Source of the DNA: Microtetraspora niveoalba
Lineage (GTDB): Bacteria > Actinomycetota > Actinomycetes > Streptosporangiales > Streptosporangiaceae
Assembly: GCF_001570405.1 (NCBI RefSeq)
Contig: NZ_BBYM01000027.1
Coordinates: 1-64,000, forward strand
Direction of reading: 5' to 3'
Length of the DNA: 64,000 bases
Shown: one piece after another, positions 1 through 64,000 of the stretch
How the letters are laid out: each line of letters opens with the position of its first letter
Position numbering within the stretch: position 1 is the first letter of the stretch
Notes under the pieces: model-generated
The model's database searches: none
What the model was told of the DNA's origin: nothing
What the model saw: only the letters and a program-made list of their open reading frames with translations
Translations under genes and position numbers: made by a program

Positions 1-1
1 C

Positions 2-388
2 GGTCAGTTCCTCCCCGTCACCGACATCCATCGCCTGGCCCGCACCTCCAGCCTCACCCGCCTGGTCATGAACTCCGACGGTGAAGTCCTCGACGTCGGA
101 CGCAAAGCCCGCCAAGCCACCAGAAGGCAACGCCGCGCCATCCTCGCCCGCTACACCAAATGCATGGTCGACGACTGCGCCCTGCCCGCCCACCTCTGCC
201 AGATCGACCACGTCACCAACTGGTCGGACGGAGGAGCAACCGACCTGCGCAACCTCGGACCCACCTGCCAGTTCCACAACCGCGACCGCTACCGCAACCC
301 CCAGAACTACCGCCTCCACCGGGTGGGCAAAGACCGATGGGGATTCACCTACATCGGCCCCCGAGCCCAACGCCTACAGGCCGGATGA
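2..388 (+). CDS. HNH endonuclease, DUF222/13E12-type, 3' part
   Basis: The reading frame is open from the first bases of the window, so the gene begins upstream and only the last 128 codons are seen. The C-terminal half carries an HNH nuclease fold: a Cys pair around CMVDDC, then QIDHV, a following Asn (DLRNLGP) and the closing C..HN pair. This arrangement is typical of the actinobacterial DUF222-HNH proteins related to the mycobacterial 13E12 repeat family, which occur in many scattered copies per genome. The last residues (TYIGPR) are encoded by a segment that recurs downstream as degenerate non-coding repeats. Confidence 0.85.
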   Translation, partial: GQFLPVTDIHRLARTSSLTRLVMNSDGEVLDVGRKARQATRRQRRAILARYTKCMVDDCALPAHLCQIDHVTNWSDGGATDLRNLGPTCQFHNRDRYRNPQNYRLHRVGKDRWGFTYIGPRAQRLQAG

Positions 389-660
389 CACCACCGCGCG
401 TGCCAAGGGTTCCACTACATCGGCCCCGCCGGATGCGTGCCGACAGGGCGACACCAACGGGCGGATAAGGGGCCGGTGGGGGTCCACCACGTCGACCCCG
501 CCCGATGCGTGTAGGGCCGTGTGACACCACCGGAGCGCGCAAGGGGCCGGTAGGGGGTTCCCCTACGCTGGCCCGTCCGATCGCGTGCGGGCCGGGTGAC
601 ACCACCGGCCCGGCATGGACCAGTGGAGATCCACCTACATCGGCCCCCGTTCCAGAGGCC
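349..660 (+). repeat. Degenerate ~70-bp tandem repeats derived from the HNH gene 3' end
   Basis: The segment CCTACATCGGCCCC that encodes the end of the HNH protein (about 349) recurs as diverged copies near 415, 485, 557 and 633. Each copy is followed by a GATGCGTG-like block and then by a GTGACACCACCG-like block. The period is roughly 70 bp. Only the first copy is coding; the others run past the HNH stop and hold no credible reading frame. They look like successive duplications of the gene's tail followed by decay. Confidence 0.6.
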
Positions 661-770
661 ACCACGACCGGCAGGACCAAGCACGACATCTCACATGGCT
701 CGACACCAGCCGCTTGATCTCCAGCACCGCCCCGGGGCAGGCAACCGGCCTCAGCACCACCACTCTGGGG

Positions 771-1180
771 GCATGCGTACCGGTCCGGCCTGAGCGGGGG
801 CCTGACCGGGTGCCAATCCCCTCACCAACACCGCCGGAGGTCAAGCAAACACACGCCTGACCCCCAGCACCACCAAGTAGACGACAAGCCCCACCCCGAA
901 GCATGCGCACCCGGTCCGGCCTGACCGGGTGCCAATCCCCTCACCAGCACCACCGGAGGTCAAGCAAGCACACGTCTAACCTCCAGCAGTAACACACCGG
1001 GGGCATGCGTACCGGGTCCGGCCTGAGCGGCGGCCTGACCCGGCGCCGGCCGCCTCACGAGCACCACGGGAGGCGACCGGCCTACCACCACCGGGTAGGC
1101 GACCGGCACCAGCGCCACCAGCCAGGGAGCATGCGCACGGCCTCCGGCCGAGACCACCTGCCCGAGCGGCACCAACCCCC
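771..1180 (+). repeat. Second degenerate repeat array, units starting GCATGCG
   Basis: Four units begin with GCATGCGYAC at 771, 901, 1003 and 1129, so the spacing is irregular (130, 102 and 126 bp). Each continues with GGTCCGGCCTGA-like sequence; in the first two this is followed by nearly identical GACCGGGTGCCAATCCCCTC and a CGGAGGTCAAGCAA block. The last unit is the most diverged. Nothing in 389-1372 looks coding: the frames there are short, repeat-derived and lack ribosome binding sites. Confidence 0.6.
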
Positions 1181-1372
1181 GTGCGCGACCTTCGAGCACG
1201 TGGTCACCGTGGCGGTCGCGCACCGCTCTGGGGCCTCGGGAGCCTCGTCGGCTCGATCGAGGTGGGCAAGGCAGCTCTGGCCGTGACTGGGAGTCAAGCC
1301 GGAGGGGTGGTCACCGTGACCGGCGGCGGCGTGCCTTCACCCTTCGGCTCGGCGAGTCACGGGACGGGGCCG

Positions 1373-2581
1373 TCAGCCGAGGGCTCCCGGGATGCGTCCG
1401 AGGACGTCGAAGGAGGCCAGGCCGTAGGCGTAGAAGTCGACGGCCTCGGCTCCGGCGGCCTTGGCGGCACGGACCTTGGCCGCGAGCCGATCCTCTGAGT
1501 CGGTGTCGGGCGGCCCCGGACGCAGGACGGCGCGCAGTTCCCGGTCCTTGCCGACCGACCGTTGGTAGGCGGCGACGTCGTCGGCCACCCGGGCGGCGTC
1601 CCTGGCGTACGCGAGCACCGCGAACGACGGCACGATGTCACCGAGGGCGACGAGGTCCACCCCGAGCTGCCAGGCGTCGTGGGCGGCGAGACCGGCGGAC
1701 GGCAGGCCGTCGGCGTAGCCCTTGCAGGCGCCGGTGGCGTCCATGAAGGTGAGCCGCGCGCCTTCGGCGCTCACCGCCTCGGAGACCTCGGCCACCAGTG
1801 ACGTCACCGTCTCGGAGCGAGCCCGGGCGTAGGCGACGACCTCGGGTCCGGCGTACGCGGTCAGCGCGGCGCGGGTCACCTCGCCCTGGGCGGGCGGGTC
1901 GCCGTCCAGGACCCCGCCCACGATACGGGCGCATTCCTCGCGGGCGACCTCGGCGTTCACACCTAGGTCGGTGGCCCGGCGCATGCAGTGGTCGCAGAAG
2001 CACAGTCCGAAAAGGAACGCGTCCATCGGCCCGAGCGCGACGAAGCATCGCTCGTGGTGGTAGCCGTGACCGAAGGTGCCGAAGTGCAGCGCCTCCGCGA
2101 CGACGCTGTCCACCCCCTGCCGGGCGGAGGCACGGCCGAGCGCCACCGCGTACGCGCGGACGTCGGGGTGCGCGGGGCAGAGGTCGGCCGGGGATCCCCG
2201 GTCGCCGAAGCAGTTCCGCACGGTGACGTCGGGGAAGGCCAGCCCGAGCGTCGTGTTGTGCAGGAAGATCGTCCAGCTGTGCGTCTTGAGCCCGCGTTCG
2301 GCGCAGGCGCGACGCAGTTCGGCGACCGGCTCCTCGTCGGCGCCCTCCTGCACCGGGGGGACCAACCGCAGCCCGTCGAAGAGGTCGCCCGGCGGCGGGA
2401 AGTGGACGCCGTCCCGCCTTAGCGTCACCCGGGAGGCTCCGTGCGGCGTGACGTCCCTGGCGCGGTGGTAGGCGGCGGCGATCGTCACCCCCTGGACGCC
2501 GTACGCGGCCGCCCGGTCGAGGACCTTGTCCGTTCCCTCGCCGCGCAGGTCCTCGACGAAGACGTAAAGCGAGCTGTCCAC
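1373..2581 (-). CDS. Unrecognised TIM-barrel-like protein of a D-amino-acid operon
   Basis: This is a 402-residue soluble protein with no signal peptide. I do not recognise a named family. Alternating short hydrophobic strands and Ala-rich helices (for example VQGVTIAAAYH, VDLVALGDIVPS, AEAVDFYAYGL) suggest a (beta/alpha)8 barrel such as seen in glycosidase-like or sugar-isomerase-like proteins. A Cys-rich loop FCDHC lies around residue 195 and could bind metal. The GTG start lies one base after the ridA stop, so it is almost certainly co-translated with ridA and the two upstream D-amino-acid genes. It might act on a downstream product of D-amino-acid breakdown; that is only context. Confidence 0.7.
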   Translation of the reverse strand: MDSSLYVFVEDLRGEGTDKVLDRAAAYGVQGVTIAAAYHRARDVTPHGASRVTLRRDGVHFPPPGDLFDGLRLVPPVQEGADEEPVAELRRACAERGLKTHSWTIFLHNTTLGLAFPDVTVRNCFGDRGSPADLCPAHPDVRAYAVALGRASARQGVDSVVAEALHFGTFGHGYHHERCFVALGPMDAFLFGLCFCDHCMRRATDLGVNAEVAREECARIVGGVLDGDPPAQGEVTRAALTAYAGPEVVAYARARSETVTSLVAEVSEAVSAEGARLTFMDATGACKGYADGLPSAGLAAHDAWQLGVDLVALGDIVPSFAVLAYARDAARVADDVAAYQRSVGKDRELRAVLRPGPPDTDSEDRLAAKVRAAKAAGAEAVDFYAYGLASFDVLGRIPGALG

Positions 2582-2582
2582 G

Positions 2583-2963
2583 TCAACGGCCCTTGTACGC
2601 CACGAAGTCGATCTCGACCAGGATGTCCATCAGGTCGGAGCCGACCGTCGTCCGCACCGGGTAGGGCGGGGTGAAGTACGACTTGTAGACCTCGTTGTAC
2701 GCGGGGAAGTCCTCTTTGAGGTTCTGCAGATGGACGGTGGCCTTCACGACGTCGTCGAAGGTCAGCCCCTCGGCGGCGAGCACGGCGCCGAGGTTACGCA
2801 TCGTCCGGTGCGTCTGGGCGGCCACGTCCTCGCCCACGACCTCCCCGGTCTCCGGGTCGAGCGGGCCCATGCCGGAGGTGTAGAGGAAATCACCGATGAC
2901 GAGCCCCTGCGAGTACGCCCCGACGGGGGCGGCGCCCTCGGTGGTACGGATCTCCCGCTTCAT
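2583..2963 (-). CDS. ridA: RidA family 2-iminobutanoate/2-iminopropanoate deaminase
   Basis: RidA enzymes hydrolyse reactive enamine/imine intermediates released by PLP-dependent dehydratases, protecting other PLP enzymes. The 126-residue protein shows the family landmarks: Tyr17 in PVGAYSQG, the active-site Arg104 in PVRTTVG, and Glu117 in ILVEIDF, all kept as in the catalytically active subgroup. I chose ATG 2963 because AGGAG lies nine bases upstream; a TTG nine bases earlier is the alternative. It sits directly downstream of a fold-III D-amino-acid lyase, whose aminoacrylate product would be its natural substrate. Confidence 0.9.
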   Translation of the reverse strand: MKREIRTTEGAAPVGAYSQGLVIGDFLYTSGMGPLDPETGEVVGEDVAAQTHRTMRNLGAVLAAEGLTFDDVVKATVHLQNLKEDFPAYNEVYKSYFTPPYPVRTTVGSDLMDILVEIDFVAYKGR

Positions 2964-2985
2964 GTCACACAACTCCTGGTAGTCC

Positions 2986-4317
2986 CTAGAAATACGTTTT
3001 GATCAAATCAGTCACGACATAGTCGTCGTCAACCACCGGGATGACCCGCCACTTGTCGAACGCGGTGCAGGGATGCGACAGGCCGAACGACACCAGATCT
3101 CCCGGCCGGATCCCCGTCTCCCCCGGCGGGAAGCGCAGGTAGGTGTGCTGGTCCAGAACCTTGACGACCTGTGCCTCCTCCAGCCACCCGACCGTCCCGC
3201 CGTTCAGGGTCCGCACCGCCGGCAGGTCGATGTCGTACGGAACGTCCCGCTTGCCCATCCCGAGCAGTGCGAGGCCGGGCTCGGGCACGGACAGCACCTG
3301 CGCCCAGGCCTCCAGGGCGGGGAGCAGGTGGCCGTCGATCCGGTTGTACGGGGTGACCTCGCGATAGAAGCCGTCGTCGTGGGCGACGTAGGCGCCGCTC
3401 CGCAGGAGGACGAGCGCGTCGAGCCCCGCCTCCTCGCGCGGGCGGGCCAAGGGGGCCAGTTCCTCGGCGACCAGGTCGAACCAGGCGCTCCCGCCGGCGG
3501 AGACGACGACCCGGCCGCCAGAGCACGGGGACGCGGACAGGGAGGCGGGCGGCGAGGCGGGCGGGGAGAGAGGGGGGACGTGGGGCGCGACGGCCTCGGC
3601 GGCGGCACGCAGGTCACGGAGGATCCCCCGCACCTCGTCCGGGCCCGGGCAGGTGCCCTCGTAGCACGCCACACCGGCCAGTTCCACGCCGGGGGATCTC
3701 CGTACGGCCTCGGCGACCGCCAGCAGCTCGGGGAGGCCACGGCAGCCGGTCCGGCCACCCGGGTGGCCCAGCTCGACCAGGACCCGGAACGGCACCGCGC
3801 CGGCGGACTCGGAGAGGATCCGCACCCCTTCGACAGAGTCGGCGTAGCAGAGGAACTCCAGCCCGCGTTCCACCTCATCGGCCAGCATCCGCAGTGCGGC
3901 TCTGTCGACGATCTCGTTGGCCAGGAGCACCCGCGGCACGCCGAGGCGGCGGTAGACGAGCGCCTGCCCCGGCGTCGCCGCGCTGATCCCCCAGGCCCCG
4001 GCGTCGAGCTGAGCCTTGAAGATCGCGGGAGCCATCGTGGTCTTGCCGTGCGGAGCGAACGCGATCCCGTGGGCGCGCGTGAAGGCGGCGAGCGTCGCGA
4101 TGTTGTGGTCGAGCGCGGACCGCTTCAGGACCATGACCGGCCAGGTGAACGACCCGTCGAACAGGGAGTGCCGCGCCGCGGCGAACTCCCGCCCGCTGAC
4201 GGGCTCACCGGCGTGCAGGAAGCCGCGCGTGCTCCAATCGATCACCACGTCAGGATCGGCGGCGAGATCTCCGGCCCGATCCGCGCCGGGGCCGCCGAGA
4301 TCATTCGCGATGTGCAC
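2986..4317 (-). CDS. D-threonine aldolase / D-serine dehydratase-like PLP enzyme (fold type III)
   Basis: The 443-residue protein has an alanine-racemase-like N-terminal barrel with the PLP lysine in FAPHGKTTM (Lys92). The C-terminal D-serine-dehydratase-like domain has the metal-binding His415 and Cys417 in LSHPCTAFDKW. Family members cleave D-threonine-type 3-hydroxy amino acids or deaminate D-serine, using a divalent metal. The GTG start is preceded by AAGGGGGA. Lying between an N-acyl-D-amino-acid deacylase and RidA, a dehydratase reaction giving 2-oxo acid plus ammonia is the better guess, but aldolase activity cannot be excluded. Confidence 0.85.
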   Translation of the reverse strand: MHIANDLGGPGADRAGDLAADPDVVIDWSTRGFLHAGEPVSGREFAAARHSLFDGSFTWPVMVLKRSALDHNIATLAAFTRAHGIAFAPHGKTTMAPAIFKAQLDAGAWGISAATPGQALVYRRLGVPRVLLANEIVDRAALRMLADEVERGLEFLCYADSVEGVRILSESAGAVPFRVLVELGHPGGRTGCRGLPELLAVAEAVRRSPGVELAGVACYEGTCPGPDEVRGILRDLRAAAEAVAPHVPPLSPPASPPASLSASPCSGGRVVVSAGGSAWFDLVAEELAPLARPREEAGLDALVLLRSGAYVAHDDGFYREVTPYNRIDGHLLPALEAWAQVLSVPEPGLALLGMGKRDVPYDIDLPAVRTLNGGTVGWLEEAQVVKVLDQHTYLRFPPGETGIRPGDLVSFGLSHPCTAFDKWRVIPVVDDDYVVTDLIKTYF

Positions 4318-4376
4318 ACCGTCCCCCTTGCCCCGGTATAGACCACCTGGGTGGATCGTACTGGACCGGGGACCCG

Positions 4377-6074
4377 TCAGACGGGTCGCAGCGCCCGGCC
4401 CGGGGTGGCGCCGGTGAGCCGACCCCCCGCGAGCACCGGAACACCGGAGACCAGCACGTCGTCGATGCCGACGCCGACGGAGCGCGGATTCTCGTACGTC
4501 GCGGTGTCGGCGACCCGCAGCGGATCGACCACGATCACGTCCGCGACCTGGCCGGGCCGTACCAGGCCACGCTCCGGCAGACGGAAGCGGCGGGCGGGAT
4601 GGGACGCGAGATGGACGGCGGCCTGCTCCCAGGTGAGGTCGCCGAGTTCACGGACGTGCCGCCCCAGATAGCGGGCGAACGCCCCGAACCCCCGCGGATG
4701 CGGATGCCCTCCGACATAGATGCCGTCGGAGCCGCCGGTGTGCCCGGGATCGCGCAGGATCGCGCGGACCGACGCCTCGCCCTCGGGCCCCTCGTCGGGC
4801 CGCGCCGCCACGCAGCCCGCTTCCAGGCGCGTCTCGATCAGGAGCGTACGGCAGAAGCCGGCCGGGTCGGTGCCGTGCCGTTCGGCGGCGTCGGGGAGCG
4901 TCATTCCCTCCGCCCACTCGAATCCGGGCGCGTGGGACAGCGTGATCCGCCCCCACAGGCCGGCGAACCCGGCCCAGTCCCGTGCCAGCCGTTCCGGCTC
5001 GGCCCGCAGGGCGGCGACCGCGCGTTCGGGGTCGGCCGCGGGCACCCACGACGGCAGCACCACCATGGCGAGGATGGTGCTGCTCCGCAGGTACGGATAG
5101 GTGTCGAAGGTCAGGTCCACGTCCCGCCGCCGGGCGTCGTCCAACAGCGGCAGCAGCGTGCTCGCCGGGCCGTGGTAGTGCGAGACGTGCACCGGCGCGC
5201 CCGACCTGAGGCCGATCTCGGCGGCCTCCGCCATGCCGGTCGCCGCCGTCGCGCCGTACCCCCTCATGTGGGTCACGTACGGCAGGCCGCCCAGCGGCTC
5301 GCACAGGTACGCCAGCTCGGCCGCGTCCGCGTACCGCCCGGGTGCGTACTCCAGCCCGGACGACAGGCCGGCGGCGCCCTCGGACAGGCCGCGTTCGACG
5401 CGTTCCCGCATGGTCCGCAGCTCGGCCGGGTCGGCGGGCCGTTCCGCGGGCCCGATGACGTCGAACCGGATGGTGCCGTGCGGCAGCAGGTACGCGGTGT
5501 TCAGCGCGGTCGCGCGGTCGTAGCCGTCGAGCAGCTCGGAGACGGTCACCGGGCCGTCGACGCGGGGGTGGGCCCCGTTGACCGCCGCGAAGTAGCGGCT
5601 CGCGTACTCGAACCCCGCGCGGGTCGTGGTCGGCGCGAAGGACAGCCCGTCCTGCCCGAGGACGAACGTGGTCACCCCTTGCCGCAGCGCCGCGAGCTGG
5701 ATCTCGGGGTCGAAGACGACGGCGTCGCCGTGCGCGTGGCAGTCGACCAGCCCGGGCAGCACGTACCGGCCGGTCGCGTCGACGACGGTCGCGGCCCGGA
5801 CCACGTCGTACGGCCCCGCCGGGTCGGCGCCGGACTGGGACGGATCCCTCGCGTCACCGGCGGCGACAGAGGTTTCGGCGACCGGGGCGGTCGGGTCGCT
5901 CTGTCCCGGTTCTCCCTGGAGGCGCCGGGTGGCGGAGGTGCGCAGGCGGCCCACCGCCGCGATCCGGCCGTCCACGATGCCGACATCGGCCCGGAAGGGC
6001 GGCGCCCCGGTCCCGTCGACCACCCAGCCACCGGTGATCAGCACGTCAAGATGCACAGTGCCCGATTCAATCAC
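4377..6074 (-). CDS. N-acyl-D-amino-acid deacylase (D-aminoacylase, amidohydrolase family)
   Basis: D-aminoacylases release free D-amino acids from N-acyl forms with a zinc-dependent amidohydrolase barrel. Visible landmarks are the N-terminal metal site DCHAHGD (His113, His115), later THMRGYG and VSHYHGP, LSHAPGF, and the GSDGIYVGGHPHPRG loop. At 565 residues it is slightly longer than usual, because of an Ala/Pro/Ser-rich insertion at residues 44-90 within the small beta-sandwich domain. The assumed GTG start at 6074 has a weak ribosome binding site; in-frame GTG codons 18 and 30 bases later are possible. It is the first gene of the D-amino-acid operon. Confidence 0.88.
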   Translation of the reverse strand: MIESGTVHLDVLITGGWVVDGTGAPPFRADVGIVDGRIAAVGRLRTSATRRLQGEPGQSDPTAPVAETSVAAGDARDPSQSGADPAGPYDVVRAATVVDATGRYVLPGLVDCHAHGDAVVFDPEIQLAALRQGVTTFVLGQDGLSFAPTTTRAGFEYASRYFAAVNGAHPRVDGPVTVSELLDGYDRATALNTAYLLPHGTIRFDVIGPAERPADPAELRTMRERVERGLSEGAAGLSSGLEYAPGRYADAAELAYLCEPLGGLPYVTHMRGYGATAATGMAEAAEIGLRSGAPVHVSHYHGPASTLLPLLDDARRRDVDLTFDTYPYLRSSTILAMVVLPSWVPAADPERAVAALRAEPERLARDWAGFAGLWGRITLSHAPGFEWAEGMTLPDAAERHGTDPAGFCRTLLIETRLEAGCVAARPDEGPEGEASVRAILRDPGHTGGSDGIYVGGHPHPRGFGAFARYLGRHVRELGDLTWEQAAVHLASHPARRFRLPERGLVRPGQVADVIVVDPLRVADTATYENPRSVGVGIDDVLVSGVPVLAGGRLTGATPGRALRPV

Positions 6075-6113
6075 TTTCTCGAGAAATCAGCCCTTTTCGT
6101 GGTGTCCCGGCAG

Positions 6114-6191
6114 GAAGACCGGCCGACAAGACCAGCCGAGAAGACCGGCCGAGAAGACGGGCCGACAGGACCGGCCTACTCGACGGGTCAA
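6114..6191 (+). repeat. 13-bp tandem repeat, six units
   Basis: Six consecutive 13-bp units with consensus GAAGACCGGCCGA start at 6114, 6127, 6140, 6153, 6166 and 6179. Units 1 and 3 are identical, unit 4 has one change, units 2 and 5 have a few and unit 6 is diverged. The array fills the gap between the end of the kinase gene and the start of the deacylase gene, so it lies in the likely leader or promoter region of the D-amino-acid operon. The last unit touches the kinase stop codon. Confidence 0.8.
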
Positions 6192-9100
6192 TAGGAGAAT
6201 CTCTCCGTACGGTCCGGGCACTCGACGTCCGCGCGCACCGGATGCCGTCGCAGCACGTCGCGCGCCTGCTCCCTGGCGAGATTCCAGCCGTTCCAGGGGT
6301 CGGGCCGGTCGAGACGGTTCTCCGCGACCACGTCCCGCAGGACGCAGCTTCTGAGCGGCTCGGGCAGCCGGTCCAGGACCGGTACGGCCTCCGCGGCGAG
6401 ACCGGCCAGATAGGCGTGGTCCAGCCGGGTCACCCCGCGCACGGAGAGCTGGGTCTCGGCCACCCGCGCCTCGGGGTTCCCTACGGCGAAGGCCAGCAGC
6501 GACAGGCCGGTGACGAGCACGAGCGTCCGGGAGAACCACGCCGTGCCGTGACGCGCCAGCCGTACCGCTCCCGCGACCAGGACGAGCACGAACACCGCGG
6601 CCAGCCACCAGAGCGTCGCCTCGACGATGGCGCGCAGCCGGGACACGCCGTACGCACCGGTGTAGAGGTCGAGACGATGCAGCGCCGAGGCCAGGATGAC
6701 CAGCGTGAACGCGCACAGCGGCCCGAGCAGCCCGGCGAGCAGCCACCGGTCGGCGGCCCCCTTGAGGTGGAGGAAGACGACCGCGGCGGCCACGACGCCG
6801 AGGACGAACACGCTCACGGTCACCAGCTCGAAGAACCCCGACCGCGCGTACTCGGCGTAGGTGAGGCCGGCCGTGGAGATGACCCGGCGGCTCCCGCCGA
6901 ACAGGACGGTGATCTGCACGGCGACGAACGACGCGAAGAGCAGGTTGAGCCCGGCCAGCGGGACCACCCAGACCATGCGGCTGACCGGAGCCCGCAGGTT
7001 CGGGGGCTCCGGCTCGGCGACGGGCCGCAGGCCGACCAGGACCGCCGCGACCACGAGCAGCCCGAACACCGCGAAAAGGACCATCCGGTACGGCAGGTCC
7101 GCCGTCCAGTCGGGGGCCCGCAACAGTTCGCGCGCGAAGGTGGAGAACACCGCGTCGGCCGAGCTGAACAGCAGCCCGAACACCCCGAGGAGCACGACGG
7201 TGAGACCGGCGCTCGCCAGCGCGGACAGCAGCCACCTGCCCTTGAACAGCCGTTTCGCCGGCGCGGAGAGGAACCACGGCAGCGGCGGCAGCGCGAGCAG
7301 CACCGACAGCCCGCCTCGGATCACTCCCAGCCATCCGGCGCCCGCGCCGGACAGGCCGAGCGAGGCGACGCCGAAGGCGGCGAGCAGCAGCGGCGTCACC
7401 AGCCAGTCGGCGTCCCGGAAGATCGCCACGGACACGAGCGCGTACGCGAGCAGGCCGAACCCCACCGTCCAGGGAGTGAACCGGTGCCGCGCCGTCGGCA
7501 GCAGCGTGAGGAACGCGGCCGTGCCGAGGCTGACGGCCGCCACCACGATCCCGAGCCCCATCGGCGCGTACGGCGTCGCCACGGACGCGACCAGGCCGCC
7601 GACCGCCGCCGCCGGGAGCATCCATCGCGGCGCCCGCGGCAGTTCGGGGCGCGGGAACAGCGACGGAGGCACGTACACGGGCGGCTCCGGAGGCCGGCCT
7701 CCCTCGGACGGGGACGACTCCGCCCCAGAGCCGTCGACCCCAGAGCCGTCGGCCCCGGAGTCGTCGGACCTGAAGTCGCCGGATCTGGAGGTGCCAGCCC
7801 TGGAGTCGTCAGACCTGGAGGCGCCGGCCCTGAAGTCGTCGGACCTGGAGGCGCCGGCCCTGAAGTCGCCGGACCGGCCCCTCCCCGGCTCGGGCGTTGC
7901 CGGCTCCGGAGCCGCAAGCCCGGGCCCCCCGTCCCCGTGAACGTCAACCCCAGGTCCCTCGGCCCCGGGAACCCCGTGTCCCGGCACCTCGGCCCCGAGG
8001 GTCTCGTACGCCGGAACCTCTGCCCGGAGATGCTCATGAACCCCGGCCTCATGAACCCCGGCCCCATGAACCCCGGCCCCAAGAAGCCCGGGCCCAACAA
8101 GCCCGGCCGCGAGAACCTCGTGCCCGAGAACCACCGGGCCCTCGGTGCCCTCGATGGCCTCCCAGACGTCGCGGACCTCGACAGCCTCGCAGACCTCCAG
8201 GACCTCCCGGATCTCGCGGACCTCCCGGACCTCGCAGACCTCGACGGCGGCCTCGTGGACCTCGTGGACCTCGCGGACCTCGGGAACCTCGCGGGCCTCG
8301 GAGAGCTCGGATCCCGGCACCTCGGACATGAGGGTCCTCGACTCGGGCCTCCCAGAGACAGGCACCCCGGCCACGGCCGTCCCGGTCACGGGCACCGCGC
8401 CCACGCCCACCTCGGCAGCGCTCCCCCCGGCGGCGTCAGGAGCAGTCACTCCCGCCATGAGCCGCCCAGGCTCCGGGTCGCCCGTCGCACTCCCCTCGGA
8501 CGCACTCTCCTCGGCCGCACTCCCCTCGGCCGCGTGACTCGCGATTCCGTGGGGCGCTGGCGCGGGGCGAATGCCGGCGGGCGCGAGAGCACGCCCCGAA
8601 GCGGCCCCAAGCGTGCCCACGGAGGCGTCGGCGGCAGAGTCCCCGGAGGAAGCCGTCCCCGCGCCCCCCGATGACACGAAGGCGCCACGCTCCCCGGCAG
8701 TCCCGGCGGAAGCCGTTCCCGTGCTCCCCGATGACACGAGTGCGCCGGACGCCCCGGCGGTGCCGGATGCCGGTGGTCGTGCCAGTCCGGGCAGCTCGAT
8801 GACCATGTGGCAGCCGGGGCCGTCCGTGATGCGGATCCGGCCGCCGTGCAGCTCGACGATCTCCTTCGCGATCGCGAGCCCGAGACCGGCGCCTCCGGCG
8901 TCGGCGGCCCGACCCGCGTCCAGCCGGGAGAACCGTTCGAAGACCCGGGCGCGTTCCGAGGCGGGAATGCCGGGTCCCGCGTCCACGACCGCGACCTCCA
9001 TCATGTCCGTGCCGGACGCGCGTGCCGTCAACCGCACCGTCCCGCCGGGCGGGCTGTGCCGTACGGCGTTGTCGAGCAGGTTGGCCAGCACCTGGGCGAG

Positions 9101-9769
9101 GAGGCCGGGGTCGGCGACCAGCCGGGCGCCGGGCGGGACGTCGCTCTCCACGATGACGTCGTCGCGGGCGAGCGCCGCCTCGCCGGCGGCCTGGCGGCAC
9201 AGCGACACCAGGTCGAGCGTCTCCGGCTCGATCAGCCGGGCGCCGGAGTCGAGCCGCGACAGGTCGAGGAGCTGGGCGACCAGGCGACCGAGCCGCTGCG
9301 TCTGGGCGAGTGCCGTGCCGAGCGTGTCGACGTCGGGAGGCGACACGCCGTCCACGACGTTCTCCAGCACGGCCTGCAGGCCGGTGATGGGGGTGCGCAG
9401 CTCGTGGCTGACGTTGGCGACGAGCTCGCGCCGCTGCCGGTCGACCTCACCCAGATCGGCGGCCATGGCGTTGAAGGCGCGCGCCAGCTCGCCCACCTCG
9501 TCCCTGGACGTGGCCGACACGCGCATGCCGTACCGGCCTTTGGCGATCGTCTGGGCGGCGGCGGCCATCTCGCGGAGCGGCTTGGTCATCCCCCGCGCCA
9601 GCAACTGGACCATGATCAAGGCGAGGACGACCGCGATGGCGATCCGGATGTCCCTCGACAACCCGGAATTGATGCCGACCTCGTTCACCACGAACGCGGC
9701 GACCACGGCGAGCACGATCACGATGCCGAGCTTGACCTTGATCCGGCCGAGGAAATCGAGGGGCCTCAT
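6188..9769 (-). CDS. Sensor histidine kinase fused to a DUF4173/DUF4153-like membrane domain
   Basis: One uninterrupted frame of 1193 residues. Residues 13-60 hold two membrane helices with almost no extracellular loop, followed by HAMP. HisKA has the phospho-His at 122 (NVSHELRTP). HATPase shows Asn234, DAGPGIP (263-269), FERF and GGAGLGL (292-298). From about 331 to 700 runs a low-complexity linker rich in Ala, Gly, Glu, Val and Ser, including EVR/EVH triplets and SRSDDFRAGA repeats. From about 705 to 1100 there are ten or so hydrophobic segments resembling DUF4173/DUF4153 proteins, then a soluble tail. Such membrane proteins are often separate neighbours of kinases, so this looks like a fusion of two genes. 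The start overlaps the regulator's stop (ATGA). Confidence 0.8.
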   Translation of the reverse strand: MRPLDFLGRIKVKLGIVIVLAVVAAFVVNEVGINSGLSRDIRIAIAVVLALIMVQLLARGMTKPLREMAAAAQTIAKGRYGMRVSATSRDEVGELARAFNAMAADLGEVDRQRRELVANVSHELRTPITGLQAVLENVVDGVSPPDVDTLGTALAQTQRLGRLVAQLLDLSRLDSGARLIEPETLDLVSLCRQAAGEAALARDDVIVESDVPPGARLVADPGLLAQVLANLLDNAVRHSPPGGTVRLTARASGTDMMEVAVVDAGPGIPASERARVFERFSRLDAGRAADAGGAGLGLAIAKEIVELHGGRIRITDGPGCHMVIELPGLARPPASGTAGASGALVSSGSTGTASAGTAGERGAFVSSGGAGTASSGDSAADASVGTLGAASGRALAPAGIRPAPAPHGIASHAAEGSAAEESASEGSATGDPEPGRLMAGVTAPDAAGGSAAEVGVGAVPVTGTAVAGVPVSGRPESRTLMSEVPGSELSEAREVPEVREVHEVHEAAVEVCEVREVREIREVLEVCEAVEVRDVWEAIEGTEGPVVLGHEVLAAGLVGPGLLGAGVHGAGVHEAGVHEHLRAEVPAYETLGAEVPGHGVPGAEGPGVDVHGDGGPGLAAPEPATPEPGRGRSGDFRAGASRSDDFRAGASRSDDSRAGTSRSGDFRSDDSGADGSGVDGSGAESSPSEGGRPPEPPVYVPPSLFPRPELPRAPRWMLPAAAVGGLVASVATPYAPMGLGIVVAAVSLGTAAFLTLLPTARHRFTPWTVGFGLLAYALVSVAIFRDADWLVTPLLLAAFGVASLGLSGAGAGWLGVIRGGLSVLLALPPLPWFLSAPAKRLFKGRWLLSALASAGLTVVLLGVFGLLFSSADAVFSTFARELLRAPDWTADLPYRMVLFAVFGLLVVAAVLVGLRPVAEPEPPNLRAPVSRMVWVVPLAGLNLLFASFVAVQITVLFGGSRRVISTAGLTYAEYARSGFFELVTVSVFVLGVVAAAVVFLHLKGAADRWLLAGLLGPLCAFTLVILASALHRLDLYTGAYGVSRLRAIVEATLWWLAAVFVLVLVAGAVRLARHGTAWFSRTLVLVTGLSLLAFAVGNPEARVAETQLSVRGVTRLDHAYLAGLAAEAVPVLDRLPEPLRSCVLRDVVAENRLDRPDPWNGWNLAREQARDVLRRHPVRADVECPDRTERFSY

Positions 9770-10455
9770 GAACGGACCAGCGCGTATCCGACACCGTGGA
9801 CCGTACGGACGACCTGGGAGCCGAGCTTGCGGCGCAGGGCGCGGACGTGGCTATCCACGGTGCGCGTGGCGGCGGCCTCGGAGAAGCCCCAGATGTCCGA
9901 GAGGAGCCGTTCCCGTTCGAAGACCTGGCCGGGACGCTCGGCGAGCCTTCTGAGCAGGTCGAACTCGGTCCGGGTGAGCTGCGCCTCGGCCCCGCGCACG
10001 AAGACGCGCCTCTCGGCGGTGTCGATCTCGATCTCGCCGACCCGGATCACCGCGTCCTCGTGGGCGAGGACGGCCGCGCGCTCCACCCGGCGGAGCAGCG
10101 TGTGGATCCGGGCGACGAGCTCCCTCATGCTGAACGGCTTGGTGATGTAGTCGTCCGCGCCCACGCCGAGTCCCACCAGTACGTCGGTCTCCTCGCCGAG
10201 CGCGGTCAGCATGAGGACGGGCACCGGCCGGGCCGCCTGGATGCGGCGGCACACCTCCAGGCCGTCCAGGCCGGGCAGCAGGCGGTCGAGGACCACGACG
10301 TCGGGCTCCGCCCTGGCGTACTCGGCGAGCGCGGCCTCGCCGTCGTGTACGACGCGTACGTCGAAACCTTCGGCGACGAGCCGGTTCCGTACGGCCGCCG
10401 CGATCGTCTCGTCGTCCTCGACCACGAGGACACGCCGATGCTGTGAGGGAACCAT
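9766..10455 (-). CDS. OmpR-family response regulator
   Basis: The 229-residue protein has a receiver domain with acidic pocket EDD (13-15), phospho-acceptor Asp57 in VVLDRLLPG and Lys106 in TKPF. The C-terminal winged helix ends with the usual VRTVHGVGY. It is the partner of the fused kinase whose gene overlaps its stop by four bases. A TAGGCT hexamer (minus strand, 10463-10468) ends six bases before the ATG and no clear Shine-Dalgarno is present. That geometry is typical of a leaderless actinobacterial transcript, though transcription start data would be needed to prove it. Confidence 0.92.
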   Translation of the reverse strand: MVPSQHRRVLVVEDDETIAAAVRNRLVAEGFDVRVVHDGEAALAEYARAEPDVVVLDRLLPGLDGLEVCRRIQAARPVPVLMLTALGEETDVLVGLGVGADDYITKPFSMRELVARIHTLLRRVERAAVLAHEDAVIRVGEIEIDTAERRVFVRGAEAQLTRTEFDLLRRLAERPGQVFERERLLSDIWGFSEAAATRTVDSHVRALRRKLGSQVVRTVHGVGYALVRS

Positions 10456-10612
10456 GCCGGCAGCCTAGGACCGCCATGTGCAGAGAGATCGGGTTCGGAT
10501 GTGCAGATCCGGTGCAATACGCCCCACCCCGCGTCGTAGTCCTGTCATCCCCTTTCGTACTCGGGGGCTCGACGCCGGGGTCCGCGGTGGCCACCGGTTG
10601 TACCGTGAGCGG

Positions 10613-11467
10613 GTGATCGACCGATATCTCCGCCGGCTGGGCCTGAACGACGACGGGCCGCCCAGCGTGGAGGGCCTCTTCCGGCTGCAGAGAGCCCACG
10701 TCGAGCGTGTGCCGTACGAGAACCTGGAGATCTGGCTGGACCGCCCGACGACGGTGGATCCGACGGAGTCGGCCCTGCGGATCGTCTCGGGGAGAGGCGG
10801 ATACTGCTTCCACCTCAACGGCGCGTTCTCCCTGCTGCTCTCGCGCCTGGGATACCAGGTCACCCGGCACATCGGCGGCGTGCAGAACACGCCGGACGAG
10901 CAGCCGGGCGCCGACGGCAACCACCTCGTGCTGGTGGTCTCGGGGCTGCCGTCCGCCGACAATCCGGAGGGCCGGTGGTTCGTGGACGCCGGGCTCGGCG
11001 ACGCGATCCACGAGCCGCTCCCGCTGGTGGAGGGCGTCTACGAGCAGGGCCCGTTCCGGTACGCGCTGCGTCCGTCGGAGGCCGAGCCGGGCGGGTGGCG
11101 CTTCGAGCACGATCCCCGGGGCTGCTTCACCGGCATGGACTTCCGGCCCGAGCCGTGCGAGATGGACGCCTTCGCGGCGAAGCACGAGTACCTGTCCACG
11201 TCGCCGGACTCGGGGTTCGTCCGGGTCGCCGCGCTCCAGCGCCGGGACGCGACCGGCCTGGACAAGACGACCGGCCTGGTCCTGACACGGATCGGCGCGG
11301 GGCCCGAGTCCTCGCTGACGCTGGACCGGCCGGGCGACTACTTCGCGGCGCTGGCCGACGTCTTCGGCCTCACCCTCGACGACGTGACCGCCGCGGAACG
11401 GGAGAAGCTGTGGCAGCGCCTGTACGGGGCGCACGAGCGCTGGCTGAGCCGCGACGATCCCTCCTGA
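10613..11467 (+). CDS. nat: Arylamine N-acetyltransferase
   Basis: NAT enzymes transfer acetyl groups from acetyl-CoA to arylamines and hydrazines through a Cys-His-Asp triad. With the GTG start at 10613 the triad falls at Cys65 (GRGGYCFHLN), His104 (NHLVLV) and Asp125 (FVDAGLGD), very close to its usual positions, and the length of 284 residues matches the family. The frame could be read 135 bases further upstream but that extension is Arg-rich and unlike NAT. It is transcribed away from the OmpR regulator gene, with about 160 bases between them. Confidence 0.92.
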   Translation: MIDRYLRRLGLNDDGPPSVEGLFRLQRAHVERVPYENLEIWLDRPTTVDPTESALRIVSGRGGYCFHLNGAFSLLLSRLGYQVTRHIGGVQNTPDEQPGADGNHLVLVVSGLPSADNPEGRWFVDAGLGDAIHEPLPLVEGVYEQGPFRYALRPSEAEPGGWRFEHDPRGCFTGMDFRPEPCEMDAFAAKHEYLSTSPDSGFVRVAALQRRDATGLDKTTGLVLTRIGAGPESSLTLDRPGDYFAALADVFGLTLDDVTAAEREKLWQRLYGAHERWLSRDDPS

Positions 11468-11523
11468 GAGGTTTCGGCTGGTAGGGGCGGGTAGGCCCAC
11501 TCAGGACCCGGAAGGAGGAGCAC

Positions 11524-12114
11524 ATGGACCGCCAGACGACGCCTGAGACGATGCGGGAAAACGACGTCATCGACCTGCTCCTGCGGCAGCACACCCTCAT
11601 CAGGGACCTGTTCGACGAGGTCGACAAGAGCCAGGGGGACTCCCGCAAGGAGTCCTTCGCGCGGCTGCTGCGCCTGCTCGCCGTACACGAGACGGCGGAG
11701 GAGGAGATCGTGCACCCGTTCGCCCGGCACAAGCTGGTCGACGGGGAGTCGATCGTCGACAGCCGCCTGCACGAGGAGCACGAGGCCAAGGAGATGTTGT
11801 CCAGCATGGACGGCATGGACACCTCGACTCCCGAGTTCTCCCGGCAGTTGCAGATCCTGCGGGCCTCGGTGTTCGCGCACGCCGCCGCCGAGGAACGCTA
11901 CGAGTTCGCCGAGTTGCGGGCCTCGACGAGCCAGGCCGAGCGGCGCGCGCTGGCCGTGGGGGTCAAGGCGGCGGAGGCGCTGGCGCCCACCCACCCGCAC
12001 GCGGGGGTCGAGTCGGGCGCGGCGAACCTGCTGCTCGGGCCACCCGTGGCGATCATGGACCGGGCGCGGGACGTGATCCGCAAGGCGATGGGCAAGACGA
12101 CCACCGGCGAGTAG
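11524..12114 (+). CDS. Hemerythrin HHE-domain protein
   Basis: The 196-residue protein has the four-helix HHE pattern of non-haem di-iron oxygen- or nitric-oxide-binding proteins: LLLRQHTLIRDLF, LAVHETAEEEIVHP, SRLHEEHEAKEM and VFAHAAAEERYEF supply the His and Glu ligands. A strong ribosome binding site (GGAAGGAGGAGC) precedes the ATG. There is no signal peptide, so it is cytoplasmic. It lies 56 bases after nat and could be co-transcribed with it. Confidence 0.88.
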   Translation: MDRQTTPETMRENDVIDLLLRQHTLIRDLFDEVDKSQGDSRKESFARLLRLLAVHETAEEEIVHPFARHKLVDGESIVDSRLHEEHEAKEMLSSMDGMDTSTPEFSRQLQILRASVFAHAAAEERYEFAELRASTSQAERRALAVGVKAAEALAPTHPHAGVESGAANLLLGPPVAIMDRARDVIRKAMGKTTTGE

Positions 12115-12209
12115 ACGAGCGAGGAGAACGGCGGACAGGACGGGCCAGGAACTCGGCCGGCTCCGCGGACGTTGTCACAGGCGACGCTCTGGACGGAAAG
12201 GCCCGGACA

Positions 12210-12401
12210 ATGTCTCCACTCGGGAAGTACTACATCGGCGCGGCTGCGGTTTCCGTGCTCTCGCTCTGGCTGCTGCCGAGCCTGATCGCCTGGCTCGTCG
12301 TGATCGGCGTGCTCGGCGCTCCGGTCGTCGCCTACTTCATGCTCGACGAGTCCCAGCGGAAGCGGCTGCGCCGGATCAGAGGCCGCCAGATCGGACGCTG
12401 A
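12210..12401 (+). CDS. Small membrane protein, 63 residues
   Basis: The protein is mostly two close hydrophobic segments (residues 8-27 and 29-43) followed by a strongly basic tail (QRKRLRRIRGRQIGR). This fits a small inner-membrane protein with a cytoplasmic positively charged end. I do not recognise a family. It follows the hemerythrin gene by 95 bases and is closed by a strong terminator. Confidence 0.7.
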   Translation: MSPLGKYYIGAAAVSVLSLWLLPSLIAWLVVIGVLGAPVVAYFMLDESQRKRLRRIRGRQIGR

Positions 12402-12436
12402 CCCGCCGGCTCACGTCGGCTCTCGCTGACGACACG

Positions 12437-12482
12437 CGACGGCGCCCGCGACCTTTCGAGGTCACGGGCGCCGTCGTCGTTC
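12437..12482. terminator. Strong bidirectional hairpin terminator
   Basis: The arms CGACGGCGCCCG (12437-12448) and CGGGCGCCGTCG (12465-12476) pair perfectly. Inner bases extend the stem with one mismatch around a TTCG-type loop, and CGTCGTT follows. It lies between the ends of two convergent genes and should serve both. Confidence 0.85.
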
Positions 12483-12527
12483 TGCCTCGCCCGTCTTCAC
12501 CCGGGAACCGGGGTCACGCTGGGGAGG

Positions 12528-12854
12528 TCACGCTGTGGACGCGGCCGCCTCGATGTCGCGCTGCACTCGCACTGTGGCGTTCTTCTCGACGACGAACGAC
12601 AGGAACGGGATCGTGCCCGCGATCAGCACCAGCAGCAGGTAGCCCACCGGCCAGCGTGCCTTGAGCCCCAGGTTGAGCGCGGCCAGCAGGTAGACCATGT
12701 ACAGGAAGCCGTGGATCGGCCCCACCACCGCGACGAGGGCGCCGTTGTCGAACACGTACTTCACGACCATGGCGACGCAGAGCAGGAGGAGCATCACGCC
12801 GACGATGTAGGCCATGACGCGGTACGGCTTGAGCGCTGATTGCACGACGATCAT
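12528..12854 (-). CDS. DUF3817 family membrane protein
   Basis: The 108-residue protein has three membrane helices and the conserved GPIHGFLYMVYLL segment of DUF3817, an actinobacterial family of unknown function. A GAGGT motif lies close before the ATG. It is separated by 24 bases from the upstream SURF1 gene on the same strand, so the two are probably one transcript. Confidence 0.85.
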   Translation of the reverse strand: MIVVQSALKPYRVMAYIVGVMLLLLCVAMVVKYVFDNGALVAVVGPIHGFLYMVYLLAALNLGLKARWPVGYLLLVLIAGTIPFLSFVVEKNATVRVQRDIEAAASTA

Positions 12855-12878
12855 TACCTCTGCTGGGAAAATCTGTCC

Positions 12879-13703
12879 TCACACGATATCCGCGACCGGC
12901 GCCGGTCCGTCCGCCGGTCCGGCCGCCCCGCCACGGGGACCCGCCTGCGGCGCCTCTTCCCGTGACCGGCGTACGGCGTCGCGGACGAAGTGGTACCACA
13001 TGAACACCGCGAAGATCGCGAAGATCCACCACTGCGCGGCGTAGGCCAGGTTGCGCCAGGTGAGCCCGCTGCCGATGACGGGACCGGGCACCGCGACCGG
13101 CTTGGCGGCCGAGGGCGGCTCCTGGGCGGTGGCCACGACGTAGCCGCTGCGCACCTTTCCGTCCGACCACAGGTTGATCAGCTCGCTGGTGGAGACGGTC
13201 GCGACCTGGCCCGCGGGCAGCGTGCCGGACCGCTGCACGGCGTCGGTCTGCTCGGACGGGCGGAGCCGCCCGGTGACCGTGACCGTCCCCTGCGGCACGG
13301 CGGTCGCCGGATCGGTCGCGGTGGGCACCCAGCCCCGTACGACGGGGATGATCGTCCCGTCGGTCAGCCGCAACGGCGTGAGCATCCAGAAGCCCCGCCC
13401 CTTGGCGACCCGGCCGCCCGGCGCCGAGACGTCGGCCTCCCGGTCGGCGACCAGGAGCTGGCCCTGAGCGTCGAAGGCGCCCTGCGCGGTCACTTTGCGT
13501 CCGGCCACGTCCGACTCCGTGTGGCCGTCCAGCCGGGCGAGCTCGGTGACGGCGACGGGCGCCGGGTCGGCGGCCGCCTTGGGCAGCCCGGACGCTTCGA
13601 ACTCACCGAGCTGCCAGCGCCCCAGCAGGTAGAAGGAGACCAGCACTCCGACCACCAGCAGGTGAAGGCCCATCAGCCGGGGCGAGAACAGGGTGCGGAG
13701 CAT
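12879..13703 (-). CDS. SURF1 family protein (cytochrome oxidase assembly)
   Basis: SURF1 proteins help insert haem into cytochrome c oxidase. The 274-residue product starts with a membrane helix (LLVVGVLVSFYLLGRWQLGEFE), has a long extracytoplasmic domain with typical VRGWVP and GRLRPSE motifs, and closes with a second helix (YAAQWWIFAIFAVFMWYHF). I use the ATG at 13703; the frame is open further upstream but that part lies antisense to the next gene and looks non-coding. Confidence 0.9.
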   Translation of the reverse strand: MLRTLFSPRLMGLHLLVVGVLVSFYLLGRWQLGEFEASGLPKAAADPAPVAVTELARLDGHTESDVAGRKVTAQGAFDAQGQLLVADREADVSAPGGRVAKGRGFWMLTPLRLTDGTIIPVVRGWVPTATDPATAVPQGTVTVTGRLRPSEQTDAVQRSGTLPAGQVATVSTSELINLWSDGKVRSGYVVATAQEPPSAAKPVAVPGPVIGSGLTWRNLAYAAQWWIFAIFAVFMWYHFVRDAVRRSREEAPQAGPRGGAAGPADGPAPVADIV

Positions 13704-13902
13704 GGCTAACACGCTATCCGGCGCCCGCACCGGTCCGGCACGCGCGGTCCCGCGCCCGGATCCGCGCAGATCCGCGCCCGGATCCACGTGCGGGACCGCG
13801 CCGCGCGGCGCTCCGGCCGGGCCGGTCCGCGGAGGCCGCCGGCGTCTCGAAATCCGACAAAACGGTGCCATGGAGGCGAGAGATCTCGGTAGAGTGCCCC
13901 TC

Positions 13903-14076
13903 ATGTCCGAACCGCAGATTGACCCGGCCGGGAACACGCAGGCGTTCCGCGCGTTCGCTCGCGAGCAGGAAGTCGAAGCCGCCAAAGAGCAGCCGTCCCG
14001 GTTGCCGATCTGGATCGTCGTGGGAGTCGTCGCGGTGGTCGCGATCGCCGTCGTGGCGTACCTCCTGATCTCCTGA
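13903..14076 (+). CDS. Small single-pass membrane protein, 57 residues
   Basis: A soluble acidic N-terminal half with a short amphipathic stretch (FRAFAREQEVEAAKE) leads into one C-terminal membrane helix (WIVVGVVAVVAIAVVAYLLIS), so it is probably tail-anchored. It is divergent from SURF1. Small tail-anchored proteins next to SURF1 in actinobacteria may relate to respiration, but I know no function. The start codon is the ATG after GTAGAGTGCCCCTC, with only a weak ribosome binding site. Confidence 0.65.
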   Translation: MSEPQIDPAGNTQAFRAFAREQEVEAAKEQPSRLPIWIVVGVVAVVAIAVVAYLLIS

Positions 14077-14272
14077 CGTCCGGTCTCCGACCGCGCTCTC
14101 CAGACTCCTCCGTCTCCCGCCGCCCGTCTCTGCACGGCGGACATCCGCGCACCCGCCGCCGACGACCGCGCCCGTCGGCGGCTTTCGCGCGTCTCCGGTC
14201 ACGCCCGCGCCCCGCCGCCTGGCCGTACGACGTTCTGGACCGGGCGGGCCACCGGGATTAGAGTCGGGACTG

Positions 14273-14293
14273 AATTGGACAATTATTCCAATT
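14273..14293. promoter_or_regulatory. AT-rich inverted repeat upstream of the monooxygenase gene
   Basis: The arms AATTGGA and TCCAATT are perfectly complementary and separated by a 7-base AT-rich spacer. The site lies about 40 bases before the monooxygenase start and is strikingly AT-rich against its surroundings. It is a good candidate operator for a repressor; no regulator gene sits next to it. Confidence 0.55.
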
Positions 14294-14333
14294 GAGGTGT
14301 TTCCCGAGGGTGTGAGCAGGCCGAGGGGGTCGC

Positions 14334-15773
14334 ATGGGGATCGCGATCATCGGGGCGGGCTTCGCGGGGCTGTGCATGGCGATCAAGCTCAAGGGAGCGG
14401 GCTACCACGACTTCGTGATCCTCGAGAAGGCCGCCGACCTCGGCGGGACCTGGCGGGACAACACGTATCCGGGGTGCGCCTGCGACGTGCCGTCGCCCAT
14501 GTACTCGTTCTCGTTCGAGCTGAACCCCGGCTGGTCGCGGATGTTCTCCCCCCAGGAGGAGATCCGGGCGTACCTGCGCGGATGCGCCGAGAAGTACGGC
14601 GTGACCCCGCATCTCCGGTTCGGCGTCGAGGTCACCGGACTGGAGTACGACGACGAGCGGCACGTGTGGCGGGTGTCCACGAACACGGGAGAACCGATCA
14701 CGGCGAACGCGGTCGTCTCGGGGATCGGGGCACTGCATATCCCCTCATTTCCCGATATTCCCGGAAAGTTCGGCGGGCCGGCCTTCCACTCGGCCCGATG
14801 GGACCATTCCGTCGATCTCGCCGGAAAGCGGGTGGCGGTGATCGGGACCGGCGCTTCGGCGATCCAGTTCGTGCCCCGGGTGGCCGAGGTGGCGGCCGAG
14901 CTGCGCCTGTTCCAGCGCACGCCGCCGTGGATCCAGCCCAAACCCGACGTGGTGCTCTCCGAACGGGCGAAGCGCATCCTCCGGCTGCCCGGAGCGGCCA
15001 GGACGGCCCGCAACGCGATCTACTGGCTGCTGGAGACGCGCGCTCTCGGCTTCACGGTCGACCCCCGGCTGATGAAGGCCCACCGGCGCATGGCGGAACG
15101 GCACCTCGCCCGGCAGGTGGCCGACCCGGCGCTCCGCGCGAAGCTGACCCCCGACTACACGATCGGCTGCAAGCGCATCCTGCTGTCCGACGACTACTAT
15201 CCCGCGCTGACCAGGGACAACGTCGAACTCGTCACCGACCCCGTCACCGAGATCCGCGACCACTCGGTCGTCGACGCGACCGGCCGCGAGCACGAGGTCG
15301 ACGTGATCGTCTACGGCACCGGCTTCAAGGTCGCCGACGCGCTGAGCGAGCAGCGGATCGTCGGCAGGAACGGCCGGAAGATCCAGGAAGCCTGGCAGGA
15401 CGGCGCCGAGGCGTACCTCGGCATCACCGCCTCCGGCTTCCCGAACCTGTTCTTCCTGCTCGGCCCCAACACCGGCCTCGGCCACAACTCGGTCGTCTTC
15501 ATGATCGAGTCCCAGGTCCGGTACGTCGTCGACTGCCTGCGGCTGCTGTCCAGGACCGGCGCCAGGGCGCTCGACGTGCGGCCCGAGGTCCAGCGGGCGT
15601 ACAACGAGCGCCTGCGGCGGCGGCTGGACCGCCTGGTCTGGTCCGACGGCGGCTGCACGAGCTGGTATCTCGATGAGCGCGGCAGGAACAGCACGATCTG
15701 GCCCGGTTTCACCTTCGAGTACTGGACCCGCACCCGCAGGATGCGGCCGAGCGCCTACGAGCTGCTGGGATAG
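14334..15773 (+). CDS. Flavin-containing Baeyer-Villiger-type monooxygenase
   Basis: These enzymes use FAD and NADPH to insert an oxygen next to a ketone or oxidise heteroatoms. The 479-residue protein has an FAD Rossmann motif at the very N-terminus (GAGFAG), the Baeyer-Villiger fingerprint F-G-G-P-A-F-H-S-A-R-W-D around residue 145, and an NADPH motif (VIGTGASA) shortly after. The length is close to simple BVMOs. GAGGGGG precedes the ATG. It stands alone, with the AT-rich palindrome just upstream; a ketone, terpenoid or steroid substrate is possible but unproved. Confidence 0.88.
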   Translation: MGIAIIGAGFAGLCMAIKLKGAGYHDFVILEKAADLGGTWRDNTYPGCACDVPSPMYSFSFELNPGWSRMFSPQEEIRAYLRGCAEKYGVTPHLRFGVEVTGLEYDDERHVWRVSTNTGEPITANAVVSGIGALHIPSFPDIPGKFGGPAFHSARWDHSVDLAGKRVAVIGTGASAIQFVPRVAEVAAELRLFQRTPPWIQPKPDVVLSERAKRILRLPGAARTARNAIYWLLETRALGFTVDPRLMKAHRRMAERHLARQVADPALRAKLTPDYTIGCKRILLSDDYYPALTRDNVELVTDPVTEIRDHSVVDATGREHEVDVIVYGTGFKVADALSEQRIVGRNGRKIQEAWQDGAEAYLGITASGFPNLFFLLGPNTGLGHNSVVFMIESQVRYVVDCLRLLSRTGARALDVRPEVQRAYNERLRRRLDRLVWSDGGCTSWYLDERGRNSTIWPGFTFEYWTRTRRMRPSAYELLG

Positions 15774-15804
15774 GCGGGGGCGCGCCCCGGTTCATCGGCC
15801 GCGG

Positions 15805-16170
15805 TCAGAGCCGGGTGGTCACGTAGGTCTTGCGCACGGTCTCGTGGACGTGCCACTCCCCCCGCCAGCCCTCAGGCATGATCAGCGTGTCTCCGGGGCC
15901 GACCTCCTGCCTGGTGCCGTCCGCGCCGACGACGGTGGCCCGCCCGGCGAGGATCTGGCAGACCTCGTGATAGCCGTCGCGTACGGCGGTGAAGGTGCCG
16001 GGGGTGCACTCCCACACCCCGGCGGCGGTCCTGCCGTCCGCGGAGGTCCACGCCCTGAGCGTCGCCTCCCGCTGCACTCCGGCGATCGGGTCTCCGGCGA
16101 TCGAGGTGGGCTTGGGGGTGTACGGCCCCAGGTCGGCCGTGATCGCGTCCGACACGACGATGCTCCGCAA
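15805..16170 (-). CDS. Cupin-domain protein (DUF861/EutQ-like)
   Basis: A single small cupin barrel, 121 residues. Landmarks are FTAVRDGYHEVCQILAG, a Gly-rich turn and PGDTLIMPEGWRGEWHVHE. The start is TTG at 16170, chosen because AGAAGGAGA lies seven bases upstream and no ATG or GTG fits as well. Cupins of this type often accompany catabolic oxidoreductases, and this gene is last in the amine operon, 38 bases after the PuuB-like oxidase. Its role may be binding or stabilising a product; this is inference. Confidence 0.8.
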   Translation of the reverse strand: MRSIVVSDAITADLGPYTPKPTSIAGDPIAGVQREATLRAWTSADGRTAAGVWECTPGTFTAVRDGYHEVCQILAGRATVVGADGTRQEVGPGDTLIMPEGWRGEWHVHETVRKTYVTTRL

Positions 16171-16208
16171 TGCTCTTCTCCTTCTCAGCGAGTTACCGGC
16201 GAATCCGG

Positions 16209-17585
16209 TCAGTGGCGGCGGGCCACCATGTCGGCGACCTTGGCGATGGGCGACGTCGTGGGACGGCCCTCCACGATCTCGGCCCGGTCGGCGGCGCGGT
16301 AGGCCGCGTACATGCCGCGCACGCCGATCCAGCGCAGCGGCTCCGGCTCCCACTTGCGCACCTTCCGGCCGACCCAGGGCAGCCGGGTGAGCTCGGTGTC
16401 CGCGCCGAGGACCAGGTCGCGCAGGGTGCGGCCGGCGAGGTTGGTGGTCGCCACGCCGTGCCCCACGTACCCGCCGGCCCAGCCCAGCCCGGTCCTGCCG
16501 TCGAGCACGGCGGTGGAGCACCAGTCGCGCGGCACGCCGAGCACACCGCACCAGGCGTGCTCGACGGCCGCGTCGCGCACCGCCGGGAACAGCCGCACGA
16601 GGGCGTCGCGGAGCGCGCGCACCGTGGCGGCGTGCGTGCGCCCGTCGTCGTCCGTGCGGGAGCCGAACCGGTACGGCACGCCGCGCCCGCCGATCGCGAT
16701 GCGGTCGTCGGCGGTCCGCTGGGCGTAGATGTAGGCGTGCGACATGTCGCCGAGCAGCTCGCGGCCCTCCCAGCCGATCTCGTCCCAGATCCGCTGGGGC
16801 AGCGGCTCGGTGACGATCAGCGAGGAGTTCATCGGCAGCCAGGTCCGGCGCTCGCCGCTCAGCCCGGCGGTGAACCCCTCCGTCGCGCGCAGCACGAACT
16901 TCGCCCGCACGGCGCCGTACGGCGTGCGCGCCTCGTGCGGCACGATCTCGGTGACGGGGGTGGACTCGTAGATGCGCACGCCGAGGTCCTCGACGACCCG
17001 GGCCAGCCCCTGGACGAGCTTGGCCGGCTGCACCCGGGCGCAGTGGGGGCTGAACGAGGCGCCGAGCGCGCCGTCCACGCGGATCCTGGCGGTGGTGCGC
17101 CGGGCGTCGAGCAGTTCCAGGTCGTCGTCCCCCCAGGAGCGGGCGGTCCGCACGCCGGCCACGAGCCGCGCGAGGTGCGACGGGGCGTGGGCGACTCGCA
17201 GGATGCCGCCCTTGACGATGTCGGCGTCGATGCCCTCGGCGTCCGCGACCCGGATGACCTCGTCCACGGTGTCGTTCATGGCCCGCTGGAGGGCGTGGAC
17301 TCCCTCGCGGCCGTGGGTCTTGGCGAATCTGCGGGGCGATCCGGCGAGCGCCGCCGTCAGCCAGCCGCCGTTGCGCCCGGACGCGCCGTATCCGGCGAAC
17401 TTGCGCTCCAGGACGACGACGTCGAGCCCGGGGTCGGCCTTCTTCAGGTAGTAGGCCGTCCACAGACCGGTGTATCCGGCGCCGACCACGCAGACGTCGG
17501 CCGTGGTGGAACGCTCCAGCGGAGGACGCCGGGCGGGGAGCCCGGTCTCTCGGTACCAGAACGACACTCCGCCGTTGACGGTCAC
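16209..17585 (-). CDS. FAD-dependent amine oxidase, DAO/PuuB-like
   Basis: The 458-residue protein belongs to the D-amino-acid oxidase fold group that includes gamma-glutamylputrescine oxidase. The FAD-binding motif VVGAGYTG lies at 34-41, GASGRNGGW at about 68, and GWAGGYVGHGV near the C-terminus contacts the flavin. The GTG start overlaps the stop of the ABC ATPase gene by four bases (GTGA), giving tight coupling to a PotABCD-like importer. Oxidation of an imported amine is therefore likely. Confidence 0.85.
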   Translation of the reverse strand: MTVNGGVSFWYRETGLPARRPPLERSTTADVCVVGAGYTGLWTAYYLKKADPGLDVVVLERKFAGYGASGRNGGWLTAALAGSPRRFAKTHGREGVHALQRAMNDTVDEVIRVADAEGIDADIVKGGILRVAHAPSHLARLVAGVRTARSWGDDDLELLDARRTTARIRVDGALGASFSPHCARVQPAKLVQGLARVVEDLGVRIYESTPVTEIVPHEARTPYGAVRAKFVLRATEGFTAGLSGERRTWLPMNSSLIVTEPLPQRIWDEIGWEGRELLGDMSHAYIYAQRTADDRIAIGGRGVPYRFGSRTDDDGRTHAATVRALRDALVRLFPAVRDAAVEHAWCGVLGVPRDWCSTAVLDGRTGLGWAGGYVGHGVATTNLAGRTLRDLVLGADTELTRLPWVGRKVRKWEPEPLRWIGVRGMYAAYRAADRAEIVEGRPTTSPIAKVADMVARRH

Positions 17586-18733
17586 GTGAAGATCCTTTCA
17601 ATGGTCGGGTCGTCGGGCAGCAGGACGCCGTCGTCCGGATGCCAGGTCAGGGTGGCCCGGTCGCCCGCGCGCAGCCCGCTGAGCGCGCCCGCCTGCTCGC
17701 GTACGAGGCCCCGGGCGCCGCCGGGCAGGACGACCTCCAGCTTGCGGGCCGCACCGAGGTAGATCTCCTCCAGCACCGTGACGGGGACGGCGTTCCCTCC
17801 CGGCGTGCCGCCGGAGGCGCCTCGGCCCGCGCTCCCCGGCTCGTCCGGGATGAGCCGCAGCCGCTCCGGGCGCACGACGAGCGCGGCGTCCCGGCCCGCG
17901 TCGACCCGGCCCGGCGCCCGTACGGCGAAGCCGTCGCCGGTCAGGGTCGAGCCGGCGCCCTCGGGACGCGCCGCGCCGCGCAGGATGGTGGACTCGCCGA
18001 GAAAGCGCGCCACGAACAGCGTGGCGGGCCGCTCGTAGAGCTCGTGGGCGGTGCCGACCTGCTCGATCTTCGCGTTGTTGAACACCGCGATCCGGTCGGA
18101 GAGGATCAGCGCCTCCTCCTGGTCGTGGGTCACGAAGACGAACGTGGACCCGACCTCCCGGTGGATGCGCTTGATCTCCAGTTGGAGGAACTCGCGGAGC
18201 TTGCGGTCGAGCGCGCCGAGCGGCTCGTCCATGAGCAGGACGCGCGGGCTGAACACGATCGCCCGGGCCAGGGCGACCCGCTGCTGCTGCCCGCCGGACA
18301 GCTCGCCCGGGTAGCGGGCGGCGTGGCCGGGCAGCTGCACGGTCTCCAGGGCGGCGGCGACCAGCCGCCGGCGCTCGTCCTTGGAGATCTTGCGCTGGCG
18401 GAGCGGGAACGCGATGTTCTCCGCGACGGTCATGTGCGGGAAGAGCGCGTAGTGCTGGAAGACCACGCCGATGTCGCGCTTGTGCGCGGGCGTGTCGCCC
18501 ACCGGGCGGTCGTCGATCTCCAGCGTGCCGGCCGTGATGTCGGTGAACCCGGCGATCATGTTCAGCGTGGTGGTCTTCCCCGAGCCCGACGGGCCGAGGA
18601 AGGTCATGAACTCCCCCGGCTCGACGGTCAGGGTGACGTCGTCGACGGCGACGGAGCCACCGAAGCGCTTGGTCATCCCACGCAGGTCGATGCGGGCCCC
18701 CTTGACGGCGGGCGTGGTCCGGTCAACGGGCAC
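17582..18733 (-). CDS. potA: ABC transporter ATP-binding protein, PotA-like
   Basis: The protein energises import by the two neighbouring permeases. It has Walker A GPSGSGKTT, the Q-loop FQHYALFPHM, the signature LSGGQQQRVALARAI, Walker B VLLMDEPLGALD and a C-terminal TOBE domain (from about residue 290), as in polyamine importers. I place the start at GTG 18733, preceded by AAGGAGGA, giving 383 residues; an ATG 30 bases upstream lies inside the permease gene. The start overlaps that gene by 11 bases. Confidence 0.9.
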   Translation of the reverse strand: MPVDRTTPAVKGARIDLRGMTKRFGGSVAVDDVTLTVEPGEFMTFLGPSGSGKTTTLNMIAGFTDITAGTLEIDDRPVGDTPAHKRDIGVVFQHYALFPHMTVAENIAFPLRQRKISKDERRRLVAAALETVQLPGHAARYPGELSGGQQQRVALARAIVFSPRVLLMDEPLGALDRKLREFLQLEIKRIHREVGSTFVFVTHDQEEALILSDRIAVFNNAKIEQVGTAHELYERPATLFVARFLGESTILRGAARPEGAGSTLTGDGFAVRAPGRVDAGRDAALVVRPERLRLIPDEPGSAGRGASGGTPGGNAVPVTVLEEIYLGAARKLEVVLPGGARGLVREQAGALSGLRAGDRATLTWHPDDGVLLPDDPTIERIFT

Positions 18734-19517
18734 GGTTCCTCCTTGAGGACAGGGCGAGTCCACCGGTGACCAGGACCGTGGTGAGCGCCAGGATCATGGT
18801 CGCCGCGGCGGCGAGCGTCGGGTCGGTCTCGCGGGTCACGCTCGAATACATCTGCACGGGCAGGGTGACGAGGGACGGGCTCTGGATGAACAGCGAGACC
18901 ACGACCTCGTCGAACGAGGTCACGAAGGCGAACAGCGCGCCCGACACGACGCCGGGCATGATCAGCGGCAGCGTGACCCGGCGGAACGTCGCCAGGCGGC
19001 CCGCGCCGAGGCTCGCCGCGGCCGTCTCCAGGCGTACGTCGAAGGTCTGCAGGGACGCCGTCACCGAGACGACCACGAACGGCAGGGCGAGCACGGTGTG
19101 CGCGGCGACAAACCCGGCCAGGGACCCGGCGAGCTGGAACTTCAGGAAGACCGCGTACACGCCGATGGCGACGATGATGCCCGGGACGATCATCGGGGCC
19201 AGCAGCAGCACGCTCGCCGCCGCCGCGCCGCGCCTGCTCGTCCAGCGGGTGAGCCCGAACGCGGCGGCGGTGCCGAGGACGGTCGCCACGACGGCCACCA
19301 GCACGCCGACCAGCAGCGAGTTGGCCAGCGCGGCCACCCAGGCGGGGTCGCCGAAGAAGTTGGCGTACCAGCGGGTGGACCAGCCGGTCGGCGGGAAGGT
19401 CAGCGAGACCTTGTCGGTGAAGCTGAGCGGGATCACCACCAGGGTGGGCGCGACCAGCCAGGCGGCGACCAGCACGCCGGTCACCCACAGCGCGGCGCGC
19501 GCGAGCCGGGCGCTCAT
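18723..19517 (-). CDS. potC: ABC transporter permease, PotC-like
   Basis: The 264-residue protein has six membrane helices and the permease EAA loop (LETAAASLGAGRLATFRRVTLPLIMPGV region) that docks on the ATPase. The ATG at 19517 overlaps the preceding permease's stop by four bases. With the other permease it forms the membrane channel of a spermidine/putrescine-type importer. Confidence 0.88.
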   Translation of the reverse strand: MSARLARAALWVTGVLVAAWLVAPTLVVIPLSFTDKVSLTFPPTGWSTRWYANFFGDPAWVAALANSLLVGVLVAVVATVLGTAAAFGLTRWTSRRGAAAASVLLLAPMIVPGIIVAIGVYAVFLKFQLAGSLAGFVAAHTVLALPFVVVSVTASLQTFDVRLETAAASLGAGRLATFRRVTLPLIMPGVVSGALFAFVTSFDEVVVSLFIQSPSLVTLPVQMYSSVTRETDPTLAAAATMILALTTVLVTGGLALSSRRNRAR

Positions 19518-20419
19518 CGGGCGCCTGCCCGGGTGCGGCGGCCGGCGCGCATGGCCAGGCCGAGCAGGCCGGTCAGCAGGAGCGTGGTCGCGAAGAGCAC
19601 CACCGCCATGGCGCCGCCCCTGCCCCACATGAGCATGCCGCTGACCTGCGTGTACATGAACTGCGAGATCAGCGCCTCACTCGGCGAGCCGAGCAGCGCC
19701 GGGGTGACGTAGAACCCGAGCGAGGTGATGAACACCATGGTCGATCCGGCCGCGACCCCGGGCAGCGACAGCGGCACGAAGATCCGCAGCAGCGCGACGA
19801 CCGGCCGGGCCCCGAGGCTCTGGGCGGCGGTCAGCAGCCGCCGGTCGATGCCGCTCATCACCGAGTACAGCGGCAGCACCATGAACGGCATGAGGATCTG
19901 CACCATGCCGATGAGCACGCCGGCCTGGCTGCGGACGAGGCCGACCGGCCCCAGCCCGAACAGCCCGAGGAAGCCGTTGACCACGCCGGTGTCCTGCAGC
20001 AGCACGAGCCAGGCGAAGGTCCGCACCATCAGGCTGGTCCAGAACGGCAGCATCACGATCAGCAGCAGCGCCGCCCGCGCCCTCGGCGACGCCACCGTCA
20101 TCAGGTACGCGTACGGGTAGGCCAGGGCCAGGCAGATGAGCGTCGCCCACAGCGCGGTCGAGAACGTCCGGGTCAGCACGGCGACGTTGGCCGGCGAGCC
20201 GAAGAACCAGGTGAAGTTCTCCGTGCCGGGCTTCGGCGTGGTGAACGCGCCGACGAACGTGTGCGCCACCGGATAGACGAAGACGGCCAGCAGGACGAGC
20301 AGCGCCGGAACGATGAGCAGGAACGGCCAGTGCCGCCCCACCCCGCCGGACCGCCCGGACGGCGGGGGCGCCGTCCGGGTCTGTCCTCCGGGGGCGACGG
20401 GACTCAGGAGAGCAGCCAC
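19514..20419 (-). CDS. potB: ABC transporter permease, PotB-like
   Basis: Six membrane helices and an EAA loop (TAAQSLGARPVVALLRIFVPLSLPG) mark a PotB-type permease. The start is uncertain. GTG 20419 lies 13 bases inside the binding-protein gene and gives a 26-residue cytoplasmic tail before the first helix (301 residues in total). GTG 20341 gives a protein beginning just before that helix, with a poor ribosome binding site. I prefer 20419 because every other junction of this operon overlaps. Confidence 0.8.
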   Translation of the reverse strand: MAALLSPVAPGGQTRTAPPPSGRSGGVGRHWPFLLIVPALLVLLAVFVYPVAHTFVGAFTTPKPGTENFTWFFGSPANVAVLTRTFSTALWATLICLALAYPYAYLMTVASPRARAALLLIVMLPFWTSLMVRTFAWLVLLQDTGVVNGFLGLFGLGPVGLVRSQAGVLIGMVQILMPFMVLPLYSVMSGIDRRLLTAAQSLGARPVVALLRIFVPLSLPGVAAGSTMVFITSLGFYVTPALLGSPSEALISQFMYTQVSGMLMWGRGGAMAVVLFATTLLLTGLLGLAMRAGRRTRAGAR

Positions 20420-21495
20420 TGCTGGAACCTGTCGTTGACGGCGTCCCGGTTCTCGCCCCACCACACGTCGTTCACCTTGATCTGGGTGTCGAGGTGGGTC
20501 GTGGGCAGGTTGTCCTTGGCCGAGGGGTCGATCTTGTCCTGCGCCCCGACGTTGACCGGCCCGTACGGCAGGTACTTGGTCAGCTCGGCGGTGGGTTCGG
20601 CGGAGGTCATGTGCGCGATGAGCTTCATCGCCTCCGCCTTGTTCTTGGTGCCCTTGGGGACCACCCAGTAGGCCTCCTGCGACAGCCACGAGTCCCAGGC
20701 GATCGCGATGGGCGCGTTGGCCGCGGACTGGAGGGCGCGGGCGATCCACACCATGCCCATGACCGCCTCGCCGCTCTCCAGGTACTGCTGGGCCTGGGCG
20801 CCGGTCTCCCACCAGATGAGCTGGTCCTTGATGGTGGCGAGCTTCTTGAGCGCCCGGTCGACGTCGATCGGGTAGAGCGCGTCGGGGGCGACGCCGTCGG
20901 CGAGCAGGGCCATCTCGAAGATGCCGCCGCCCACGGACTTCCACGCGGTGCGCTTGCCCGGGTACTTCTTCACGTCGAAGAAGTCGTCCCACGGCTTGGG
21001 CGCCGCGCCGCCGGTCTTGTCCGAACGGTAGGCGAGGACGGTGCCCTCGACGTCGGCGCAGATCCGGTAGGTCTGGGCGTACCCCTCGATGATGGACGCC
21101 TTGTCGATGACCGAGTAGTCGATCGGCTCCAGCCATTTCGCGTCGGCGTCGCTGCCGAAGTCGTTGCCGACGACCACGATGTCCCAGGTCGGGTTGCCCG
21201 ACTCGGCCTGCGCCTTGATCTTGGCGTTGTCCGAGGGGCCGTCTTCCTTGATCGTGATGCCGTTCTTCGCCGCGTACGGCCCCCACAGGGCCTTGGCCTG
21301 GAACTTCTGGTAGTCGCCGCCGTAGCTCGCGATGGTGAGGGTGGTGCCGCCACCGCCGCCGCCGTTCGAGGACGAGGAGAAGCCGCCGCCGCAGGCGCTG
21401 AGCAGGCCGGAGGCCGCGAGCAGGCCGAGCCCCTGGCCGCCGCGGACGAGCAGGGTCCGGCGGGAGAGCCTCCCGTGGGCGCCGGTGTCACTCAC
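20404..21495 (-). CDS. potD: ABC transporter substrate-binding lipoprotein, PotD-like
   Basis: The N-terminus has a twin-arginine motif (LSRRTLLVRG), a hydrophobic stretch and a lipobox LLSAC, so it is probably exported folded and lipid-anchored. A Ser/Gly linker follows. The body resembles spermidine/putrescine-binding proteins (TLTIASYGGDYQ, WDIVVVGNDFG, ETGAQAQQYLESGEAVMG). The GTG start is preceded by AGGAGGA and overlaps the dehydrogenase gene by eight bases. The ligand is unknown; the neighbouring oxidases suggest an amine, opine or polyamine. Confidence 0.88.
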   Translation of the reverse strand: MSDTGAHGRLSRRTLLVRGGQGLGLLAASGLLSACGGGFSSSSNGGGGGGTTLTIASYGGDYQKFQAKALWGPYAAKNGITIKEDGPSDNAKIKAQAESGNPTWDIVVVGNDFGSDADAKWLEPIDYSVIDKASIIEGYAQTYRICADVEGTVLAYRSDKTGGAAPKPWDDFFDVKKYPGKRTAWKSVGGGIFEMALLADGVAPDALYPIDVDRALKKLATIKDQLIWWETGAQAQQYLESGEAVMGMVWIARALQSAANAPIAIAWDSWLSQEAYWVVPKGTKNKAEAMKLIAHMTSAEPTAELTKYLPYGPVNVGAQDKIDPSAKDNLPTTHLDTQIKVNDVWWGENRDAVNDRFQQWLLS

Positions 21496-23047
21496 TGGTT
21501 CCTCCTGAGGAAGATGGCCGCCCAGCCTGGCCGGGCGAGAGGGGGTGTTTCGAAATTTCCGCCGGTGCCTCCGGCTGTGCTCCCGGGCGCGTTTCCCGCG
21601 CCGCCGGGTTCCCGGGCGACCAGCGGGCCAGCCGGGCGCCCTCCTCGGCGCCGGTCGCCAGCGCCTCGGCGGGGTCGGTGATCCCGGCCGCGCCGCCGGC
21701 CACGGCCACGCCGTCCGGCAGCGCGGCGCCCGTCCCCGGGCCGTGTCCCGTGTCGAGCGTGACGTCGCCGTGGTAGAGCCGCTGGAGGAGGAGCTCGTCG
21801 GCCGGACGCCGTCCCGCCGACACCACGACGACGTCGCAGGCGAGCCGCACCGCGCGGCCCCCGCCGGCGGGCCGGACCACGAGGCCGGTCACCCGGCGGC
21901 GGCCGAGGGCCTCCCCTACGAGGTGTCCCGTCAGGTGCGGCACCCCCGAGGCCGCGACCCCGGACGGGAAGGACGCCTCCGCGTCCGCGCGGGCCCGCTC
22001 CGCCGGCCGCGGGTCGACCAGGGCGGCGATCTCGACGCCGACCGCGCGGAGCTGCGCGGCCACCGCGTAGCCGTACGCGTCGGAGGTCACCACCACCGCG
22101 CGCCGGCCGGGCCGTACGTGGTCGACGTTGACGAGCCGCTGGACCGCGCCCGCGAGCATGATCCCGGGGCGGTCGTTGCCCGGGAAGAGCAGCGGCTGCC
22201 CGTAGTCGCCGGTCGCGACCAGGAGCCGGTCCGGCCGCAGCGTCAGCACCCCGGCGGGGGTGTGCACCGGCAGCACGCCGCCCTCGTACCAGCCGAGCGC
22301 GGTCGAACCGGTCAGCACCTCGATCGAGGGATGCGCGGCGGCCCTGGCGGCCAGTTCGGCGGCCAGCGCGAAGCCCGGCGCCTCCCCGCCGTCCGGGATG
22401 CGGACCGGGGCCGTCTCCGCGCGCAGTGTTCCGCCCGGCTCGTCGCCCTGGTCCACCAGGACGACCTCCAGGCCGGCGTCGGCGGCGGAGAGCGCGGCGG
22501 CCAGCCCGGCCACGCCCGCGCCGACGACGGCCAGCGCGGCGCGCCGCCCGCCCAGGCCGGGCCGAACGGCGCGGGCGATCGCGTCGGGGGTGACCTCCCG
22601 CGCGCCGCCCGCGACCAGGCCCATGACCCGCTCGGCGAGGTGGGCGAGGCGCGGTGAGCGGCGGAACAGCCGGAACTGGAAGCCCGCGGGCACGAACGCG
22701 GAGAACCGGTCGATCAGCCCGAACAGGTCGTGGTCCGCGCTGGGCCAGGCCCGCTCGCGCCGCACCGACTCGCCGCCGCGCAGCGGAGTCGCGCAGCCCG
22801 GCACGCCGTACTGGCCGTCGACGGCGAGCTGGCAGTTGGGGCACGACGGCGCGCCGCAGGTCAGCCCGATGCCCCGGGGGCGGTGGTACTTGAAGCTGCG
22901 CGACAACACCCGGACCCCGGCGGCGTGCAGGGCGGTCGCCAGGGGCTCGCCCTCGTACCCGTGGAGGGTGCGGCCCTCGAAGGTGAACCCGACCCGGCGG
23001 GTCCGCGCGTACGGCGCGGCCGGATGGTCGGTGATCCGCAGGTTCAC
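21488..23047 (-). CDS. FAD/NAD(P) dehydrogenase subunit with N-terminal [2Fe-2S] domain (HcnB/sarcosine oxidase alpha-like)
   Basis: The 519-residue protein starts with a ferredoxin-like domain whose ligands can be read as Cys64, Cys69, Cys72 and Cys85 (TCGAPSCPNC and PGCAT). From about 165 follows a pyridine-nucleotide-disulfide-oxidoreductase fold with AVVGAGVAGLAAA and a second motif near VVVTSDAYGYAVAAQ. This matches the larger subunit of HcnABC, opine and proline dehydrogenase complexes. The GTG start overlaps the upstream oxidase gene by four bases. It probably passes electrons from the FAD oxidase subunit. Confidence 0.85.
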   Translation of the reverse strand: MNLRITDHPAAPYARTRRVGFTFEGRTLHGYEGEPLATALHAAGVRVLSRSFKYHRPRGIGLTCGAPSCPNCQLAVDGQYGVPGCATPLRGGESVRRERAWPSADHDLFGLIDRFSAFVPAGFQFRLFRRSPRLAHLAERVMGLVAGGAREVTPDAIARAVRPGLGGRRAALAVVGAGVAGLAAALSAADAGLEVVLVDQGDEPGGTLRAETAPVRIPDGGEAPGFALAAELAARAAAHPSIEVLTGSTALGWYEGGVLPVHTPAGVLTLRPDRLLVATGDYGQPLLFPGNDRPGIMLAGAVQRLVNVDHVRPGRRAVVVTSDAYGYAVAAQLRAVGVEIAALVDPRPAERARADAEASFPSGVAASGVPHLTGHLVGEALGRRRVTGLVVRPAGGGRAVRLACDVVVVSAGRRPADELLLQRLYHGDVTLDTGHGPGTGAALPDGVAVAGGAAGITDPAEALATGAEEGARLARWSPGNPAARETRPGAQPEAPAEISKHPLSPGQAGRPSSSGGTSE

Positions 23048-24240
23048 GCGGCCTCCCCCTCCTCGGCGGCGACCACGAGGGCGCCTTCCTGGATGAAGCG
23101 GCCCTCGTGCAGCCGGGTGACCGAGAAGGGCCGGATCAGCTCGGGCATGACGCCGTCGTGGATGCCCCGGGCGAGCAGCGCGCCGGTGGCGGGGGCGCCC
23201 ATGAAGCCGTAGACCCATCCGCAGGTGAGGTAGAAGCCGCCCACCTCGGGAACCGGCCCGATCACCGGGGAGAGGTCCTCGCTCTGGTCGACCAGCCCGG
23301 CCCAGTGCCGCAGCAGCCGGACCCCGGCCAGGCGCGGCAGCAGCCGGACGAACTTGGCGGCCATGTCCAGGAGCAGGTCGTAGGTGCCGTTGAGGCTGTC
23401 GCTGACGTCGGGGACCGGCAGCTCGGTGCCGCCGACGAACTCGCCCCTCGCGGTCTGGTGGCAGTACCCGAGCAGTTCCAGGGTGGCGAGCGCGGGCCGC
23501 AGGAACGGTGCGACGGACTCCGTGACGATCATCTCCAGGCGGCAGGTCCGGGTGGGCAGGTCCACCCCGGCCATCCCGGCGATCTGCCGGGCGGCGCCGC
23601 CCGCCGCGTTCACCACGATCGGCGCGGAGACGTTCCCCCTGTCGGTGCGCACGCCGCGGACCTCTCCCCCGGCGACGTCGACGCCGGTGACGGTCACCCC
23701 GGTGTGCAGCTCGACGCCCAGCCGGGCGGCGGCCCTGGCGTATCCCCAGACGACGGCGTCGTGGTGGGCGAACCCGGCGTGCTCCTGGTAGACGCCGCCG
23801 AGGGCGAGATCGGGGTTGACCTCGGGGGCGATCTTCCGCGCCTCCTCGGCGGTGACGAACTCCGAGCGGACCCCCAGCTCGGCCTGCCGTACGACGTCGG
23901 CCCGGCAGCGGTCGACCTGCTCGGGCGTGGAGGCCAGCACGAGGTAGCCGCTGCCGGAGAACAGCACGTTGAAGTCGAGCTCGGCGGAGAGGGTGCGCCA
24001 GCGGCGCAGCGACTCGTCGAACAGGCCGCTCCACTCGCGGGAGCCGAACGCCGAGCGGATCATCTCGCCGTTGCGTCCGCTGCCGCCCCCGCCCGGGTAG
24101 CTCCGGTCGAGCACGGCGACGTCGCGGATGCCCAGCTTGGCCAGCTCGTACGCGAGGGCCAGCCCCTGCACGCCCGCCCCGATGATGACGGCGTCGTACG
24201 AGCGGCGCAGCGGGGTGCGGGCGGCTCCGGGAATCGCCAT
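23044..24240 (-). CDS. FAD-dependent amine dehydrogenase subunit (HcnC/glycine-oxidase-like)
   Basis: The 398-residue protein is a D-amino-acid-oxidase-fold flavoprotein. VIIGAGVQGLALAYEL at about 19-34 is the FAD motif, GGGGSGRNGEM follows near 50, and TCGWVYGFMGAPATG near the end contacts the flavin. It would oxidise the amine substrate while the neighbouring [2Fe-2S] and BFD-type proteins accept electrons, as in HcnABC and heterotrimeric opine dehydrogenases. It is coupled to the next gene by a GTGA overlap and begins three bases after the stop of the BFD-like gene. Confidence 0.86.
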   Translation of the reverse strand: MAIPGAARTPLRRSYDAVIIGAGVQGLALAYELAKLGIRDVAVLDRSYPGGGGSGRNGEMIRSAFGSREWSGLFDESLRRWRTLSAELDFNVLFSGSGYLVLASTPEQVDRCRADVVRQAELGVRSEFVTAEEARKIAPEVNPDLALGGVYQEHAGFAHHDAVVWGYARAAARLGVELHTGVTVTGVDVAGGEVRGVRTDRGNVSAPIVVNAAGGAARQIAGMAGVDLPTRTCRLEMIVTESVAPFLRPALATLELLGYCHQTARGEFVGGTELPVPDVSDSLNGTYDLLLDMAAKFVRLLPRLAGVRLLRHWAGLVDQSEDLSPVIGPVPEVGGFYLTCGWVYGFMGAPATGALLARGIHDGVMPELIRPFSVTRLHEGRFIQEGALVVAAEEGEAA

Positions 24241-24243
24241 CGC

Positions 24244-24573
24244 TCAGGCACCCCCCGTCCGCACGTCGCCGCCGGTCCCGGAGGCCGCGGCTTCCGCGGC
24301 CTCCGCTTCCGCGGCGGCGGCGAGCAGGCCGAGGGCGACGGGGCGCAGCGGCGGGCGGGCGGTGGGACGCCGGGTCACCGGCGCGTCCCGCCCGCCGGTC
24401 AGCTCGCGCAGCAGCGCCATCACGGCGCCGGCGCAGTGCTTGCCCTGGCACGGCCCCATGAAGGCGGCGGTCGCCCGCTTGAGGGTCTCGGGATGGGTGT
24501 AGCCCGCCGCGTGCGTCGCGCGGATGTCCTCGACGGTCACGTCGTGACACGGACAGACGATCGTCTTGCCCAT
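24244..24573 (-). CDS. BFD-like [2Fe-2S]-binding protein, small dehydrogenase subunit
   Basis: The first 60 residues carry the bacterioferritin-associated-ferredoxin-like cluster site: Cys7 and Cys9 in VCPCHDVT, and Cys42 and Cys47 in GPCQGKHC. The remaining 50 residues are an Ala/Glu-rich tail. Such small proteins form the third subunit of HcnABC- or opine-dehydrogenase-like complexes. This is the first gene of the nine-gene amine operon; a promoter is readable about 85 bases upstream. Confidence 0.85.
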   Translation of the reverse strand: MGKTIVCPCHDVTVEDIRATHAAGYTHPETLKRATAAFMGPCQGKHCAGAVMALLRELTGGRDAPVTRRPTARPPLRPVALGLLAAAAEAEAAEAAASGTGGDVRTGGA

Positions 24574-24658
24574 CGGCCCCCTCCGGATCGGTCGCTCGCC
24601 GGACGCTCACCTGCTGGCGAAGCCGCTGCCCAAGCGGGCCGTCCGGTAGTACCGCATT

Positions 24659-24688
24659 ATTAGAGGAGGGACCTTATCGCCTTGTCAA
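24659..24688 (-). promoter_or_regulatory. Sigma70-type promoter of the amine operon
   Basis: On the minus strand TTGACA (24688-24683) is followed after 18 bases by TCTAAT (24664-24659), close to vegetative consensus. Transcription would begin near 24650 and give a leader of about 75 bases before the first start codon. Confidence 0.65.
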
Positions 24689-24696
24689 TAGGGGTT

Positions 24697-24712
24697 TTGA
24701 AGTTCCTTTCAA
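24697..24712. promoter_or_regulatory. Inverted repeat TTGAA-N6-TTCAA, candidate TetR operator
   Basis: Perfect 5-base arms lie nine bases upstream of the -35 box of the amine operon and about 90 bases before the divergent TetR gene. The position suits a regulator controlling one or both transcripts. The arms are short, so it may be chance. Confidence 0.4.
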
Positions 24713-24798
24713 CCGCGATCCGTGGTTATATATCGGACCGGCGCGACAGACGCGCCAGGTCGCCCGCCGCGTACGGCGCGGCGGAGAAGGGGCAATGG

Positions 24799-25422
24799 GT
24801 GGACGCCGCACTGCAGTTACGGACCGACGGCCAGCGAGGCCGGATCCTCGCCTCCGTCATCGAACTGGTCTCCGAGATGGGCTACGAGCGGGTACGGCTC
24901 CGCGACGTCGCCAAGCACGCCGGAGTGTCCATCGGAACGCTGCAGCACTACTACGAGACCCGCGACGGCCTGATGCTCGCCGCCTTCGCCCACCACACGG
25001 GCAAGATCGTCCAGGGGCTGGAGGAGATCGCCGGCCGGTACGCCGAGCCGTGGGACCGCATCCGGGGGCTCGTGGAGTACATCACCCAGCCGCGCGGCTT
25101 CCGCAACCGCTGCCTCGCGTTCATGGAGATCGCCGCCGCGTCGGCCAGGGACAAGGAGCTGCGCCGCCTCTTCGGCCTGCAGTACGACGGCTGGCGGGCC
25201 CCGATGAAGGCCGCGATCGAGGAGGGGGTGGCCGCCGGCGCGTTCCGGCTGTCGTCCGACGTGGACGAGACCGTCGACCTGATCCTCACCCAGATCGACG
25301 GCCTGGAGATCGCGGTGGCGACGCAGGTGGCCGGGATGACCCGGACGCGCATGCGCGACGCCCTGCTCCGCGTCATCTCCGTCCACCTCGGCCTGCCGCC
25401 GTACACGCCCGACGCGTCCTAG
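24799..25422 (+). CDS. TetR-family transcriptional regulator
   Basis: The N-terminus is a TetR helix-turn-helix: RGRILASVIELVSEMGY, then VRLRDVAKHAGVSIGTLQHYYETRDGL region. A helical ligand-binding domain follows. I take GTG 24799 (AGAAGGGG upstream) as start, giving 207 residues; the frame is open back to 24682 but that part covers the promoter region. It is divergent from the amine operon, which it probably regulates. Confidence 0.85.
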   Translation: MDAALQLRTDGQRGRILASVIELVSEMGYERVRLRDVAKHAGVSIGTLQHYYETRDGLMLAAFAHHTGKIVQGLEEIAGRYAEPWDRIRGLVEYITQPRGFRNRCLAFMEIAAASARDKELRRLFGLQYDGWRAPMKAAIEEGVAAGAFRLSSDVDETVDLILTQIDGLEIAVATQVAGMTRTRMRDALLRVISVHLGLPPYTPDAS

Positions 25423-25424
25423 GG

Positions 25425-25820
25425 ACGATCGACCCCGCGCGCACCCGCGCCTCGGCGAAAGCCGCCGGCGACGACCCCCGCGACCAGCTCGCCGTCGTGT
25501 TCGACGCCCTCCAGCAGTGGTACGACGACCCGGTCTTCCGCGGTTGCGCGATGCTGAACGCGGCCGCCCAGCACCACGTCGAGCCCGTACGCGCCATCAG
25601 CGCGCGCCATCTCGACCGCTACCTCGAACTGCTGACCGGCATCGCCGAGCGTGCCGGAGCCGCCGATCCACCGGTCCTGGGGCGGCAGTTGTTGATGCTG
25701 GTCGAGGGCGCGACCGTGGTCGCCGCGCACCACGACGGCGCCGGCGCGGGTGAGCACGCCCGCCGGGCCGCGCTCACCCTGCTGTCCGCCGCCTCCGCGG
25801 CCGGCGTCAGGAGCTCGTGA
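25425..25820 (+). pseudogene. Remnant of a second TetR regulator (C-terminal domain only)
   Basis: Directly after the TetR stop, another frame continues for about 130 codons with clear coding character (DQLAVVFDALQQWYDDPVFRGCAMLN, then HLDRYLELLTGIAERAG and RQLLMLVEGATVVAAHH regions). This looks like the ligand-binding half of a TetR protein. No helix-turn-helix part and no ribosome binding site are present, so it is likely the remains of a gene that lost its 5' half. It overlaps the end of helR by 14 bases. Confidence 0.55.
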
Positions 25821-27960
25821 GGATGACGAGGCGCTGGGTCGCCCGGGTCATCGCGACATAGCGGTCGACCGCTCCTTCGATGCCCTCGCCGAACCTCTCC
25901 GGGTCGACGAGGACGACCAGGTCGAACTCGAGCCCCTTCGCCAGCTCCGGGGTCAGCGACCGGACGCGGGACGTCTCCCGGAACGTGGGATCGCCGATGA
26001 CGCAGGCGATCCCTTCGTCGTGCGCGGCGAGCCAGTCGTCCAGGATCGAGCCCAGCTCCGAAGCGGACCCGTGTACGACGGGGACGTCGCCGCCGCGGAT
26101 GGAGGTCGGCACGTTGGCGTCCGGGAGCACGGCCCGGATGACCGGCTCGGCTTCCGCCATGATCTCTCCCGGCGTCCGGTAGTTGACGGTCAGGGAGGCC
26201 AGGTCGATCCGGTCGAGCCCGATCCGGTCGAGCCGTTCCCGCCACGACTCGGTGAACCCGTGCCTGGCCTGGGCGCGGTCGCCGACGATGGTGAAGCTCC
26301 GGGACGGGCAGCGGAGCAGCAACATCCGCCACTCCGCGTCGGTGAGTTCCTGGGCCTCGTCCACGACGATGTGCGCGAACGGGCCGGCGAGCCGGTCCGG
26401 GTCGAGGGTGGGCAGCTCGGACTCGTCGACCAGGTTTCGCTGGAGGTCCTCCCGGCGCAACTGCGTCACGAGGCCCTCGCCGTCGTCGTCGGCCTCGATC
26501 AGGTTGTCGACGACCTGGGCCATGTGCTCGCGCTGGGCGGCGAGAGCGGCTTCCTGCCGGCGTTTGCGTCGTGCCGCCTCCGGGTCGCCGAGCCGCTGCC
26601 GTGCCGCGTCCAGGAGCGGCAGGTCGGACACCGTCCAGGCCTGGGGGTCCTCGCGTTGCAGCTTCCGGACGTCGTCGAGGCTGAGCCAGGGAGCGCACAT
26701 CCGCAGGTAGGCGGGTACGGTCCACAGGTCTCCGACGAGGTCGGCCGCTTCGATCAGCGGCCACGCGCGGTTGAAGGTCGTGAGCAGCTCCCTGTCCCGC
26801 AGCAGCGACTTCCTGAGCAGGTCGGCCGGTGCGCCGCCGTCGTGCTTGTCCACCAGGATCCGGACCAGCTCCTCCCAGATCTGGTCGCGCGCCTCGTTGT
26901 GCGGAGTGCCGGGTTCGGCCGCCTCGAACGCCTCGGCCCAGTCGTCGGGGCTCAGCCGGACGTCGTCGGACCAGGGGGTCGCGATCGTCATCTCCTTGGC
27001 GGGCGGGTTCTCGTAGAACCTGACGGCCGGTTCGATCGCCTTCACCAGGTCCGCGGACGACTTCAGGCGGGCCACGTCGGGGTCGGTCTCGATCCCCGCC
27101 GCGGCTCCCTCGGCGACGAGGTCCCGCAGGGTGCAGGTCTGCACGCCCTCCTCGCCGAGGCTCGGCAGGACGTCGGCGACGTAGGCCAGGTAGGGCTGGT
27201 GCGGGCCGACGAACAGCACGCCGCCGCGGCGGTGACCGAGGCGGGGGTCGGAGTAGAGGAGGTACGCGGAGCGGTGCAGGGCGACGACGGTCTTCCCCGT
27301 ACCCGGGCCGCCGTCGACGACGAGAGCGCCGCGCGATCCCGCGCGGATGATGGCGTCCTGGTCGGCCTGGATGGTGCCGAGCACGTCGCGCATCCGGGGC
27401 GACCGGCTGGAGCCCAGGCTGGCGATGAAGGCGGACTGGTCGTCGAGCGCGGCGTGCCCTTCGAACCCGTCCGGGGTGAACACCTCGTCCCAGTAGTCGC
27501 TGATCCGGCCACGGGTCCAGCGATACCTGCGGCGGCTCGCCAGCCCCATCGGGTTGGCGTGGGTGGCTCCGAAGAACGGCTCGGCCGCGGGGGAGCGCCA
27601 GTCGAGCAGCAGCCGGCGACCCGCGCTGTCCGTGAGGCCGAGCCGTCCGACGTAGACGGGCTCGGAATCGTCCGCGCCGACCATGCGTCCGAGGCACAGG
27701 TCCAGACCGAAGCGACGCAGTACGCGCAGGCGGGCGGTCAGCCGGTGGATCTCCATGTCCCGGTCCAGCGCCTGCCGGCCTTTGCCGCCGGGCGCCCTGC
27801 GCTCGGCCTCCAGGCGGTCGGACAGGTCGGCGATCGACCGCTCGAGGCTCTCCGCGATGGCCGCGAAGTGCCGCTCGTCTCCGGCGATCAGCGTCGGGTC
27901 GGCCTTGCGGGAGAGGCGGCCGGGAAGGTCGAACACGCTGTTGTCAGTCACGGCGTTCAC
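25807..27960 (-). CDS. helR: HelR, RNA polymerase-recycling motor ATPase (HelD-type helicase)
   Basis: HelR-type proteins are superfamily 1 ATPases that pry RNA polymerase off DNA and displace rifamycin, giving tolerance. The 717-residue product has an N-terminal coiled-coil region (residues 25-85), Walker A GGPGTGKT at 217-224, the DEAQ Walker B in HIVVDEAQELTDAEWR, motif III IVGDRAQ, and the C-terminal AKGLEFDLVV and RYVAMTRAT motifs. I choose GTG 27960, with GGAG eight bases upstream. A rifamycin-associated element lies about 160 bases upstream, which supports HelR rather than the general HelD or UvrD helicases. Confidence 0.85.
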   Translation of the reverse strand: MNAVTDNSVFDLPGRLSRKADPTLIAGDERHFAAIAESLERSIADLSDRLEAERRAPGGKGRQALDRDMEIHRLTARLRVLRRFGLDLCLGRMVGADDSEPVYVGRLGLTDSAGRRLLLDWRSPAAEPFFGATHANPMGLASRRRYRWTRGRISDYWDEVFTPDGFEGHAALDDQSAFIASLGSSRSPRMRDVLGTIQADQDAIIRAGSRGALVVDGGPGTGKTVVALHRSAYLLYSDPRLGHRRGGVLFVGPHQPYLAYVADVLPSLGEEGVQTCTLRDLVAEGAAAGIETDPDVARLKSSADLVKAIEPAVRFYENPPAKEMTIATPWSDDVRLSPDDWAEAFEAAEPGTPHNEARDQIWEELVRILVDKHDGGAPADLLRKSLLRDRELLTTFNRAWPLIEAADLVGDLWTVPAYLRMCAPWLSLDDVRKLQREDPQAWTVSDLPLLDAARQRLGDPEAARRKRRQEAALAAQREHMAQVVDNLIEADDDGEGLVTQLRREDLQRNLVDESELPTLDPDRLAGPFAHIVVDEAQELTDAEWRMLLLRCPSRSFTIVGDRAQARHGFTESWRERLDRIGLDRIDLASLTVNYRTPGEIMAEAEPVIRAVLPDANVPTSIRGGDVPVVHGSASELGSILDDWLAAHDEGIACVIGDPTFRETSRVRSLTPELAKGLEFDLVVLVDPERFGEGIEGAVDRYVAMTRATQRLVILTSS

Positions 27961-28118
27961 GTCATCAGCTCCGATCTGGGGTCGCTCGCGACCGGTACGC
28001 ACCAAGACATCCGAACCGGCATGTCGGCGCGGACTCCGCGGCCGTGCGGACACCACCCGCATTTCACGTCCCCCGTTTCCGCAGGTTCTGGCTTCGGCGG
28101 ACGATTCTGCGGCACGAC

Positions 28119-28140
28119 GGGGGTCTTGCCGCAAGCCCCC
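28119..28140 (-). promoter_or_regulatory. Rifamycin-associated element (RAE) upstream of helR
   Basis: The site consists of CTTGC and GCAAG arms around one central base, flanked by five G on one side and five C on the other, with one unpaired base in one flank. This matches the inverted repeat described upstream of rifamycin-inactivating and helR genes in actinomycetes, as I remember it. It stands alone in the 340-base gene-free stretch 27961-28299. The rest of that stretch shows no other gene. Confidence 0.75.
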
Positions 28141-28299
28141 CGGTCCGCTATACGTTGAGAGTGGAAAGGAGCGGTTACTCCCCTTTTCCCGCATCCCCGC
28201 CCTCGCCGATGCCGCTGCCGATGTGCTGACCGCGCGTCATCCGGGGGATCGATTCGACGTCGTCCTGCGCCCGCCCCCGCGTCCGGGGCGTCCCGGTGC

Positions 28300-29592
28300 T
28301 CAGGTTCGCGCCGCCGCGAGGTCCTCCTCGTCGCGGGAGCCGCCCGACTCCAGGCGTCGTACGGCGGGCACCGCGAGCACGAGCGCCGAGGTGGCGACCT
28401 GCCACACCGCGCCGAAGCCCAGGACGGCGGCGACCCCGACCACCGACGCGACCGGCCCCGCGGCGGCCAGGCCGAGCGGGCCGAGGGCGAACGCGCCCAG
28501 CGTGGTGATGGAGGTGACGCGGGCGAGGACCTCGGGCGGCAGATGGCGCTGGTTGGTGGTCGCGTAGAGCACCCCGCAGACGGCGGATCCGACGCCGGCC
28601 ACCAGCGCCGCACCCGCGAGCGGCACCGCGGGCAGGCCGGCCGCCAGGGCGGCCGAGGGCAGCGCCCAGCCGACCGTCGCGACCGTCGCGACCACCAGCG
28701 GGCGGCGGGGCGTCCGGCCTCCCATCGACGCCAGCCCTCCCAGCACGGCGCCCGCGCCGTACAGGGTCATGACCAGCCCCCACTCACGCGCACCCCCGGG
28801 GCGCTGGTGCGCGACCACCGGGCCGAGCACGAGGAACGGCGCCCACACGAGCAGGTTGAACAGCGTGAACTGCGCGGTCGTGACCCACAGCCAGGTGTGG
28901 GAGCGGAACTGCGCCCAGCCCTCGCGCACCGCCGTCCACGCGGGCGTGGCCTCCGCCCCGTCGTCCGGCGCGGTGGGCCGGTCCCTGACCCGCAGCAGCG
29001 CGAGGCAGACGGCTCCCACCGCGTACGTGACCGCGTCGAACGCGATGACCACGCCCGAGCCCAGCGTCGCGACGGCGACTCCCGCGAGGGCGGGCCCGGC
29101 GACCGTCGACGTCGACTGGGCGAGAGCGGCCAGCGCGTTGGCGTCGCGCAGCGTGTCGCCCCGGTGACCGCCGTTCCCGGCGATCCGGGGGATGAGAGCC
29201 GCCTGGGCCGGGTGGGAGAACGCCTCGCCGACGCCCCACAGGGCGACCAGCACGACGAACGTCCAGACGCCGGGACGGCCGACGAGCAGCGCCGCCGCGA
29301 GGGCCGCCTGCGTGGCGCAGCGCAGGATCTCGGAGGCGACCATCACGCGCCGCGGCCCGAGGCGGTCCGCGATCACCCCGCCGACCAGCAGGAACACCAC
29401 CATGGGCACGATCCGGGCGGCCATCACGTAGCCGAGCTCGGCCTCTCCGCCGCCGCTGTCGAGCACCGCGAACGGCGTCGCCACCGACGCCGTCGCCGAG
29501 CCCAGCATCGACACCGCGGCCCCGACGAAGAAGAGCCTGAGGTCGCGATGGGCCAGAGCGGCCAGCCGTCGCCGTGTCCATGTCATCGCCAT
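28300..29592 (-). CDS. MFS transporter, drug-efflux type
   Basis: About twelve hydrophobic segments in 430 residues, with the MFS loop motif DRLGPRRVMV between helices 2 and 3. The N-terminus RRRLAALAHRDLRLFFVGAAVSMLGS is typical of the Enterobactin-exporter/MFS-3 type. The start is uncertain: ATG 29592, an earlier GTG (29598) and an ATG six bases later all lack good ribosome binding sites. It lies upstream of helR on the same strand and might belong to an antibiotic-resistance neighbourhood, but the RAE lies downstream of it. Confidence 0.82.
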   Translation of the reverse strand: MAMTWTRRRLAALAHRDLRLFFVGAAVSMLGSATASVATPFAVLDSGGGEAELGYVMAARIVPMVVFLLVGGVIADRLGPRRVMVASEILRCATQAALAAALLVGRPGVWTFVVLVALWGVGEAFSHPAQAALIPRIAGNGGHRGDTLRDANALAALAQSTSTVAGPALAGVAVATLGSGVVIAFDAVTYAVGAVCLALLRVRDRPTAPDDGAEATPAWTAVREGWAQFRSHTWLWVTTAQFTLFNLLVWAPFLVLGPVVAHQRPGGAREWGLVMTLYGAGAVLGGLASMGGRTPRRPLVVATVATVGWALPSAALAAGLPAVPLAGAALVAGVGSAVCGVLYATTNQRHLPPEVLARVTSITTLGAFALGPLGLAAAGPVASVVGVAAVLGFGAVWQVATSALVLAVPAVRRLESGGSRDEEDLAAART

Positions 29593-29764
29593 GGTCACCA
29601 AGACTGCGCCGCCGCCGGCCGCTCCTGCAACGCTCTGACGCAAGAAGGCTGAGTCCCTTTACTGCATGTTCCGCACGCGTCGGCAGACCCGTCCCGGCCT
29701 GGTATTTTCCGGGGGAACGGCATCGTGCGGCCCTGTTTTTTACTGCGGTAGGTGGGAACACGCC

Positions 29765-30619
29765 ATGACGACACCCCCGGCACCGGTCGAGTACGCCGTG
29801 GCGGTCGACCACTATCTGGCGACGCTGCGGCTCACCGAGGCCTCCCGCCGCGTCTATCGCATCGCCCTGGCGAGCTGGACGTGGCCGCTCGTACGGCGGG
29901 CCGCCCCGCCGGGCCGGGCGCGGCGCGGCGCCGCCGCCCCGATCGTGCCGCTCGCGCTGCTCGACGCCCCGGACGCCGCGGACCGGCTCGCCGACGCCCT
30001 CGCCTGGCGCGCCGCCGTCGCCGATCCGCGTACGGTGAGCCGCGAGCTGTCGATCCTGCGCGGCGCGGTCACCTGGTGGCGGACGCGCGGCTGGGTCCGG
30101 GGCGACCCGCTCGCGCGGCTGCGCGCGCCCGCGACGCCGCGCGCGGCGCCTCGCGGCCTGTCCCCCGAACAGGTCGCCGCGATCTTCGATCTCCCCGCCG
30201 GCCTGCGCGAGCAGGCGTGCTGGCGCCTGGTCTACGAGACCGCCGCCCCCGTCGAGCGCCTGCTCGCCCTCAACGTCGACGACCTCGACCTCGTCCGGCG
30301 GCGGTTGCGCGCGGACCCCGGCGTCCGCTGGGGGCCGGGCGCGGCCCGGCTGCTCCCCCTGCTCCTGGTCGGCCGGAGCCAGGGCCCGGTGTTCCTCGCC
30401 CGCAGGCGGGCCTCTCCCGGCACGCCGGTCCGCGACCGCTGCCCGGTGACCGGACGGGGCCGCCTGTCCTACCGGCGCGCGGCCGAGCTGTTCACGACCG
30501 CGACCCGCCCGCTCGACCCGGACGGGCACGGCTGGACGCTGCGCCGGCTGCGCGCCGCGGGCGTCGCCCATCGGTCCGGCGAGGGGCGCGGCCCGTCAGG
30601 CGGGGCCGTCCCGGCCTGA
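29765..30619 (+). CDS. Degenerate, truncated tyrosine recombinase-like protein
   Basis: The 284-residue protein has a core-binding-like domain (VDHYLATLRLTEASRRVYR, TVSRELSILRGAVTWWRTRGW) and the start of a catalytic domain (LSPEQVAAIFDLP, WRLVYETAAPVERLLALNVDDLDL). The first catalytic Arg is replaced: YETGxR is read here as YETAAP. The HxxR motif is RRLR in WTLRRLRAAG, and the chain ends before the nucleophile Tyr. It is therefore unlikely to recombine DNA. It could be a decayed integrase or a reused DNA-binding protein. No att repeats or phage genes are nearby. Confidence 0.65.
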   Translation: MTTPPAPVEYAVAVDHYLATLRLTEASRRVYRIALASWTWPLVRRAAPPGRARRGAAAPIVPLALLDAPDAADRLADALAWRAAVADPRTVSRELSILRGAVTWWRTRGWVRGDPLARLRAPATPRAAPRGLSPEQVAAIFDLPAGLREQACWRLVYETAAPVERLLALNVDDLDLVRRRLRADPGVRWGPGAARLLPLLLVGRSQGPVFLARRRASPGTPVRDRCPVTGRGRLSYRRAAELFTTATRPLDPDGHGWTLRRLRAAGVAHRSGEGRGPSGGAVPA

Positions 30620-30622
30620 CGG

Positions 30623-30651
30623 GTGCGCGGCGGATCGAGCCCGCCGCGCAC
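30623..30651. terminator. Bidirectional terminator hairpin
   Basis: Perfect 11-base arms GTGCGCGGCGG and CCGCCGCGCAC with a 7-base loop lie between the convergent recombinase-like and gamma-glutamyltransferase genes. There is no long T run, as is usual in this GC range. Confidence 0.75.
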
Positions 30652-30659
30652 CTGTCTTG

Positions 30660-32528
30660 TCACCGCGCGGGGGACACGACCAGGGCGCTGCCGCCGCCTC
30701 GGCGCACCGGCTCGGCGACCGCCTGCACCCGGTCGCGGCCGAGGAACTCCAGTGCGGTGGCGGCGCCGATCTCGGGCGTCGTGGTGAACGTGTGGCCGAG
30801 CGCGGTGAGCGCCGGGCCGTACCGCTCGACGAAGGCGGGCTCGGCCTGCGTCGCGGCGGCGTTGCGCTGCGAGGCGCGGGGCGCGGCGAGCGCCTCGGGC
30901 AGGGACATCCCGAGGTCGAACCGGTTGACGAGGATCTGCAGCACGGTCGTGATGATCGTCGCGCCGCCGGGCGAGCCGACCGCGAGGAGCGGCCTGCCGT
31001 CCTTGAGCACGATCGTGGGAGCCATCGACGAGCGGGGCCGCTTGCCTGGTCCGGGCAGGTTGGGGTCCCCGGGGGCCGGGCCGAACGTGAAGTCGGTCAG
31101 CTCGTTGTTCAGCAGGAACCCGCGCCCCGGCACGACGATGCCGTTGCCGCCGGTCTGCTCGATGGTGATGTTGTACGCGACGACGTTGCCCCACCTGTCG
31201 GCCACGACCAGGTGCGTGGTCTCCGGACCCTCCGGCTTCTCCTCCTGAGCGCCCTTCTCCTGGGCCCCCTTGTCCGGAGCCGTCGTGTCCCGGCCGCCCG
31301 CGGGGGACGCCGCCGGGCAGGGGGCGTACGTCCCGTCGGGCGTGCCGGGCGGGGCCGGGTTCGGCATGGCCGCCGGGCCGATGAGGCAGGCCCGCTCCTT
31401 GGCGAACCCCTCCGACAGCAGCTCGTCCAGCGGCACGTCCACGTACGCGGGGTCGCCGACGTACGCGTTCCGGTCGGCGAAGGCCAGCCTGGACGCCTCC
31501 AGGTACGCGTGCAGCGGGGCCGCCGCGGTCTCGCCCGTCGCGGCGAGGATGCCGAGCGCCTCGCCGACGGTGGAGCCGCCCGACGACGGCGGCGCCATGC
31601 CGTACACGTCGAGCCCGGAGACCGTGACGTGCGTCGGCGGGCGTTCGATCGCCCGGTACGCCCGCAGGTCGGAGAGCTCCATCAGGCCGGGCCTGATCAC
31701 GCGGGACGAGCCGGGCGTGACCGGCGGGCGCTTGACCGTGGCGACGACCTCCGCGCCGAGCGCTCCGCCATACAGCCAGGAGGGGCCGCGCCTGCCCAGC
31801 TCCCGGTACGTCGCGGCGAGGTCGGGGTTGCGCAGCACGGACCCGACCGCGGGCGGGCTCCCGCCGGGCAGGTAGAGCCGCGCGGTGGAGGTGAAGTCCT
31901 TGAACCGGTCGGCGTTCTCCGCCGTCTGGTCGTGGAACGTCTGGTCGACGACGAATCCGCGCTCCGCGACCTGGATCGCGGGCCGCAGGGCCCGGCTGAG
32001 CGGCATCGTGCCGAACCGGCGGAGCGCGAGGTCCCACTGCGCGACGCTGCCGGGCACGCCGGCCGAGAGCCCGCTCGTCACCGCCTCCGCGAACGGGACG
32101 CCCTCGAACGCGGTGGCGGTCATGGCCCGGGGCGCGGTCTCCCGGCCGTCGATCGTGGAGACGCTTCTCTTCCGGGCGTCGTAGTGGACGAGGAAGCCGC
32201 CGCCCGCGAGACCGGCCGAATACGGCTCCGTCACGCCGAGGGTGGCCGCCGCCGCGACGGCGGCGTCCATCGCGTTCCCGCCCTGTTTGAGGATCTTCAG
32301 TGCCGCCTTGCTGGCGTCCAGGTCCACGGTGGCGACCGCGCCGCCGTACCCCTCCGCGACCGGGACCTTTCCGGCCCCGGCGTGCGGCGGCGCCTGCGGG
32401 AGGCGCGGGAGTGCGGTCTCCGGCGTCGCGTGGGCGGGGGGTGCGACGAGACCGGTGATCGAGGTGACAGAGGTGACGAGGACGAGCGTGAGAGGCGCGA
32501 CGGCGCCGCGATGTGCCTTGATCCGCAT
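30660..32528 (-). CDS. ggt: Secreted gamma-glutamyltransferase (glutathione hydrolase)
   Basis: The proenzyme cuts itself in two at a Thr that becomes the nucleophile; the visible site is ETTHLVVAD with Thr437 as nucleophile. Residues 1-35 form a signal peptide ending near PAHAT. GNAMDAAVAAAATLGVTEPYSAGLAGGGF and the PPSSGG turn near 315 are conserved. A 30-residue Lys/Glu/Ala-rich insertion lies just before the cut site. I chose ATG 32528, with GGAGG six bases upstream, instead of an ATG 24 bases earlier. It would degrade extracytoplasmic gamma-glutamyl peptides. Confidence 0.92.
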   Translation of the reverse strand: MRIKAHRGAVAPLTLVLVTSVTSITGLVAPPAHATPETALPRLPQAPPHAGAGKVPVAEGYGGAVATVDLDASKAALKILKQGGNAMDAAVAAAATLGVTEPYSAGLAGGGFLVHYDARKRSVSTIDGRETAPRAMTATAFEGVPFAEAVTSGLSAGVPGSVAQWDLALRRFGTMPLSRALRPAIQVAERGFVVDQTFHDQTAENADRFKDFTSTARLYLPGGSPPAVGSVLRNPDLAATYRELGRRGPSWLYGGALGAEVVATVKRPPVTPGSSRVIRPGLMELSDLRAYRAIERPPTHVTVSGLDVYGMAPPSSGGSTVGEALGILAATGETAAAPLHAYLEASRLAFADRNAYVGDPAYVDVPLDELLSEGFAKERACLIGPAAMPNPAPPGTPDGTYAPCPAASPAGGRDTTAPDKGAQEKGAQEEKPEGPETTHLVVADRWGNVVAYNITIEQTGGNGIVVPGRGFLLNNELTDFTFGPAPGDPNLPGPGKRPRSSMAPTIVLKDGRPLLAVGSPGGATIITTVLQILVNRFDLGMSLPEALAAPRASQRNAAATQAEPAFVERYGPALTALGHTFTTTPEIGAATALEFLGRDRVQAVAEPVRRGGGSALVVSPAR

Positions 32529-32621
32529 AAGTGACCTCCGTAGATCACTCAAGCATGACCGAGCGGGTCAGAAAGCGCCATGGTGTGAGCCCGCCCGTCC
32601 GGGCGCGCAGCGGTACGGGGG

Positions 32622-33203
32622 CTACGAAGCCTCGGGCGCCCGCAGGTTCCCCAGCGCCGGGGCGAGCCGGGCGATCTCGGCGAGCATCGCGTCGGCGGCC
32701 TGGGTCATGACGTCGTTCGGCCGCACACGCCCCTCCTCGTCCAGGAACTCGCGGACGAACGGGATGGTGACCGCCTCGACGACGGGCAGCATCTTCAGGC
32801 CGGAGACGACCTGCTTGAGCATCTGCACGGCGCGGGTGCCCGCGGACACGCCGCCGTAGCTCACGAAACCGGCCGGCTTGTACTGCCACTCGCCGTGCAG
32901 GAAGTCCAGGGCGTTCTTGAGCACCGCGTTGAAGCTGTGGTTGTACTCCGGGGTGACGAACACGAACGCGTCGGCGCGCTCGACCGTCGCGCTCCACTCC
33001 TTGGTGTGCGGGTGGACGTACTGGCGAAGGCGCGGGTGGTGCGGCTCGTCCAGGAACGGCAGGTTCACCTCGGCGAGGTCCACGATCTCGACGTCGAAGA
33101 CGTCCTGGGCGACGGCGCGGTCGCGGAACCACTCCGCCACCGGGAGGCCGACCCGGCCGGGACGGGTGCTCGCCACGATGATCTGCAGAATCGGCCTGGA
33201 CAT
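32622..33203 (-). CDS. NADPH-dependent FMN reductase
   Basis: The 193-residue flavodoxin-like protein starts with IIVASTRPGRVG (phosphate-binding loop) and has the FMN loop TPEYNHSFNAVLKNALDF and SYGGVSAG. Such enzymes reduce flavins or quinones with NADPH. AAGGAG precedes the ATG. An inverted repeat just upstream suggests control by a small repressor such as a MarR- or HxlR-type protein. Confidence 0.9.
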   Translation of the reverse strand: MSRPILQIIVASTRPGRVGLPVAEWFRDRAVAQDVFDVEIVDLAEVNLPFLDEPHHPRLRQYVHPHTKEWSATVERADAFVFVTPEYNHSFNAVLKNALDFLHGEWQYKPAGFVSYGGVSAGTRAVQMLKQVVSGLKMLPVVEAVTIPFVREFLDEEGRVRPNDVMTQAADAMLAEIARLAPALGNLRAPEAS

Positions 33204-33223
33204 AACGCTCCTTATGTTGCGCG

Positions 33224-33250
33224 CCGAAAATCGGTTGAAACTTCAACATA
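33224..33250. promoter_or_regulatory. Nested inverted repeat before the FMN reductase gene
   Basis: GTTGAA and TTCAAC (33234-33247, two bases between) form a tight dyad. TATGTTG (33224) and CAACATA (ending 33250) add an outer pair overlapping it. The site lies 20-50 bases upstream of the reductase start codon, the right place for a repressor operator. Confidence 0.45.
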
Positions 33251-33339
33251 TCGTGCGCCCCGGAGTACTCCCGAAGGTGTATCCACAGGTCCGGCGGTGG
33301 GCGGATGAAGCGGTCGGCCGCAGTGGCTAGCGTGCTGAT

Positions 33340-34494
33340 GTGCGCAACCGCTCCCCGTGGCGCCGCCTGACCGGCTCCCTCCTCCCGCTGACCGTCGCCC
33401 TCGTCCAGACGCTCGGCTCACACGGCGCGGAGTACAGCCAGGTCTCGGTCGAGAAGCTCGGACGCGTGCCGCTGGACTGGCGGGGCTACGCGCTGCTGCT
33501 CGCCGGCCCGCTCGCCATCGCGGTCCGCCGCCGCTTCCCCGTCCCCGCCCTGCTCGTCACGCTGGCCGCCACCTGGGCGTACCTGCTGCTCGACTTCGCC
33601 TACGGTCCCGTGTTCGTCAGCCCGGTGGTGGTGCTCTTCTGGGCGGTCGTCTCGGGGCACCGCCTGGCCGCCTGGCTGGCCGGAGGCGTGACGTTCCTGT
33701 TCTTCGCGGCGTACTCCACGTGGCTCATCCCCGAGCCGCAGGGTTGGTTCCACCACACGGCGATCGCGGCGTTCCTGCTGCTCACCCTCACCGTCGCCGA
33801 GTCCTACCGGGCCAGACGCGGGCGGCTGATCGAGCACGAGCGGGTGACCGCGGAGGAGGCCAGGCGGCAGGCCAGCGAGGAGCGGCTCAGCATGGCCCAG
33901 GAGCTGCACGACGTCCTCGCGCACAACATCTCGCTGATCCACGTCCAGGCGTCCACCGCCCTGCATCTGATCGACGACCATCCCGAGCAGGCGCGCACCG
34001 CGCTCGCCACGATCAAGCAGGCGTCCAAGGACGTGCTGACCGAGATGCGCGGCGTGCTCAGCGTCCTGCGGGACGGCGCGCCGCGCTCCCCCACCGCCGG
34101 GATGGACCGGCTGGACGAGCTGGTCGAGCGCAGCGGCCTGCGGGTGAAGGTCACGGTCGACGGCGACGTCCGGCCGCTCCCCGCCGGGGTGAACCGCGCC
34201 GGATACCGCATCGTCCAGGAGTCCCTCACCAACATCACCCGGCACGCGCCCGGCTCCCGGGTCACCCTCAGGGTCACGTACGGCCCGCGCGAGCTGGCCG
34301 TCCTCGTCGAGGACGACGGCGCGGGGGCGGCCAAGGCCGTGCCGGGCCTCGGCGGCGGCAACGGCATCCCCGGGATGCGCGAGCGGGCCGCCGCGCTGGG
34401 CGGCTCCCTGACGGCCGGTCCGCGGCCGGAGGGCGGCTTCCGGGTCTCCGCCGCGCTTCCCCTGCCCGCCCCGTCCGACGAGGAGCAGAAATGA
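33340..34494 (+). CDS. Sensor histidine kinase, NarL/DesK class
   Basis: The 384-residue protein has four to five membrane helices in the first 160 residues, then a HisKA_3 dimerisation domain with phospho-His in AQELHDVLAHNISLI. The HATPase domain shows QESLTNITRHAPG, VEDDGAG and GNGIPGMRERA. The GTG start has no strong ribosome binding site. Its stop overlaps the start of the regulator gene (ATGA), so the two form a cognate pair; the signal is unknown. Confidence 0.9.
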   Translation: MRNRSPWRRLTGSLLPLTVALVQTLGSHGAEYSQVSVEKLGRVPLDWRGYALLLAGPLAIAVRRRFPVPALLVTLAATWAYLLLDFAYGPVFVSPVVVLFWAVVSGHRLAAWLAGGVTFLFFAAYSTWLIPEPQGWFHHTAIAAFLLLTLTVAESYRARRGRLIEHERVTAEEARRQASEERLSMAQELHDVLAHNISLIHVQASTALHLIDDHPEQARTALATIKQASKDVLTEMRGVLSVLRDGAPRSPTAGMDRLDELVERSGLRVKVTVDGDVRPLPAGVNRAGYRIVQESLTNITRHAPGSRVTLRVTYGPRELAVLVEDDGAGAAKAVPGLGGGNGIPGMRERAAALGGSLTAGPRPEGGFRVSAALPLPAPSDEEQK

Positions 34495-35153
34495 TCACGA
34501 TCGTGCTGGCCGACGACCAGGCCCTGGTCCGGGCCGGGTTCCGCGCCCTGCTCGACGCCCAGGACGGCATGACCGTGGTGGGCGAGGCCGGCGACGGCGC
34601 GCAGGCCGCGCGTCTCGCGCGCGAGCTGCGCCCCGACGTGGTGCTGATGGACATCCGGATGCCCGGCGTGGACGGCCTGACCGCCACCAGGACGATCGGC
34701 GCGGACCCCGACCTGGACACCACCCGGATCATCATGCTGACGACGTTCGAGCTCGACGAGTACGTCTTCGAGGCGCTGCGGAACGGCGCGAGCGGCTTCC
34801 TGGTCAAGGACACCGAGCCGGCCGAGCTCATCCAGGCCGTGCGGGTGGTCGCCTCCGGAGACGCGCTGCTGTCCCCGAGCGTGACCCGCCGCCTCATCGC
34901 CGAGTACGCCGCGCGGGCGAAGTCGCCGGGCGCGGCGCGCGAGCTGGGCGTGCTGACCGACCGGGAGCGCGAGGTCCTCGCCCTGGTCGGCACCGGCATG
35001 ACGAACGACGAGATCGCGGGCGAGCTGTTCATGTCCCCGGCGACCGCGAAAACCCACGTGAGCCGCACCATGATGAAGCTCCGCGCCCGCGACCGCGCCC
35101 AGCTCGTCGTGATCGCGTACGAGTCGGGCCTGGTCCGGCCGGGCTGGCTCTGA
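34491..35153 (+). CDS. NarL/LuxR-type response regulator
   Basis: Receiver domain with acidic pair Asp8-Asp9, phospho-acceptor Asp54 (VVLMDIRMPG) and Lys in LVKDTEP. The C-terminal LuxR helix-turn-helix is LTDREREVLALVGTGMTNDEIAGELFMS followed by TAKTHVSRTMMKL. The length of 220 residues is standard. It is translationally coupled to the kinase just upstream. Confidence 0.93.
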   Translation: MITIVLADDQALVRAGFRALLDAQDGMTVVGEAGDGAQAARLARELRPDVVLMDIRMPGVDGLTATRTIGADPDLDTTRIIMLTTFELDEYVFEALRNGASGFLVKDTEPAELIQAVRVVASGDALLSPSVTRRLIAEYAARAKSPGAARELGVLTDREREVLALVGTGMTNDEIAGELFMSPATAKTHVSRTMMKLRARDRAQLVVIAYESGLVRPGWL

Positions 35154-35288
35154 CCCGCGACCTGCGGGATTCCACCGGGATTGACGAAGTCAACCCCGAT
35201 CCGCGACCTCGGATGACAGCGAGCATCCGCGAATGGCCGTACTGTCCTGTGTTCAGTTAACGATCGGTTACGGCACGGAGAACAGCAC

Positions 35289-35936
35289 ATGGATCCGCAG
35301 TTCGATGACATTCCCGAGGTCAGCACCGAGTTGTACCGGGACATCGTCGATTTCGCCGGGAGGACGCCGCACTGGTTCCAGGTCATCGCAGACGTCGGCA
35401 CGGACGCGGTGCTCTTCGTCTTCGCCGCGCTCTTCCTCGGCGCGTGGTGGCGGGCCAGGAGGCGGGACGACCGCACGATGGCCCTGGCGCTGCTCGCGCC
35501 CGTCGCGATGGTGACGGCCTATGTGTTCAGCGAGGTGATCAAGACGTTCATCCGGGAGGACCGGCCCTGCCGGATCGTGTCCGGCGTCACCACCATCGCC
35601 GAATGCCCTCCCCTCGGGGACTGGTCGCTGCCGAGCAACCACTCGACGCTCGTCGCCGCGGCCGCGGCCGCCCTGGTCGTCGCCTGGCGTCGCACCCTGC
35701 CGTACGTGACGATCCTGGCCGTGCTCGGCGCGTTCTCCCGGGTCTTCGTCGGCGTCCACTTCCCGCACGACGTCCTGGCGGGGATGTTGCTCGGCGCCGT
35801 CGCGGCGCCGCTGCTCATGCTGGTCCTGGCCATGCCCGTGACCTCGATCGCCGGATGGGCGCGCCGGACGCCCCCGCTGCGCGTCCTGCTCAGCGACGCG
35901 CGGACGAGTCCGTCAGCCCTGCCTCATAGGCGATGA
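35289..35936 (+). CDS. PAP2-superfamily membrane phosphatase
   Basis: The 215-residue protein has five to six membrane helices and all three PAP2 phosphatase motifs: KTFIREDRP, LPSNHST and SRVFVGVHFPHD. These enzymes dephosphorylate lipid phosphates such as undecaprenyl diphosphate or phosphatidic acid. It lies between two two-component systems; its 3' end overlaps the convergent response-regulator gene by 47 bases. Undecaprenyl-diphosphate recycling is plausible but unproved. Confidence 0.9.
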   Translation: MDPQFDDIPEVSTELYRDIVDFAGRTPHWFQVIADVGTDAVLFVFAALFLGAWWRARRRDDRTMALALLAPVAMVTAYVFSEVIKTFIREDRPCRIVSGVTTIAECPPLGDWSLPSNHSTLVAAAAAALVVAWRRTLPYVTILAVLGAFSRVFVGVHFPHDVLAGMLLGAVAAPLLMLVLAMPVTSIAGWARRTPPLRVLLSDARTSPSALPHRR

Positions 35937-36555
35937 GCGCCGCCTCCACACGGTTGCGCGCCCCCAGCCGGCCCAGGATCGTGCTCATGTACGTCTTGAC
36001 GCTGCCCTCGGCGAGGTGAAGGCGGCGGCCGATCTCCGCGTTGGACAACCCCGCGCCGGCCAGGGCGAGCACCTCGCGTTCCCGGCCCGTGAGCGCCTCG
36101 ATCCGCTCGCGGGCCGCCGCTCCCCGGGCCAGCAGGTCGCCGGCCAGCTCGCCGACGACCCGCCGCGCCACCTGGGGTGACAGGTACGCCCCGCCCTCGG
36201 CCGCCGCCCGCACCCCCATCGCGAACTCTCGGGGGTCGCCCGTCTTCAGCAGGAACCCGGCGGCGCCGTCGGCGAGCGCCCGCGCGATGTAGGCGTCCCG
36301 GCCGTAACCCGTCATCACCAGCACCGCCGTGCCGGGGGCGGCCCGGCGCAGCTCGCCGATCGCGGCCAGACCGTCCAGCTCGGGCATCCGGATGTCGACC
36401 AGCGCGACGTCCGGCCGGTGCGCGCGGACCAGCTCGACCAGCGTCCGCCCGTCCGCCGCCTCGGCGACGACCTCGATGCCGGGGTCGGCGGACAGGACCG
36501 TGCGGACCCCCGCCCGGATCAGGGCCTCGTCGTCGGCCAGCACCACTCGGACCAT
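35890..36555 (-). CDS. NarL/LuxR-type response regulator
   Basis: Receiver domain with Asp8-Asp9, phospho-acceptor Asp in VALVDIRMPE (about 54) and Lys in LLKTGDP. The LuxR-type helix-turn-helix is LTGREREVLALAGAGLSNAEIGRRLHL followed by GSVKTYMSTILGRL. A strong GGGAGGAG precedes the ATG. It follows its kinase by 31 bases. The last 47 bases are shared, in antisense, with the PAP2 gene. Confidence 0.92.
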   Translation of the reverse strand: MVRVVLADDEALIRAGVRTVLSADPGIEVVAEAADGRTLVELVRAHRPDVALVDIRMPELDGLAAIGELRRAAPGTAVLVMTGYGRDAYIARALADGAAGFLLKTGDPREFAMGVRAAAEGGAYLSPQVARRVVGELAGDLLARGAAARERIEALTGREREVLALAGAGLSNAEIGRRLHLAEGSVKTYMSTILGRLGARNRVEAALIAYEAGLTDSSARR

Positions 36556-36586
36556 CGCGCTCCTCCCCCGGAATGTCGCCTGAACT

Positions 36587-38350
36587 CTACGAAGCCAGGT
36601 CGTGTGGGAGGAAATCCTTGCTCGCCAGCCGCCCTCCCGAGCGGCACAGCCGGTAGAGCTCGTACCGCCGCTCGTCGAACGGGTTCGGGTGGGTGCCGTA
36701 GTACCGGCACACCGCCCCCGCGGGCGCCGGCGGCTCCGGCCACACCGGGTCGTCGATCCGGGTACGGCCCGGCAGCACGGCGGCGACCTCGCTCCACGCC
36801 TGCCCGACCCGCAGCCGGTCGAAGTCGGCGGGCCGCAGGACGGAGGTGACCGCGTCCCACACCATGAATCCGAGCACGAACGTCACCCCGGCCGCCACCA
36901 TCGCCAGGGCCGCCCCGACAGCCGCGAAACGGCTGCGGTGGACCCGCCTGCGCGCCTCGGCCAGGTGGACGGACGACCGGGACGGCGCGGCGGCCTCCGC
37001 GACCGCCGCGACCGCCGCGGGGCCGGAGGTGTGCGGCAGCCGGGCGACCAGCTCGAACCGGCCGTCCCGCACGCCGGCCGTGAGGCTGCCCCCGCACAGA
37101 CGGACCCGCTCGGTCAGCCCCGCGAGCCCGCGTCCCCCTCCCGTCACGCGGCCGCCCCAGGCGTACGGACCGGACGGACCCGATGCGGGGGCCTCGAACT
37201 CGGGTGGGGTGGACACCGGCCCGTTCGACACGGGCGCTTTGGGCCCGGGCCTGTTCGGCACGGGCGGGTCGGACACGAGTGGGCTGGTCACGGGCGGGTC
37301 GGACACGAGTGGGCGGGTCACGGGCGGGTTGGACACGGGCGGGTCGGACACGGGCGGGTCGGACGCGGGCGGGTTGGACACGGTCACCACCGACTCGCCG
37401 GCGGTGTGCTCGATCCGGACCGCCACGGGGGCTCCGGGGGCGTGTTTGGCCGCGTTCGTCAGCCCCTCCTGGACCACGCGCCGCAGCGCCCGCTCGGGCA
37501 TGGGCCGCAGCCGTGTCCCGTCGCCGGGCGCCTCCCGGCCGTGCAGTTCGACCCGCATCCCGGCCGCCCCGGCGCGCTCGACCAGCTCCGCGACGCTCTC
37601 GTGGGACGGCCCCGGATCGGAGTCGTCGCGCAGCACCTCGACGATCTCTCGGAGGCGTTCCGCCGCCGCGGTGACGGCCGTCCGCGCCATCCCCGCCGCC
37701 TCGCGATGACGCGGGTCGAGGTCCGGCGCGACCTCGAGGCCGCCGATCCGCAGGGCGACCAGGCTCAGCTCGTGGCCGAGCAGGTCGTGCATGTCTCCGG
37801 CGATGCGGTTGCGCTCCCGCAGCCGGGCCTGCTCGGCGACCATGCGCTGCTCCAGCTCCAGCCGTTCGGCCCGTTCCCATCCGGCCCGGGCCAGGGCCAG
37901 GTGCTGGTGCCGCGCCCGCCCCGCCAGCCAGGGGACGAGCCCGAAGACGGCGATCCCCGCGACCGCGAAGAACAGGGCGCCGAGGTCGCGGCCGAGCAGG
38001 GGCACCAGGACCGCGGCCGCTCCGGCCGCCCCGGCCATGCCGTACAGCGCGGGCCGGACCCGCTCCATGCGGGAGCCCGCCAGGTAGCTCATCACCGCCA
38101 GCGGCGGGAACAGCACCGTCGGGTCGCCCCGCCAGGCCACCGAGGCCACCCAGACCAGCGCGGCGAGCAGCAACGCCGCGAGGGGGCGGGACCGGCCGAC
38201 CGCCACCTCCACCGCGATGAGGAGCAGCCCCGCCCCCACCTCCCACCCGGCGTACGGCTCGGCCAGCAGCGACGTTCCGGCCCACAGGAGCGGCAGGGAC
38301 AGGCCCGCCCACAGCAGGGCGTCCCCGAGCGCCGTCACCCTCCACTTCAC
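36587..38350 (-). CDS. Sensor histidine kinase with Pro-rich repeat insertion in the ATPase domain
   Basis: Membrane helices cover residues 10-145. HisKA_3 follows with phospho-His188 (GDMHDLLGHELSL). The HATPase domain has QEGLTNAAKHAPG (Asn299) and the late box GGGRGLAGL (404-412). Between them, where related kinases have a short lid, residues 324-385 are imperfect five-residue repeats of the type PPVSD/PPVSN/PPVTx. After the ATPase domain a further 140 residues contain one membrane helix (around 475-495) and a small soluble domain with two Cys, which I do not recognise. Its partner is the regulator just downstream. Confidence 0.85.
   Translation of the reverse strand: MKWRVTALGDALLWAGLSLPLLWAGTSLLAEPYAGWEVGAGLLLIAVEVAVGRSRPLAALLLAALVWVASVAWRGDPTVLFPPLAVMSYLAGSRMERVRPALYGMAGAAGAAAVLVPLLGRDLGALFFAVAGIAVFGLVPWLAGRARHQHLALARAGWERAERLELEQRMVAEQARLRERNRIAGDMHDLLGHELSLVALRIGGLEVAPDLDPRHREAAGMARTAVTAAAERLREIVEVLRDDSDPGPSHESVAELVERAGAAGMRVELHGREAPGDGTRLRPMPERALRRVVQEGLTNAAKHAPGAPVAVRIEHTAGESVVTVSNPPASDPPVSDPPVSNPPVTRPLVSDPPVTSPLVSDPPVPNRPGPKAPVSNGPVSTPPEFEAPASGPSGPYAWGGRVTGGGRGLAGLTERVRLCGGSLTAGVRDGRFELVARLPHTSGPAAVAAVAEAAAPSRSSVHLAEARRRVHRSRFAAVGAALAMVAAGVTFVLGFMVWDAVTSVLRPADFDRLRVGQAWSEVAAVLPGRTRIDDPVWPEPPAPAGAVCRYYGTHPNPFDERRYELYRLCRSGGRLASKDFLPHDLAS
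37260..37381 (-). repeat. In-frame 15-bp minisatellite inside the kinase gene
   Basis: About eight head-to-tail copies of a 15-bp unit close to ACGGGCGGGTCGGAC (plus strand) encode the five-residue Pro-rich repeats. Several neighbouring copies are nearly identical, as expected for recent expansion or slippage, and 15 bases keeps the frame whatever the copy number. Confidence 0.85.
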
Positions 38351-38484
38351 GCCCGCAACGCTATCCAGCCCCCGGCACCCACCCGTTCATCACTTTCGGT
38401 TGACATCTCCACAGCGATCCATAACTCTTATATCGAGCCGCTCCCAACGGGAAGCGGAAGTCGTGGAGCCGGGAACCCCCGCAC

Positions 38485-38500
38485 AGCCGGGAGCCCGGCT
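38485..38500 (-). terminator. Compact hairpin after the DUF3800 gene
   Basis: AGCCGGG and CCCGGCT pair perfectly, nine bases after the DUF3800 stop. A second, looser pairing (GAGCCGGG with CCCGGCTC) is also possible. No T tract follows, so termination is only likely. The rest of 38351-38508 is the upstream region of the kinase gene. Confidence 0.5.
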
Positions 38501-38508
38501 CGGCGCGT

Positions 38509-39135
38509 TCAACGGCCCTTTCGCTTCTCATACGCGACCTCGACGAGGGTCGTGTGCGTCTCGTACCAGCTCGACCAGTTGCTCTTGTCTTCAAGGAAGG
38601 CACGCCGCCAAGCCGCCGCGCACGAGTCGGCGACCCACAGCAGAGGATCCGCGGACGGCGGCGCCTGGTGGACGGCGATGTCCGGCAGTTGACCGGCTGA
38701 CCGCAGATGCGCGACCGTTCGCATGTCGGCCGCGCGGAGAGCGGCATCCTCTCGCTGCTCGATCACGATCTGTTCGGCTCCCGCTTTGGCCAGCCACGGC
38801 AGCAGGCCGTCCAGAACGAGCCGTCGAACATGCTCGCGCTCCCTGGGATCCCCATATCCGGCACAACGGCCGACCCAGAAGGTGATCCCGCGCAACATCC
38901 CGAGGGTCGCCACGATCCGGGTCTTGCGCTGCTTGTCCTTGATCCTGGAGACGTGCAGTCTCCCGAAGCCGTGCTTGGGGTCGACGTCCTCTTGCTGAAC
39001 CAGCGACCGGAGGAAGGTCCTCAGCAGGTTGGCTTCAGCGTTCTCCACGAGCGCGGCCGCGACGAGATAGATGCCCTGTCTGCTCTGTGCCGGTTCCACA
39101 TCGGCCTCGTCGAGGAAGGCGGCCAGGGGGCTCAT
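38509..39135 (-). CDS. DUF3800-like protein
   Basis: The 208-residue protein begins with the acidic FLDEADV motif followed by a strand (IYLVAAALVE). It later has an acidic QIVIEQRED segment and near the end LLWVADSCAAAWRRAF, a layout like DUF3800 proteins, which are thought to have an RNase-H-like fold and are often found in defence or mobile contexts. Function is unknown. Its start codon directly abuts a perfect hairpin that contains the ribosome binding site. No obvious partner gene lies upstream. Confidence 0.65.
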   Translation of the reverse strand: MSPLAAFLDEADVEPAQSRQGIYLVAAALVENAEANLLRTFLRSLVQQEDVDPKHGFGRLHVSRIKDKQRKTRIVATLGMLRGITFWVGRCAGYGDPREREHVRRLVLDGLLPWLAKAGAEQIVIEQREDAALRAADMRTVAHLRSAGQLPDIAVHQAPPSADPLLWVADSCAAAWRRAFLEDKSNWSSWYETHTTLVEVAYEKRKGR

Positions 39136-39162
39136 GGTGCTCCTTAGAAAATGGGGAGCACC
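39136..39162 (-). promoter_or_regulatory. Hairpin hiding the DUF3800 ribosome binding site
   Basis: On the minus strand GGTGCTCC, an 11-base AT-rich loop (CCATTTTCTAA) and GGAGCACC are followed immediately by the ATG. The only Shine-Dalgarno (AAGGAG) is partly inside the 3' arm, so the closed stem would block translation. A TAGGCT hexamer just upstream could be the -10 box, which would start the transcript at or near the hairpin. The remaining bases up to 39536 hold no gene that I can support. Confidence 0.65.
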
Positions 39163-39536
39163 AGCCTAGAGCTGCACGAAGTCACGCATGGTCAGATCGC
39201 ATAACTCTGTGCGACAAGGCGTACAACCGGCTGGAGTGCGGCGGAGCGAGGGGAAACACCGCCGGGACGGCAGGCTGGGACGGTCCGCTCAGGGCGCGGG
39301 AAAAGGAGGGAAAGGACAGGCTCGGAGCCGTTCCACCCGCGACCGCCGAGCCGCACCCCGGCAGGGACGACCGCCACCGCCGCCACCACCACCAGACGTC
39401 GGAAGGACAGGCCGAGAGGCCCTCGATCCGTCGATCGCGGCCGGGTGATGTCCTGGCGAGGCCACCCAACTGTTACTGGTCGTCTCGTGGCGGCCACGTT
39501 ACGTTGCGCGGGAAGCCCACCCCCAAGGAGGAGCAC

Positions 39537-39737
39537 GTGAGGTCGATCGCGCGTTTCTGCGGCAACTGCAGCTGCGGCTGCCCCGAACTCTTCGTCGACC
39601 CGTCCGCGCCGCCGGAGCGCCAGGTGGTGATCACCGATGACTTCGGGCAGCGGGTGGAGATGAGTCTCGACCAGTTCGGCTCGATCGTCGAGGCCGCGAA
39701 ACAGGGCAGCCTGGACGATCTGGCGCTCGTCACCTGA
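39537..39737 (+). CDS. Small Cys-rich protein, 66 residues
   Basis: A clear ribosome binding site (AAGGAGGAG) precedes the GTG start. The protein has four Cys packed at positions 8, 11, 13 and 15 (FCGNCSCGCPELF), then a conserved-looking VVITDDFGQRVEMS stretch and a short helix. This could bind a metal ion or cluster, or be a modified peptide precursor. I do not recognise the family. Only two bases separate it from the following TauE-cupredoxin gene, so the two are probably translated together. Confidence 0.7.
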   Translation: MRSIARFCGNCSCGCPELFVDPSAPPERQVVITDDFGQRVEMSLDQFGSIVEAAKQGSLDDLALVT

Positions 39738-39739
39738 GC

Positions 39740-40909
39740 GTGGGCCCGGCCGCACTCTTCGCGGGCGGGCTCGCCGCGGGGCTCGCGGCCGGCACCGCCT
39801 CGTGCGCGGCGGTCCAGGGGGGCCTGCTCGTCGCCCTGACCGGGCGCCCCCGGCCGTCCGCGCGCCCAGGGTCCCCGCCCCCGGCCGATCAGGTGGCAGG
39901 ACACTCCGGGTCCGGGGCCGGTCGGGTGGCCGCGACGCGGGCCGACGCCGCGGCGGTGGGGGCGTTCCTCTCCGGAAGGCTGGTCGCCCACACGCTGCTC
40001 GGCGGGCTGCTCGGCCTGGCGGGCTCGGCCGTACGGCTCGGGGCGTCCGTGCGGGCGGTGCTGCTCGTCGGCGCCGGGCTCATGGTCGTCTTCCACGCGG
40101 TCCGGCTCATCCTCCGTCGCCGGGCCCCGGCCTGCTCCAACGACTGTCCCGATCACACCGATCCCCCCGGGGAGCGCCTCGGCGATGTCGAGCGCGTGAA
40201 GGACACGGAGCGCGGCGGGGGCCACGAGCACGGGGAGCACGCCTTCGCGCCCGGCCGGGGCGTCCGCGCACCCGTACGGCGGGGCCTGGTGCTGGGAGCG
40301 GGCACGGTGCTCGTGCCCTGCGGCGTGACGATCAGCATGGAGGTCGCCGCCGTCTCCAGTGGATCGGCGCTGACCGGCGCGGCGGCGATGGCCGGGTTCG
40401 CGCTCGGCACGGCGCCGGCCCTCGCCGTGCTCGGGCTGCTGCTGCGCCGCCTCTCCTCGTCCCGGCTGGCCGCCCTGGCCGGGGTCGCGGCGCTGGTCGC
40501 CGGTCTCTTCACGGTGTCGTACGGCCTCAGGCTGGGCGGGTGGCTGCCCGACCCGGGAGCGCCCGGCACCGGTCTCGCGGCGGCGGAGTCCGCGACGGAC
40601 ACCACGGCACGCGCCGCGCCGGGCACCGTGGCGTCGCCCGGGCCCGGCGGGGTGCAGCGGATCACGATCTGGGCGACCGAGCGCGGCTTCCGGCCCGGCA
40701 TCGTCACCGCCCGCGCCGGCCTGCCCTTGGAGATCGTCTTCCGCACGCGCGACAACAACGGCTGCACCCGCACCGTCACCGTGGACGGCCGTGACGTCGT
40801 GCTGACCGTGACCGGCCAGGACGTCGTACGGCTGCCGCCGCGCCCGGCGGGCGACCTGCGCTATGCCTGCGGCATGGGAATGTACGCCGGATTCATCCGG
40901 TTCGCCTGA
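39740..40909 (+). CDS. TauE/DsbD-like membrane protein with C-terminal cupredoxin domain
   Basis: Six or so membrane helices in two halves (residues 3-130 and 185-270) resemble the sulfite-exporter/DsbD_2 transmembrane family. The loop between them carries a CSNDC pair and a His-rich stretch (GGGHEHGEH). An extracytoplasmic cupredoxin-type domain (from about 305) has NNGCTRTV and YACGMGM, supplying Cys and Met ligands as in the copper proteins fused to this family. Copper handling or export is the likely role. The GTG start lies two bases after the Cys-rich gene. Confidence 0.75.
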   Translation: MGPAALFAGGLAAGLAAGTASCAAVQGGLLVALTGRPRPSARPGSPPPADQVAGHSGSGAGRVAATRADAAAVGAFLSGRLVAHTLLGGLLGLAGSAVRLGASVRAVLLVGAGLMVVFHAVRLILRRRAPACSNDCPDHTDPPGERLGDVERVKDTERGGGHEHGEHAFAPGRGVRAPVRRGLVLGAGTVLVPCGVTISMEVAAVSSGSALTGAAAMAGFALGTAPALAVLGLLLRRLSSSRLAALAGVAALVAGLFTVSYGLRLGGWLPDPGAPGTGLAAAESATDTTARAAPGTVASPGPGGVQRITIWATERGFRPGIVTARAGLPLEIVFRTRDNNGCTRTVTVDGRDVVLTVTGQDVVRLPPRPAGDLRYACGMGMYAGFIRFA

Positions 40910-40931
40910 CAGCGGGTCCGTCTGACCGCGT

Positions 40932-40957
40932 GCGCGGTGTCCCCCGAGACACCGCGC
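40932..40957. terminator. Bidirectional terminator hairpin
   Basis: Ten-base perfect arms GCGCGGTGTC and GACACCGCGC surround a six-base loop between the convergent cupredoxin-fusion and alanine dehydrogenase genes. Confidence 0.8.
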
Positions 40958-40977
40958 GAGGAGCGATCAGGCGCGGA

Positions 40978-42093
40978 TCAGGCGGCGAGCACTTCCGCGA
41001 CCCGGGTGAGCGGCAGGCCGTGCGCGACCGCCACCGGCTCGCTGGTGACCCGGCCCGCGTGGGTGTTGAGCCCGAGCCGGAGCGCGGGGTCGCCGCGGAG
41101 CGCCTCGCGCCAGCCGAGGCCGGCGAGCTTCACGGCATAGGGAAGGGTGGCGTTGGTCAGGGCGTACGTCGAGGTGTTCGGGACGGAGCCCGGCATGTTG
41201 GCCACGCAGTAGAAGACCGACCGGTGCACCTGGAACGTCGGGTCCGCGTGCGTGGTGGGGTGGGAGTCCTCGAAGCAGCCGCCCTGGTCGATGGCGATGT
41301 CGACGAGCACCGACCCCGGCTTCATCCGGGAGACGAGGTCGTTGGAGACGAGCGTCGGCGCCTTGGCGCCCGGGATGAGGACCGCGCCGATGACGAGGTC
41401 GGCGTCCAGCACCGCCCGCTCGACGGCGTACACGCTGGAGACGACGGTCTTGAGACGGCCCTGGTAGATGGCGTCGATGAAACGGAGCCGGTCGAGGCTG
41501 ATGTCGAGGACGGTCACGTCGGCGCCCATGCCCACGGCGACCTGGGCGGCGTTGAGGCCGGAGACGCCGCCGCCGATGACGACGACCTTCGCCGGGGCCA
41601 CGCCGGGGACGCCGCCGGGCAGGATGCCCCGCCCGCCGTTGAACCGCATCAGGTTGTACGCGCCGACCTGGGGGGCGAGCCGGCCTGCCACCTCCGACAT
41701 CGGCGCGAGCAGCGGCAGGCCGTTCCCGACCTGCACCGTCTCGTACGCGATGGCGGTCGTCTTCGACGACAGCAGCGCGTCGGTGCAGGAGCGGGAGGCG
41801 GCGAGGTGCAGGTACGTGAAGAGCACCTGGTCCTCGCGGAGACGGTGGTACTCCTCCGCTATCGGTTCCTTGACCTTGAGGATCATCTCCGACTCGCCCC
41901 AGACGGCGTCGGCGGTGTCCAGGATCTTGGCACCAGCGGCGAGGTACTCCTCGTCGGTGATGTGCGAGCCGAGGCCGGCACCACGCTGTACGTGGACGTC
42001 GTGACCGTGGCGGACGAGTTCGTGAACTCCCGCGGGGGTCGCAGCGACGCGGTACTCGTGGTTCTTGACCTCGGCAGGCACTCCGATTTTCAT
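40978..42093 (-). CDS. ald: Alanine dehydrogenase
   Basis: The enzyme interconverts L-alanine and pyruvate plus ammonia with NAD. The 371-residue protein has the N-terminal signature IGVPAEVKNHEYRVA, the substrate Lys in LKVKEP, the catalytic His in TYLHLAAS and the NAD motif VVIGGGVSGLNAA. The C-terminal YCVANMPGSVPNTSTYALTNATLPY is also typical. It follows an aminotransferase that may consume or form alanine. Its leader is an unusual direct duplication of the ribosome binding site. Confidence 0.95.
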   Translation of the reverse strand: MKIGVPAEVKNHEYRVAATPAGVHELVRHGHDVHVQRGAGLGSHITDEEYLAAGAKILDTADAVWGESEMILKVKEPIAEEYHRLREDQVLFTYLHLAASRSCTDALLSSKTTAIAYETVQVGNGLPLLAPMSEVAGRLAPQVGAYNLMRFNGGRGILPGGVPGVAPAKVVVIGGGVSGLNAAQVAVGMGADVTVLDISLDRLRFIDAIYQGRLKTVVSSVYAVERAVLDADLVIGAVLIPGAKAPTLVSNDLVSRMKPGSVLVDIAIDQGGCFEDSHPTTHADPTFQVHRSVFYCVANMPGSVPNTSTYALTNATLPYAVKLAGLGWREALRGDPALRLGLNTHAGRVTSEPVAVAHGLPLTRVAEVLAA

Positions 42094-42127
42094 GGGCGGT
42101 TTCCCTTCATGCGCGGTTTCCCTTCAC
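42090..42127 (-). promoter_or_regulatory. Duplicated ald leader forming a six-codon upstream reading frame
   Basis: A 17-bp segment including GAAGGGAAACCGC occurs twice in tandem before ald. The first copy is followed by its own ATG (start at 42110), which opens a frame of six codons (MKGNRP). Its TGA overlaps the ald ATG as ATGA. Ribosomes finishing the mini-frame would be in place to start ald. Confidence 0.6.
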
Positions 42128-42138
42128 GGGTCACGCTT

Positions 42139-43521
42139 TCACAGCCGGGCCCAGGCCTCCGTGAGCACCGAGCGGAGGATCCCCTCGATCTCGTCGAATT
42201 CCTTGGGTCCGCAGATCAGCGGCGGCGCGAGCTGGACCACCGGGTCGCCCCGGTCGTCGGCGCGGCAGTAGAGGCCCGCGTCGTAGAGGGCCTTGGAGAG
42301 GAAGCCGCGCAGCAGCCGCTCCGACTCGTCGTCGTCGAACGTCGCCTTCGTCGACTTGTCCTTGACGAGCTCGATCCCGTAGAAGTAGCCCGAGCCGCGG
42401 ACGTCGCCGACGATCGGCAGGTCGAGCAGCTTCTCCAGGGTGGCACGGAAGACCGGCTCGTTGGCGGTGACGTGGCCGAGCAGGTCCTCGCGCTCGAAGA
42501 TGTCGAGGTTGGCCAGGGCGACCGCCGAGGCGACCGGGTGGCCGCCGAAGGTGTAGCCGTGCGCGAACGTCTCGGTGCCCTTCTTGAACGGCTCGAACAG
42601 CCGCTCGGAGGCGATCATCGCGCCGATGGGGGCGTAGCCGCTGGTCAGCCCCTTGGCGCAGGTGATGATGTCGGGCACGTAGTCGAACTTCTGGCCGCCG
42701 AACATCGTGCCGAGGCGGCCGAAGGCGCAGATGACCTCGTCGGAGACGAGGAGCACGTCGTACTGGTCGCAGATCTCGCGCAGGCGGCGGAAGTATCCGG
42801 GCGGCGGCGGGAAGCAGCCGCCGGCGTTCTGGACCGGCTCGACGAAGACGGCGGCGACGGTGTCGGGGCCCTCCATCTCGATGGCCCGGCCGACCTCCTC
42901 GGCGGCCCAGCGGCCGAACGCCTCGGGGTCCTTGTCCGAGCCGGCGAAGCCGGTGATCTCGTCGGCGCGGTAGATGTTGGTGTTGGGCACCTTGATGGCG
43001 CCGGGCACCAGCGGCTCGAAGACCTGCTTGAGCGCGGGGATGCCGGTGATGGAGAGCGCGCCCTGCGGCGTGCCGTGGTAGGCGATGGAGCGGCTGACGA
43101 CCTTGGTCTTCAGCGGCTTGCCCTGGATCTTGAAGTACTGCTTGGCCAGCTTCCAGGCCGACTCGACGGCCTCGCCGCCGCCGGTGGTGAAGAAGACGCG
43201 GTTGAGGTCGCCGGGGGTCAGCCCGGCGAGCCGCTGGGCCAGCTCGGCGGCCTTCGGGTGGGCGTAGGACCACAGCGGGAAGAACGCCAGATCGCGCGCC
43301 TGCTTGGCGGCGGCCTCGGCCAGCTCCTCGCGCCCGTGGCCGACCTGGACGACGAAGAGTCCGGCCAGACCGTCGAGGTAGCGCCTGCCGTGGATGTCGT
43401 AGACGTACGCGCCCTCACCCCTGACGATCATCGGCACCTCGGCGTCCTGGTACGCGCTGTGCCGGGTGAAGTGCATCCACAGGTTGTCCTGTGCGGCCTT
43501 AAGAACGTCGGGGTCCGTCAT
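42139..43521 (-). CDS. Class III aminotransferase (omega-amino acid/aspartate family)
   Basis: The 460-residue PLP enzyme has the N-terminal WMHFTRHSAYQDAEVPMI region typical of beta-alanine/omega-amino-acid:pyruvate transaminases. It also has VSDEVICAFGRLG with the PLP-contacting Asp, and the PLP lysine in CAKGLTSGYAPIG. Its partner alanine dehydrogenase 46 bases downstream could regenerate pyruvate from the alanine formed. The amino donor cannot be told from sequence; beta-alanine, GABA or putrescine-type donors are usual. Confidence 0.9.
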   Translation of the reverse strand: MTDPDVLKAAQDNLWMHFTRHSAYQDAEVPMIVRGEGAYVYDIHGRRYLDGLAGLFVVQVGHGREELAEAAAKQARDLAFFPLWSYAHPKAAELAQRLAGLTPGDLNRVFFTTGGGEAVESAWKLAKQYFKIQGKPLKTKVVSRSIAYHGTPQGALSITGIPALKQVFEPLVPGAIKVPNTNIYRADEITGFAGSDKDPEAFGRWAAEEVGRAIEMEGPDTVAAVFVEPVQNAGGCFPPPPGYFRRLREICDQYDVLLVSDEVICAFGRLGTMFGGQKFDYVPDIITCAKGLTSGYAPIGAMIASERLFEPFKKGTETFAHGYTFGGHPVASAVALANLDIFEREDLLGHVTANEPVFRATLEKLLDLPIVGDVRGSGYFYGIELVKDKSTKATFDDDESERLLRGFLSKALYDAGLYCRADDRGDPVVQLAPPLICGPKEFDEIEGILRSVLTEAWARL

Positions 43522-43769
43522 CGCAACCTTCCCTAGGGTGATCTGGTGCTCGCTTCAGTCTGCACGCCGAAGCGGCAAATGCCAAGCGATTACGTGGCTT
43601 CATTGTGCATGAACCTCGAATTTCGCGATATTGACATGTAAGCACAACGAAATCCGTCAGGCGATTCCCGTAGAAGCCAGACCTCGCTCACCGCTGGGAC
43701 ACGCCGGGCATGTGGTGCAATGAGGCGCAGCCAACAGCGTCCGACGAAGGGGTCGGAGAGGGGAAACGC

Positions 43770-45110
43770 ATGACACCAGAAGAGATCGAGAGCGCCGTAG
43801 AGGCCGGCATGCCGCAGGCCGTGGAGGAGCTCCGGCGGCTCGCCGCCATCCCGTCCGTGGCGTTCCCCGGCCACCCCGACGAGCCGGTGCTCGCCGCCGC
43901 CGCCCTGACCGAGGAACTGCTGCGCGGGGCGGGTCTGCCGCACGTCCGCCAGGTGCCGGTCGCGGGCAGCTTCCCCGCCGTGTTCGCGGAGGCCCCCGCC
44001 CCGCCCGGCGCGCCCACCGTCCTCCTGTATGCGCACTACGACGTGCAGCCGGCGGGCGACCCCGCCCTGTGGCGCACCCCGCCGTTCGAGCCGACCCTGA
44101 TCGACGGCGCGCTGTACGGCAGGGGCACGGCCGACGACAAGAGCGGCGTGATCGCGCACGTGGCGGCGCTGCGCGCCTTCGGCGGCGAGTTCCCGGTCGG
44201 CGTCAAGGTCATCGTCGAGGGCCAGGAGGAGTACGCCGGGGAGCGTCTCGAGAGCTTCGTCGAGGCCAACGCCGAGCTGGTGAGGGCCGACGCGATCGTG
44301 GTCGCCGACTGCGGCAACCCGCGCCTGGGCGAGCCGGCTCTGACGACGTCGCTGCGCGGGATGGCCGCCTTCACCGTCGAGGTGCGCACCCTGCGCGAGG
44401 CCGTGCACAGCGGCGCGTTCGGCGGCGCCGCCCCCGACGCCCTCGCCGCGCTGATGCGGATGTTGTCCGCCCTGCACGACGAGCGCGGCGACGTGCGTGT
44501 GCCCGGCCTGCCGCGCGGCACGTTCGACGGCGGGTCGGACGAGACCGAGGACGAGTTCCGCGCCACCGCGGGCGTGCTCGACGGCGTCTCGCTGGTCGGC
44601 TCCGGAGAGCTGGCCGACCGCCTCTGGGCGTCGTACGCAATCACCGTGACGGGGCTGGACGTGCCGACCGTGTCGGGCGCGGTCAACGCGGTGCAGCCGG
44701 CGGCCCGGGCCCGGGTCACGATCAGGATCCCCGCGGCGGGCGACGCGAAGGCGGCGCTCGACGCGGTGACCGGCTTCCTGGAGAAGGTCGCGCCGTGGGG
44801 CGCGCAGGTGACGTTCTCCGACTTCGTCACCGGCTCGGGCTTCCTGGCCGCGGGCGGCGGGAAGGCGCGGGCGGCGATCGACGCGGCGATGGAGCGCGCC
44901 TTCGGCCGCGCGCCGCGCGACGTCGGGCAGGGCGGCTCGATCCCGCTGGTCGCGAAGCTGTCCGGCCTGTTCCCCGAGGCCGAGATCCTGCTGTACGGCG
45001 CGGAGGACGGCGACGCGTCGATCCACGCCCCGAACGAGCGGGTGGAGCTCGACGAGCTGCGCAAGGTCATCACCGCCGAGGCGCTCTTCCTGGCGAGCTA
45101 CGGCGCCTGA
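43770..45110 (+). CDS. M20-family dipeptidase
   Basis: Di-zinc peptidases of this type cleave dipeptides. The 446-residue protein shows YAHYDVQPAG (first His/Asp ligands), GRGTADDKSG (bridging Asp), EGQEEYAG (catalytic and ligand Glu), VADCGNP and, near the end, SIHAPNERV with the last His ligand. GGAGAGGGG precedes the ATG. It is divergent from the aminotransferase gene. The 248-base gap between them holds no gene and no operator I could support. Confidence 0.93.
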   Translation: MTPEEIESAVEAGMPQAVEELRRLAAIPSVAFPGHPDEPVLAAAALTEELLRGAGLPHVRQVPVAGSFPAVFAEAPAPPGAPTVLLYAHYDVQPAGDPALWRTPPFEPTLIDGALYGRGTADDKSGVIAHVAALRAFGGEFPVGVKVIVEGQEEYAGERLESFVEANAELVRADAIVVADCGNPRLGEPALTTSLRGMAAFTVEVRTLREAVHSGAFGGAAPDALAALMRMLSALHDERGDVRVPGLPRGTFDGGSDETEDEFRATAGVLDGVSLVGSGELADRLWASYAITVTGLDVPTVSGAVNAVQPAARARVTIRIPAAGDAKAALDAVTGFLEKVAPWGAQVTFSDFVTGSGFLAAGGGKARAAIDAAMERAFGRAPRDVGQGGSIPLVAKLSGLFPEAEILLYGAEDGDASIHAPNERVELDELRKVITAEALFLASYGA

Positions 45111-45129
45111 CGGGCGCGCCCGCGATTCC

Positions 45130-45172
45130 ACGGCCGTGCGGTCCCCTTCACCGGGGCCGCACGGCCGTTTTC
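45130..45172 (+). terminator. Rho-independent terminator after the dipeptidase gene
   Basis: The arms ACGGCCGTGCGG and CCGCACGGCCGT pair perfectly, with additional C4/G4 pairing next to the loop, followed by TTTTCG. It is the best canonical terminator of the window. Confidence 0.88.
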
Positions 45173-45202
45173 GTATCCGGCTTCCCATTGGTTTAGATTT
45201 GC

Positions 45203-45216
45203 ACTGACCGGTCAGT
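45203..45216. promoter_or_regulatory. Perfect 14-bp palindrome, TetR-type operator
   Basis: ACTGACCGGTCAGT is its own reverse complement. It lies four bases after a possible -10 box (TAGATT, 45194-45199) and about 30 bases before the first gene, so a bound repressor would cover the transcription start. The TetR gene closing this operon is the natural candidate. Confidence 0.7.
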
Positions 45217-45246
45217 TCATAAGCACTCATCGACGAGGAGGCCGTG

Positions 45247-45897
45247 GTGTTCCCTGGAGCCGAGGTCGTGGCGAAGGACCTCACGCTGAAGGGCGGGCAC
45301 GGCGTCGTCTACTCGGGCGTCTCCCTCACCGCGAAACCGGCGGGCCTCGCCGCCGTCGCCGGAGCGGCGGGCAGCGGGCGCACCAGCCTCCTGCTGACCC
45401 TCGCCGGCCGGATGAAACCCACCTCCGGCGCGCTCTCGGTGGGCGGGCAGACCGCGCCGCGCCGCGTCCAGCGGATCGCCGCGCTCGGCCTGACCTCCGG
45501 GGTGAACGAGCTGGACGGCGCGCTGTCCGTACGCGAGCACCTGCACGAGAGGCTCGGGCCGTGGGGGCCGCCGTGGCGGAGGGGGCGGTCGCGCGCGGCC
45601 GGAGAGGCGCTCGCGCGGGCCGGGCTCGACCTGTCCGCCCTGCCGGGCGGCGAGCGCACGCTCGCCCGGGCGCTCACCCGCGACCAGGCCGTACGCCTCG
45701 GGATCGCGCTCGCGCTGCTCGACCGGCCGGGGCTGCTCCTGGTCGACGACCTCGACCTCGGGCTGCCCGAGGCGCGCGCGGACGAGCTGTGGCGGACCCT
45801 GCGCGACCTGTGCGGCGCCGGTCTCACCGTCGTCGCCTCCTGCACCGGCCACGGGCTCGCCGTCCGCCACGCCGACGCCGTCGTGGATCTCCCGTGA
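45247..45897 (+). CDS. Degenerate ABC-type ATPase domain protein
   Basis: The 216-residue protein follows an ABC ATPase outline but has unusual key motifs: Walker A reads GAAGSGRTSL with Arg for Lys, the LSGGQ signature is not recognisable (GGERTLARALTRDQ), and Walker B is LLLVDDLDL with Asp for the catalytic Glu. ATP hydrolysis is therefore doubtful. The start is GTG 45247, five bases after GAGGAGG. It precedes a YhgE/Pip exporter and probably works with it. Its stop is followed after 59 bases by the exporter start. Confidence 0.75.
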   Translation: MFPGAEVVAKDLTLKGGHGVVYSGVSLTAKPAGLAAVAGAAGSGRTSLLLTLAGRMKPTSGALSVGGQTAPRRVQRIAALGLTSGVNELDGALSVREHLHERLGPWGPPWRRGRSRAAGEALARAGLDLSALPGGERTLARALTRDQAVRLGIALALLDRPGLLLVDDLDLGLPEARADELWRTLRDLCGAGLTVVASCTGHGLAVRHADAVVDLP

Positions 45898-45956
45898 AGC
45901 CGCGCCGCCCTCGCAAACCGCAGAACAAGCCGCAGAACTCTCCTGAAGGATCATTC

Positions 45957-48293
45957 GTGAAGCCGCTCCCCCTGCACCTCGGCCGCCTGGAGCTGCGGCG
46001 GTTCACCCGGTCCCGGCTGACCCGGGTCGCGCTGGCGGGCGTCGTCATGCTGCCGCTGCTGTACGCGGGGCTGTACCTGTGGTCGTTCTGGGACCCGCAG
46101 GGCAACCTGAAGAACATCCCCGTCGCCCTCGTCGTGGAGGACCGGGCGGCGACGGCGGACGGCAAGACCGTGGACGCGGGCGGCGACCTGGCCCGCGAAC
46201 TGCAGGAGCGCGAGGTCTTCTCCTGGCACCGGACCGACGCCGCCGGAGCCGACCAGGGCATGCGCGACGGCACCTACTACCTGTCGCTGACGATCCCGCG
46301 CGACTTCAGCGCGAACCTCACCTCGCCCTCCGGCGACGGGCGGCCCCGTCCCGCCCTGCTCGGCGTACGCGTGGACACCGGGCGCAGCTACATCATGCGG
46401 ACCATCTCCGACGCCGTCTTCGACGAGGTGAAGGCGGCGGCCGGGCGCACCGCCGTGAAGGGGTACCTCGACCAGATCTTCCTGTCCTTCGCCGACCTGC
46501 ACGACGCCACCGCGAAGGCCGCGGACGGCGCGGACAAGCTCCACGACGGCTCGGCGAGCGCCCAGAAGGGCGCGATCAAGCTGGACAAGGGCCTCGGCAC
46601 CGCCCAGACCGCCGTGCGCAAGCTCTCCACCGGCGCGACCACGCTGCTGGACGGCTCGGGCACGCTCGCCCGCGGCCTGGACGAGGCGTACAAGGGCTCC
46701 ACCAAGCTGGCGGGGGGCCTCGCGACGGCCGGCAAGGGCGCGGCCGACCTGCGCGGCGGCCTGTCGGCCCTCGACAAGGGCGCGGCGAAGCTCGCCGAGG
46801 GCAACCGGCAGGCGTACGAGAACGTGCACGCGCTGGCCCCGACGATCAACCAGGCGGCGGACAAGTACGCGCCGATCCTCAAGGAGAACGGCCCCGCCAT
46901 CAGGTCGGCGGCGCTGGCGGTCGCCGAGGGCGCCGACACGATCGCGAACGCGCTCGGCGACCTGCCCGACGCCGTGCGGAACCAGGCCGGGGCGGCGCAG
47001 CGCGACCTGCGGGCCGTCGAGCGATGGCTGGACGCGCATCCCGACGCGGACCCGGAGCTGCGTTCCCTCGTGGGCCGCGCGTCCGGCTCGGCGGGCGAGC
47101 TGGCCGGTACAGCCGGGCGGCTGCGGGACAAGGTCGCGGCGCAGTCCGGCGCGGTGGACGACCTCGCCCGCAAGGCGCGCGCCCTCGCGTCCGACGCCCG
47201 CGCGCTCGCCGAGGCCGCGCCCGCGCTCGGGAACAGGCTGGACAAGGCCAGGGGCGACTTCAACACGCTGGACGCCGGGCTCAAGCGGCTCGCCAAGGGC
47301 GCCTCCGACCTGCACGACGGCACCGGCGAGGCGCTGAAGGGGGCGACCTCGCTCGCGGGTGGCATCGGCGAGCTGCGCGGCGGCGCCGGGACCCTGTCGG
47401 ACGGCCTGCGCAAGCTGGACGGCGGCGCGGAGCGGCTCACCGCCGGGCTCGGCACGCTCGCCTCGGGCGCGGGCAAGCTCGGCGACGGCATCGGCGAGTT
47501 GCGCGGCGGCGCCGGGAAGCTCGGCTCCGGGCTGGGCGAGCTGACCGACGGCTCCGGCGAACTGGCCGCGAGGCTCGGCGACGGCGCGGCCCGGATCCCG
47601 TCCTACGACGCCGCCGACCGCGGCGGCCGTACGGACGTGATGAGCGACCCGGTGCGGCTGGCCACCGAGGTGGACAACGAGGTGCCGAACTACGGGACCG
47701 GTTTCGCGCCGTTCTTCGTGCCGCTGGCGCTGTGGGTCGGGGCGATGGTGACGTACATGGTGCTGCGGCCGCTCAACCCCCGGCTGCTCGCCGGCTCCGC
47801 GCCCGCCTGGCGCACCGCCCTCGCGGGCTGGCTGCCCGGCGTGGCGATGGGGGCGCTGCAGGTCGCGGTGCTGCTCGCCGTGCTGCGGTTCGGCCTGGGC
47901 ATGGAGGCGGAGCGCTGGGCGGGGGCGGCCGCGTTCCTGCTGCTCACGGTGGCGGCGTTCCTCGCGATCGTGCAGGCGGTGAACGCGCTGGCCGGGCCGC
48001 CCGGCCGGGTGGTGGTGCTGGCGCTGCTGATGTTGCAGCTCACCTCGGCCGCCGGGACGTACCCGATCGAGACCTCGCCCGGGTTCTTCCAGACCATCTC
48101 GCCGTGGTTGCCGATGAGCTGGGTGGTGGCGGGGATGCGCCGGTTGATCAGTGGCGGCGACACGCTCGTGGTGTGGCAGGCTTGCGGCGTGCTTTCCGCC
48201 TTCGTCGCCGGCGGCCTCGCGCTGACCATGCTCGCCGTACGCGGGGGCCGCACCTGGACCATGCGCAGGCTCAAGCCGGAGCTGGCCCTGTGA
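45957..48293 (+). CDS. YhgE/Pip-family ABC-2-like membrane protein
   Basis: The 778-residue protein has one N-terminal membrane helix (VALAGVVMLPLLYAGLYLWSF), a very long extracytoplasmic region with many heptad-like KLxxGxxxL/GAxxLxxG repeats (from about residue 165 to 550), and five C-terminal helices. This is the layout of YhgE/Pip (phage infection protein, ESX-linked) proteins. I chose GTG 45957 because GAAGGA lies six bases upstream; a GTG overlapping the previous stop at 45894 is possible. It may export or secrete an unknown substrate with the upstream ATPase. Confidence 0.85.
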   Translation: MKPLPLHLGRLELRRFTRSRLTRVALAGVVMLPLLYAGLYLWSFWDPQGNLKNIPVALVVEDRAATADGKTVDAGGDLARELQEREVFSWHRTDAAGADQGMRDGTYYLSLTIPRDFSANLTSPSGDGRPRPALLGVRVDTGRSYIMRTISDAVFDEVKAAAGRTAVKGYLDQIFLSFADLHDATAKAADGADKLHDGSASAQKGAIKLDKGLGTAQTAVRKLSTGATTLLDGSGTLARGLDEAYKGSTKLAGGLATAGKGAADLRGGLSALDKGAAKLAEGNRQAYENVHALAPTINQAADKYAPILKENGPAIRSAALAVAEGADTIANALGDLPDAVRNQAGAAQRDLRAVERWLDAHPDADPELRSLVGRASGSAGELAGTAGRLRDKVAAQSGAVDDLARKARALASDARALAEAAPALGNRLDKARGDFNTLDAGLKRLAKGASDLHDGTGEALKGATSLAGGIGELRGGAGTLSDGLRKLDGGAERLTAGLGTLASGAGKLGDGIGELRGGAGKLGSGLGELTDGSGELAARLGDGAARIPSYDAADRGGRTDVMSDPVRLATEVDNEVPNYGTGFAPFFVPLALWVGAMVTYMVLRPLNPRLLAGSAPAWRTALAGWLPGVAMGALQVAVLLAVLRFGLGMEAERWAGAAAFLLLTVAAFLAIVQAVNALAGPPGRVVVLALLMLQLTSAAGTYPIETSPGFFQTISPWLPMSWVVAGMRRLISGGDTLVVWQACGVLSAFVAGGLALTMLAVRGGRTWTMRRLKPELAL

Positions 48294-48321
48294 CCCCCTC
48301 CGTGAGCTGTGAGGAGACGCC

Positions 48322-48903
48322 GTGAGCCGCGAGGACACCAGGAGCCGCCTCTTCCGGGCGGCGGTCGAGCTGATCGCCGAGCAGGGGTTCGCCGGGACGA
48401 CGGTGGACGCGATCGCCGAGCGGGCGGGCGTGGCCAAGGGCACCGTGTTCTACAACTTCGGCAGCAAGGACGCGCTGTTCGCCGCCCTGCTCGACCACGG
48501 GATCCAGCGGCTCGCCCTCTCCCTGGCGGAGGCCGCCGAAGGTCCCACCGGCGCCTCCCCGCTGGCCCGGCTCGACGCGGTGGTGCTGGCGCAGCTCCGG
48601 TTCTTCGACGAGTACGGGCCGTTCGCCCGGGTGCTCTTCGGCGAGATGTGGCGCACGGCCTGGCAGGACGCGGTCGTGCGGCTCCGGGAGGGCGCGCTCG
48701 GCGTCTACGAGCGGGTCCTCGCGGACGCGGTCGCCGCCGGGGAACTGCGCGCGGGATTCGACACCGGGACCGCCGCGACCGCGCTGTTCGGCATGGTGCT
48801 GACGGTGTCGATCGAGCGGCGGGCGCTGCGCCCGGACCGTCCGGTGGAGGAGGTCCACGCCACGCTGGTCGAGCTGATCCACGGCCGGGTGGCCGGCGCG
48901 TGA
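48322..48903 (+). CDS. TetR-family repressor of the YhgE operon
   Basis: The N-terminus has a full TetR helix-turn-helix (RSRLFRAAVELIAEQGFAGTT, VDAIAERAGVAKGTVFYNFGSKDALF region), and the helical ligand domain completes 193 residues. GAGGAG precedes the GTG start. As the last gene of the exporter operon it would give simple negative feedback through the palindrome at the promoter; membrane-active compounds are common ligands of such regulators. Confidence 0.88.
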   Translation: MSREDTRSRLFRAAVELIAEQGFAGTTVDAIAERAGVAKGTVFYNFGSKDALFAALLDHGIQRLALSLAEAAEGPTGASPLARLDAVVLAQLRFFDEYGPFARVLFGEMWRTAWQDAVVRLREGALGVYERVLADAVAAGELRAGFDTGTAATALFGMVLTVSIERRALRPDRPVEEVHATLVELIHGRVAGA

Positions 48904-49044
48904 ACATCATCCGGTGACCAAATCGGTCGAAGCGGGTTAGCCGTCCGAGACGATCTGCAACTAACGTTGTTCGCCGTTCGTCAGGATAAATAACGATCTC
49001 AGCGGCCGGATCGAGGTCGTGCCCCGCCTTCCCCCGGAGGACGC

Positions 49045-50880
49045 GTGTACCAGTCCCAGCAGCCGAGGCGACGTCGCAGCTTCGCTCCGTTCATCGTCGC
49101 GATCATCCTCGCGGGCGCCCTGATCGTCGGACTGAAGCTCTTCTTCGGTGGAGGCGTGAACCTCGGGTTCGGCGGCGACTCCGGCGGCGACGGCGACGCC
49201 ACGGGCCAGAAGCTCGCCTGCGGCGACGGCGGCACGACCGTGACGGTCGCCGCGTCCAGCGAGAAGGCCGAGCTGCTCAGGAAGATGGCGAACCGCTACA
49301 ACGGCCGCGAGGTGAACGGCCGCTGCGTGGACGTCGTGGTCGCGTCCAAGCCGTCGGGCGGCGCGATGCAGGCCCTCGCGCGCGGCTGGGACACCGAGCA
49401 GGACGGTCCCAAGCCGGACGTCTGGTCCCCGGCCGGCACCGGGTGGATCACCCTGCTGCGGCAGCGCACCGAGGGCACGGACCGGGGGCAGATCGTCACC
49501 GGGGACAACCCGTCGATCGCCACGACGCCGCTCGTCATCGCCATGCCCAAGCCGATGGCGCAGGCGCTCGGCTGGCCGGGCAAGAAGCTCGGCTGGTCCG
49601 ACATCCTCGAACTCGCGAACGACCCCAAGGGCTGGGCGAAGTACGGCCACCCAGAGTGGGGCCGGTTCCGGCTCGGCAAGACCAACCCCAACTTCTCGAC
49701 CGCCGGGCTGAACGCGACGGTCGGGGCGTACTTCGCGGCCACCGGCCTCTCCGGCGACCTGTCGGAGAAGAACATCGGCGACCCCAAGACGCGGCGGTTC
49801 GTCCAGGGTGTCGAGCGGTCGATCGTCCACTACGGCGACACCACGCTGACCTTCCTCGCGAACCTCCAGCACGCCGACGACCAGGGCACCGCGATGTCGT
49901 ACATCTCCGCGGTGACCGTCGAGGAAAAGTCGGTCTGGGACTACAACCAGGGCAACCCGAGCGGTGACCCGAAGACGCTCGGCGACCACCCGAAGCCGAA
50001 GGTGCCGCTGGTGGCGATCTATCCCAAGGAGGGCACGCTCTTCTCCGACAACCCGTACGCGGTGTTGTCGTGGGCCGGGGACGACAAGCGCGCCGCCGCG
50101 CAGGACTTCCTGAAGTTCCTCCACGAGGACGAGCAGCAGAAGGAGTTCGCGTCGTATGCCTTCCGCGCCGCCGACGGCAAGGCGGGCGAGCTGATCACGG
50201 CCGCGAACGGGCTCGACCCGAAGCAGCCCGCCACCACGCTCAGCGTCCCGATCCCGAACGTGCTGGACAGAACGCTGAAGAGCTGGGCCGAGCTGCGCAA
50301 GCCCGCCAACGTGCTGATCGTGATGGACACCTCCGGCTCGATGGGCGCCGATGTGGCCGGGACCGGCAAGACCAAGCTCGACCTCGCCCGCGAGGCCGCG
50401 ATCAACGCGCTGCCCCAGTTCGGCCCGAACGACCGGGTCGGCCTGTGGATGTTCTCGCTCAAGCAGGACGGCAACAAGGACCACCTCGAACTCGTCCCGA
50501 TGGGCAGGAACAACGCCGCTGCCCTGAAGGAGCGGCTGAACGGCCTCATCCCCGACGGCGGCACCGGCCTGTACGACACGACGCTCGCGTCGTACCAGCA
50601 CGTGCTGTCCCGGCGGGACGGCGACGCGATCAACGCCGTGGTCTTCCTGACCGACGGCAAGAACGAGGACAACAACTCCATCTCGCTGAACACGCTCATG
50701 TCGAGGCTGAGCAAGGAGCGGGGGCAGGAGACGGTCCGGGTGTTCACGATCGCGTACGGCGCGGACGCCGATCTGGAGACGCTGAAGAAGATCTCCCAGA
50801 CCACGGACGCCGCGGCCTACGACTCCCGCAAGCCCGGGAGCATCGACGAGGTCTTCACCGCCGTGATCTCCAACTTCTGA
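49045..50880 (+). CDS. Membrane-anchored solute-binding/von Willebrand A fusion protein
   Basis: Residues 14-33 form a membrane anchor after an Arg-rich start. Residues 60-400 resemble a periplasmic-binding protein (VTVAASSEKAELLRKMANRYN, PDVWSPAG, and IATTPLVIAMPKPMAQALG regions). From about 420 comes a von Willebrand factor A domain with an intact metal site DTSGSMG (428-434), TGLYD and FLTDGKNED. The ribosome binding site CGGAGG precedes the GTG. It is translated just ahead of a membrane coiled-coil protein. Family members of this kind may sense or tether extracellular ligands; function is not known to me. Confidence 0.82.
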   Translation: MYQSQQPRRRRSFAPFIVAIILAGALIVGLKLFFGGGVNLGFGGDSGGDGDATGQKLACGDGGTTVTVAASSEKAELLRKMANRYNGREVNGRCVDVVVASKPSGGAMQALARGWDTEQDGPKPDVWSPAGTGWITLLRQRTEGTDRGQIVTGDNPSIATTPLVIAMPKPMAQALGWPGKKLGWSDILELANDPKGWAKYGHPEWGRFRLGKTNPNFSTAGLNATVGAYFAATGLSGDLSEKNIGDPKTRRFVQGVERSIVHYGDTTLTFLANLQHADDQGTAMSYISAVTVEEKSVWDYNQGNPSGDPKTLGDHPKPKVPLVAIYPKEGTLFSDNPYAVLSWAGDDKRAAAQDFLKFLHEDEQQKEFASYAFRAADGKAGELITAANGLDPKQPATTLSVPIPNVLDRTLKSWAELRKPANVLIVMDTSGSMGADVAGTGKTKLDLAREAAINALPQFGPNDRVGLWMFSLKQDGNKDHLELVPMGRNNAAALKERLNGLIPDGGTGLYDTTLASYQHVLSRRDGDAINAVVFLTDGKNEDNNSISLNTLMSRLSKERGQETVRVFTIAYGADADLETLKKISQTTDAAAYDSRKPGSIDEVFTAVISNF

Positions 50881-50895
50881 GGCAGGAGCGCTCCC

Positions 50896-51645
50896 GTGTC
50901 CCGTTTCACCGACGAGCTCCGCGACCCCTGGGGGCTCCTCCTCGGCGTCACCGCGGGCGGGGCGGCCTGGGCCGTCGACGTCCACCCGGCCGCCTCGGCG
51001 GCCGTCGGGATCGCGGTGTGGCTGGCCAAGGCGTTCGCCTCCGCCTGGGTGTCCACCGGGGGCGAGCGCCGCCCCTCGGATCCGGAGCCGCCGCCGGTGG
51101 CCAAGGGCAGCGCGGAGGAGGGGTGGCTGCGCCGGGCCGAACGGGCGGCCCGCTCCTTCGCCGAACTGACCGCCTCGATGCGCGGCCAGATCCTGCTCGA
51201 CCGGATCGCCGCGATGACGCCGCAGGTGAACGACACCGTGGCGACGCTGCGGCGGCTGGCCGGCCAGGCGTCGGTGACCGGCTCGGCGCTGGCCCGGTTC
51301 GACCCGCGGTTCCTCGGCCAGGAGCGCGCCCGGCTCGACCGGGCCCGCCGGGCCGCCGGGCCGGACGTCGCGGGCGAGCTGGACCGGTCGATCGCCGCGC
51401 TGAACGCGCAGCAGGAGGTGGTCGACCGGCTGACGGCGGCGCGCGGCCGGGTGCTGGCCCGCCTGGAGTCCGGCGCGATCAGCCTGGAGGGCCTGGTGGC
51501 GCGGGCGGTCGAGGTGTCGGCGATGACCGCCACCTCGGCGGTGGACAGCGGCCGGGCCGCGCTCGACGAGCTGACCTCCGAGCTGGAGCTCACCCGGCAG
51601 AGCCTCCGCGAGGTCGAGGAGGCCACCCGCGACGACCTCGCCTAG
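50896..51645 (+). CDS. Membrane hairpin and coiled-coil protein
   Basis: The 249-residue protein has two short hydrophobic segments near the N-terminus (WGLLLGVTAGGAAWAV and ASAAVGIAVWLAKAFASAWV) and then, from about residue 75, long Ala/Glu/Arg-rich helices expected to form a coiled coil. No catalytic motif is visible. It begins 15 bases after the VWA fusion gene and is probably its partner, perhaps linking it to the cytoplasm. Confidence 0.7.
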   Translation: MSRFTDELRDPWGLLLGVTAGGAAWAVDVHPAASAAVGIAVWLAKAFASAWVSTGGERRPSDPEPPPVAKGSAEEGWLRRAERAARSFAELTASMRGQILLDRIAAMTPQVNDTVATLRRLAGQASVTGSALARFDPRFLGQERARLDRARRAAGPDVAGELDRSIAALNAQQEVVDRLTAARGRVLARLESGAISLEGLVARAVEVSAMTATSAVDSGRAALDELTSELELTRQSLREVEEATRDDLA

Positions 51646-51656
51646 CGCGATCTCGG

Positions 51657-52601
51657 TCAATTCGGCAGCAGGCGGGCGAGCTCGGCGGGGCCCGCGTTGG
51701 CCCCGGTGCAGACCACGGCGACCCTGCTTCCGGCGAACTCGTCGCGCCGGGCGAGCAGCCCGGCCAGCGCCGCGGCTCCCGCTCCCTCGGACAGGGTGTG
51801 GGCGTGGGTGACCAGCAGGCGCTGCGCCGCGTGGATGTCGTCGTCACCGACCAGCGTGAAGTCCGACAGGCTCTCGCGCATGATGTCCTGGGGCAGGGCG
51901 AAGGCCGTCCCCGTGGCCAGCCCCTCGACCGTCGTCTTCACCGGCCGCCGGACCGGCTCGCCGAGACGCCAGGAGTCGTACGCCGCGGGCGCCTGCGCCG
52001 ACTGGACCGCGATGACCCGGCAACCGGGCGCGAGGGCCCGGGCCACGACGCAGGCGGCGGCCGCGCCGGTGCCCGACCCGACCGGAACGAAGATCGCGTC
52101 CAGGTCGGGCCGTAGGGCGAGGATCTCCAGGTAGAGCGTGCCGACCCCGGCGATGATGTCCGGCTCGTCCGCCGGGCCGATCAGCCGCATTCCCTGCCGC
52201 GCGGCGCTCTCCCGCGCGTGGTCCGCCGCCTCCACCATGCTCGCCCCGGCGATCTCGACGGTCGCGCCGAGGGCCTCCACTGCCGTGACCTTGGCCGGGT
52301 TGGGGTTCTCCGGCATCACGATGGAGCAGGGCACGCCGAACAGCCGCGCGGCGTACGCCACGGACTGGGCGTGGTTCCCGGTCGAGTACGTCAGCACGCC
52401 GCTCGACCGGTCCGCCATCCCGGCCAGCAGCGTGATGCCGCCGCGCACCTTGAACGCGCCGGTCGGCTGGACGTTCTCGTGCTTGACGTGCACCTCGGCC
52501 CCGGCGACCGCGTTCAGCACGGGATAGGACCACATCGGCGTCTCGGGCAGGTGCGGAGCCAGGAGCGTCCGAGCGCGCAGGACATCGCGAAGATCTGTCA
52601 T
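51657..52601 (-). CDS. Threonine/serine dehydratase-like PLP enzyme
   Basis: A fold-type II PLP enzyme of 314 residues. The PLP lysine lies in QPTGAFKVRGG, the Ser/Asn loop in STGNHAQSVAYAA, and the phosphate loop in PVGSGTGAAAAC. The short form without an ACT regulatory domain fits a catabolic dehydratase or a hydroxy-amino-acid ammonia-lyase. I use ATG 52601; an ATG 30 bases earlier is also possible. It is divergent from a LysR gene that may control it. Confidence 0.88.
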   Translation of the reverse strand: MTDLRDVLRARTLLAPHLPETPMWSYPVLNAVAGAEVHVKHENVQPTGAFKVRGGITLLAGMADRSSGVLTYSTGNHAQSVAYAARLFGVPCSIVMPENPNPAKVTAVEALGATVEIAGASMVEAADHARESAARQGMRLIGPADEPDIIAGVGTLYLEILALRPDLDAIFVPVGSGTGAAAACVVARALAPGCRVIAVQSAQAPAAYDSWRLGEPVRRPVKTTVEGLATGTAFALPQDIMRESLSDFTLVGDDDIHAAQRLLVTHAHTLSEGAGAAALAGLLARRDEFAGSRVAVVCTGANAGPAELARLLPN

Positions 52602-52654
52602 GCGCTCCAGCGTCGCGGGTCCGGCATTCATCAGTCCAACAGAGATTTTCGCGG

Positions 52655-52667
52655 TTTCATATAGAAA
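52655..52667. promoter_or_regulatory. Short inverted repeat between dehydratase and LysR genes
   Basis: TTTC and GAAA flank ATATA in an AT-rich island midway between the two divergent start codons. Its shape suits a LysR-type box, though the arms are only four bases long. Confidence 0.35.
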
Positions 52668-52704
52668 GGGGTGATATTTCCATTGGATCGGCGAGAGGGC
52701 GACG

Positions 52705-53586
52705 ATGCTCGATCCCGTACGGCTCCGGGTGCTGGTCGCGGTCGCGGCGCGGGGCTCCGTCACAGCCGCGGCGCGCGAACTGCACTACTCGCAGCCCTCG
52801 GTGAGCCATCACCTCGCCCGGCTGGAGGCGGAGACCGGGGCGAAACTGGTCCAGCGGGTCGGCCGCGGCATCCGGCTGACCGAGGCCGGTCGGCTGCTGG
52901 CCGAACGCGCGGCGGAGATCCTCGGCCGTATCGAGTCCGCCGAAGCGGAGCTCGACAGCCATGTCGGGCTCCGCGCCGGCCGGGTGCGGCTGGCCGCCTT
53001 CCCGTCCGCTCTCGGCACCTTCGTTCCGGCGGCGGCGGTCCGGCTCGCCGACGAGCACCCGGGGCTGGACCTGCGGCTCGCGGAGGCCGAGCCGCCGGAG
53101 GCGTTGCGAATGCTCCGCGCCGGCGACGTCGACGTCGCCGTGATCTTCCGCTACGAGGAGACCGGCCCCGAGGACGACGGGATCCGGCTCACGCGTCTCT
53201 TCGACGACCCGAGCTGCCTCATCACCCCGGCCGGCACGGCGGACACGACTGCGAAGGGCGTCGGCGCGCACGCGCGTTCGCGCTGGATCGCGGGCTGCGA
53301 CCGTTGCCGGTCCCACCTGCTCGACCTCTGTTCGCGGGCGGGGTTCGAGCCACGCGTATCGTTCACCACTGACGACTACGTCGCCGTTCAGGCGATGGTG
53401 GCGGCCGGCCTCGGCGTCGCCGTACTTCCCGCGCTGGCGCTGTCCGCGCATCGTTCTCCCGGGATCCGGGCGGCCGAGCTGCCGGGGTCGGCCCGGCGCG
53501 TCTTCGCCGCGACATACGGCGAGCCGCCCGACCCGCCGGCCACCACCGCCCTCCTGACCGCTTTGACGCTCCCGGCTGAGCCGTGA
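52705..53586 (+). CDS. LysR-family transcriptional regulator
   Basis: The N-terminal winged helix (LRVLVAVAARGSVTAAARELHYSQPSVSHHLARLE region) is typical of LysR. The effector-binding domain from about residue 88 completes 293 residues. Its position between a divergent dehydratase gene and a downstream LysE exporter gene suggests it responds to an amino acid and controls one or both of them. Confidence 0.9.
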   Translation: MLDPVRLRVLVAVAARGSVTAAARELHYSQPSVSHHLARLEAETGAKLVQRVGRGIRLTEAGRLLAERAAEILGRIESAEAELDSHVGLRAGRVRLAAFPSALGTFVPAAAVRLADEHPGLDLRLAEAEPPEALRMLRAGDVDVAVIFRYEETGPEDDGIRLTRLFDDPSCLITPAGTADTTAKGVGAHARSRWIAGCDRCRSHLLDLCSRAGFEPRVSFTTDDYVAVQAMVAAGLGVAVLPALALSAHRSPGIRAAELPGSARRVFAATYGEPPDPPATTALLTALTLPAEP

Positions 53587-53660
53587 CGGGCCGAGGGGCG
53601 TCTCGAGGGGTGGGAAAACCGGATGTCGCCGGGGCGGGGTGCTTGGTTATGCTCCGCTGC

Positions 53661-54302
53661 ATGCCCGAGATCACCACTCTCGCTCTTTTCGCGGCGGCCA
53701 CGCTGGCGCTGCTCGTCGTACCGGGCCCGGCCGTGGTCTACATCGTGACCCGCAGCGTCGCCCAGGGCAGGTCCGCCGGGCTGGTGTCGGTGCTCGGCGT
53801 CCACGCGGGCTCCGTCGTCCACGTCGTCGCCGCCGCGCTCGGCATCAGCGCGCTGCTCGCCGCCTCGGCCACCGCCTTCACGATCGTCAAGTACGTCGGC
53901 GCGGCCTACCTGGTCTGGCTGGGTGTGCGCAAGCTGATGAGCCGGGCGTCGGACGGCGGCGAAGCGGAGATCCGGCGGGCGTCCCGGGCCCGGCTGTTCG
54001 CCGAGGGGTTCGTGGTCAACGTGCTCAACCCCAAGACGGCGATCTTCTTCCTGGCGTTCCTGCCGCAGTTCGCCGACCCCGCGCGCGGCCCGATCGCCCC
54101 GCAGATCGTGCTGTTCGGCGCGATCTGGATCGTGCTCGGGATGGCCAGCGACGGCACGTACGCACTGCTCGCCTCGGCGCTCGCCGGGCGGCTGCGGCGC
54201 TCCGCCCGCGCCCGGCGGCGGCTCGACGTGGGCAGCGGGGTCGTCTACCTGGGGCTCGGCGCGGTCGCCGCGCTGGCGGGCGAGGGCGCCAAGAAGCTCT
54301 GA
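53661..54302 (+). CDS. LysE/RhtB-family amino acid exporter
   Basis: The 213-residue protein has five to six membrane helices and the family signature LLVVPGPAVVYIVTRSVAQGRSAG near the N-terminus, plus the mid-protein NPKTAIFFLAFLPQF. Such proteins export amino acids or their analogues. I use ATG 53661; the frame is open upstream into the LysR stop but that part is not conserved-looking. With LysR and the dehydratase it may relieve amino-acid excess. Confidence 0.9.
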   Translation: MPEITTLALFAAATLALLVVPGPAVVYIVTRSVAQGRSAGLVSVLGVHAGSVVHVVAAALGISALLAASATAFTIVKYVGAAYLVWLGVRKLMSRASDGGEAEIRRASRARLFAEGFVVNVLNPKTAIFFLAFLPQFADPARGPIAPQIVLFGAIWIVLGMASDGTYALLASALAGRLRRSARARRRLDVGSGVVYLGLGAVAALAGEGAKKL

Positions 54303-54318
54303 GCCGGACCGTCCGCCG

Positions 54319-55908
54319 TCAGGTGGCGGCGGCCCGCATGGCGGTCTCCCTGGCCCACCGGTAGTCGGCCTTGCCCGCCGGCGAGCGGAGCACCTCCTCC
54401 ACGAACGCGTACGTCCGGGGCACCTTGTAGCCCGACAACCGCTGCCGGCAGTAGGCGTCGAGGTCCTCCCGGGTCGGCGCGGTCCCCTCGTACGGTTGGA
54501 CGACGGCGGCCACCCGGGCCCCCCACCGCTCGTCGGGGATGCCGGTGACGACGACGTCGAACACGGCCGGGTGGCCCTTGAGCACCGCCTCGACCTCCTC
54601 GGGGAAGACCTTCTCCCCTCCGGTGTTGACGCACTGGGAGCCGCGGCCGAAGACGCGGATGGTGCCGTCCTCCTCGACCAGGGCGAGGTCGCCGGTCAGC
54701 AGCCAGCGGGTGCCGTCCTCGTCGGTGACGAAGGTGCGGGCCGACTTCTCCGGATCCTTGTAGTACGCGGAGGCGATCCGCCCGGTCTTGGCCACGGTGC
54801 CCATCTCGCCGGATCCCGGCTTCACCGGGCGCAGCGCGTGGTCGAGCACGGCGATCGTCGAGTTGGCGTTGGGCTGGTATTTCATGCCGGACTCGGGCGA
54901 GGAGTCGGACAGCGCGGACGCGGTGTACCCCGACTCGGTGGAGCCGAAGTTGTCCACGATCATCACGTGCGGCAGCGCCTCCTGAAGGCGGTCGCGGACC
55001 GCCCCGGTCAGGATGGCGCCCGTGGAGCTGATCACGCCGAGTGAGGACAGGTCGTAGGAGCCCGACGCGATCTCCTCGGCGAGCGGGCGGGCCATCGCGT
55101 CGCCGGTGAGGTTGACGGTGAAGACGCCGTTGCGCTCGATCGCGCGCAGGGCGTCGGCCGCGTCGAACTTGCGGGTGTAGACGATGGTCCCGCCGAACCA
55201 CCAGGCGATGTACGTCGCCATCTGGGCCGCGCCGTGCATCAACGGGGCCGCCGCCATCATGATCAGCGGGCCGGAGTTCCTGGCCTGCTCGATCAGCGCT
55301 TCCGGCGTCTTCACCGGCTCGCCGTACGGGTTGCCCGCGCCGAAGGCCATGAAGAGGTCCTCGACCCGCCACATCACCCCCTTGGGCATGCCGGTCGTGC
55401 CGCCGGTGTAGATGATGTAGAGATCGTCGCCGGAGCGCGGCGGGAAGTCCCGGGTGGACGGGCTCCCCGCGAGCGCCGCCTCGTACGGCACCGCGCCGGG
55501 CACGCGGGACTCGCCGCCGACCGCGACGAGGTGGCGCAGCTCGGGCGCGTCCGGGGCGACGGCGGCGACCCGGTCGTCGAACTCGACGTCGAACAGGAGC
55601 GCCGCGATGTCGGAGTCGCGGTAGAGGTAGAGCAGCTCGGACTCGACGTACCGGTAGTTGACGTTCACCGGCACCGCGCGGATCTTCAGCGCTGCCAGCA
55701 GGCCGGTGACGTACTCCACCCCGTTGTACAGGTGGAGCCCCACGTGGCGGCCGGGGCCGATGCCGTGGGCGGACAGGTGGTGGGCCAGCCGGTTGGCCCG
55801 CTCGTCCAGGTCGGCGTAGGTCACGCGCTCGTCGCCGCAGACGACCGCCGTGCGGTCCCCGATCGCGTCGGCGAGCCCCTCGAACAGATCGGCGTGGTTG
55901 AACTCCAT
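54319..55908 (-). CDS. FadD19-like steroid side-chain acyl-CoA synthetase
   Basis: The enzyme activates a carboxylic acid to its CoA thioester through an adenylate. The 529-residue protein has the P-loop YTGGTTGMPKGVMW, GDAMARPL, the FGSTESGY motif and the hinge/TGDLAL segment. The C-terminal catalytic Lys lies in SPAGKADYRWA. Several stretches (VNVNYRYVESEL, TGGEKVFPEEVEAVLKGHP) read closely to mycobacterial FadD19, which activates sterol side-chain acids. GAAGAAGG precedes the ATG. It is the last gene of the sterol operon, 35 bases after the Ltp3-like gene. Confidence 0.85.
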   Translation of the reverse strand: MEFNHADLFEGLADAIGDRTAVVCGDERVTYADLDERANRLAHHLSAHGIGPGRHVGLHLYNGVEYVTGLLAALKIRAVPVNVNYRYVESELLYLYRDSDIAALLFDVEFDDRVAAVAPDAPELRHLVAVGGESRVPGAVPYEAALAGSPSTRDFPPRSGDDLYIIYTGGTTGMPKGVMWRVEDLFMAFGAGNPYGEPVKTPEALIEQARNSGPLIMMAAAPLMHGAAQMATYIAWWFGGTIVYTRKFDAADALRAIERNGVFTVNLTGDAMARPLAEEIASGSYDLSSLGVISSTGAILTGAVRDRLQEALPHVMIVDNFGSTESGYTASALSDSSPESGMKYQPNANSTIAVLDHALRPVKPGSGEMGTVAKTGRIASAYYKDPEKSARTFVTDEDGTRWLLTGDLALVEEDGTIRVFGRGSQCVNTGGEKVFPEEVEAVLKGHPAVFDVVVTGIPDERWGARVAAVVQPYEGTAPTREDLDAYCRQRLSGYKVPRTYAFVEEVLRSPAGKADYRWARETAMRAAAT

Positions 55909-55943
55909 CCCGGGGGCCTTCTTCCCTGCTGGTCTGGGGGTAC

Positions 55944-57092
55944 CTAGGGTTTCCGGTTGCTCACGATCCACATGGCGAAGAACTGGGCGCCTCCGCCGTA
56001 CGCGTGGCCGAGCGCGGTGGCGGCGCCCTCGACCTGGTGCTCCCCCGCCATGCCCCGCACCTGCAGCGCCGCCTCGGCGAACCTGATCAGCCCGGATGCG
56101 CCGATGGGGTTGGAGCTGAGCACGCCGCCGGAGGGGTTCCACGGGATGTCGCCGTCGAGCGCCGTGCTTCCGGCCTCGGTGAGCTTCCATCCCTCGTTCT
56201 CGGGGGCGAAGCCGAGGTTCTCCAGCCACATCGGCTCGTACCAGGAGAAGGGGACGTAGACCTCGGCGACGTCGATGTCCCTGCGCGGGTCGGAGATCCC
56301 GGCCTGGCGGTAGACGTCGGCGGCGCAGTCCTTGCCCGCCTGGGGGCTGACGGTCTCCCGCCCGGCCCGCGCGAGCGGCTCGGACCGCATGGCGGCGCCG
56401 TGGATCCAGGCGGGCGTCCCGGTGACCGCCTTCTCCGACGCCAGCACGATCGCGCAGGCGCCGTCGGAGGAGGGGCAGGTCTCCAGGTAGCGGATCGGCT
56501 CCCAGAGCATCGGGGTGGACTCCACCATCGCCCGGTCGATCCCGGGGATCCGCAGATGGGCGTAGGGGTTCTTCAGCGCGTTGCGCCGGTCCTTGACCGC
56601 GACCAGCGCGCCGATGTGGTCGGGCGCGCCCGACCTGCGCATGTACTCGCGGATGTGCGGGGCGAAGTAGCCGCCCGCGCCGACGACGAGCGAGGCGCCG
56701 AACGGCAGGTGCGTGGACAGAGCCCAGGTGGCGTTGGACTCCGACTGCTTCTCGAACGCCACGACGAGCACCCGGTCGTGGACGCCGCCCTGGATCAGGG
56801 ACGCGCCGACGAGCGCGGTCGAGCCCCCGACGGAGCCCGCCGTGTGGACGCGCATGACGGGCTTGCCCGCGCCGCCGAGCGCGTCGGCGAGGTACGCCTC
56901 CGGCATCATGACGCCCTCGAACAGGTCGGGGGCCTTGCCGACGACGACCGCGTCGATGTCGGCGAAGGTCAGCCCGGCGTCGTCGAGGGCGCGCTGCGCC
57001 GCCTCCCGGACCAGGCCGGCGATGGAGACGTCCAGGCGCTTGGTGGTGTAGCGGGTCTGCCCGACGCCGATGACGGCGCAGCGTTCACCCAC
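55944..57092 (-). CDS. Ltp3-like thiolase-fold protein (lipid-transfer/aldolase family)
   Basis: The 382-residue thiolase-fold protein has ALDDAGLTFADIDAVVVG and the C-terminal NPSGGVLSSNPIGASGLIRFAEAALQ and GHAYGGGAQFFAM motifs. At the position of the thiolase nucleophile Cys, the sequence HTAGSVGGSTAL has Ser87, so a normal thiolytic reaction is unlikely. Length and order match mycobacterial Rv3523 (Ltp3). Such proteins work with DUF35 partners in sterol side-chain cleavage. The GTG start overlaps the upstream gene by eight bases. Confidence 0.8.
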   Translation of the reverse strand: MGERCAVIGVGQTRYTTKRLDVSIAGLVREAAQRALDDAGLTFADIDAVVVGKAPDLFEGVMMPEAYLADALGGAGKPVMRVHTAGSVGGSTALVGASLIQGGVHDRVLVVAFEKQSESNATWALSTHLPFGASLVVGAGGYFAPHIREYMRRSGAPDHIGALVAVKDRRNALKNPYAHLRIPGIDRAMVESTPMLWEPIRYLETCPSSDGACAIVLASEKAVTGTPAWIHGAAMRSEPLARAGRETVSPQAGKDCAADVYRQAGISDPRRDIDVAEVYVPFSWYEPMWLENLGFAPENEGWKLTEAGSTALDGDIPWNPSGGVLSSNPIGASGLIRFAEAALQVRGMAGEHQVEGAATALGHAYGGGAQFFAMWIVSNRKP

Positions 57093-58149
57093 GTCCGGCT
57101 CCTTCCTGGGGGCGCGGCGCGGACTCCAGCACCGCGACGAGGTTCTGCTGGAGGCAGGGCCCCGAGGTCGCGTGCGCGACGGCGCGGCCGGCCCGGCCGT
57201 CGAGGATGCGCCGCGCGGCCTCGCCGAGGCGGATCAGCCCGGCCGCCATGACGGGGTTGGCCGCGAGCGGCCCGCCCGAGGGGTTGATCACCGTGTCCTC
57301 GGGAAGTTCGAGCGCCTCGCGCAGGATGAGCTCCTCGTGGCTGAACTGGACGTGCAGCTCGGCCACGTCCACGGGGGCCTTGCCGACGCCCGCGGCGCGG
57401 GCCGCGTCCGCCGCCGACGGCGACCGGGACAGGTCGCGGACGCCGAGGTAGTGCGGCTCCGCCCGGTGCGCGATGCCGCCGATGTAGGCGGGGTTCTCGG
57501 CCAGTTCCCGAGCCAGGTCCCCGGCGGCCAGCACGACCGCCGCCGCCCCGTCCGTGATCGGCGCGACGTCGTACGGCCGGAGCGGCTGGACCTCGGCGTC
57601 CTCTCCCGAGGGGTCGGGCAGGTCCAGTGCGTGCGGGTTGGCCCGGCCGTCGGCGCGGCTGCGCCGTACGATCTCGTCCAGGGCCGCCCGCAGATCCGGC
57701 CGGTCGCCTCCGAGCGCGGCGGCCTGCAGGGCGGCGTAGGAAACCTGGTCGAGGCCGAGCGGCGCGAGATAGTACGGGTCGAGCTGGAGCGTCATGATCT
57801 CCCGCAGGTCGCCGGTGGACGACTTGCCGAAGCCGTAGACGAGGGCGGAGTCGATGTCGCCGTGCTGGAGCCGCACCCACGCCTCGTACAGCGCGAACGC
57901 GGCGTCCATCTCGACGTGGCTCTCGCTGATCGGCGGCCACGCGCCGAGCGCGTCGAGCGCGGAGACGAACGAGAACGGCGCGCCGGCGAGGTAGTCGCAC
58001 GAGCCCGAGCAGGTGAAGCCGAACCGCGACAGCCCCGTCGCCCGGCGGACCTCGTCGATCACCGGATGCAGCATCTCGGCCTCGGTCAGGCCGGCGTCGT
58101 GGCCCGTGTGCGTGGTCTGGGCGAACGCCACGATCGCGACGTCGCGCAT
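57085..58149 (-). CDS. Ltp4-like thiolase-fold protein
   Basis: The 354-residue protein has a short thiolase fold with ESHVEMDAAFALYEAWVRLQ in place of the usual nucleophile segment, and VINPSGGPLAANPVMAAGLIRLGEAARRI plus ATSGPCLQQN at the end. No nucleophile Cys is seen in the first half at the expected place. Length and neighbours match mycobacterial Rv3522 (Ltp4). Its ATG shares one base with the stop of the DUF35 gene, so the two are tightly coupled and probably form a complex. Confidence 0.8.
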   Translation of the reverse strand: MRDVAIVAFAQTTHTGHDAGLTEAEMLHPVIDEVRRATGLSRFGFTCSGSCDYLAGAPFSFVSALDALGAWPPISESHVEMDAAFALYEAWVRLQHGDIDSALVYGFGKSSTGDLREIMTLQLDPYYLAPLGLDQVSYAALQAAALGGDRPDLRAALDEIVRRSRADGRANPHALDLPDPSGEDAEVQPLRPYDVAPITDGAAAVVLAAGDLARELAENPAYIGGIAHRAEPHYLGVRDLSRSPSAADAARAAGVGKAPVDVAELHVQFSHEELILREALELPEDTVINPSGGPLAANPVMAAGLIRLGEAARRILDGRAGRAVAHATSGPCLQQNLVAVLESAPRPQEGAGRG

Positions 58150-59096
58150 CACGCACCACCTCCCGGCGTTCCGGCGGAGAGATCGGCGTCGGGCTCGCCG
58201 GTGGGGGCGAACCACCGGATGTCGGCCATGGACATCGTGCGCTCCTCGGGGGGCACCCAGACGGCGCGCACCCGCATCCCCTGCCGCACCTCGTGCGCGG
58301 GGATGCCGCCGACCAGGGCGATCATCGGGATGTCGGCGCCGTCGAGCAGGATGTACGCGGAGACGAACGGCACCTCGGGGGCGCGCGGGTCGGGCAGGTT
58401 GTTGATGGCGAAGGTCGTGACGGTGCCGGTGTCGGCGACCTCCCGCTCCTCCTCGATGAGCGCGCCGCACGCCGGGCAGGAGGTGCGGTAGGGGACGTAG
58501 ACCTGGTCGCATCCGGCGCAGCGTCCGCCGAGGAGGACGCCGTCCCCGATCCTCTCCAGGAAGCGGGTGAGCGCCGCGCCGGGGCGCACGCGGTACTCGG
58601 TGCGTATCGGCGCCGTGATCATGGTGACCTCGGGGACGAAGCACTCGATGTCGGTGATGGTCCCGGAGGTCCGGTCCCTCCAGCGGGGCCGCACCCGCAT
58701 TCCGGGCCGCATCGCCTTCGGGCCGCCGGCGTCCACCGCGTGGACGAGCGCGGTGTCCGCGCCGTCCAGCCGGATCGTGGCCCAGGCGAACGGCCGGTCG
58801 AGGGGATGGGCCGGGCGCGGCGCGCTCACCCACGCCCACGCCTGGACGGTTCCGGCCGGGCCGACCTCGACGTACTCGCCGGTCACGGCCTCGCCGGTGT
58901 CCGGGTCGTACTCCAGAGGAGGCACCAGCACCCGGGCTCCGGCCGTGCGGACGCCGACGATGCGCCGGTCGCGCAGCTCGGTGAGGAAGCGGCCGATGAC
59001 CGGGCCGGTGCTGCGGGTGTAGCCGCCGGGGAACTCCAGGACGTGCCTGGCCTCCAGCGGGTGAGACGGCGGGTGAGACGGTGGGTCAGATGGCAC
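58149..59096 (-). CDS. DUF35/OB-fold protein, Rv3521-like
   Basis: The 315-residue protein has two OB-like halves. The second carries a rubredoxin-like zinc ribbon GRCAGCDQVYVPYRTSCPACG, followed by the DUF35 OB strand region (GTVTTFAINN). DUF35 proteins bind thiolase-fold partners and present acyl-CoA substrates, as with Ltp2 and ChsH2 in cholesterol degradation. The N-terminus has a short repeated PPSHP. It starts 11 bases inside the preceding synthetase gene and is followed by the two thiolase-fold genes in the same order as in Mycobacterium. Confidence 0.85.
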   Translation of the reverse strand: MPSDPPSHPPSHPLEARHVLEFPGGYTRSTGPVIGRFLTELRDRRIVGVRTAGARVLVPPLEYDPDTGEAVTGEYVEVGPAGTVQAWAWVSAPRPAHPLDRPFAWATIRLDGADTALVHAVDAGGPKAMRPGMRVRPRWRDRTSGTITDIECFVPEVTMITAPIRTEYRVRPGAALTRFLERIGDGVLLGGRCAGCDQVYVPYRTSCPACGALIEEEREVADTGTVTTFAINNLPDPRAPEVPFVSAYILLDGADIPMIALVGGIPAHEVRQGMRVRAVWVPPEERTMSMADIRWFAPTGEPDADLSAGTPGGGA

Positions 59097-60636
59097 GGTC
59101 CCTGCCCTCCCAGTAGGGGTCGCGGAGCTTGCGCTTGAGCAGCTTGCCGTTCGGCTCGCGCGGCATCTCGTCGATGAAGTCGATGCTCCTGGGCCACTTC
59201 ATCTTCGCCAGGCGGCCCTTGAGCGAGTCGAGGATCTCGGCGGCCAGCTCGGGTCCGGGTACGGACCCGGGCGCGGGCTCGACGATGGCCTTGATCTGCT
59301 CGCCCCACTCGTCGTCCGGGATGCCGAAGACGGCGGCATCGGCGACCTTGGGGTGGACGAGCAGCTCGTTCTCGATCTCGGCGGGGTAGATGTTGGCCCC
59401 GCCCGAGATGATCATGTCGGCCTTGCGGTCGCAGAGGAACAGGAAGCCGTCCTCGTCGAGGTAGCCGATGTCGCCGACCGTGAAGTAATCCCGCAGCCGG
59501 CCCGCCTCGGTCTTGGCCGGGTCGCCCTTGTACTCGAAGCGGACGCCGGCCATCTTCATGTAGATCGTGCCGGGGGTGCCGGTGGGCACCTCGTCGAGGT
59601 TGTCGTCGACGATGAGGATCTCGCTGATCGGCCAGGCCTTGCCCACCGTTCCGGGGTGCTTCTTCCAGTCCTCGGGGGTGGCGATCGTGCCGCCGCCCTC
59701 GGTGGCGGCGTAGTACTCGTAGATCACGTCGCCCCACCAGTCGAGCATCTGGAGCTTGACCGGCACCGGGCAGGGGGCGGCGGCGTGGATCATCCAGCGC
59801 AGCGAGGACAGGTCGTACTTCCGGCGGGTCTCCTCGGGCAGCGACAGCAGCCGCTTGAAGTGCGTCGGGACCATGTGGGAGTTGGTCACGCGGTGCCTCT
59901 CGGACAGCCGCAGCATCTCCTCGGCGTCCCACCGGTCCATGTAGACGAGCGTGTGGCCCATGTGCAGGGCGGTGCCGCCGAACTGCGTGACGGCGGTGTG
60001 GTAGCTCGGAGACGTGACCAGGTGGACGTTGGGCCGTCCCGGGGTGATCCCGAAGAACCCGAGCAGGAAGGACAGGAGCTCGGCGGAGTCGTCCGGGTCC
60101 AGGCCGCTGAGCGGCCGCCGTACTCCCTTGGGCCGGCCGGTGGTGCCCGAGGTGTAGTGCATGGTCGCCCCGGCGGTGCGGTCCTCGGGGAGGGTGTCCG
60201 GGCGGCCGTCGGTCAGGTCGGAGACGGGGCGGAAACCCTCGACCCGGCCGAAGGCGAAGCACCGCTCCGACGCGATGCCGGCCACCTCGGCGCCCCTCGT
60301 TCCCTCGGCCGCGTACCGCTCGTGGACGAAGAACGCCCTGGCGTCGCTGTCGGCGACGATGTAGCCGATCTCGGGACCGGTCAGGTGCCAGTTGACGGGG
60401 GTGAAGTACCACCCGGCCTGCAGCGCGGCGAGATAGAGCGCCAGGCCGTCCGCGCCGTTGGGCACCAGGCCGCAGATGCCGTCCCCCGGCCGCAGGCCCA
60501 GCTCGCGGAGGCCGTGGACCAGGCGGTTCGCCCGGGCGAGCAGGTCTCCCGCCCGGTGCCGCGTGCCGTCGGGGTCCACGGCGGCGATCCAGTCCGGGTC
60601 GGCCTGCGCGATCCTCCAGAAACCAAGCGAGCCCAT
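59086..60636 (-). CDS. Acyl-CoA synthetase (AMP-forming, FadD family)
   Basis: The protein adenylates a fatty or steroid acid and transfers it to CoA. Landmarks are TSGTTGRPKGV, YYAATEGGGTIA, the TVGDIGYLDEDGFLFLCDR hinge and the C-terminal catalytic Lys in REPNGKLLKR. It differs clearly from the FadD19-like enzyme of the same operon and resembles the general long-chain group. Of two close starts I prefer ATG 60636, because GGGAG lies eight bases upstream; ATG 60642 is only two bases from that motif. It is the first gene of the sterol operon. Confidence 0.85.
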   Translation of the reverse strand: MGSLGFWRIAQADPDWIAAVDPDGTRHRAGDLLARANRLVHGLRELGLRPGDGICGLVPNGADGLALYLAALQAGWYFTPVNWHLTGPEIGYIVADSDARAFFVHERYAAEGTRGAEVAGIASERCFAFGRVEGFRPVSDLTDGRPDTLPEDRTAGATMHYTSGTTGRPKGVRRPLSGLDPDDSAELLSFLLGFFGITPGRPNVHLVTSPSYHTAVTQFGGTALHMGHTLVYMDRWDAEEMLRLSERHRVTNSHMVPTHFKRLLSLPEETRRKYDLSSLRWMIHAAAPCPVPVKLQMLDWWGDVIYEYYAATEGGGTIATPEDWKKHPGTVGKAWPISEILIVDDNLDEVPTGTPGTIYMKMAGVRFEYKGDPAKTEAGRLRDYFTVGDIGYLDEDGFLFLCDRKADMIISGGANIYPAEIENELLVHPKVADAAVFGIPDDEWGEQIKAIVEPAPGSVPGPELAAEILDSLKGRLAKMKWPRSIDFIDEMPREPNGKLLKRKLRDPYWEGRDRAI

Positions 60637-60828
60637 GTCCATCGCTCCCTGTCCGGTGCGTTCGATGCGCCCGACCCGCGAGCCGAGGGCTCTGTCGTGG
60701 CGCGGTCTCTCCCCCTGATTTCCCCACAAATGACGCCAGGCTTCGTCGGCCCCTGGCCCGGCCGGGCGGTGTCAAACGAGAATCGGTTCTAGTGCGTTGC
60801 GGGCAGACTAACCCGGGCACCGACGCCG

Positions 60829-60842
60829 ATCAAGCGCTTGAT
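60829..60842. promoter_or_regulatory. KstR2-type palindrome, first copy
   Basis: ATCAAGCGCTTGAT is a perfect palindrome and fits the KstR2 consensus AnCAAGnnCTTGnT at every fixed position. It lies between the divergent synthetase and hydratase genes. KstR2 is the TetR-type repressor of late sterol (ring C/D) catabolism in Mycobacterium and Rhodococcus. Confidence 0.7.
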
Positions 60843-60898
60843 TGAGGGATCTGGCGGCGGCGGGCGGGGCCGATCTAGGATCAGGTTCTCCTCGCCTG

Positions 60899-60912
60899 AC
60901 CAAGCGCTTGAC
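60899..60912. promoter_or_regulatory. KstR2-type palindrome, second copy
   Basis: ACCAAGCGCTTGAC matches the KstR2 consensus at all fixed positions but the last. It is 70 bases from the first copy, so both face the same side of the helix roughly, and lies directly before the ribosome binding site of the hydratase gene. Binding here would block its translation start region and transcription. Confidence 0.65.
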
Positions 60913-60927
60913 TAAGCGGAGGTGTCC

Positions 60928-61743
60928 GTGGAACTCCTGCCGATCAGCACACCGCACTGCCGGGTCGAGAGGGACGGTCCCGTCGTGGTCGTCACGATGG
61001 ACCGCCCGGAGGCCAAAAACGCGCTCTCGACGGACATGCTGGTCGGCCTGGCCGACGCGTGGGCCTACATCTCGGCCGAGCCGGAGGTGCGCGTGGGCAT
61101 CCTGACCGGCGCGAACGGCACGTTCTGCGCCGGGGCCGACCTCAAGGCGATGGGCTCGCCCTCCGGCGACGAGCAGGTGCGGCGGCGGGCCGCGGAGATC
61201 GGGGACTACCACTGGAAGGGCCTGCTGCGCGACACCGCGTCGCTGCCCACCAAGCCGATCATCTGCGCCGTCGAGGGGTACGCCGTGGCCGGCGGCACCG
61301 AGCTGCTCGTCGGGACCGACCTGCGGATCGTCGGCGAGAGCGCCACCCTCGGCCTGTTCGAGGCCCGGCGGGCGCTCTTCCCGATGGGCGGCTGCGCCAT
61401 CCGGCTCCCGCGCCAGATCCCGTACGCGTTCGCGATGGACATCCTGCTCACCGGCCGCGCGATCAGCGCGTCCGAGGCGCTGGCGATGGGCCTGGTCAAC
61501 CGGGTCGTCCCGGACGGCACGGCGCTGGAGAGCGCGCGCGAGCTGGCCGCCGAGGTGGCCGCGTGCGGGCCGCTCGCCGTCCAGGCCATCCTGCGGACGT
61601 ACCGCGCGACCCTGGGGATGGGCGAGGCCGAGGCGCTGGAGGTCTCGGACGCCATCGGATGGCCGGTCATCGGCTCGGAGGACGCCAAGGAGGGCGCCCG
61701 CGCCTTCCGGGAGAAGCGCCCGCCGGTTTACCGGGGGAAGTGA
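60928..61743 (+). CDS. EchA19-like enoyl-CoA hydratase
   Basis: Crotonase-fold hydratases add water to the double bond of 2-enoyl-CoA. The 271-residue protein has the oxyanion motifs NGTFCAGADLKAMG and VEGYAVAGGTELLVGTDLRI, and the catalytic Glu in GLFEARRALFPMGG. The C-terminal SEDAKEGARAFREKRPP is close to mycobacterial EchA19, which hydrates sterol side-chain enoyl-CoA. The start is the GTG at 60928, five bases after GGAGG; the GTG six bases earlier overlaps that site. It is divergent from the synthetase operon. Confidence 0.87.
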   Translation: MELLPISTPHCRVERDGPVVVVTMDRPEAKNALSTDMLVGLADAWAYISAEPEVRVGILTGANGTFCAGADLKAMGSPSGDEQVRRRAAEIGDYHWKGLLRDTASLPTKPIICAVEGYAVAGGTELLVGTDLRIVGESATLGLFEARRALFPMGGCAIRLPRQIPYAFAMDILLTGRAISASEALAMGLVNRVVPDGTALESARELAAEVAACGPLAVQAILRTYRATLGMGEAEALEVSDAIGWPVIGSEDAKEGARAFREKRPPVYRGK

Positions 61744-61816
61744 CAGAACTCCCGCGTCCGCTGTGAATTGGGACTGTTCCGCGTACCGGGGGCACGTTAC
61801 GATCCCTCCCACCTAT

Positions 61817-61834
61817 ACCAAGCGGTAACTTGGT
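61817..61834. promoter_or_regulatory. Inverted repeat ACCAAG-N6-CTTGGT
   Basis: Perfect six-base arms with a six-base spacer lie 20-40 bases before the secreted hydrolase start. A GGTTAACC palindrome overlaps its right arm. Spacing differs from the KstR2 sites upstream, so a different regulator is implied. Confidence 0.5.
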
Positions 61835-61855
61835 TAACCCCCCAGGAGGACGTCG

Positions 61856-62698
61856 ATGCCCCCGCGTATCGCGATCATGACCCTCGCCGGCGCCGCCCTG
61901 CTGGCGCTCGTCCCGGCCGCCCCCGCCCAGGCCGACGACGTGACCTACTACCTCGCCCTCGGCGACTCCCTCGCGGTGGGAGCGCAGCCGCTCGGGCAGG
62001 ACAACGCGAACGTCCCGACCGACGAGGGCTACGCCGACCAGCTCTACGCCAAGCTCAGCGCGGACGAGCCGACGCTGCGCCTGGTGAAACTCGGCTGCAT
62101 GGGCGAGACCACCAAGTCCTTCGTCCAGGGCGGCGTCTGCTCGTACGACGGAGCGAAGTCGCAGCTCGCCGCGGCGAAGAGGTTCCTGCGCGAGAACGGC
62201 GCCAAGGTCAGGTACGTGACCGTCAGCATCGGCGCGCAGGACGTCTACGGGTGCATCACGCCCGACGGCGGAGCCGACACCGGGTGCATGCTCAAGGGCA
62301 CCGCGTCGGCCGCCCTCTACATGCCGCAGGTGACCGGCGGCCTGAAGCTCGCCGCGCACCGCTCGGCCCGCCTCATCGGCATGGACTGGTACAACCCGGG
62401 CGTGGCCGCCTGGCTGCTCGGCGACGACGGCAAGAGCCAGGCCAAGCAGTCGGTGCTGCTCAACGACACCCTCAACAGCACCATGAAGGTCAACTACGGC
62501 GCCTGGGGCTTCAAGGTCGCCAAGGTCAACGCCGACTGGCAGGCCAAGAACTGGACCGAGGACACGCCGTTCGGCTGGCCGCGCAACGTGTGGGAGCTGG
62601 TCGCGCGGAGCTGGATCGCGAACGTGCCCGGCGACTGGCTGCCGAAGGGCCACGGGTACGGCAACATCGCCGACACGTTCTACGCCGTCGCCCGCTGA
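61856..62698 (+). CDS. Secreted SGNH/GDSL-like hydrolase
   Basis: Residues 1-26 form a signal peptide ending PAQA. The esterase motif ALGDSLAVG places the nucleophile at Ser38. The oxyanion Asn motif that normally reads GxND is SIGAQD, with Gln118 for Asn, and a His is present near the end (His266, in KGHGYGN). The DxxH spacing is not standard, so activity may differ from typical lipases. CAGGAGG precedes the ATG. Confidence 0.82.
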   Translation: MPPRIAIMTLAGAALLALVPAAPAQADDVTYYLALGDSLAVGAQPLGQDNANVPTDEGYADQLYAKLSADEPTLRLVKLGCMGETTKSFVQGGVCSYDGAKSQLAAAKRFLRENGAKVRYVTVSIGAQDVYGCITPDGGADTGCMLKGTASAALYMPQVTGGLKLAAHRSARLIGMDWYNPGVAAWLLGDDGKSQAKQSVLLNDTLNSTMKVNYGAWGFKVAKVNADWQAKNWTEDTPFGWPRNVWELVARSWIANVPGDWLPKGHGYGNIADTFYAVAR

Positions 62699-62738
62699 CC
62701 GGGCGCGCCGGGCTCAGGGGCCGCGATCAGGGGCGCGA

Positions 62739-64000
62739 TCAGGGGGTGGTGCCGGGGACCGGGGTTCCGAGCACCACCCCGGTCACGCACAACTTCACCG
62801 ACCGGTCCGCCAGGGTGAGCGTCATCGCCTCGCCGACCCCCTTGACGGGGAAGTACGCCCCCGCCGGCCCCGCGCCCAGTGACAACTCCGCCCGCGCCTC
62901 CCCGAGCCGGACCGTCGCCGAGGTGGGCCGGTCGGCCTCGTAGGTGAACCCGCCCACCGCGTAGTCCCCGTTCGACCGGACCGGGAGCGTGACCGTGCCC
63001 GCCGACCGCGGGAAGCAGCGCGCTCCCCGTTCCGGCACCGCGTACCCGCCGAGGATCCGCGGCGGCACCAGGCCGCGGCCGTCCTCGGCGAGGACCAGCG
63101 GCGAGGCGGCGGGCCGCGGGTGCCGCATCCGGTCGCGCAGCGGCTCGGGGGCGAGCGGGCTGAGCACGTGCGAGCTGAGGTTGCCCTCGCCGAAGCCGTA
63201 GATCAGCACGTCGGCGGGCAGCGGCTGCGGGTAGACGTCGGCCGTCGCGGGGGTCTTCGCCAGCGTCGCGCCGGCCGCCTCGACGTAGCCGCGCGCCCGC
63301 GCCCGCTGCGCCGCGAACTGCGCCGCGTACGCGTCCCCCGAGGCGTACGACGCGACGAGGAACACGCACACCAGCACGGCCGAGACCGCCGGCACGGCGA
63401 GGCCGCGCGGCGGCAGCGCCCGGTACGGCCGCGGCTCCTCCGGCAGCGGCAGCGTCGTCAGCCCGGCGCAGAGGGCGAGCACGACGGCGGCGTCGGCGAC
63501 GTAGCGCGGTTCGAGGGCCTGCGCCTCGAACACGCCGCGCCCGAGCAGCACCGGGACGAGGTCGGCGAGCACCAGGTAGGCGAGCAGGATCGCCCACGCC
63601 CGGGCCGCCCGCGCCCGCAGCGCCAGGGTCGCCGCCGCGTACAGCGCGAGCACCGCCCACGCGAGCGCGATGACCGGCCAGGACGGCGCGACGAGCCCGC
63701 CGAACCAGGTGCCGGGACCACCGACCGCCGCCGTGGGGAACGTCTCACCCAGCAGCCTCCCGGCGAACAGCGCGGTGTCGCCGGCCGGGGGCAGCCGCAC
63801 CGGCTGGTCGCCGGTGTCGGCCCGGGAGAGGTACACCACGGCCGCGGGCGCGAGGACCGCGGCGAGCGCGCCCCAGATGGGCAGGTTCCCGCGCAGCGCG
63901 GCCCACCACCCCCGCCACCACGGACCGGCGGTGAAGTACGCGGCGGTGAGCAGGAACAGCAGCAGCGGGATGCCGACCGCCGCCTTGAGGAAGAACGAGG
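62739..64000 (-). CDS. Large polytopic membrane protein, 3' part
   Basis: The frame is open to the window edge; the start lies beyond it. At least 420 residues are visible. The part nearest the edge has several membrane helices (FFLKAAVGIPLLLFLLTAAYF, WPVIALAWAVLALYAAATLALRA, AVPAVSAVLVCVFLVASYASGD). The last 190 residues are an extracytoplasmic beta-rich domain. This layout is common for actinobacterial membrane glycosyltransferase-like proteins, but no catalytic motif is in view and I do not name a function. Confidence 0.7.
   Translation of the reverse strand, partial: SFFLKAAVGIPLLLFLLTAAYFTAGPWWRGWWAALRGNLPIWGALAAVLAPAAVVYLSRADTGDQPVRLPPAGDTALFAGRLLGETFPTAAVGGPGTWFGGLVAPSWPVIALAWAVLALYAAATLALRARAARAWAILLAYLVLADLVPVLLGRGVFEAQALEPRYVADAAVVLALCAGLTTLPLPEEPRPYRALPPRGLAVPAVSAVLVCVFLVASYASGDAYAAQFAAQRARARGYVEAAGATLAKTPATADVYPQPLPADVLIYGFGEGNLSSHVLSPLAPEPLRDRMRHPRPAASPLVLAEDGRGLVPPRILGGYAVPERGARCFPRSAGTVTLPVRSNGDYAVGGFTYEADRPTSATVRLGEARAELSLGAGPAGAYFPVKGVGEAMTLTLADRSVKLCVTGVVLGTPVPGTTP

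Follow-up and report, generated by a model that had tools for sequence, protein, structure and literature searches.

A predicted KstR2-type second control at a sterol side-chain gene cluster of Microtetraspora niveoalba

The window, a stretch of 64,000 nucleotides of the Microtetraspora niveoalba genome (Streptosporangiaceae), contains the cluster described here at positions 54319–61743. Five genes form a tight run on the minus strand, from 60636 down to 54319. The run is headed by a FadD4-type acyl-CoA synthetase gene (FadDx, 59086–60636), the product of which matches the AMP-binding model with 199 bits; its nearest models, PRK12406 and FadD4, both remain below cut-off (487 bits against 701 for PRK12406), and its position is kept in six of six relatives (L029–L034). 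This is followed by a gene for a DUF35/ChsH2-like protein (58149–59096, minus strand), made up of an OB-fold and a Zn-ribbon (OB_ChsH2_C and zf-ChsH2 domains) and weakly matching the solved ChsH2(DUF35) structure 6ok1. Two genes for thiolase-fold aldol lyases come next, both on the minus strand: an Ltp4-like one (57085–58152; PRK07937 lipid-transfer protein, 509.1 bits, cut-off 419), with 64–82% protein identity in the same six relatives, and an Ltp3-like one (55944–57092; PRK08313, 685.3 bits, cut-off 514), with 80–90% identity in five of them (L030–L034). The run ends in a FadD19-like steroid acyl-CoA ligase gene (54319–55908, minus strand; PRK07798, 692.5 bits, cut-off 543). An EchA19-like enoyl-CoA hydratase gene (60928–61743, plus strand) is transcribed divergently from the run, and the promoter region is common to both. 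Its product scores 352.8 bits with PRK07799 (cut-off 316) and 334.9 bits with the EchA19 equivalog, below the cut-off of 400, and its best solved relatives are EchA19 structures 6wyi and 4f47. A tRNA scan gave no match.

PRK07798 is taken by us to be FadD19 and PRK08313 to be Ltp3; these names, like FadA6 and IpdF, are absent from the NCBIfam models themselves. The naming of FadD19 and Ltp3 agrees with the neighbourhood, since fadD19 and echA19 have adjacent locus tags in Nocardioides simplex, as do ltp4 and ltp3, according to the available text of PMC7807495. Both pairs recur in the loci compared outside the window. Elsewhere, for example in L040 and L043, fadD19 lies beside echA19; in the window the divergent partner of echA19 is FadDx. 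The initial annotation had recognised a FadD19, Ltp3, Ltp4, DUF35 and EchA19 set of the mycobacterial sterol side-chain type, and profile matches and neighbourhood bear this out: five of five families are present, with DUF35, Ltp4 and Ltp3 collinear, an order also found in nine loci outside the Streptosporangiaceae (L041, L043, L047, L050, L051, L052, L055, L057 and L058). It had left unnamed the sixth gene, FadDx, which lies between DUF35 and EchA19. By profile matches, the cluster has side-chain families in place of ring C/D (HIP) degradation genes.

The divergent promoter measures 291 bp and contains two palindromes of the AnCAAGnnCTTGnT type, the mark of the KstR2 regulon. Predicted operator 1 (60829–60842) is ATCAAGCGCTTGAT, an exact match to AnCAAGnnCTTGnT; predicted operator 2 (60899–60912) is ACCAAGCGCTTGAC, has one mismatch and is located immediately upstream of the probable ribosome-binding site of echA19. 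Both had been noted beforehand as copies of one palindrome, which is accurate as to their presence and holds exactly for the first only. A chance match was rejected as the source of the palindrome: when the 64-kb window was shuffled 100 times, exact AnCAAGnnCTTGnT never occurred, and the site is conserved at echA19 across relatives. A scan of the whole 8.47-Mb genome, as the initial annotation had suggested, found three exact copies of AnCAAGnnCTTGnT, one of them inside a predicted gene on contig C35, and eight of CAAGCGCTTG, two of these inside the FadDx-echA19 gap. The KstR motif is TnnAACnnGTTnnA. Its sole representative in the window promoter is a putative, degenerate operator, K1b (60778–60791), which reads GAGAATCGGTTCTA and has two mismatches; the type is conserved across genera, and exact TnnAACnnGTTnnA sites, as well as a KstR-like TetR, are present elsewhere in the genome. 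A leftward promoter is predicted on the minus strand, with a -35 element (TTGATC, 60828–60833) that overlaps operator 1 and a -10 element (TAGTCT, 60805–60810) recognised from spacer conservation in relatives. In 47 of 47 anchored genomes TANNNT occurs at a spacer of 17 (20 genomes) or 18 (27 genomes), and never at spacers of 9–16 or 19–27. A scan for strict sigma-70 consensus promoters and for terminators gave no match, the predicted leftward promoter included.

Conservation of the palindrome was surveyed in 200 Streptosporangiaceae genomes, and the 103 that have echA19 form the comparison set. The palindrome at echA19 follows the type of T35, a TetR protein of the KstR2 family. Where T35 is at least 73% identical, it is present at echA19 in 64 of 65 genomes from 17 genera (56 exact, eight with one mismatch), the one without it being G152; where T35 has diverged to 58–70% identity, it is found in none of 36 genomes (10 genera), and in neither of the two genomes lacking T35. 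This association coincides with a division between clades and counts as little more than a single evolutionary event. A KstR-type site, searched for without limit on its distance from the palindrome, was found in 48 of the 64 palindrome-bearing genomes and was not recognised in the other 16. Because the KstR-type site is kept in the window and in these 48 genomes, control at echA19 promoters appears from the sequences to have been mostly added, not swapped; replacement may have taken place in the 16 relatives. The rewired regulon envisaged in the initial annotation thus stands insofar as side-chain genes seem to have gained KstR2-type control, which their counterparts in Mycobacterium lack, while a swap of one control for the other at the window promoter was rejected, since the KstR-type site is still there.

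T35 is encoded on contig C35 (L022:8860–9507, minus strand), carries a TetR_C_24 domain and has 2ibd and KstR2 (4w1u) as nearest solved chains. Upstream of its own gene, CAAGCGCTTG is present in 33 of 35 loci (22 exact, 11 with one mismatch) fetched from the 85 genomes listed with T35 of at least 73% identity, and in eight of ten diverged T35 loci; the T35 promoters L122 and L209 lack it. The recognition helix ILSGSLYHHF is invariant in 46 of 46 T35 sequences (at least 58% identity) and in 14 of 14 KstR2 proteins of Mycobacteriales/f28, and three loci with a TetR 84–93% identical to mycobacterial KstR2 carry CGAGCAAGCGCTTGGTTG. T35 therefore matches KstR2 in its recognition helix and, as judged by co-occurrence, in its operator. 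In a 74-row TetR tree, the deep root of which is uncertain owing to a long outgroup, it falls outside the Mycobacteriales KstR2 clade, in a 33-row clade of its own (98/89). Its neighbours in Microtetraspora niveoalba are a DNA-alkylation enzyme gene and a PhoD-like gene, with no fadA6 or ipdF. In L113 a thiolase that scores 479 bits with the FadA6-type model, below the cut-off of 591, is divergent to T35, and a similar arrangement was seen by eye in L114 and L116. T35-like proteins of less than 58% identity have mixed ligand-triad residues. Twenty of the 85 genomes have no echA19 match, so T35 has another role as well. Scored with a matrix of ten T35 own-promoter sites (maximum 31.4), the window operators reach a moderate 12.6 and 11.4, a poorer fit than that of the cholesterol-oxidase site (26.8).

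The palindrome is also found at other sterol genes. It is present at CYP125 in four of eight genomes examined (G000, G001, G003 and G030), and in six of them (G000, G001, G002, G003, G064 and G018) at an operon of DAPDH-like, CMD and cholesterol-oxidase genes, the oxidase scoring 761 bits with 1coy. In the single-contig genome G034 (7.5 Mb) the three copies of CAAGCGCTTG lie at echA19, at T35 and at one other place. Most genomes also have some exact sites inside genes or beside unrelated genes.

A search of the genome for kstR and kstR2 genes found, in addition to the KstR-like TetR and T35, the syntenic KstR2, T26 (L025:7257–7880, in a fadA6-kstR2-ipdF neighbourhood), and its near copy T4. 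Binding of both palindromes by T26 or T4, with the side-chain genes brought under its control, is unlikely. Both proteins exist in the genome, the palindrome equals the KstR2 motif given in the available text of Kendall 2010 (PMC3068626), and in G025 AAAGCAAGCGCTTGTTAG is located directly after the FadA6-like gene of the T26 cluster (L142). However, T26 loci have a predicted conserved operator of the type CTAACAA-N4-TTG[GA]TAG in 12 of 14 cases, with a different core, and the recognition helix of the T26/T4 types, [IM]L[GA]GSLYYHF in 24 of 24, differs as well. At E<=1e-40, a cut below which a few T26 could fall, since the T35 query usually gives them E-values of only about 1e-45 to 1e-57, T26 and T4 were not detected in 41 of the 65 genomes with T35 of at least 73% identity; a direct T26 query on seven of the 41 found none, and the palindrome stays at echA19 in 40 of the 41, where no KstR2-type TetR other than T35 was detected. 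Conversely, the palindrome is missing from echA19 in 24 genomes where T35 has diverged but a further KstR2-type TetR is present. T26 or T4 as main binder was thus rejected; the evidence is indirect, and this within-clade contrast speaks against T26 and T4 rather than proving T35.

Still less likely is that T35 and T26 both bind, with overlapping regulons and intermediate sites common to the two. Such a site, ATAACAAGCGTTTGGTAG, lies ahead of a gene for an HsaB-like reductase (L022:16440), where G003, G064 and G030 have exact CAAGCGCTTG, but the points against T26 apply here too and the GCGC core at echA19 is exact in 56 of the 64 sited genomes. TetR operators resemble one another, and the palindromes might be either functionless promoter remnants or sites for some TetR not of the KstR2 group; this is very improbable given their conservation across 17 genera, their presence at T35's own promoter and their distance of 50–55 bp to the KstR-type site in 45 of 48 genomes, though their separation from echA19 ranges between 25 and 258 bp. 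The palindromes at echA19 and FadDx are probably best assigned to T35. KstR2 had been proposed as controller: the palindrome is indeed of KstR2 type, and the likely regulator is this paralogue, since helix and operator of the syntenic KstR2 differ.

On present evidence we favour, with reasonable confidence, a two-input arrangement in which the KstR-type operator and T35 palindromes would govern the side-chain operons; the window genes would then probably be a module for C24-branched (plant) sterol side chains under twofold repression. T35 would likely bind both CAAGCGCTTG palindromes as operators. It would also repress its own gene and, in this genome as well as in some relatives, both CYP125 and the cholesterol-oxidase operon. 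With less certainty, the promoter of the FadDx-DUF35-Ltp4-Ltp3-FadD19 run would have its -35 element covered by operator 1; operator 2 would fall within the leader of echA19, and the KstR-type site would be close to where the leftward transcript starts. Full expression would need release of both repressors, with a side-chain acyl-CoA acting on KstR and a steroid-derived acyl-CoA on T35. Streptosporangiaceae would then have a syntenic KstR2 with another operator, and a T35 with mycobacterial-type specificity extended to early sterol genes. KstR2 residues R162, W166 and R170 hold HIP-CoA. A doubtful extension is that operator specificity was handed over: the syntenic KstR2 of Streptosporangiaceae would have changed helix and operator, while T35, keeping mycobacterial-type DNA specificity and the HIP-CoA residues, would have captured cholesterol oxidase, CYP125 and side-chain genes, so that a late ring-degradation product would gate pathway entry in an AND gate with KstR.

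KstR and KstR2 are said to split the pathway into early and side-chain steps and ring C/D steps, respectively. KstR2 (Rv3557c/MSMEG_6009) shares its AnCAAGnnCTTGnT operator with the window and its recognition helix with T35, but T35 belongs to a different clade and has different genes beside it, and the palindrome here is on side-chain, CYP125 and cholesterol-oxidase genes. The KstR regulon (fadD19-echA19 and Rv3521–Rv3523, taken here to include ltp4 and ltp3) has the same families and DUF35-Ltp4-Ltp3 order, and a degenerate KstR-type site is kept here; in the window, however, FadD19 has moved to the run end, FadDx is at the divergent promoter and the CAAGCGCTTG palindromes are extra. As far as the available texts go, predictions for M. 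tuberculosis, M. smegmatis and R. jostii placed the KstR2 motif at three promoters close to kstR2 (PMC3068626), HIP-CoA is the KstR2 effector, and cyp125, fadD19, echA19, ltp3, ltp4 and cholesterol oxidase are all under KstR in Nocardioides simplex (PMC7807495). A third TetR besides KstR and KstR2, KstR3, acts on atf1, chsH4 and chsE6 of the Mycolicibacterium neoaurum HBC operon, in the part of PMC10398937 available; judged by description alone, it resembles T35 as an additional TetR on side-chain branch genes and differs in being a local operon regulator. No paper on KstR2 in Streptosporangiaceae was found among the matches listed in the literature searches, and in one of these the best 10 of 290 matches contain no mention of KstR2; as a sign that no such paper exists, this is weak.

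Strains able to cleave the side chains of C24-branched sterols are useful to industry, and with a second repressor there would be one more lock to take off. For sterol regulon prediction outside Mycobacteriales, a scan of Streptosporangiaceae with the mycobacterial KstR2 motif would probably pick another protein's targets. The family lets TetR operator evolution be studied in a natural setting, where three states can be read (helix, operator and target set), and may be an example of soil bacteria rewiring the control of the sterol side-chain pathway.

The sterol side-chain gene set proposed in the initial annotation is borne out by gene calls and family scans. EchA19 is on the plus strand (60928–61743), divergent from a minus-strand run made up of FadDx (59086–60636), DUF35 (58149–59096), Ltp4 (57085–58152), Ltp3 (55944–57092) and FadD19 (54319–55908), genes that overlap or stand close together with short gaps. 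The five genes named in that annotation stand, but FadDx, a FadD4-type acyl-CoA synthetase between DUF35 and EchA19, had been missed; its nearest models, PRK12406 and FadD4, are both below cut-off. The names FadD19 and Ltp3 are our assumption, as the matched NCBIfam models do not carry them. In solved-structure searches, EchA19 adjoins the solved EchA19 6wyi (257.7 bits) and DUF35 weakly matches ChsH2(DUF35) (31.9 bits). The nearest named relatives of echA19 are in a Sphaerisporangium MAG (84%), Acrocarpospora (83%) and Nonomuraea (77%), followed by Actinoallomurus and Actinomadura (72–75%), which places the genome in Streptosporangiaceae, broadly defined. FadD19, Ltp3 and Ltp4 are described in PMC6273163 as required by mycobacteria or rhodococci for sterols branched at C24; by analogy, the genes here most likely form a module for plant-sterol side chains. 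Elsewhere in the window, a TetR gene (48322–48903, weak TetR_C_24 match, 31 bits) follows the gene for a 778-aa ABC-2-type membrane protein (45957–48293).

Both palindromes noted in the shared divergent region are present in the 291-bp FadDx-EchA19 gap, ATCAAGCGCTTGAT at 60829 (predicted operator 1) and ACCAAGCGCTTGAC at 60899 (predicted operator 2). A scan of the whole genome (8.47 Mb, 98 contigs), as the initial annotation had suggested, gives eight copies of the core CAAGCGCTTG, three KstR2-group TetRs and one KstR-like TetR. Two copies are in the gap, one is 5' of the TetR gene T35 on contig C35 and one 5' of a P450 gene on C3. On C13, a copy precedes the ATG of a DAPDH-like gene by 13 bp (the start also used in the relative L343). 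Another copy sits at the beginning of an HD-domain gene, and the last two fall within predicted genes. The P450 is CYP125 (507 bits against a CYP125 ancestor, 370 bits against CYP125), and its promoter also contains an exact KstR-type site, 26 bp from the palindrome, start to start. After the DAPDH-like gene on C13 come genes for CMD and for a cholesterol oxidase (761 bits against 1coy, only 100 bits against one NCBIfam cholesterol oxidase model with a cut-off of 850). Exact copies of TnnAACnnGTTnnA, which we take to be the KstR motif, are at C3, at C13 and right of the window. The latter region (L028, contig C27) has two exact sites and one with a mismatch (1973, 2055 and 6530), by a nitronate-monooxygenase-like gene and between PorA-like and acyltransferase-3 genes; judging from these motifs, the sterol regulon may extend past the right end of the window. 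The HD-domain gene encodes an HD_3-domain hydrolase (L020:7231–7911; C5, around 79230), and its CAAGCGCTTG site is kept in G000 (M. niveoalba itself), G001, G002, G003 and G064; the gene has no known sterol connection. On the contig of T35, ATAACAAGCGTTTGCTTG is located 5' of an acyl-CoA dehydrogenase gene (L356:9991; C35, around 85990) nearest to IpdE2 (225 bits, cut-off 450).

The three KstR2-group TetRs are T26 (C26), T4 (C4) and T35. T26 is the syntenic KstR2, because a FadA6-type thiolase (PRK07801, 700.7 bits) directly adjoins it on one side and an IpdF-type SDR (PRK07831, 454.4 bits) on the other; the names FadA6 and IpdF are presumed, the matched NCBIfam models not carrying them. T4 (L027:3963–4586) is 67% identical to T26, has no adjoining thiolase/SDR pair of this kind, and no palindrome of this type was found near it (L157, L158). 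The KstR-like TetR, whose top match among solved structures is KstR (104.5 bits), is on C3, and C26 also contains a 3bjb-like TetR. Of 14 T26-type loci, 12 contain a CTAACAA-N4-TTG[GA]TAG palindrome (absent from L148 and L149; CTACCAAACAATTGTTAG in M. niveoalba), usually within the promoter that diverges from the IpdF-type gene. CAAGCGCTTG is found 5' of T35 at 33 of the 35 close loci fetched (22 exact, 11 with one mismatch) and at 8 of 10 diverged loci. Three loci with TetRs 84–93% identical to M. tuberculosis KstR2 have CGAGCAAGCGCTTGGTTG, in agreement with the KstR2 motif given in PMC3068626. In another family, f19, T35-like TetRs of 51–53% identity (L305, L307, L308, L313) have CAAGCGCTTG upstream; judged by eye, fadA6 or ipdF is not seen alongside.

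The recognition helix reads ILSGSLYHHF in T35 at ≥73% identity (38/38), at 58–72% (8/8) and in KstR2 of Mycobacteriales and family f28 (14/14); T26/T4-type proteins have [IM]L[GA]GSLYYHF (24/24). The R-W-R triad of KstR2, presumably ligand-holding, aligns with R-W-R in T35 (46/46) and Mycobacteriales/f28 (13/14), with R-W-[STNG] in T26/T4 (24/24) and with mixed residues in nine T35-like proteins below 58% identity. A tree of 74 rows separates a clade of T35 and its relatives (98/89, 33 rows) from one that unites T26/T4 and family f20 (97/98, 24 rows). The two clades join each other at 91/87, to the exclusion of the Mycobacteriales sequences; a long outgroup makes the root uncertain.

Among 200 tool-drawn family genomes, 103 have an EchA19 match at E≤1e-85. 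Within 330 bp upstream of echA19, the palindrome is present in 64 of 65 genomes with T35 at ≥73% (56 exact, 8 with one mismatch; 17 genera), G152 being the sole exception, in 0 of 36 with T35 at 58–70% (10 genera) and in 0 of 2 without T35. This association runs along a split between clades and comes near to being a single event; what is informative is the contrast given by the absence of T26/T4 within the T35 clade. T35 is the only KstR2-group TetR found at E≤1e-40 in 41 of the 65 genomes, a count from which a few T26 may be missing as the T35 query gives T26 only around 1e-45 to 1e-57, and the palindrome is kept in 40 of these. A direct T26 query of seven of them (G006, G008, G030, G034, G036, G077, G085) gave no T26, and in G006 only T35 itself. 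Twenty of 85 genomes with T35 at ≥73% lack an echA19 match, which counts against T35 serving sterol metabolism alone.

Every exact palindrome was viewed with its gene context in eight genomes, M. niveoalba and seven others. It is found at echA19 in all eight, at T35 in seven (one mismatch in G018), at the DAPDH-CMD-cholesterol-oxidase operon, which was checked, in six (G000, G001, G002, G003, G064, G018), at the HD-domain gene in five (G000, G001, G002, G003, G064), at CYP125 in four (G000, G001, G003, G030) and at an HsaB-like reductase gene in three (G003, G064, G030; one mismatch in G000). The remaining sites fall inside genes or beside genes that we were unable to link to sterols, and some went unassigned. 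Site numbers range from 3 to 11 per genome except in G030, which has 21; some of the G030 sites (L320–L336) are paired, as ahead of an Ltp-like thiolase in L325, and the palindrome regulon of this genome has apparently expanded. Three diverged-T35 genomes have 0, 2 and 3 exact sites, none at echA19. In G110 two flank T35 and another is elsewhere; in G143 one is just beyond the 3' end of T35 and one 5' of an alcohol dehydrogenase gene, behind which lies a thiolase fragment with 78% identity to the M. niveoalba steroid 3-ketoacyl-CoA thiolase (PRK07850, 651.6 bits).

Genomes without T35 at ≥73% contain two degenerate KstR-type sites, of the TAGATCACGTTCTC and TAGAATCTGTTCTT types, in 35 of 38 cases, 55 bp apart in 32 of those 35. 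The initial annotation had proposed a rewired regulon: a KstR2-type site is indeed on the side-chain genes, but for most genomes a swap does not hold, as 48 of the 64 with the palindrome keep an TAGAATCTGTTCTT-type match (16 have none). This site starts 50–55 bp from the palindrome in 45 of the 48 (59, 62 and 415 bp in the others), and the palindrome is 25 to 258 bp from echA19 in the 47 genomes with both sites close together. G146 has all three sites, at -168, -113 and -60. On the lower strand of these 47 genomes, TANNNT is spaced 17 bp (20) or 18 bp (27) from a hexamer that overlaps the palindrome; none of the other spacers between 9 and 27 gave a match. Hexamer and TANNNT would be the promoter for leftward transcription of FadDx-FadD19, its -35 overlapped by operator 1; we only infer this promoter, as it went unreported in a strict consensus scan. 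KstR2-type control appears mostly to have been added to KstR-type control, and dual repression of the side-chain promoter by a KstR-type regulator and T35 is the most likely mechanism suggested by these motifs. The original observation is real and unusual: the gene set, the operator sequence and the regulator family are known, and their combination is new and conserved across genera.
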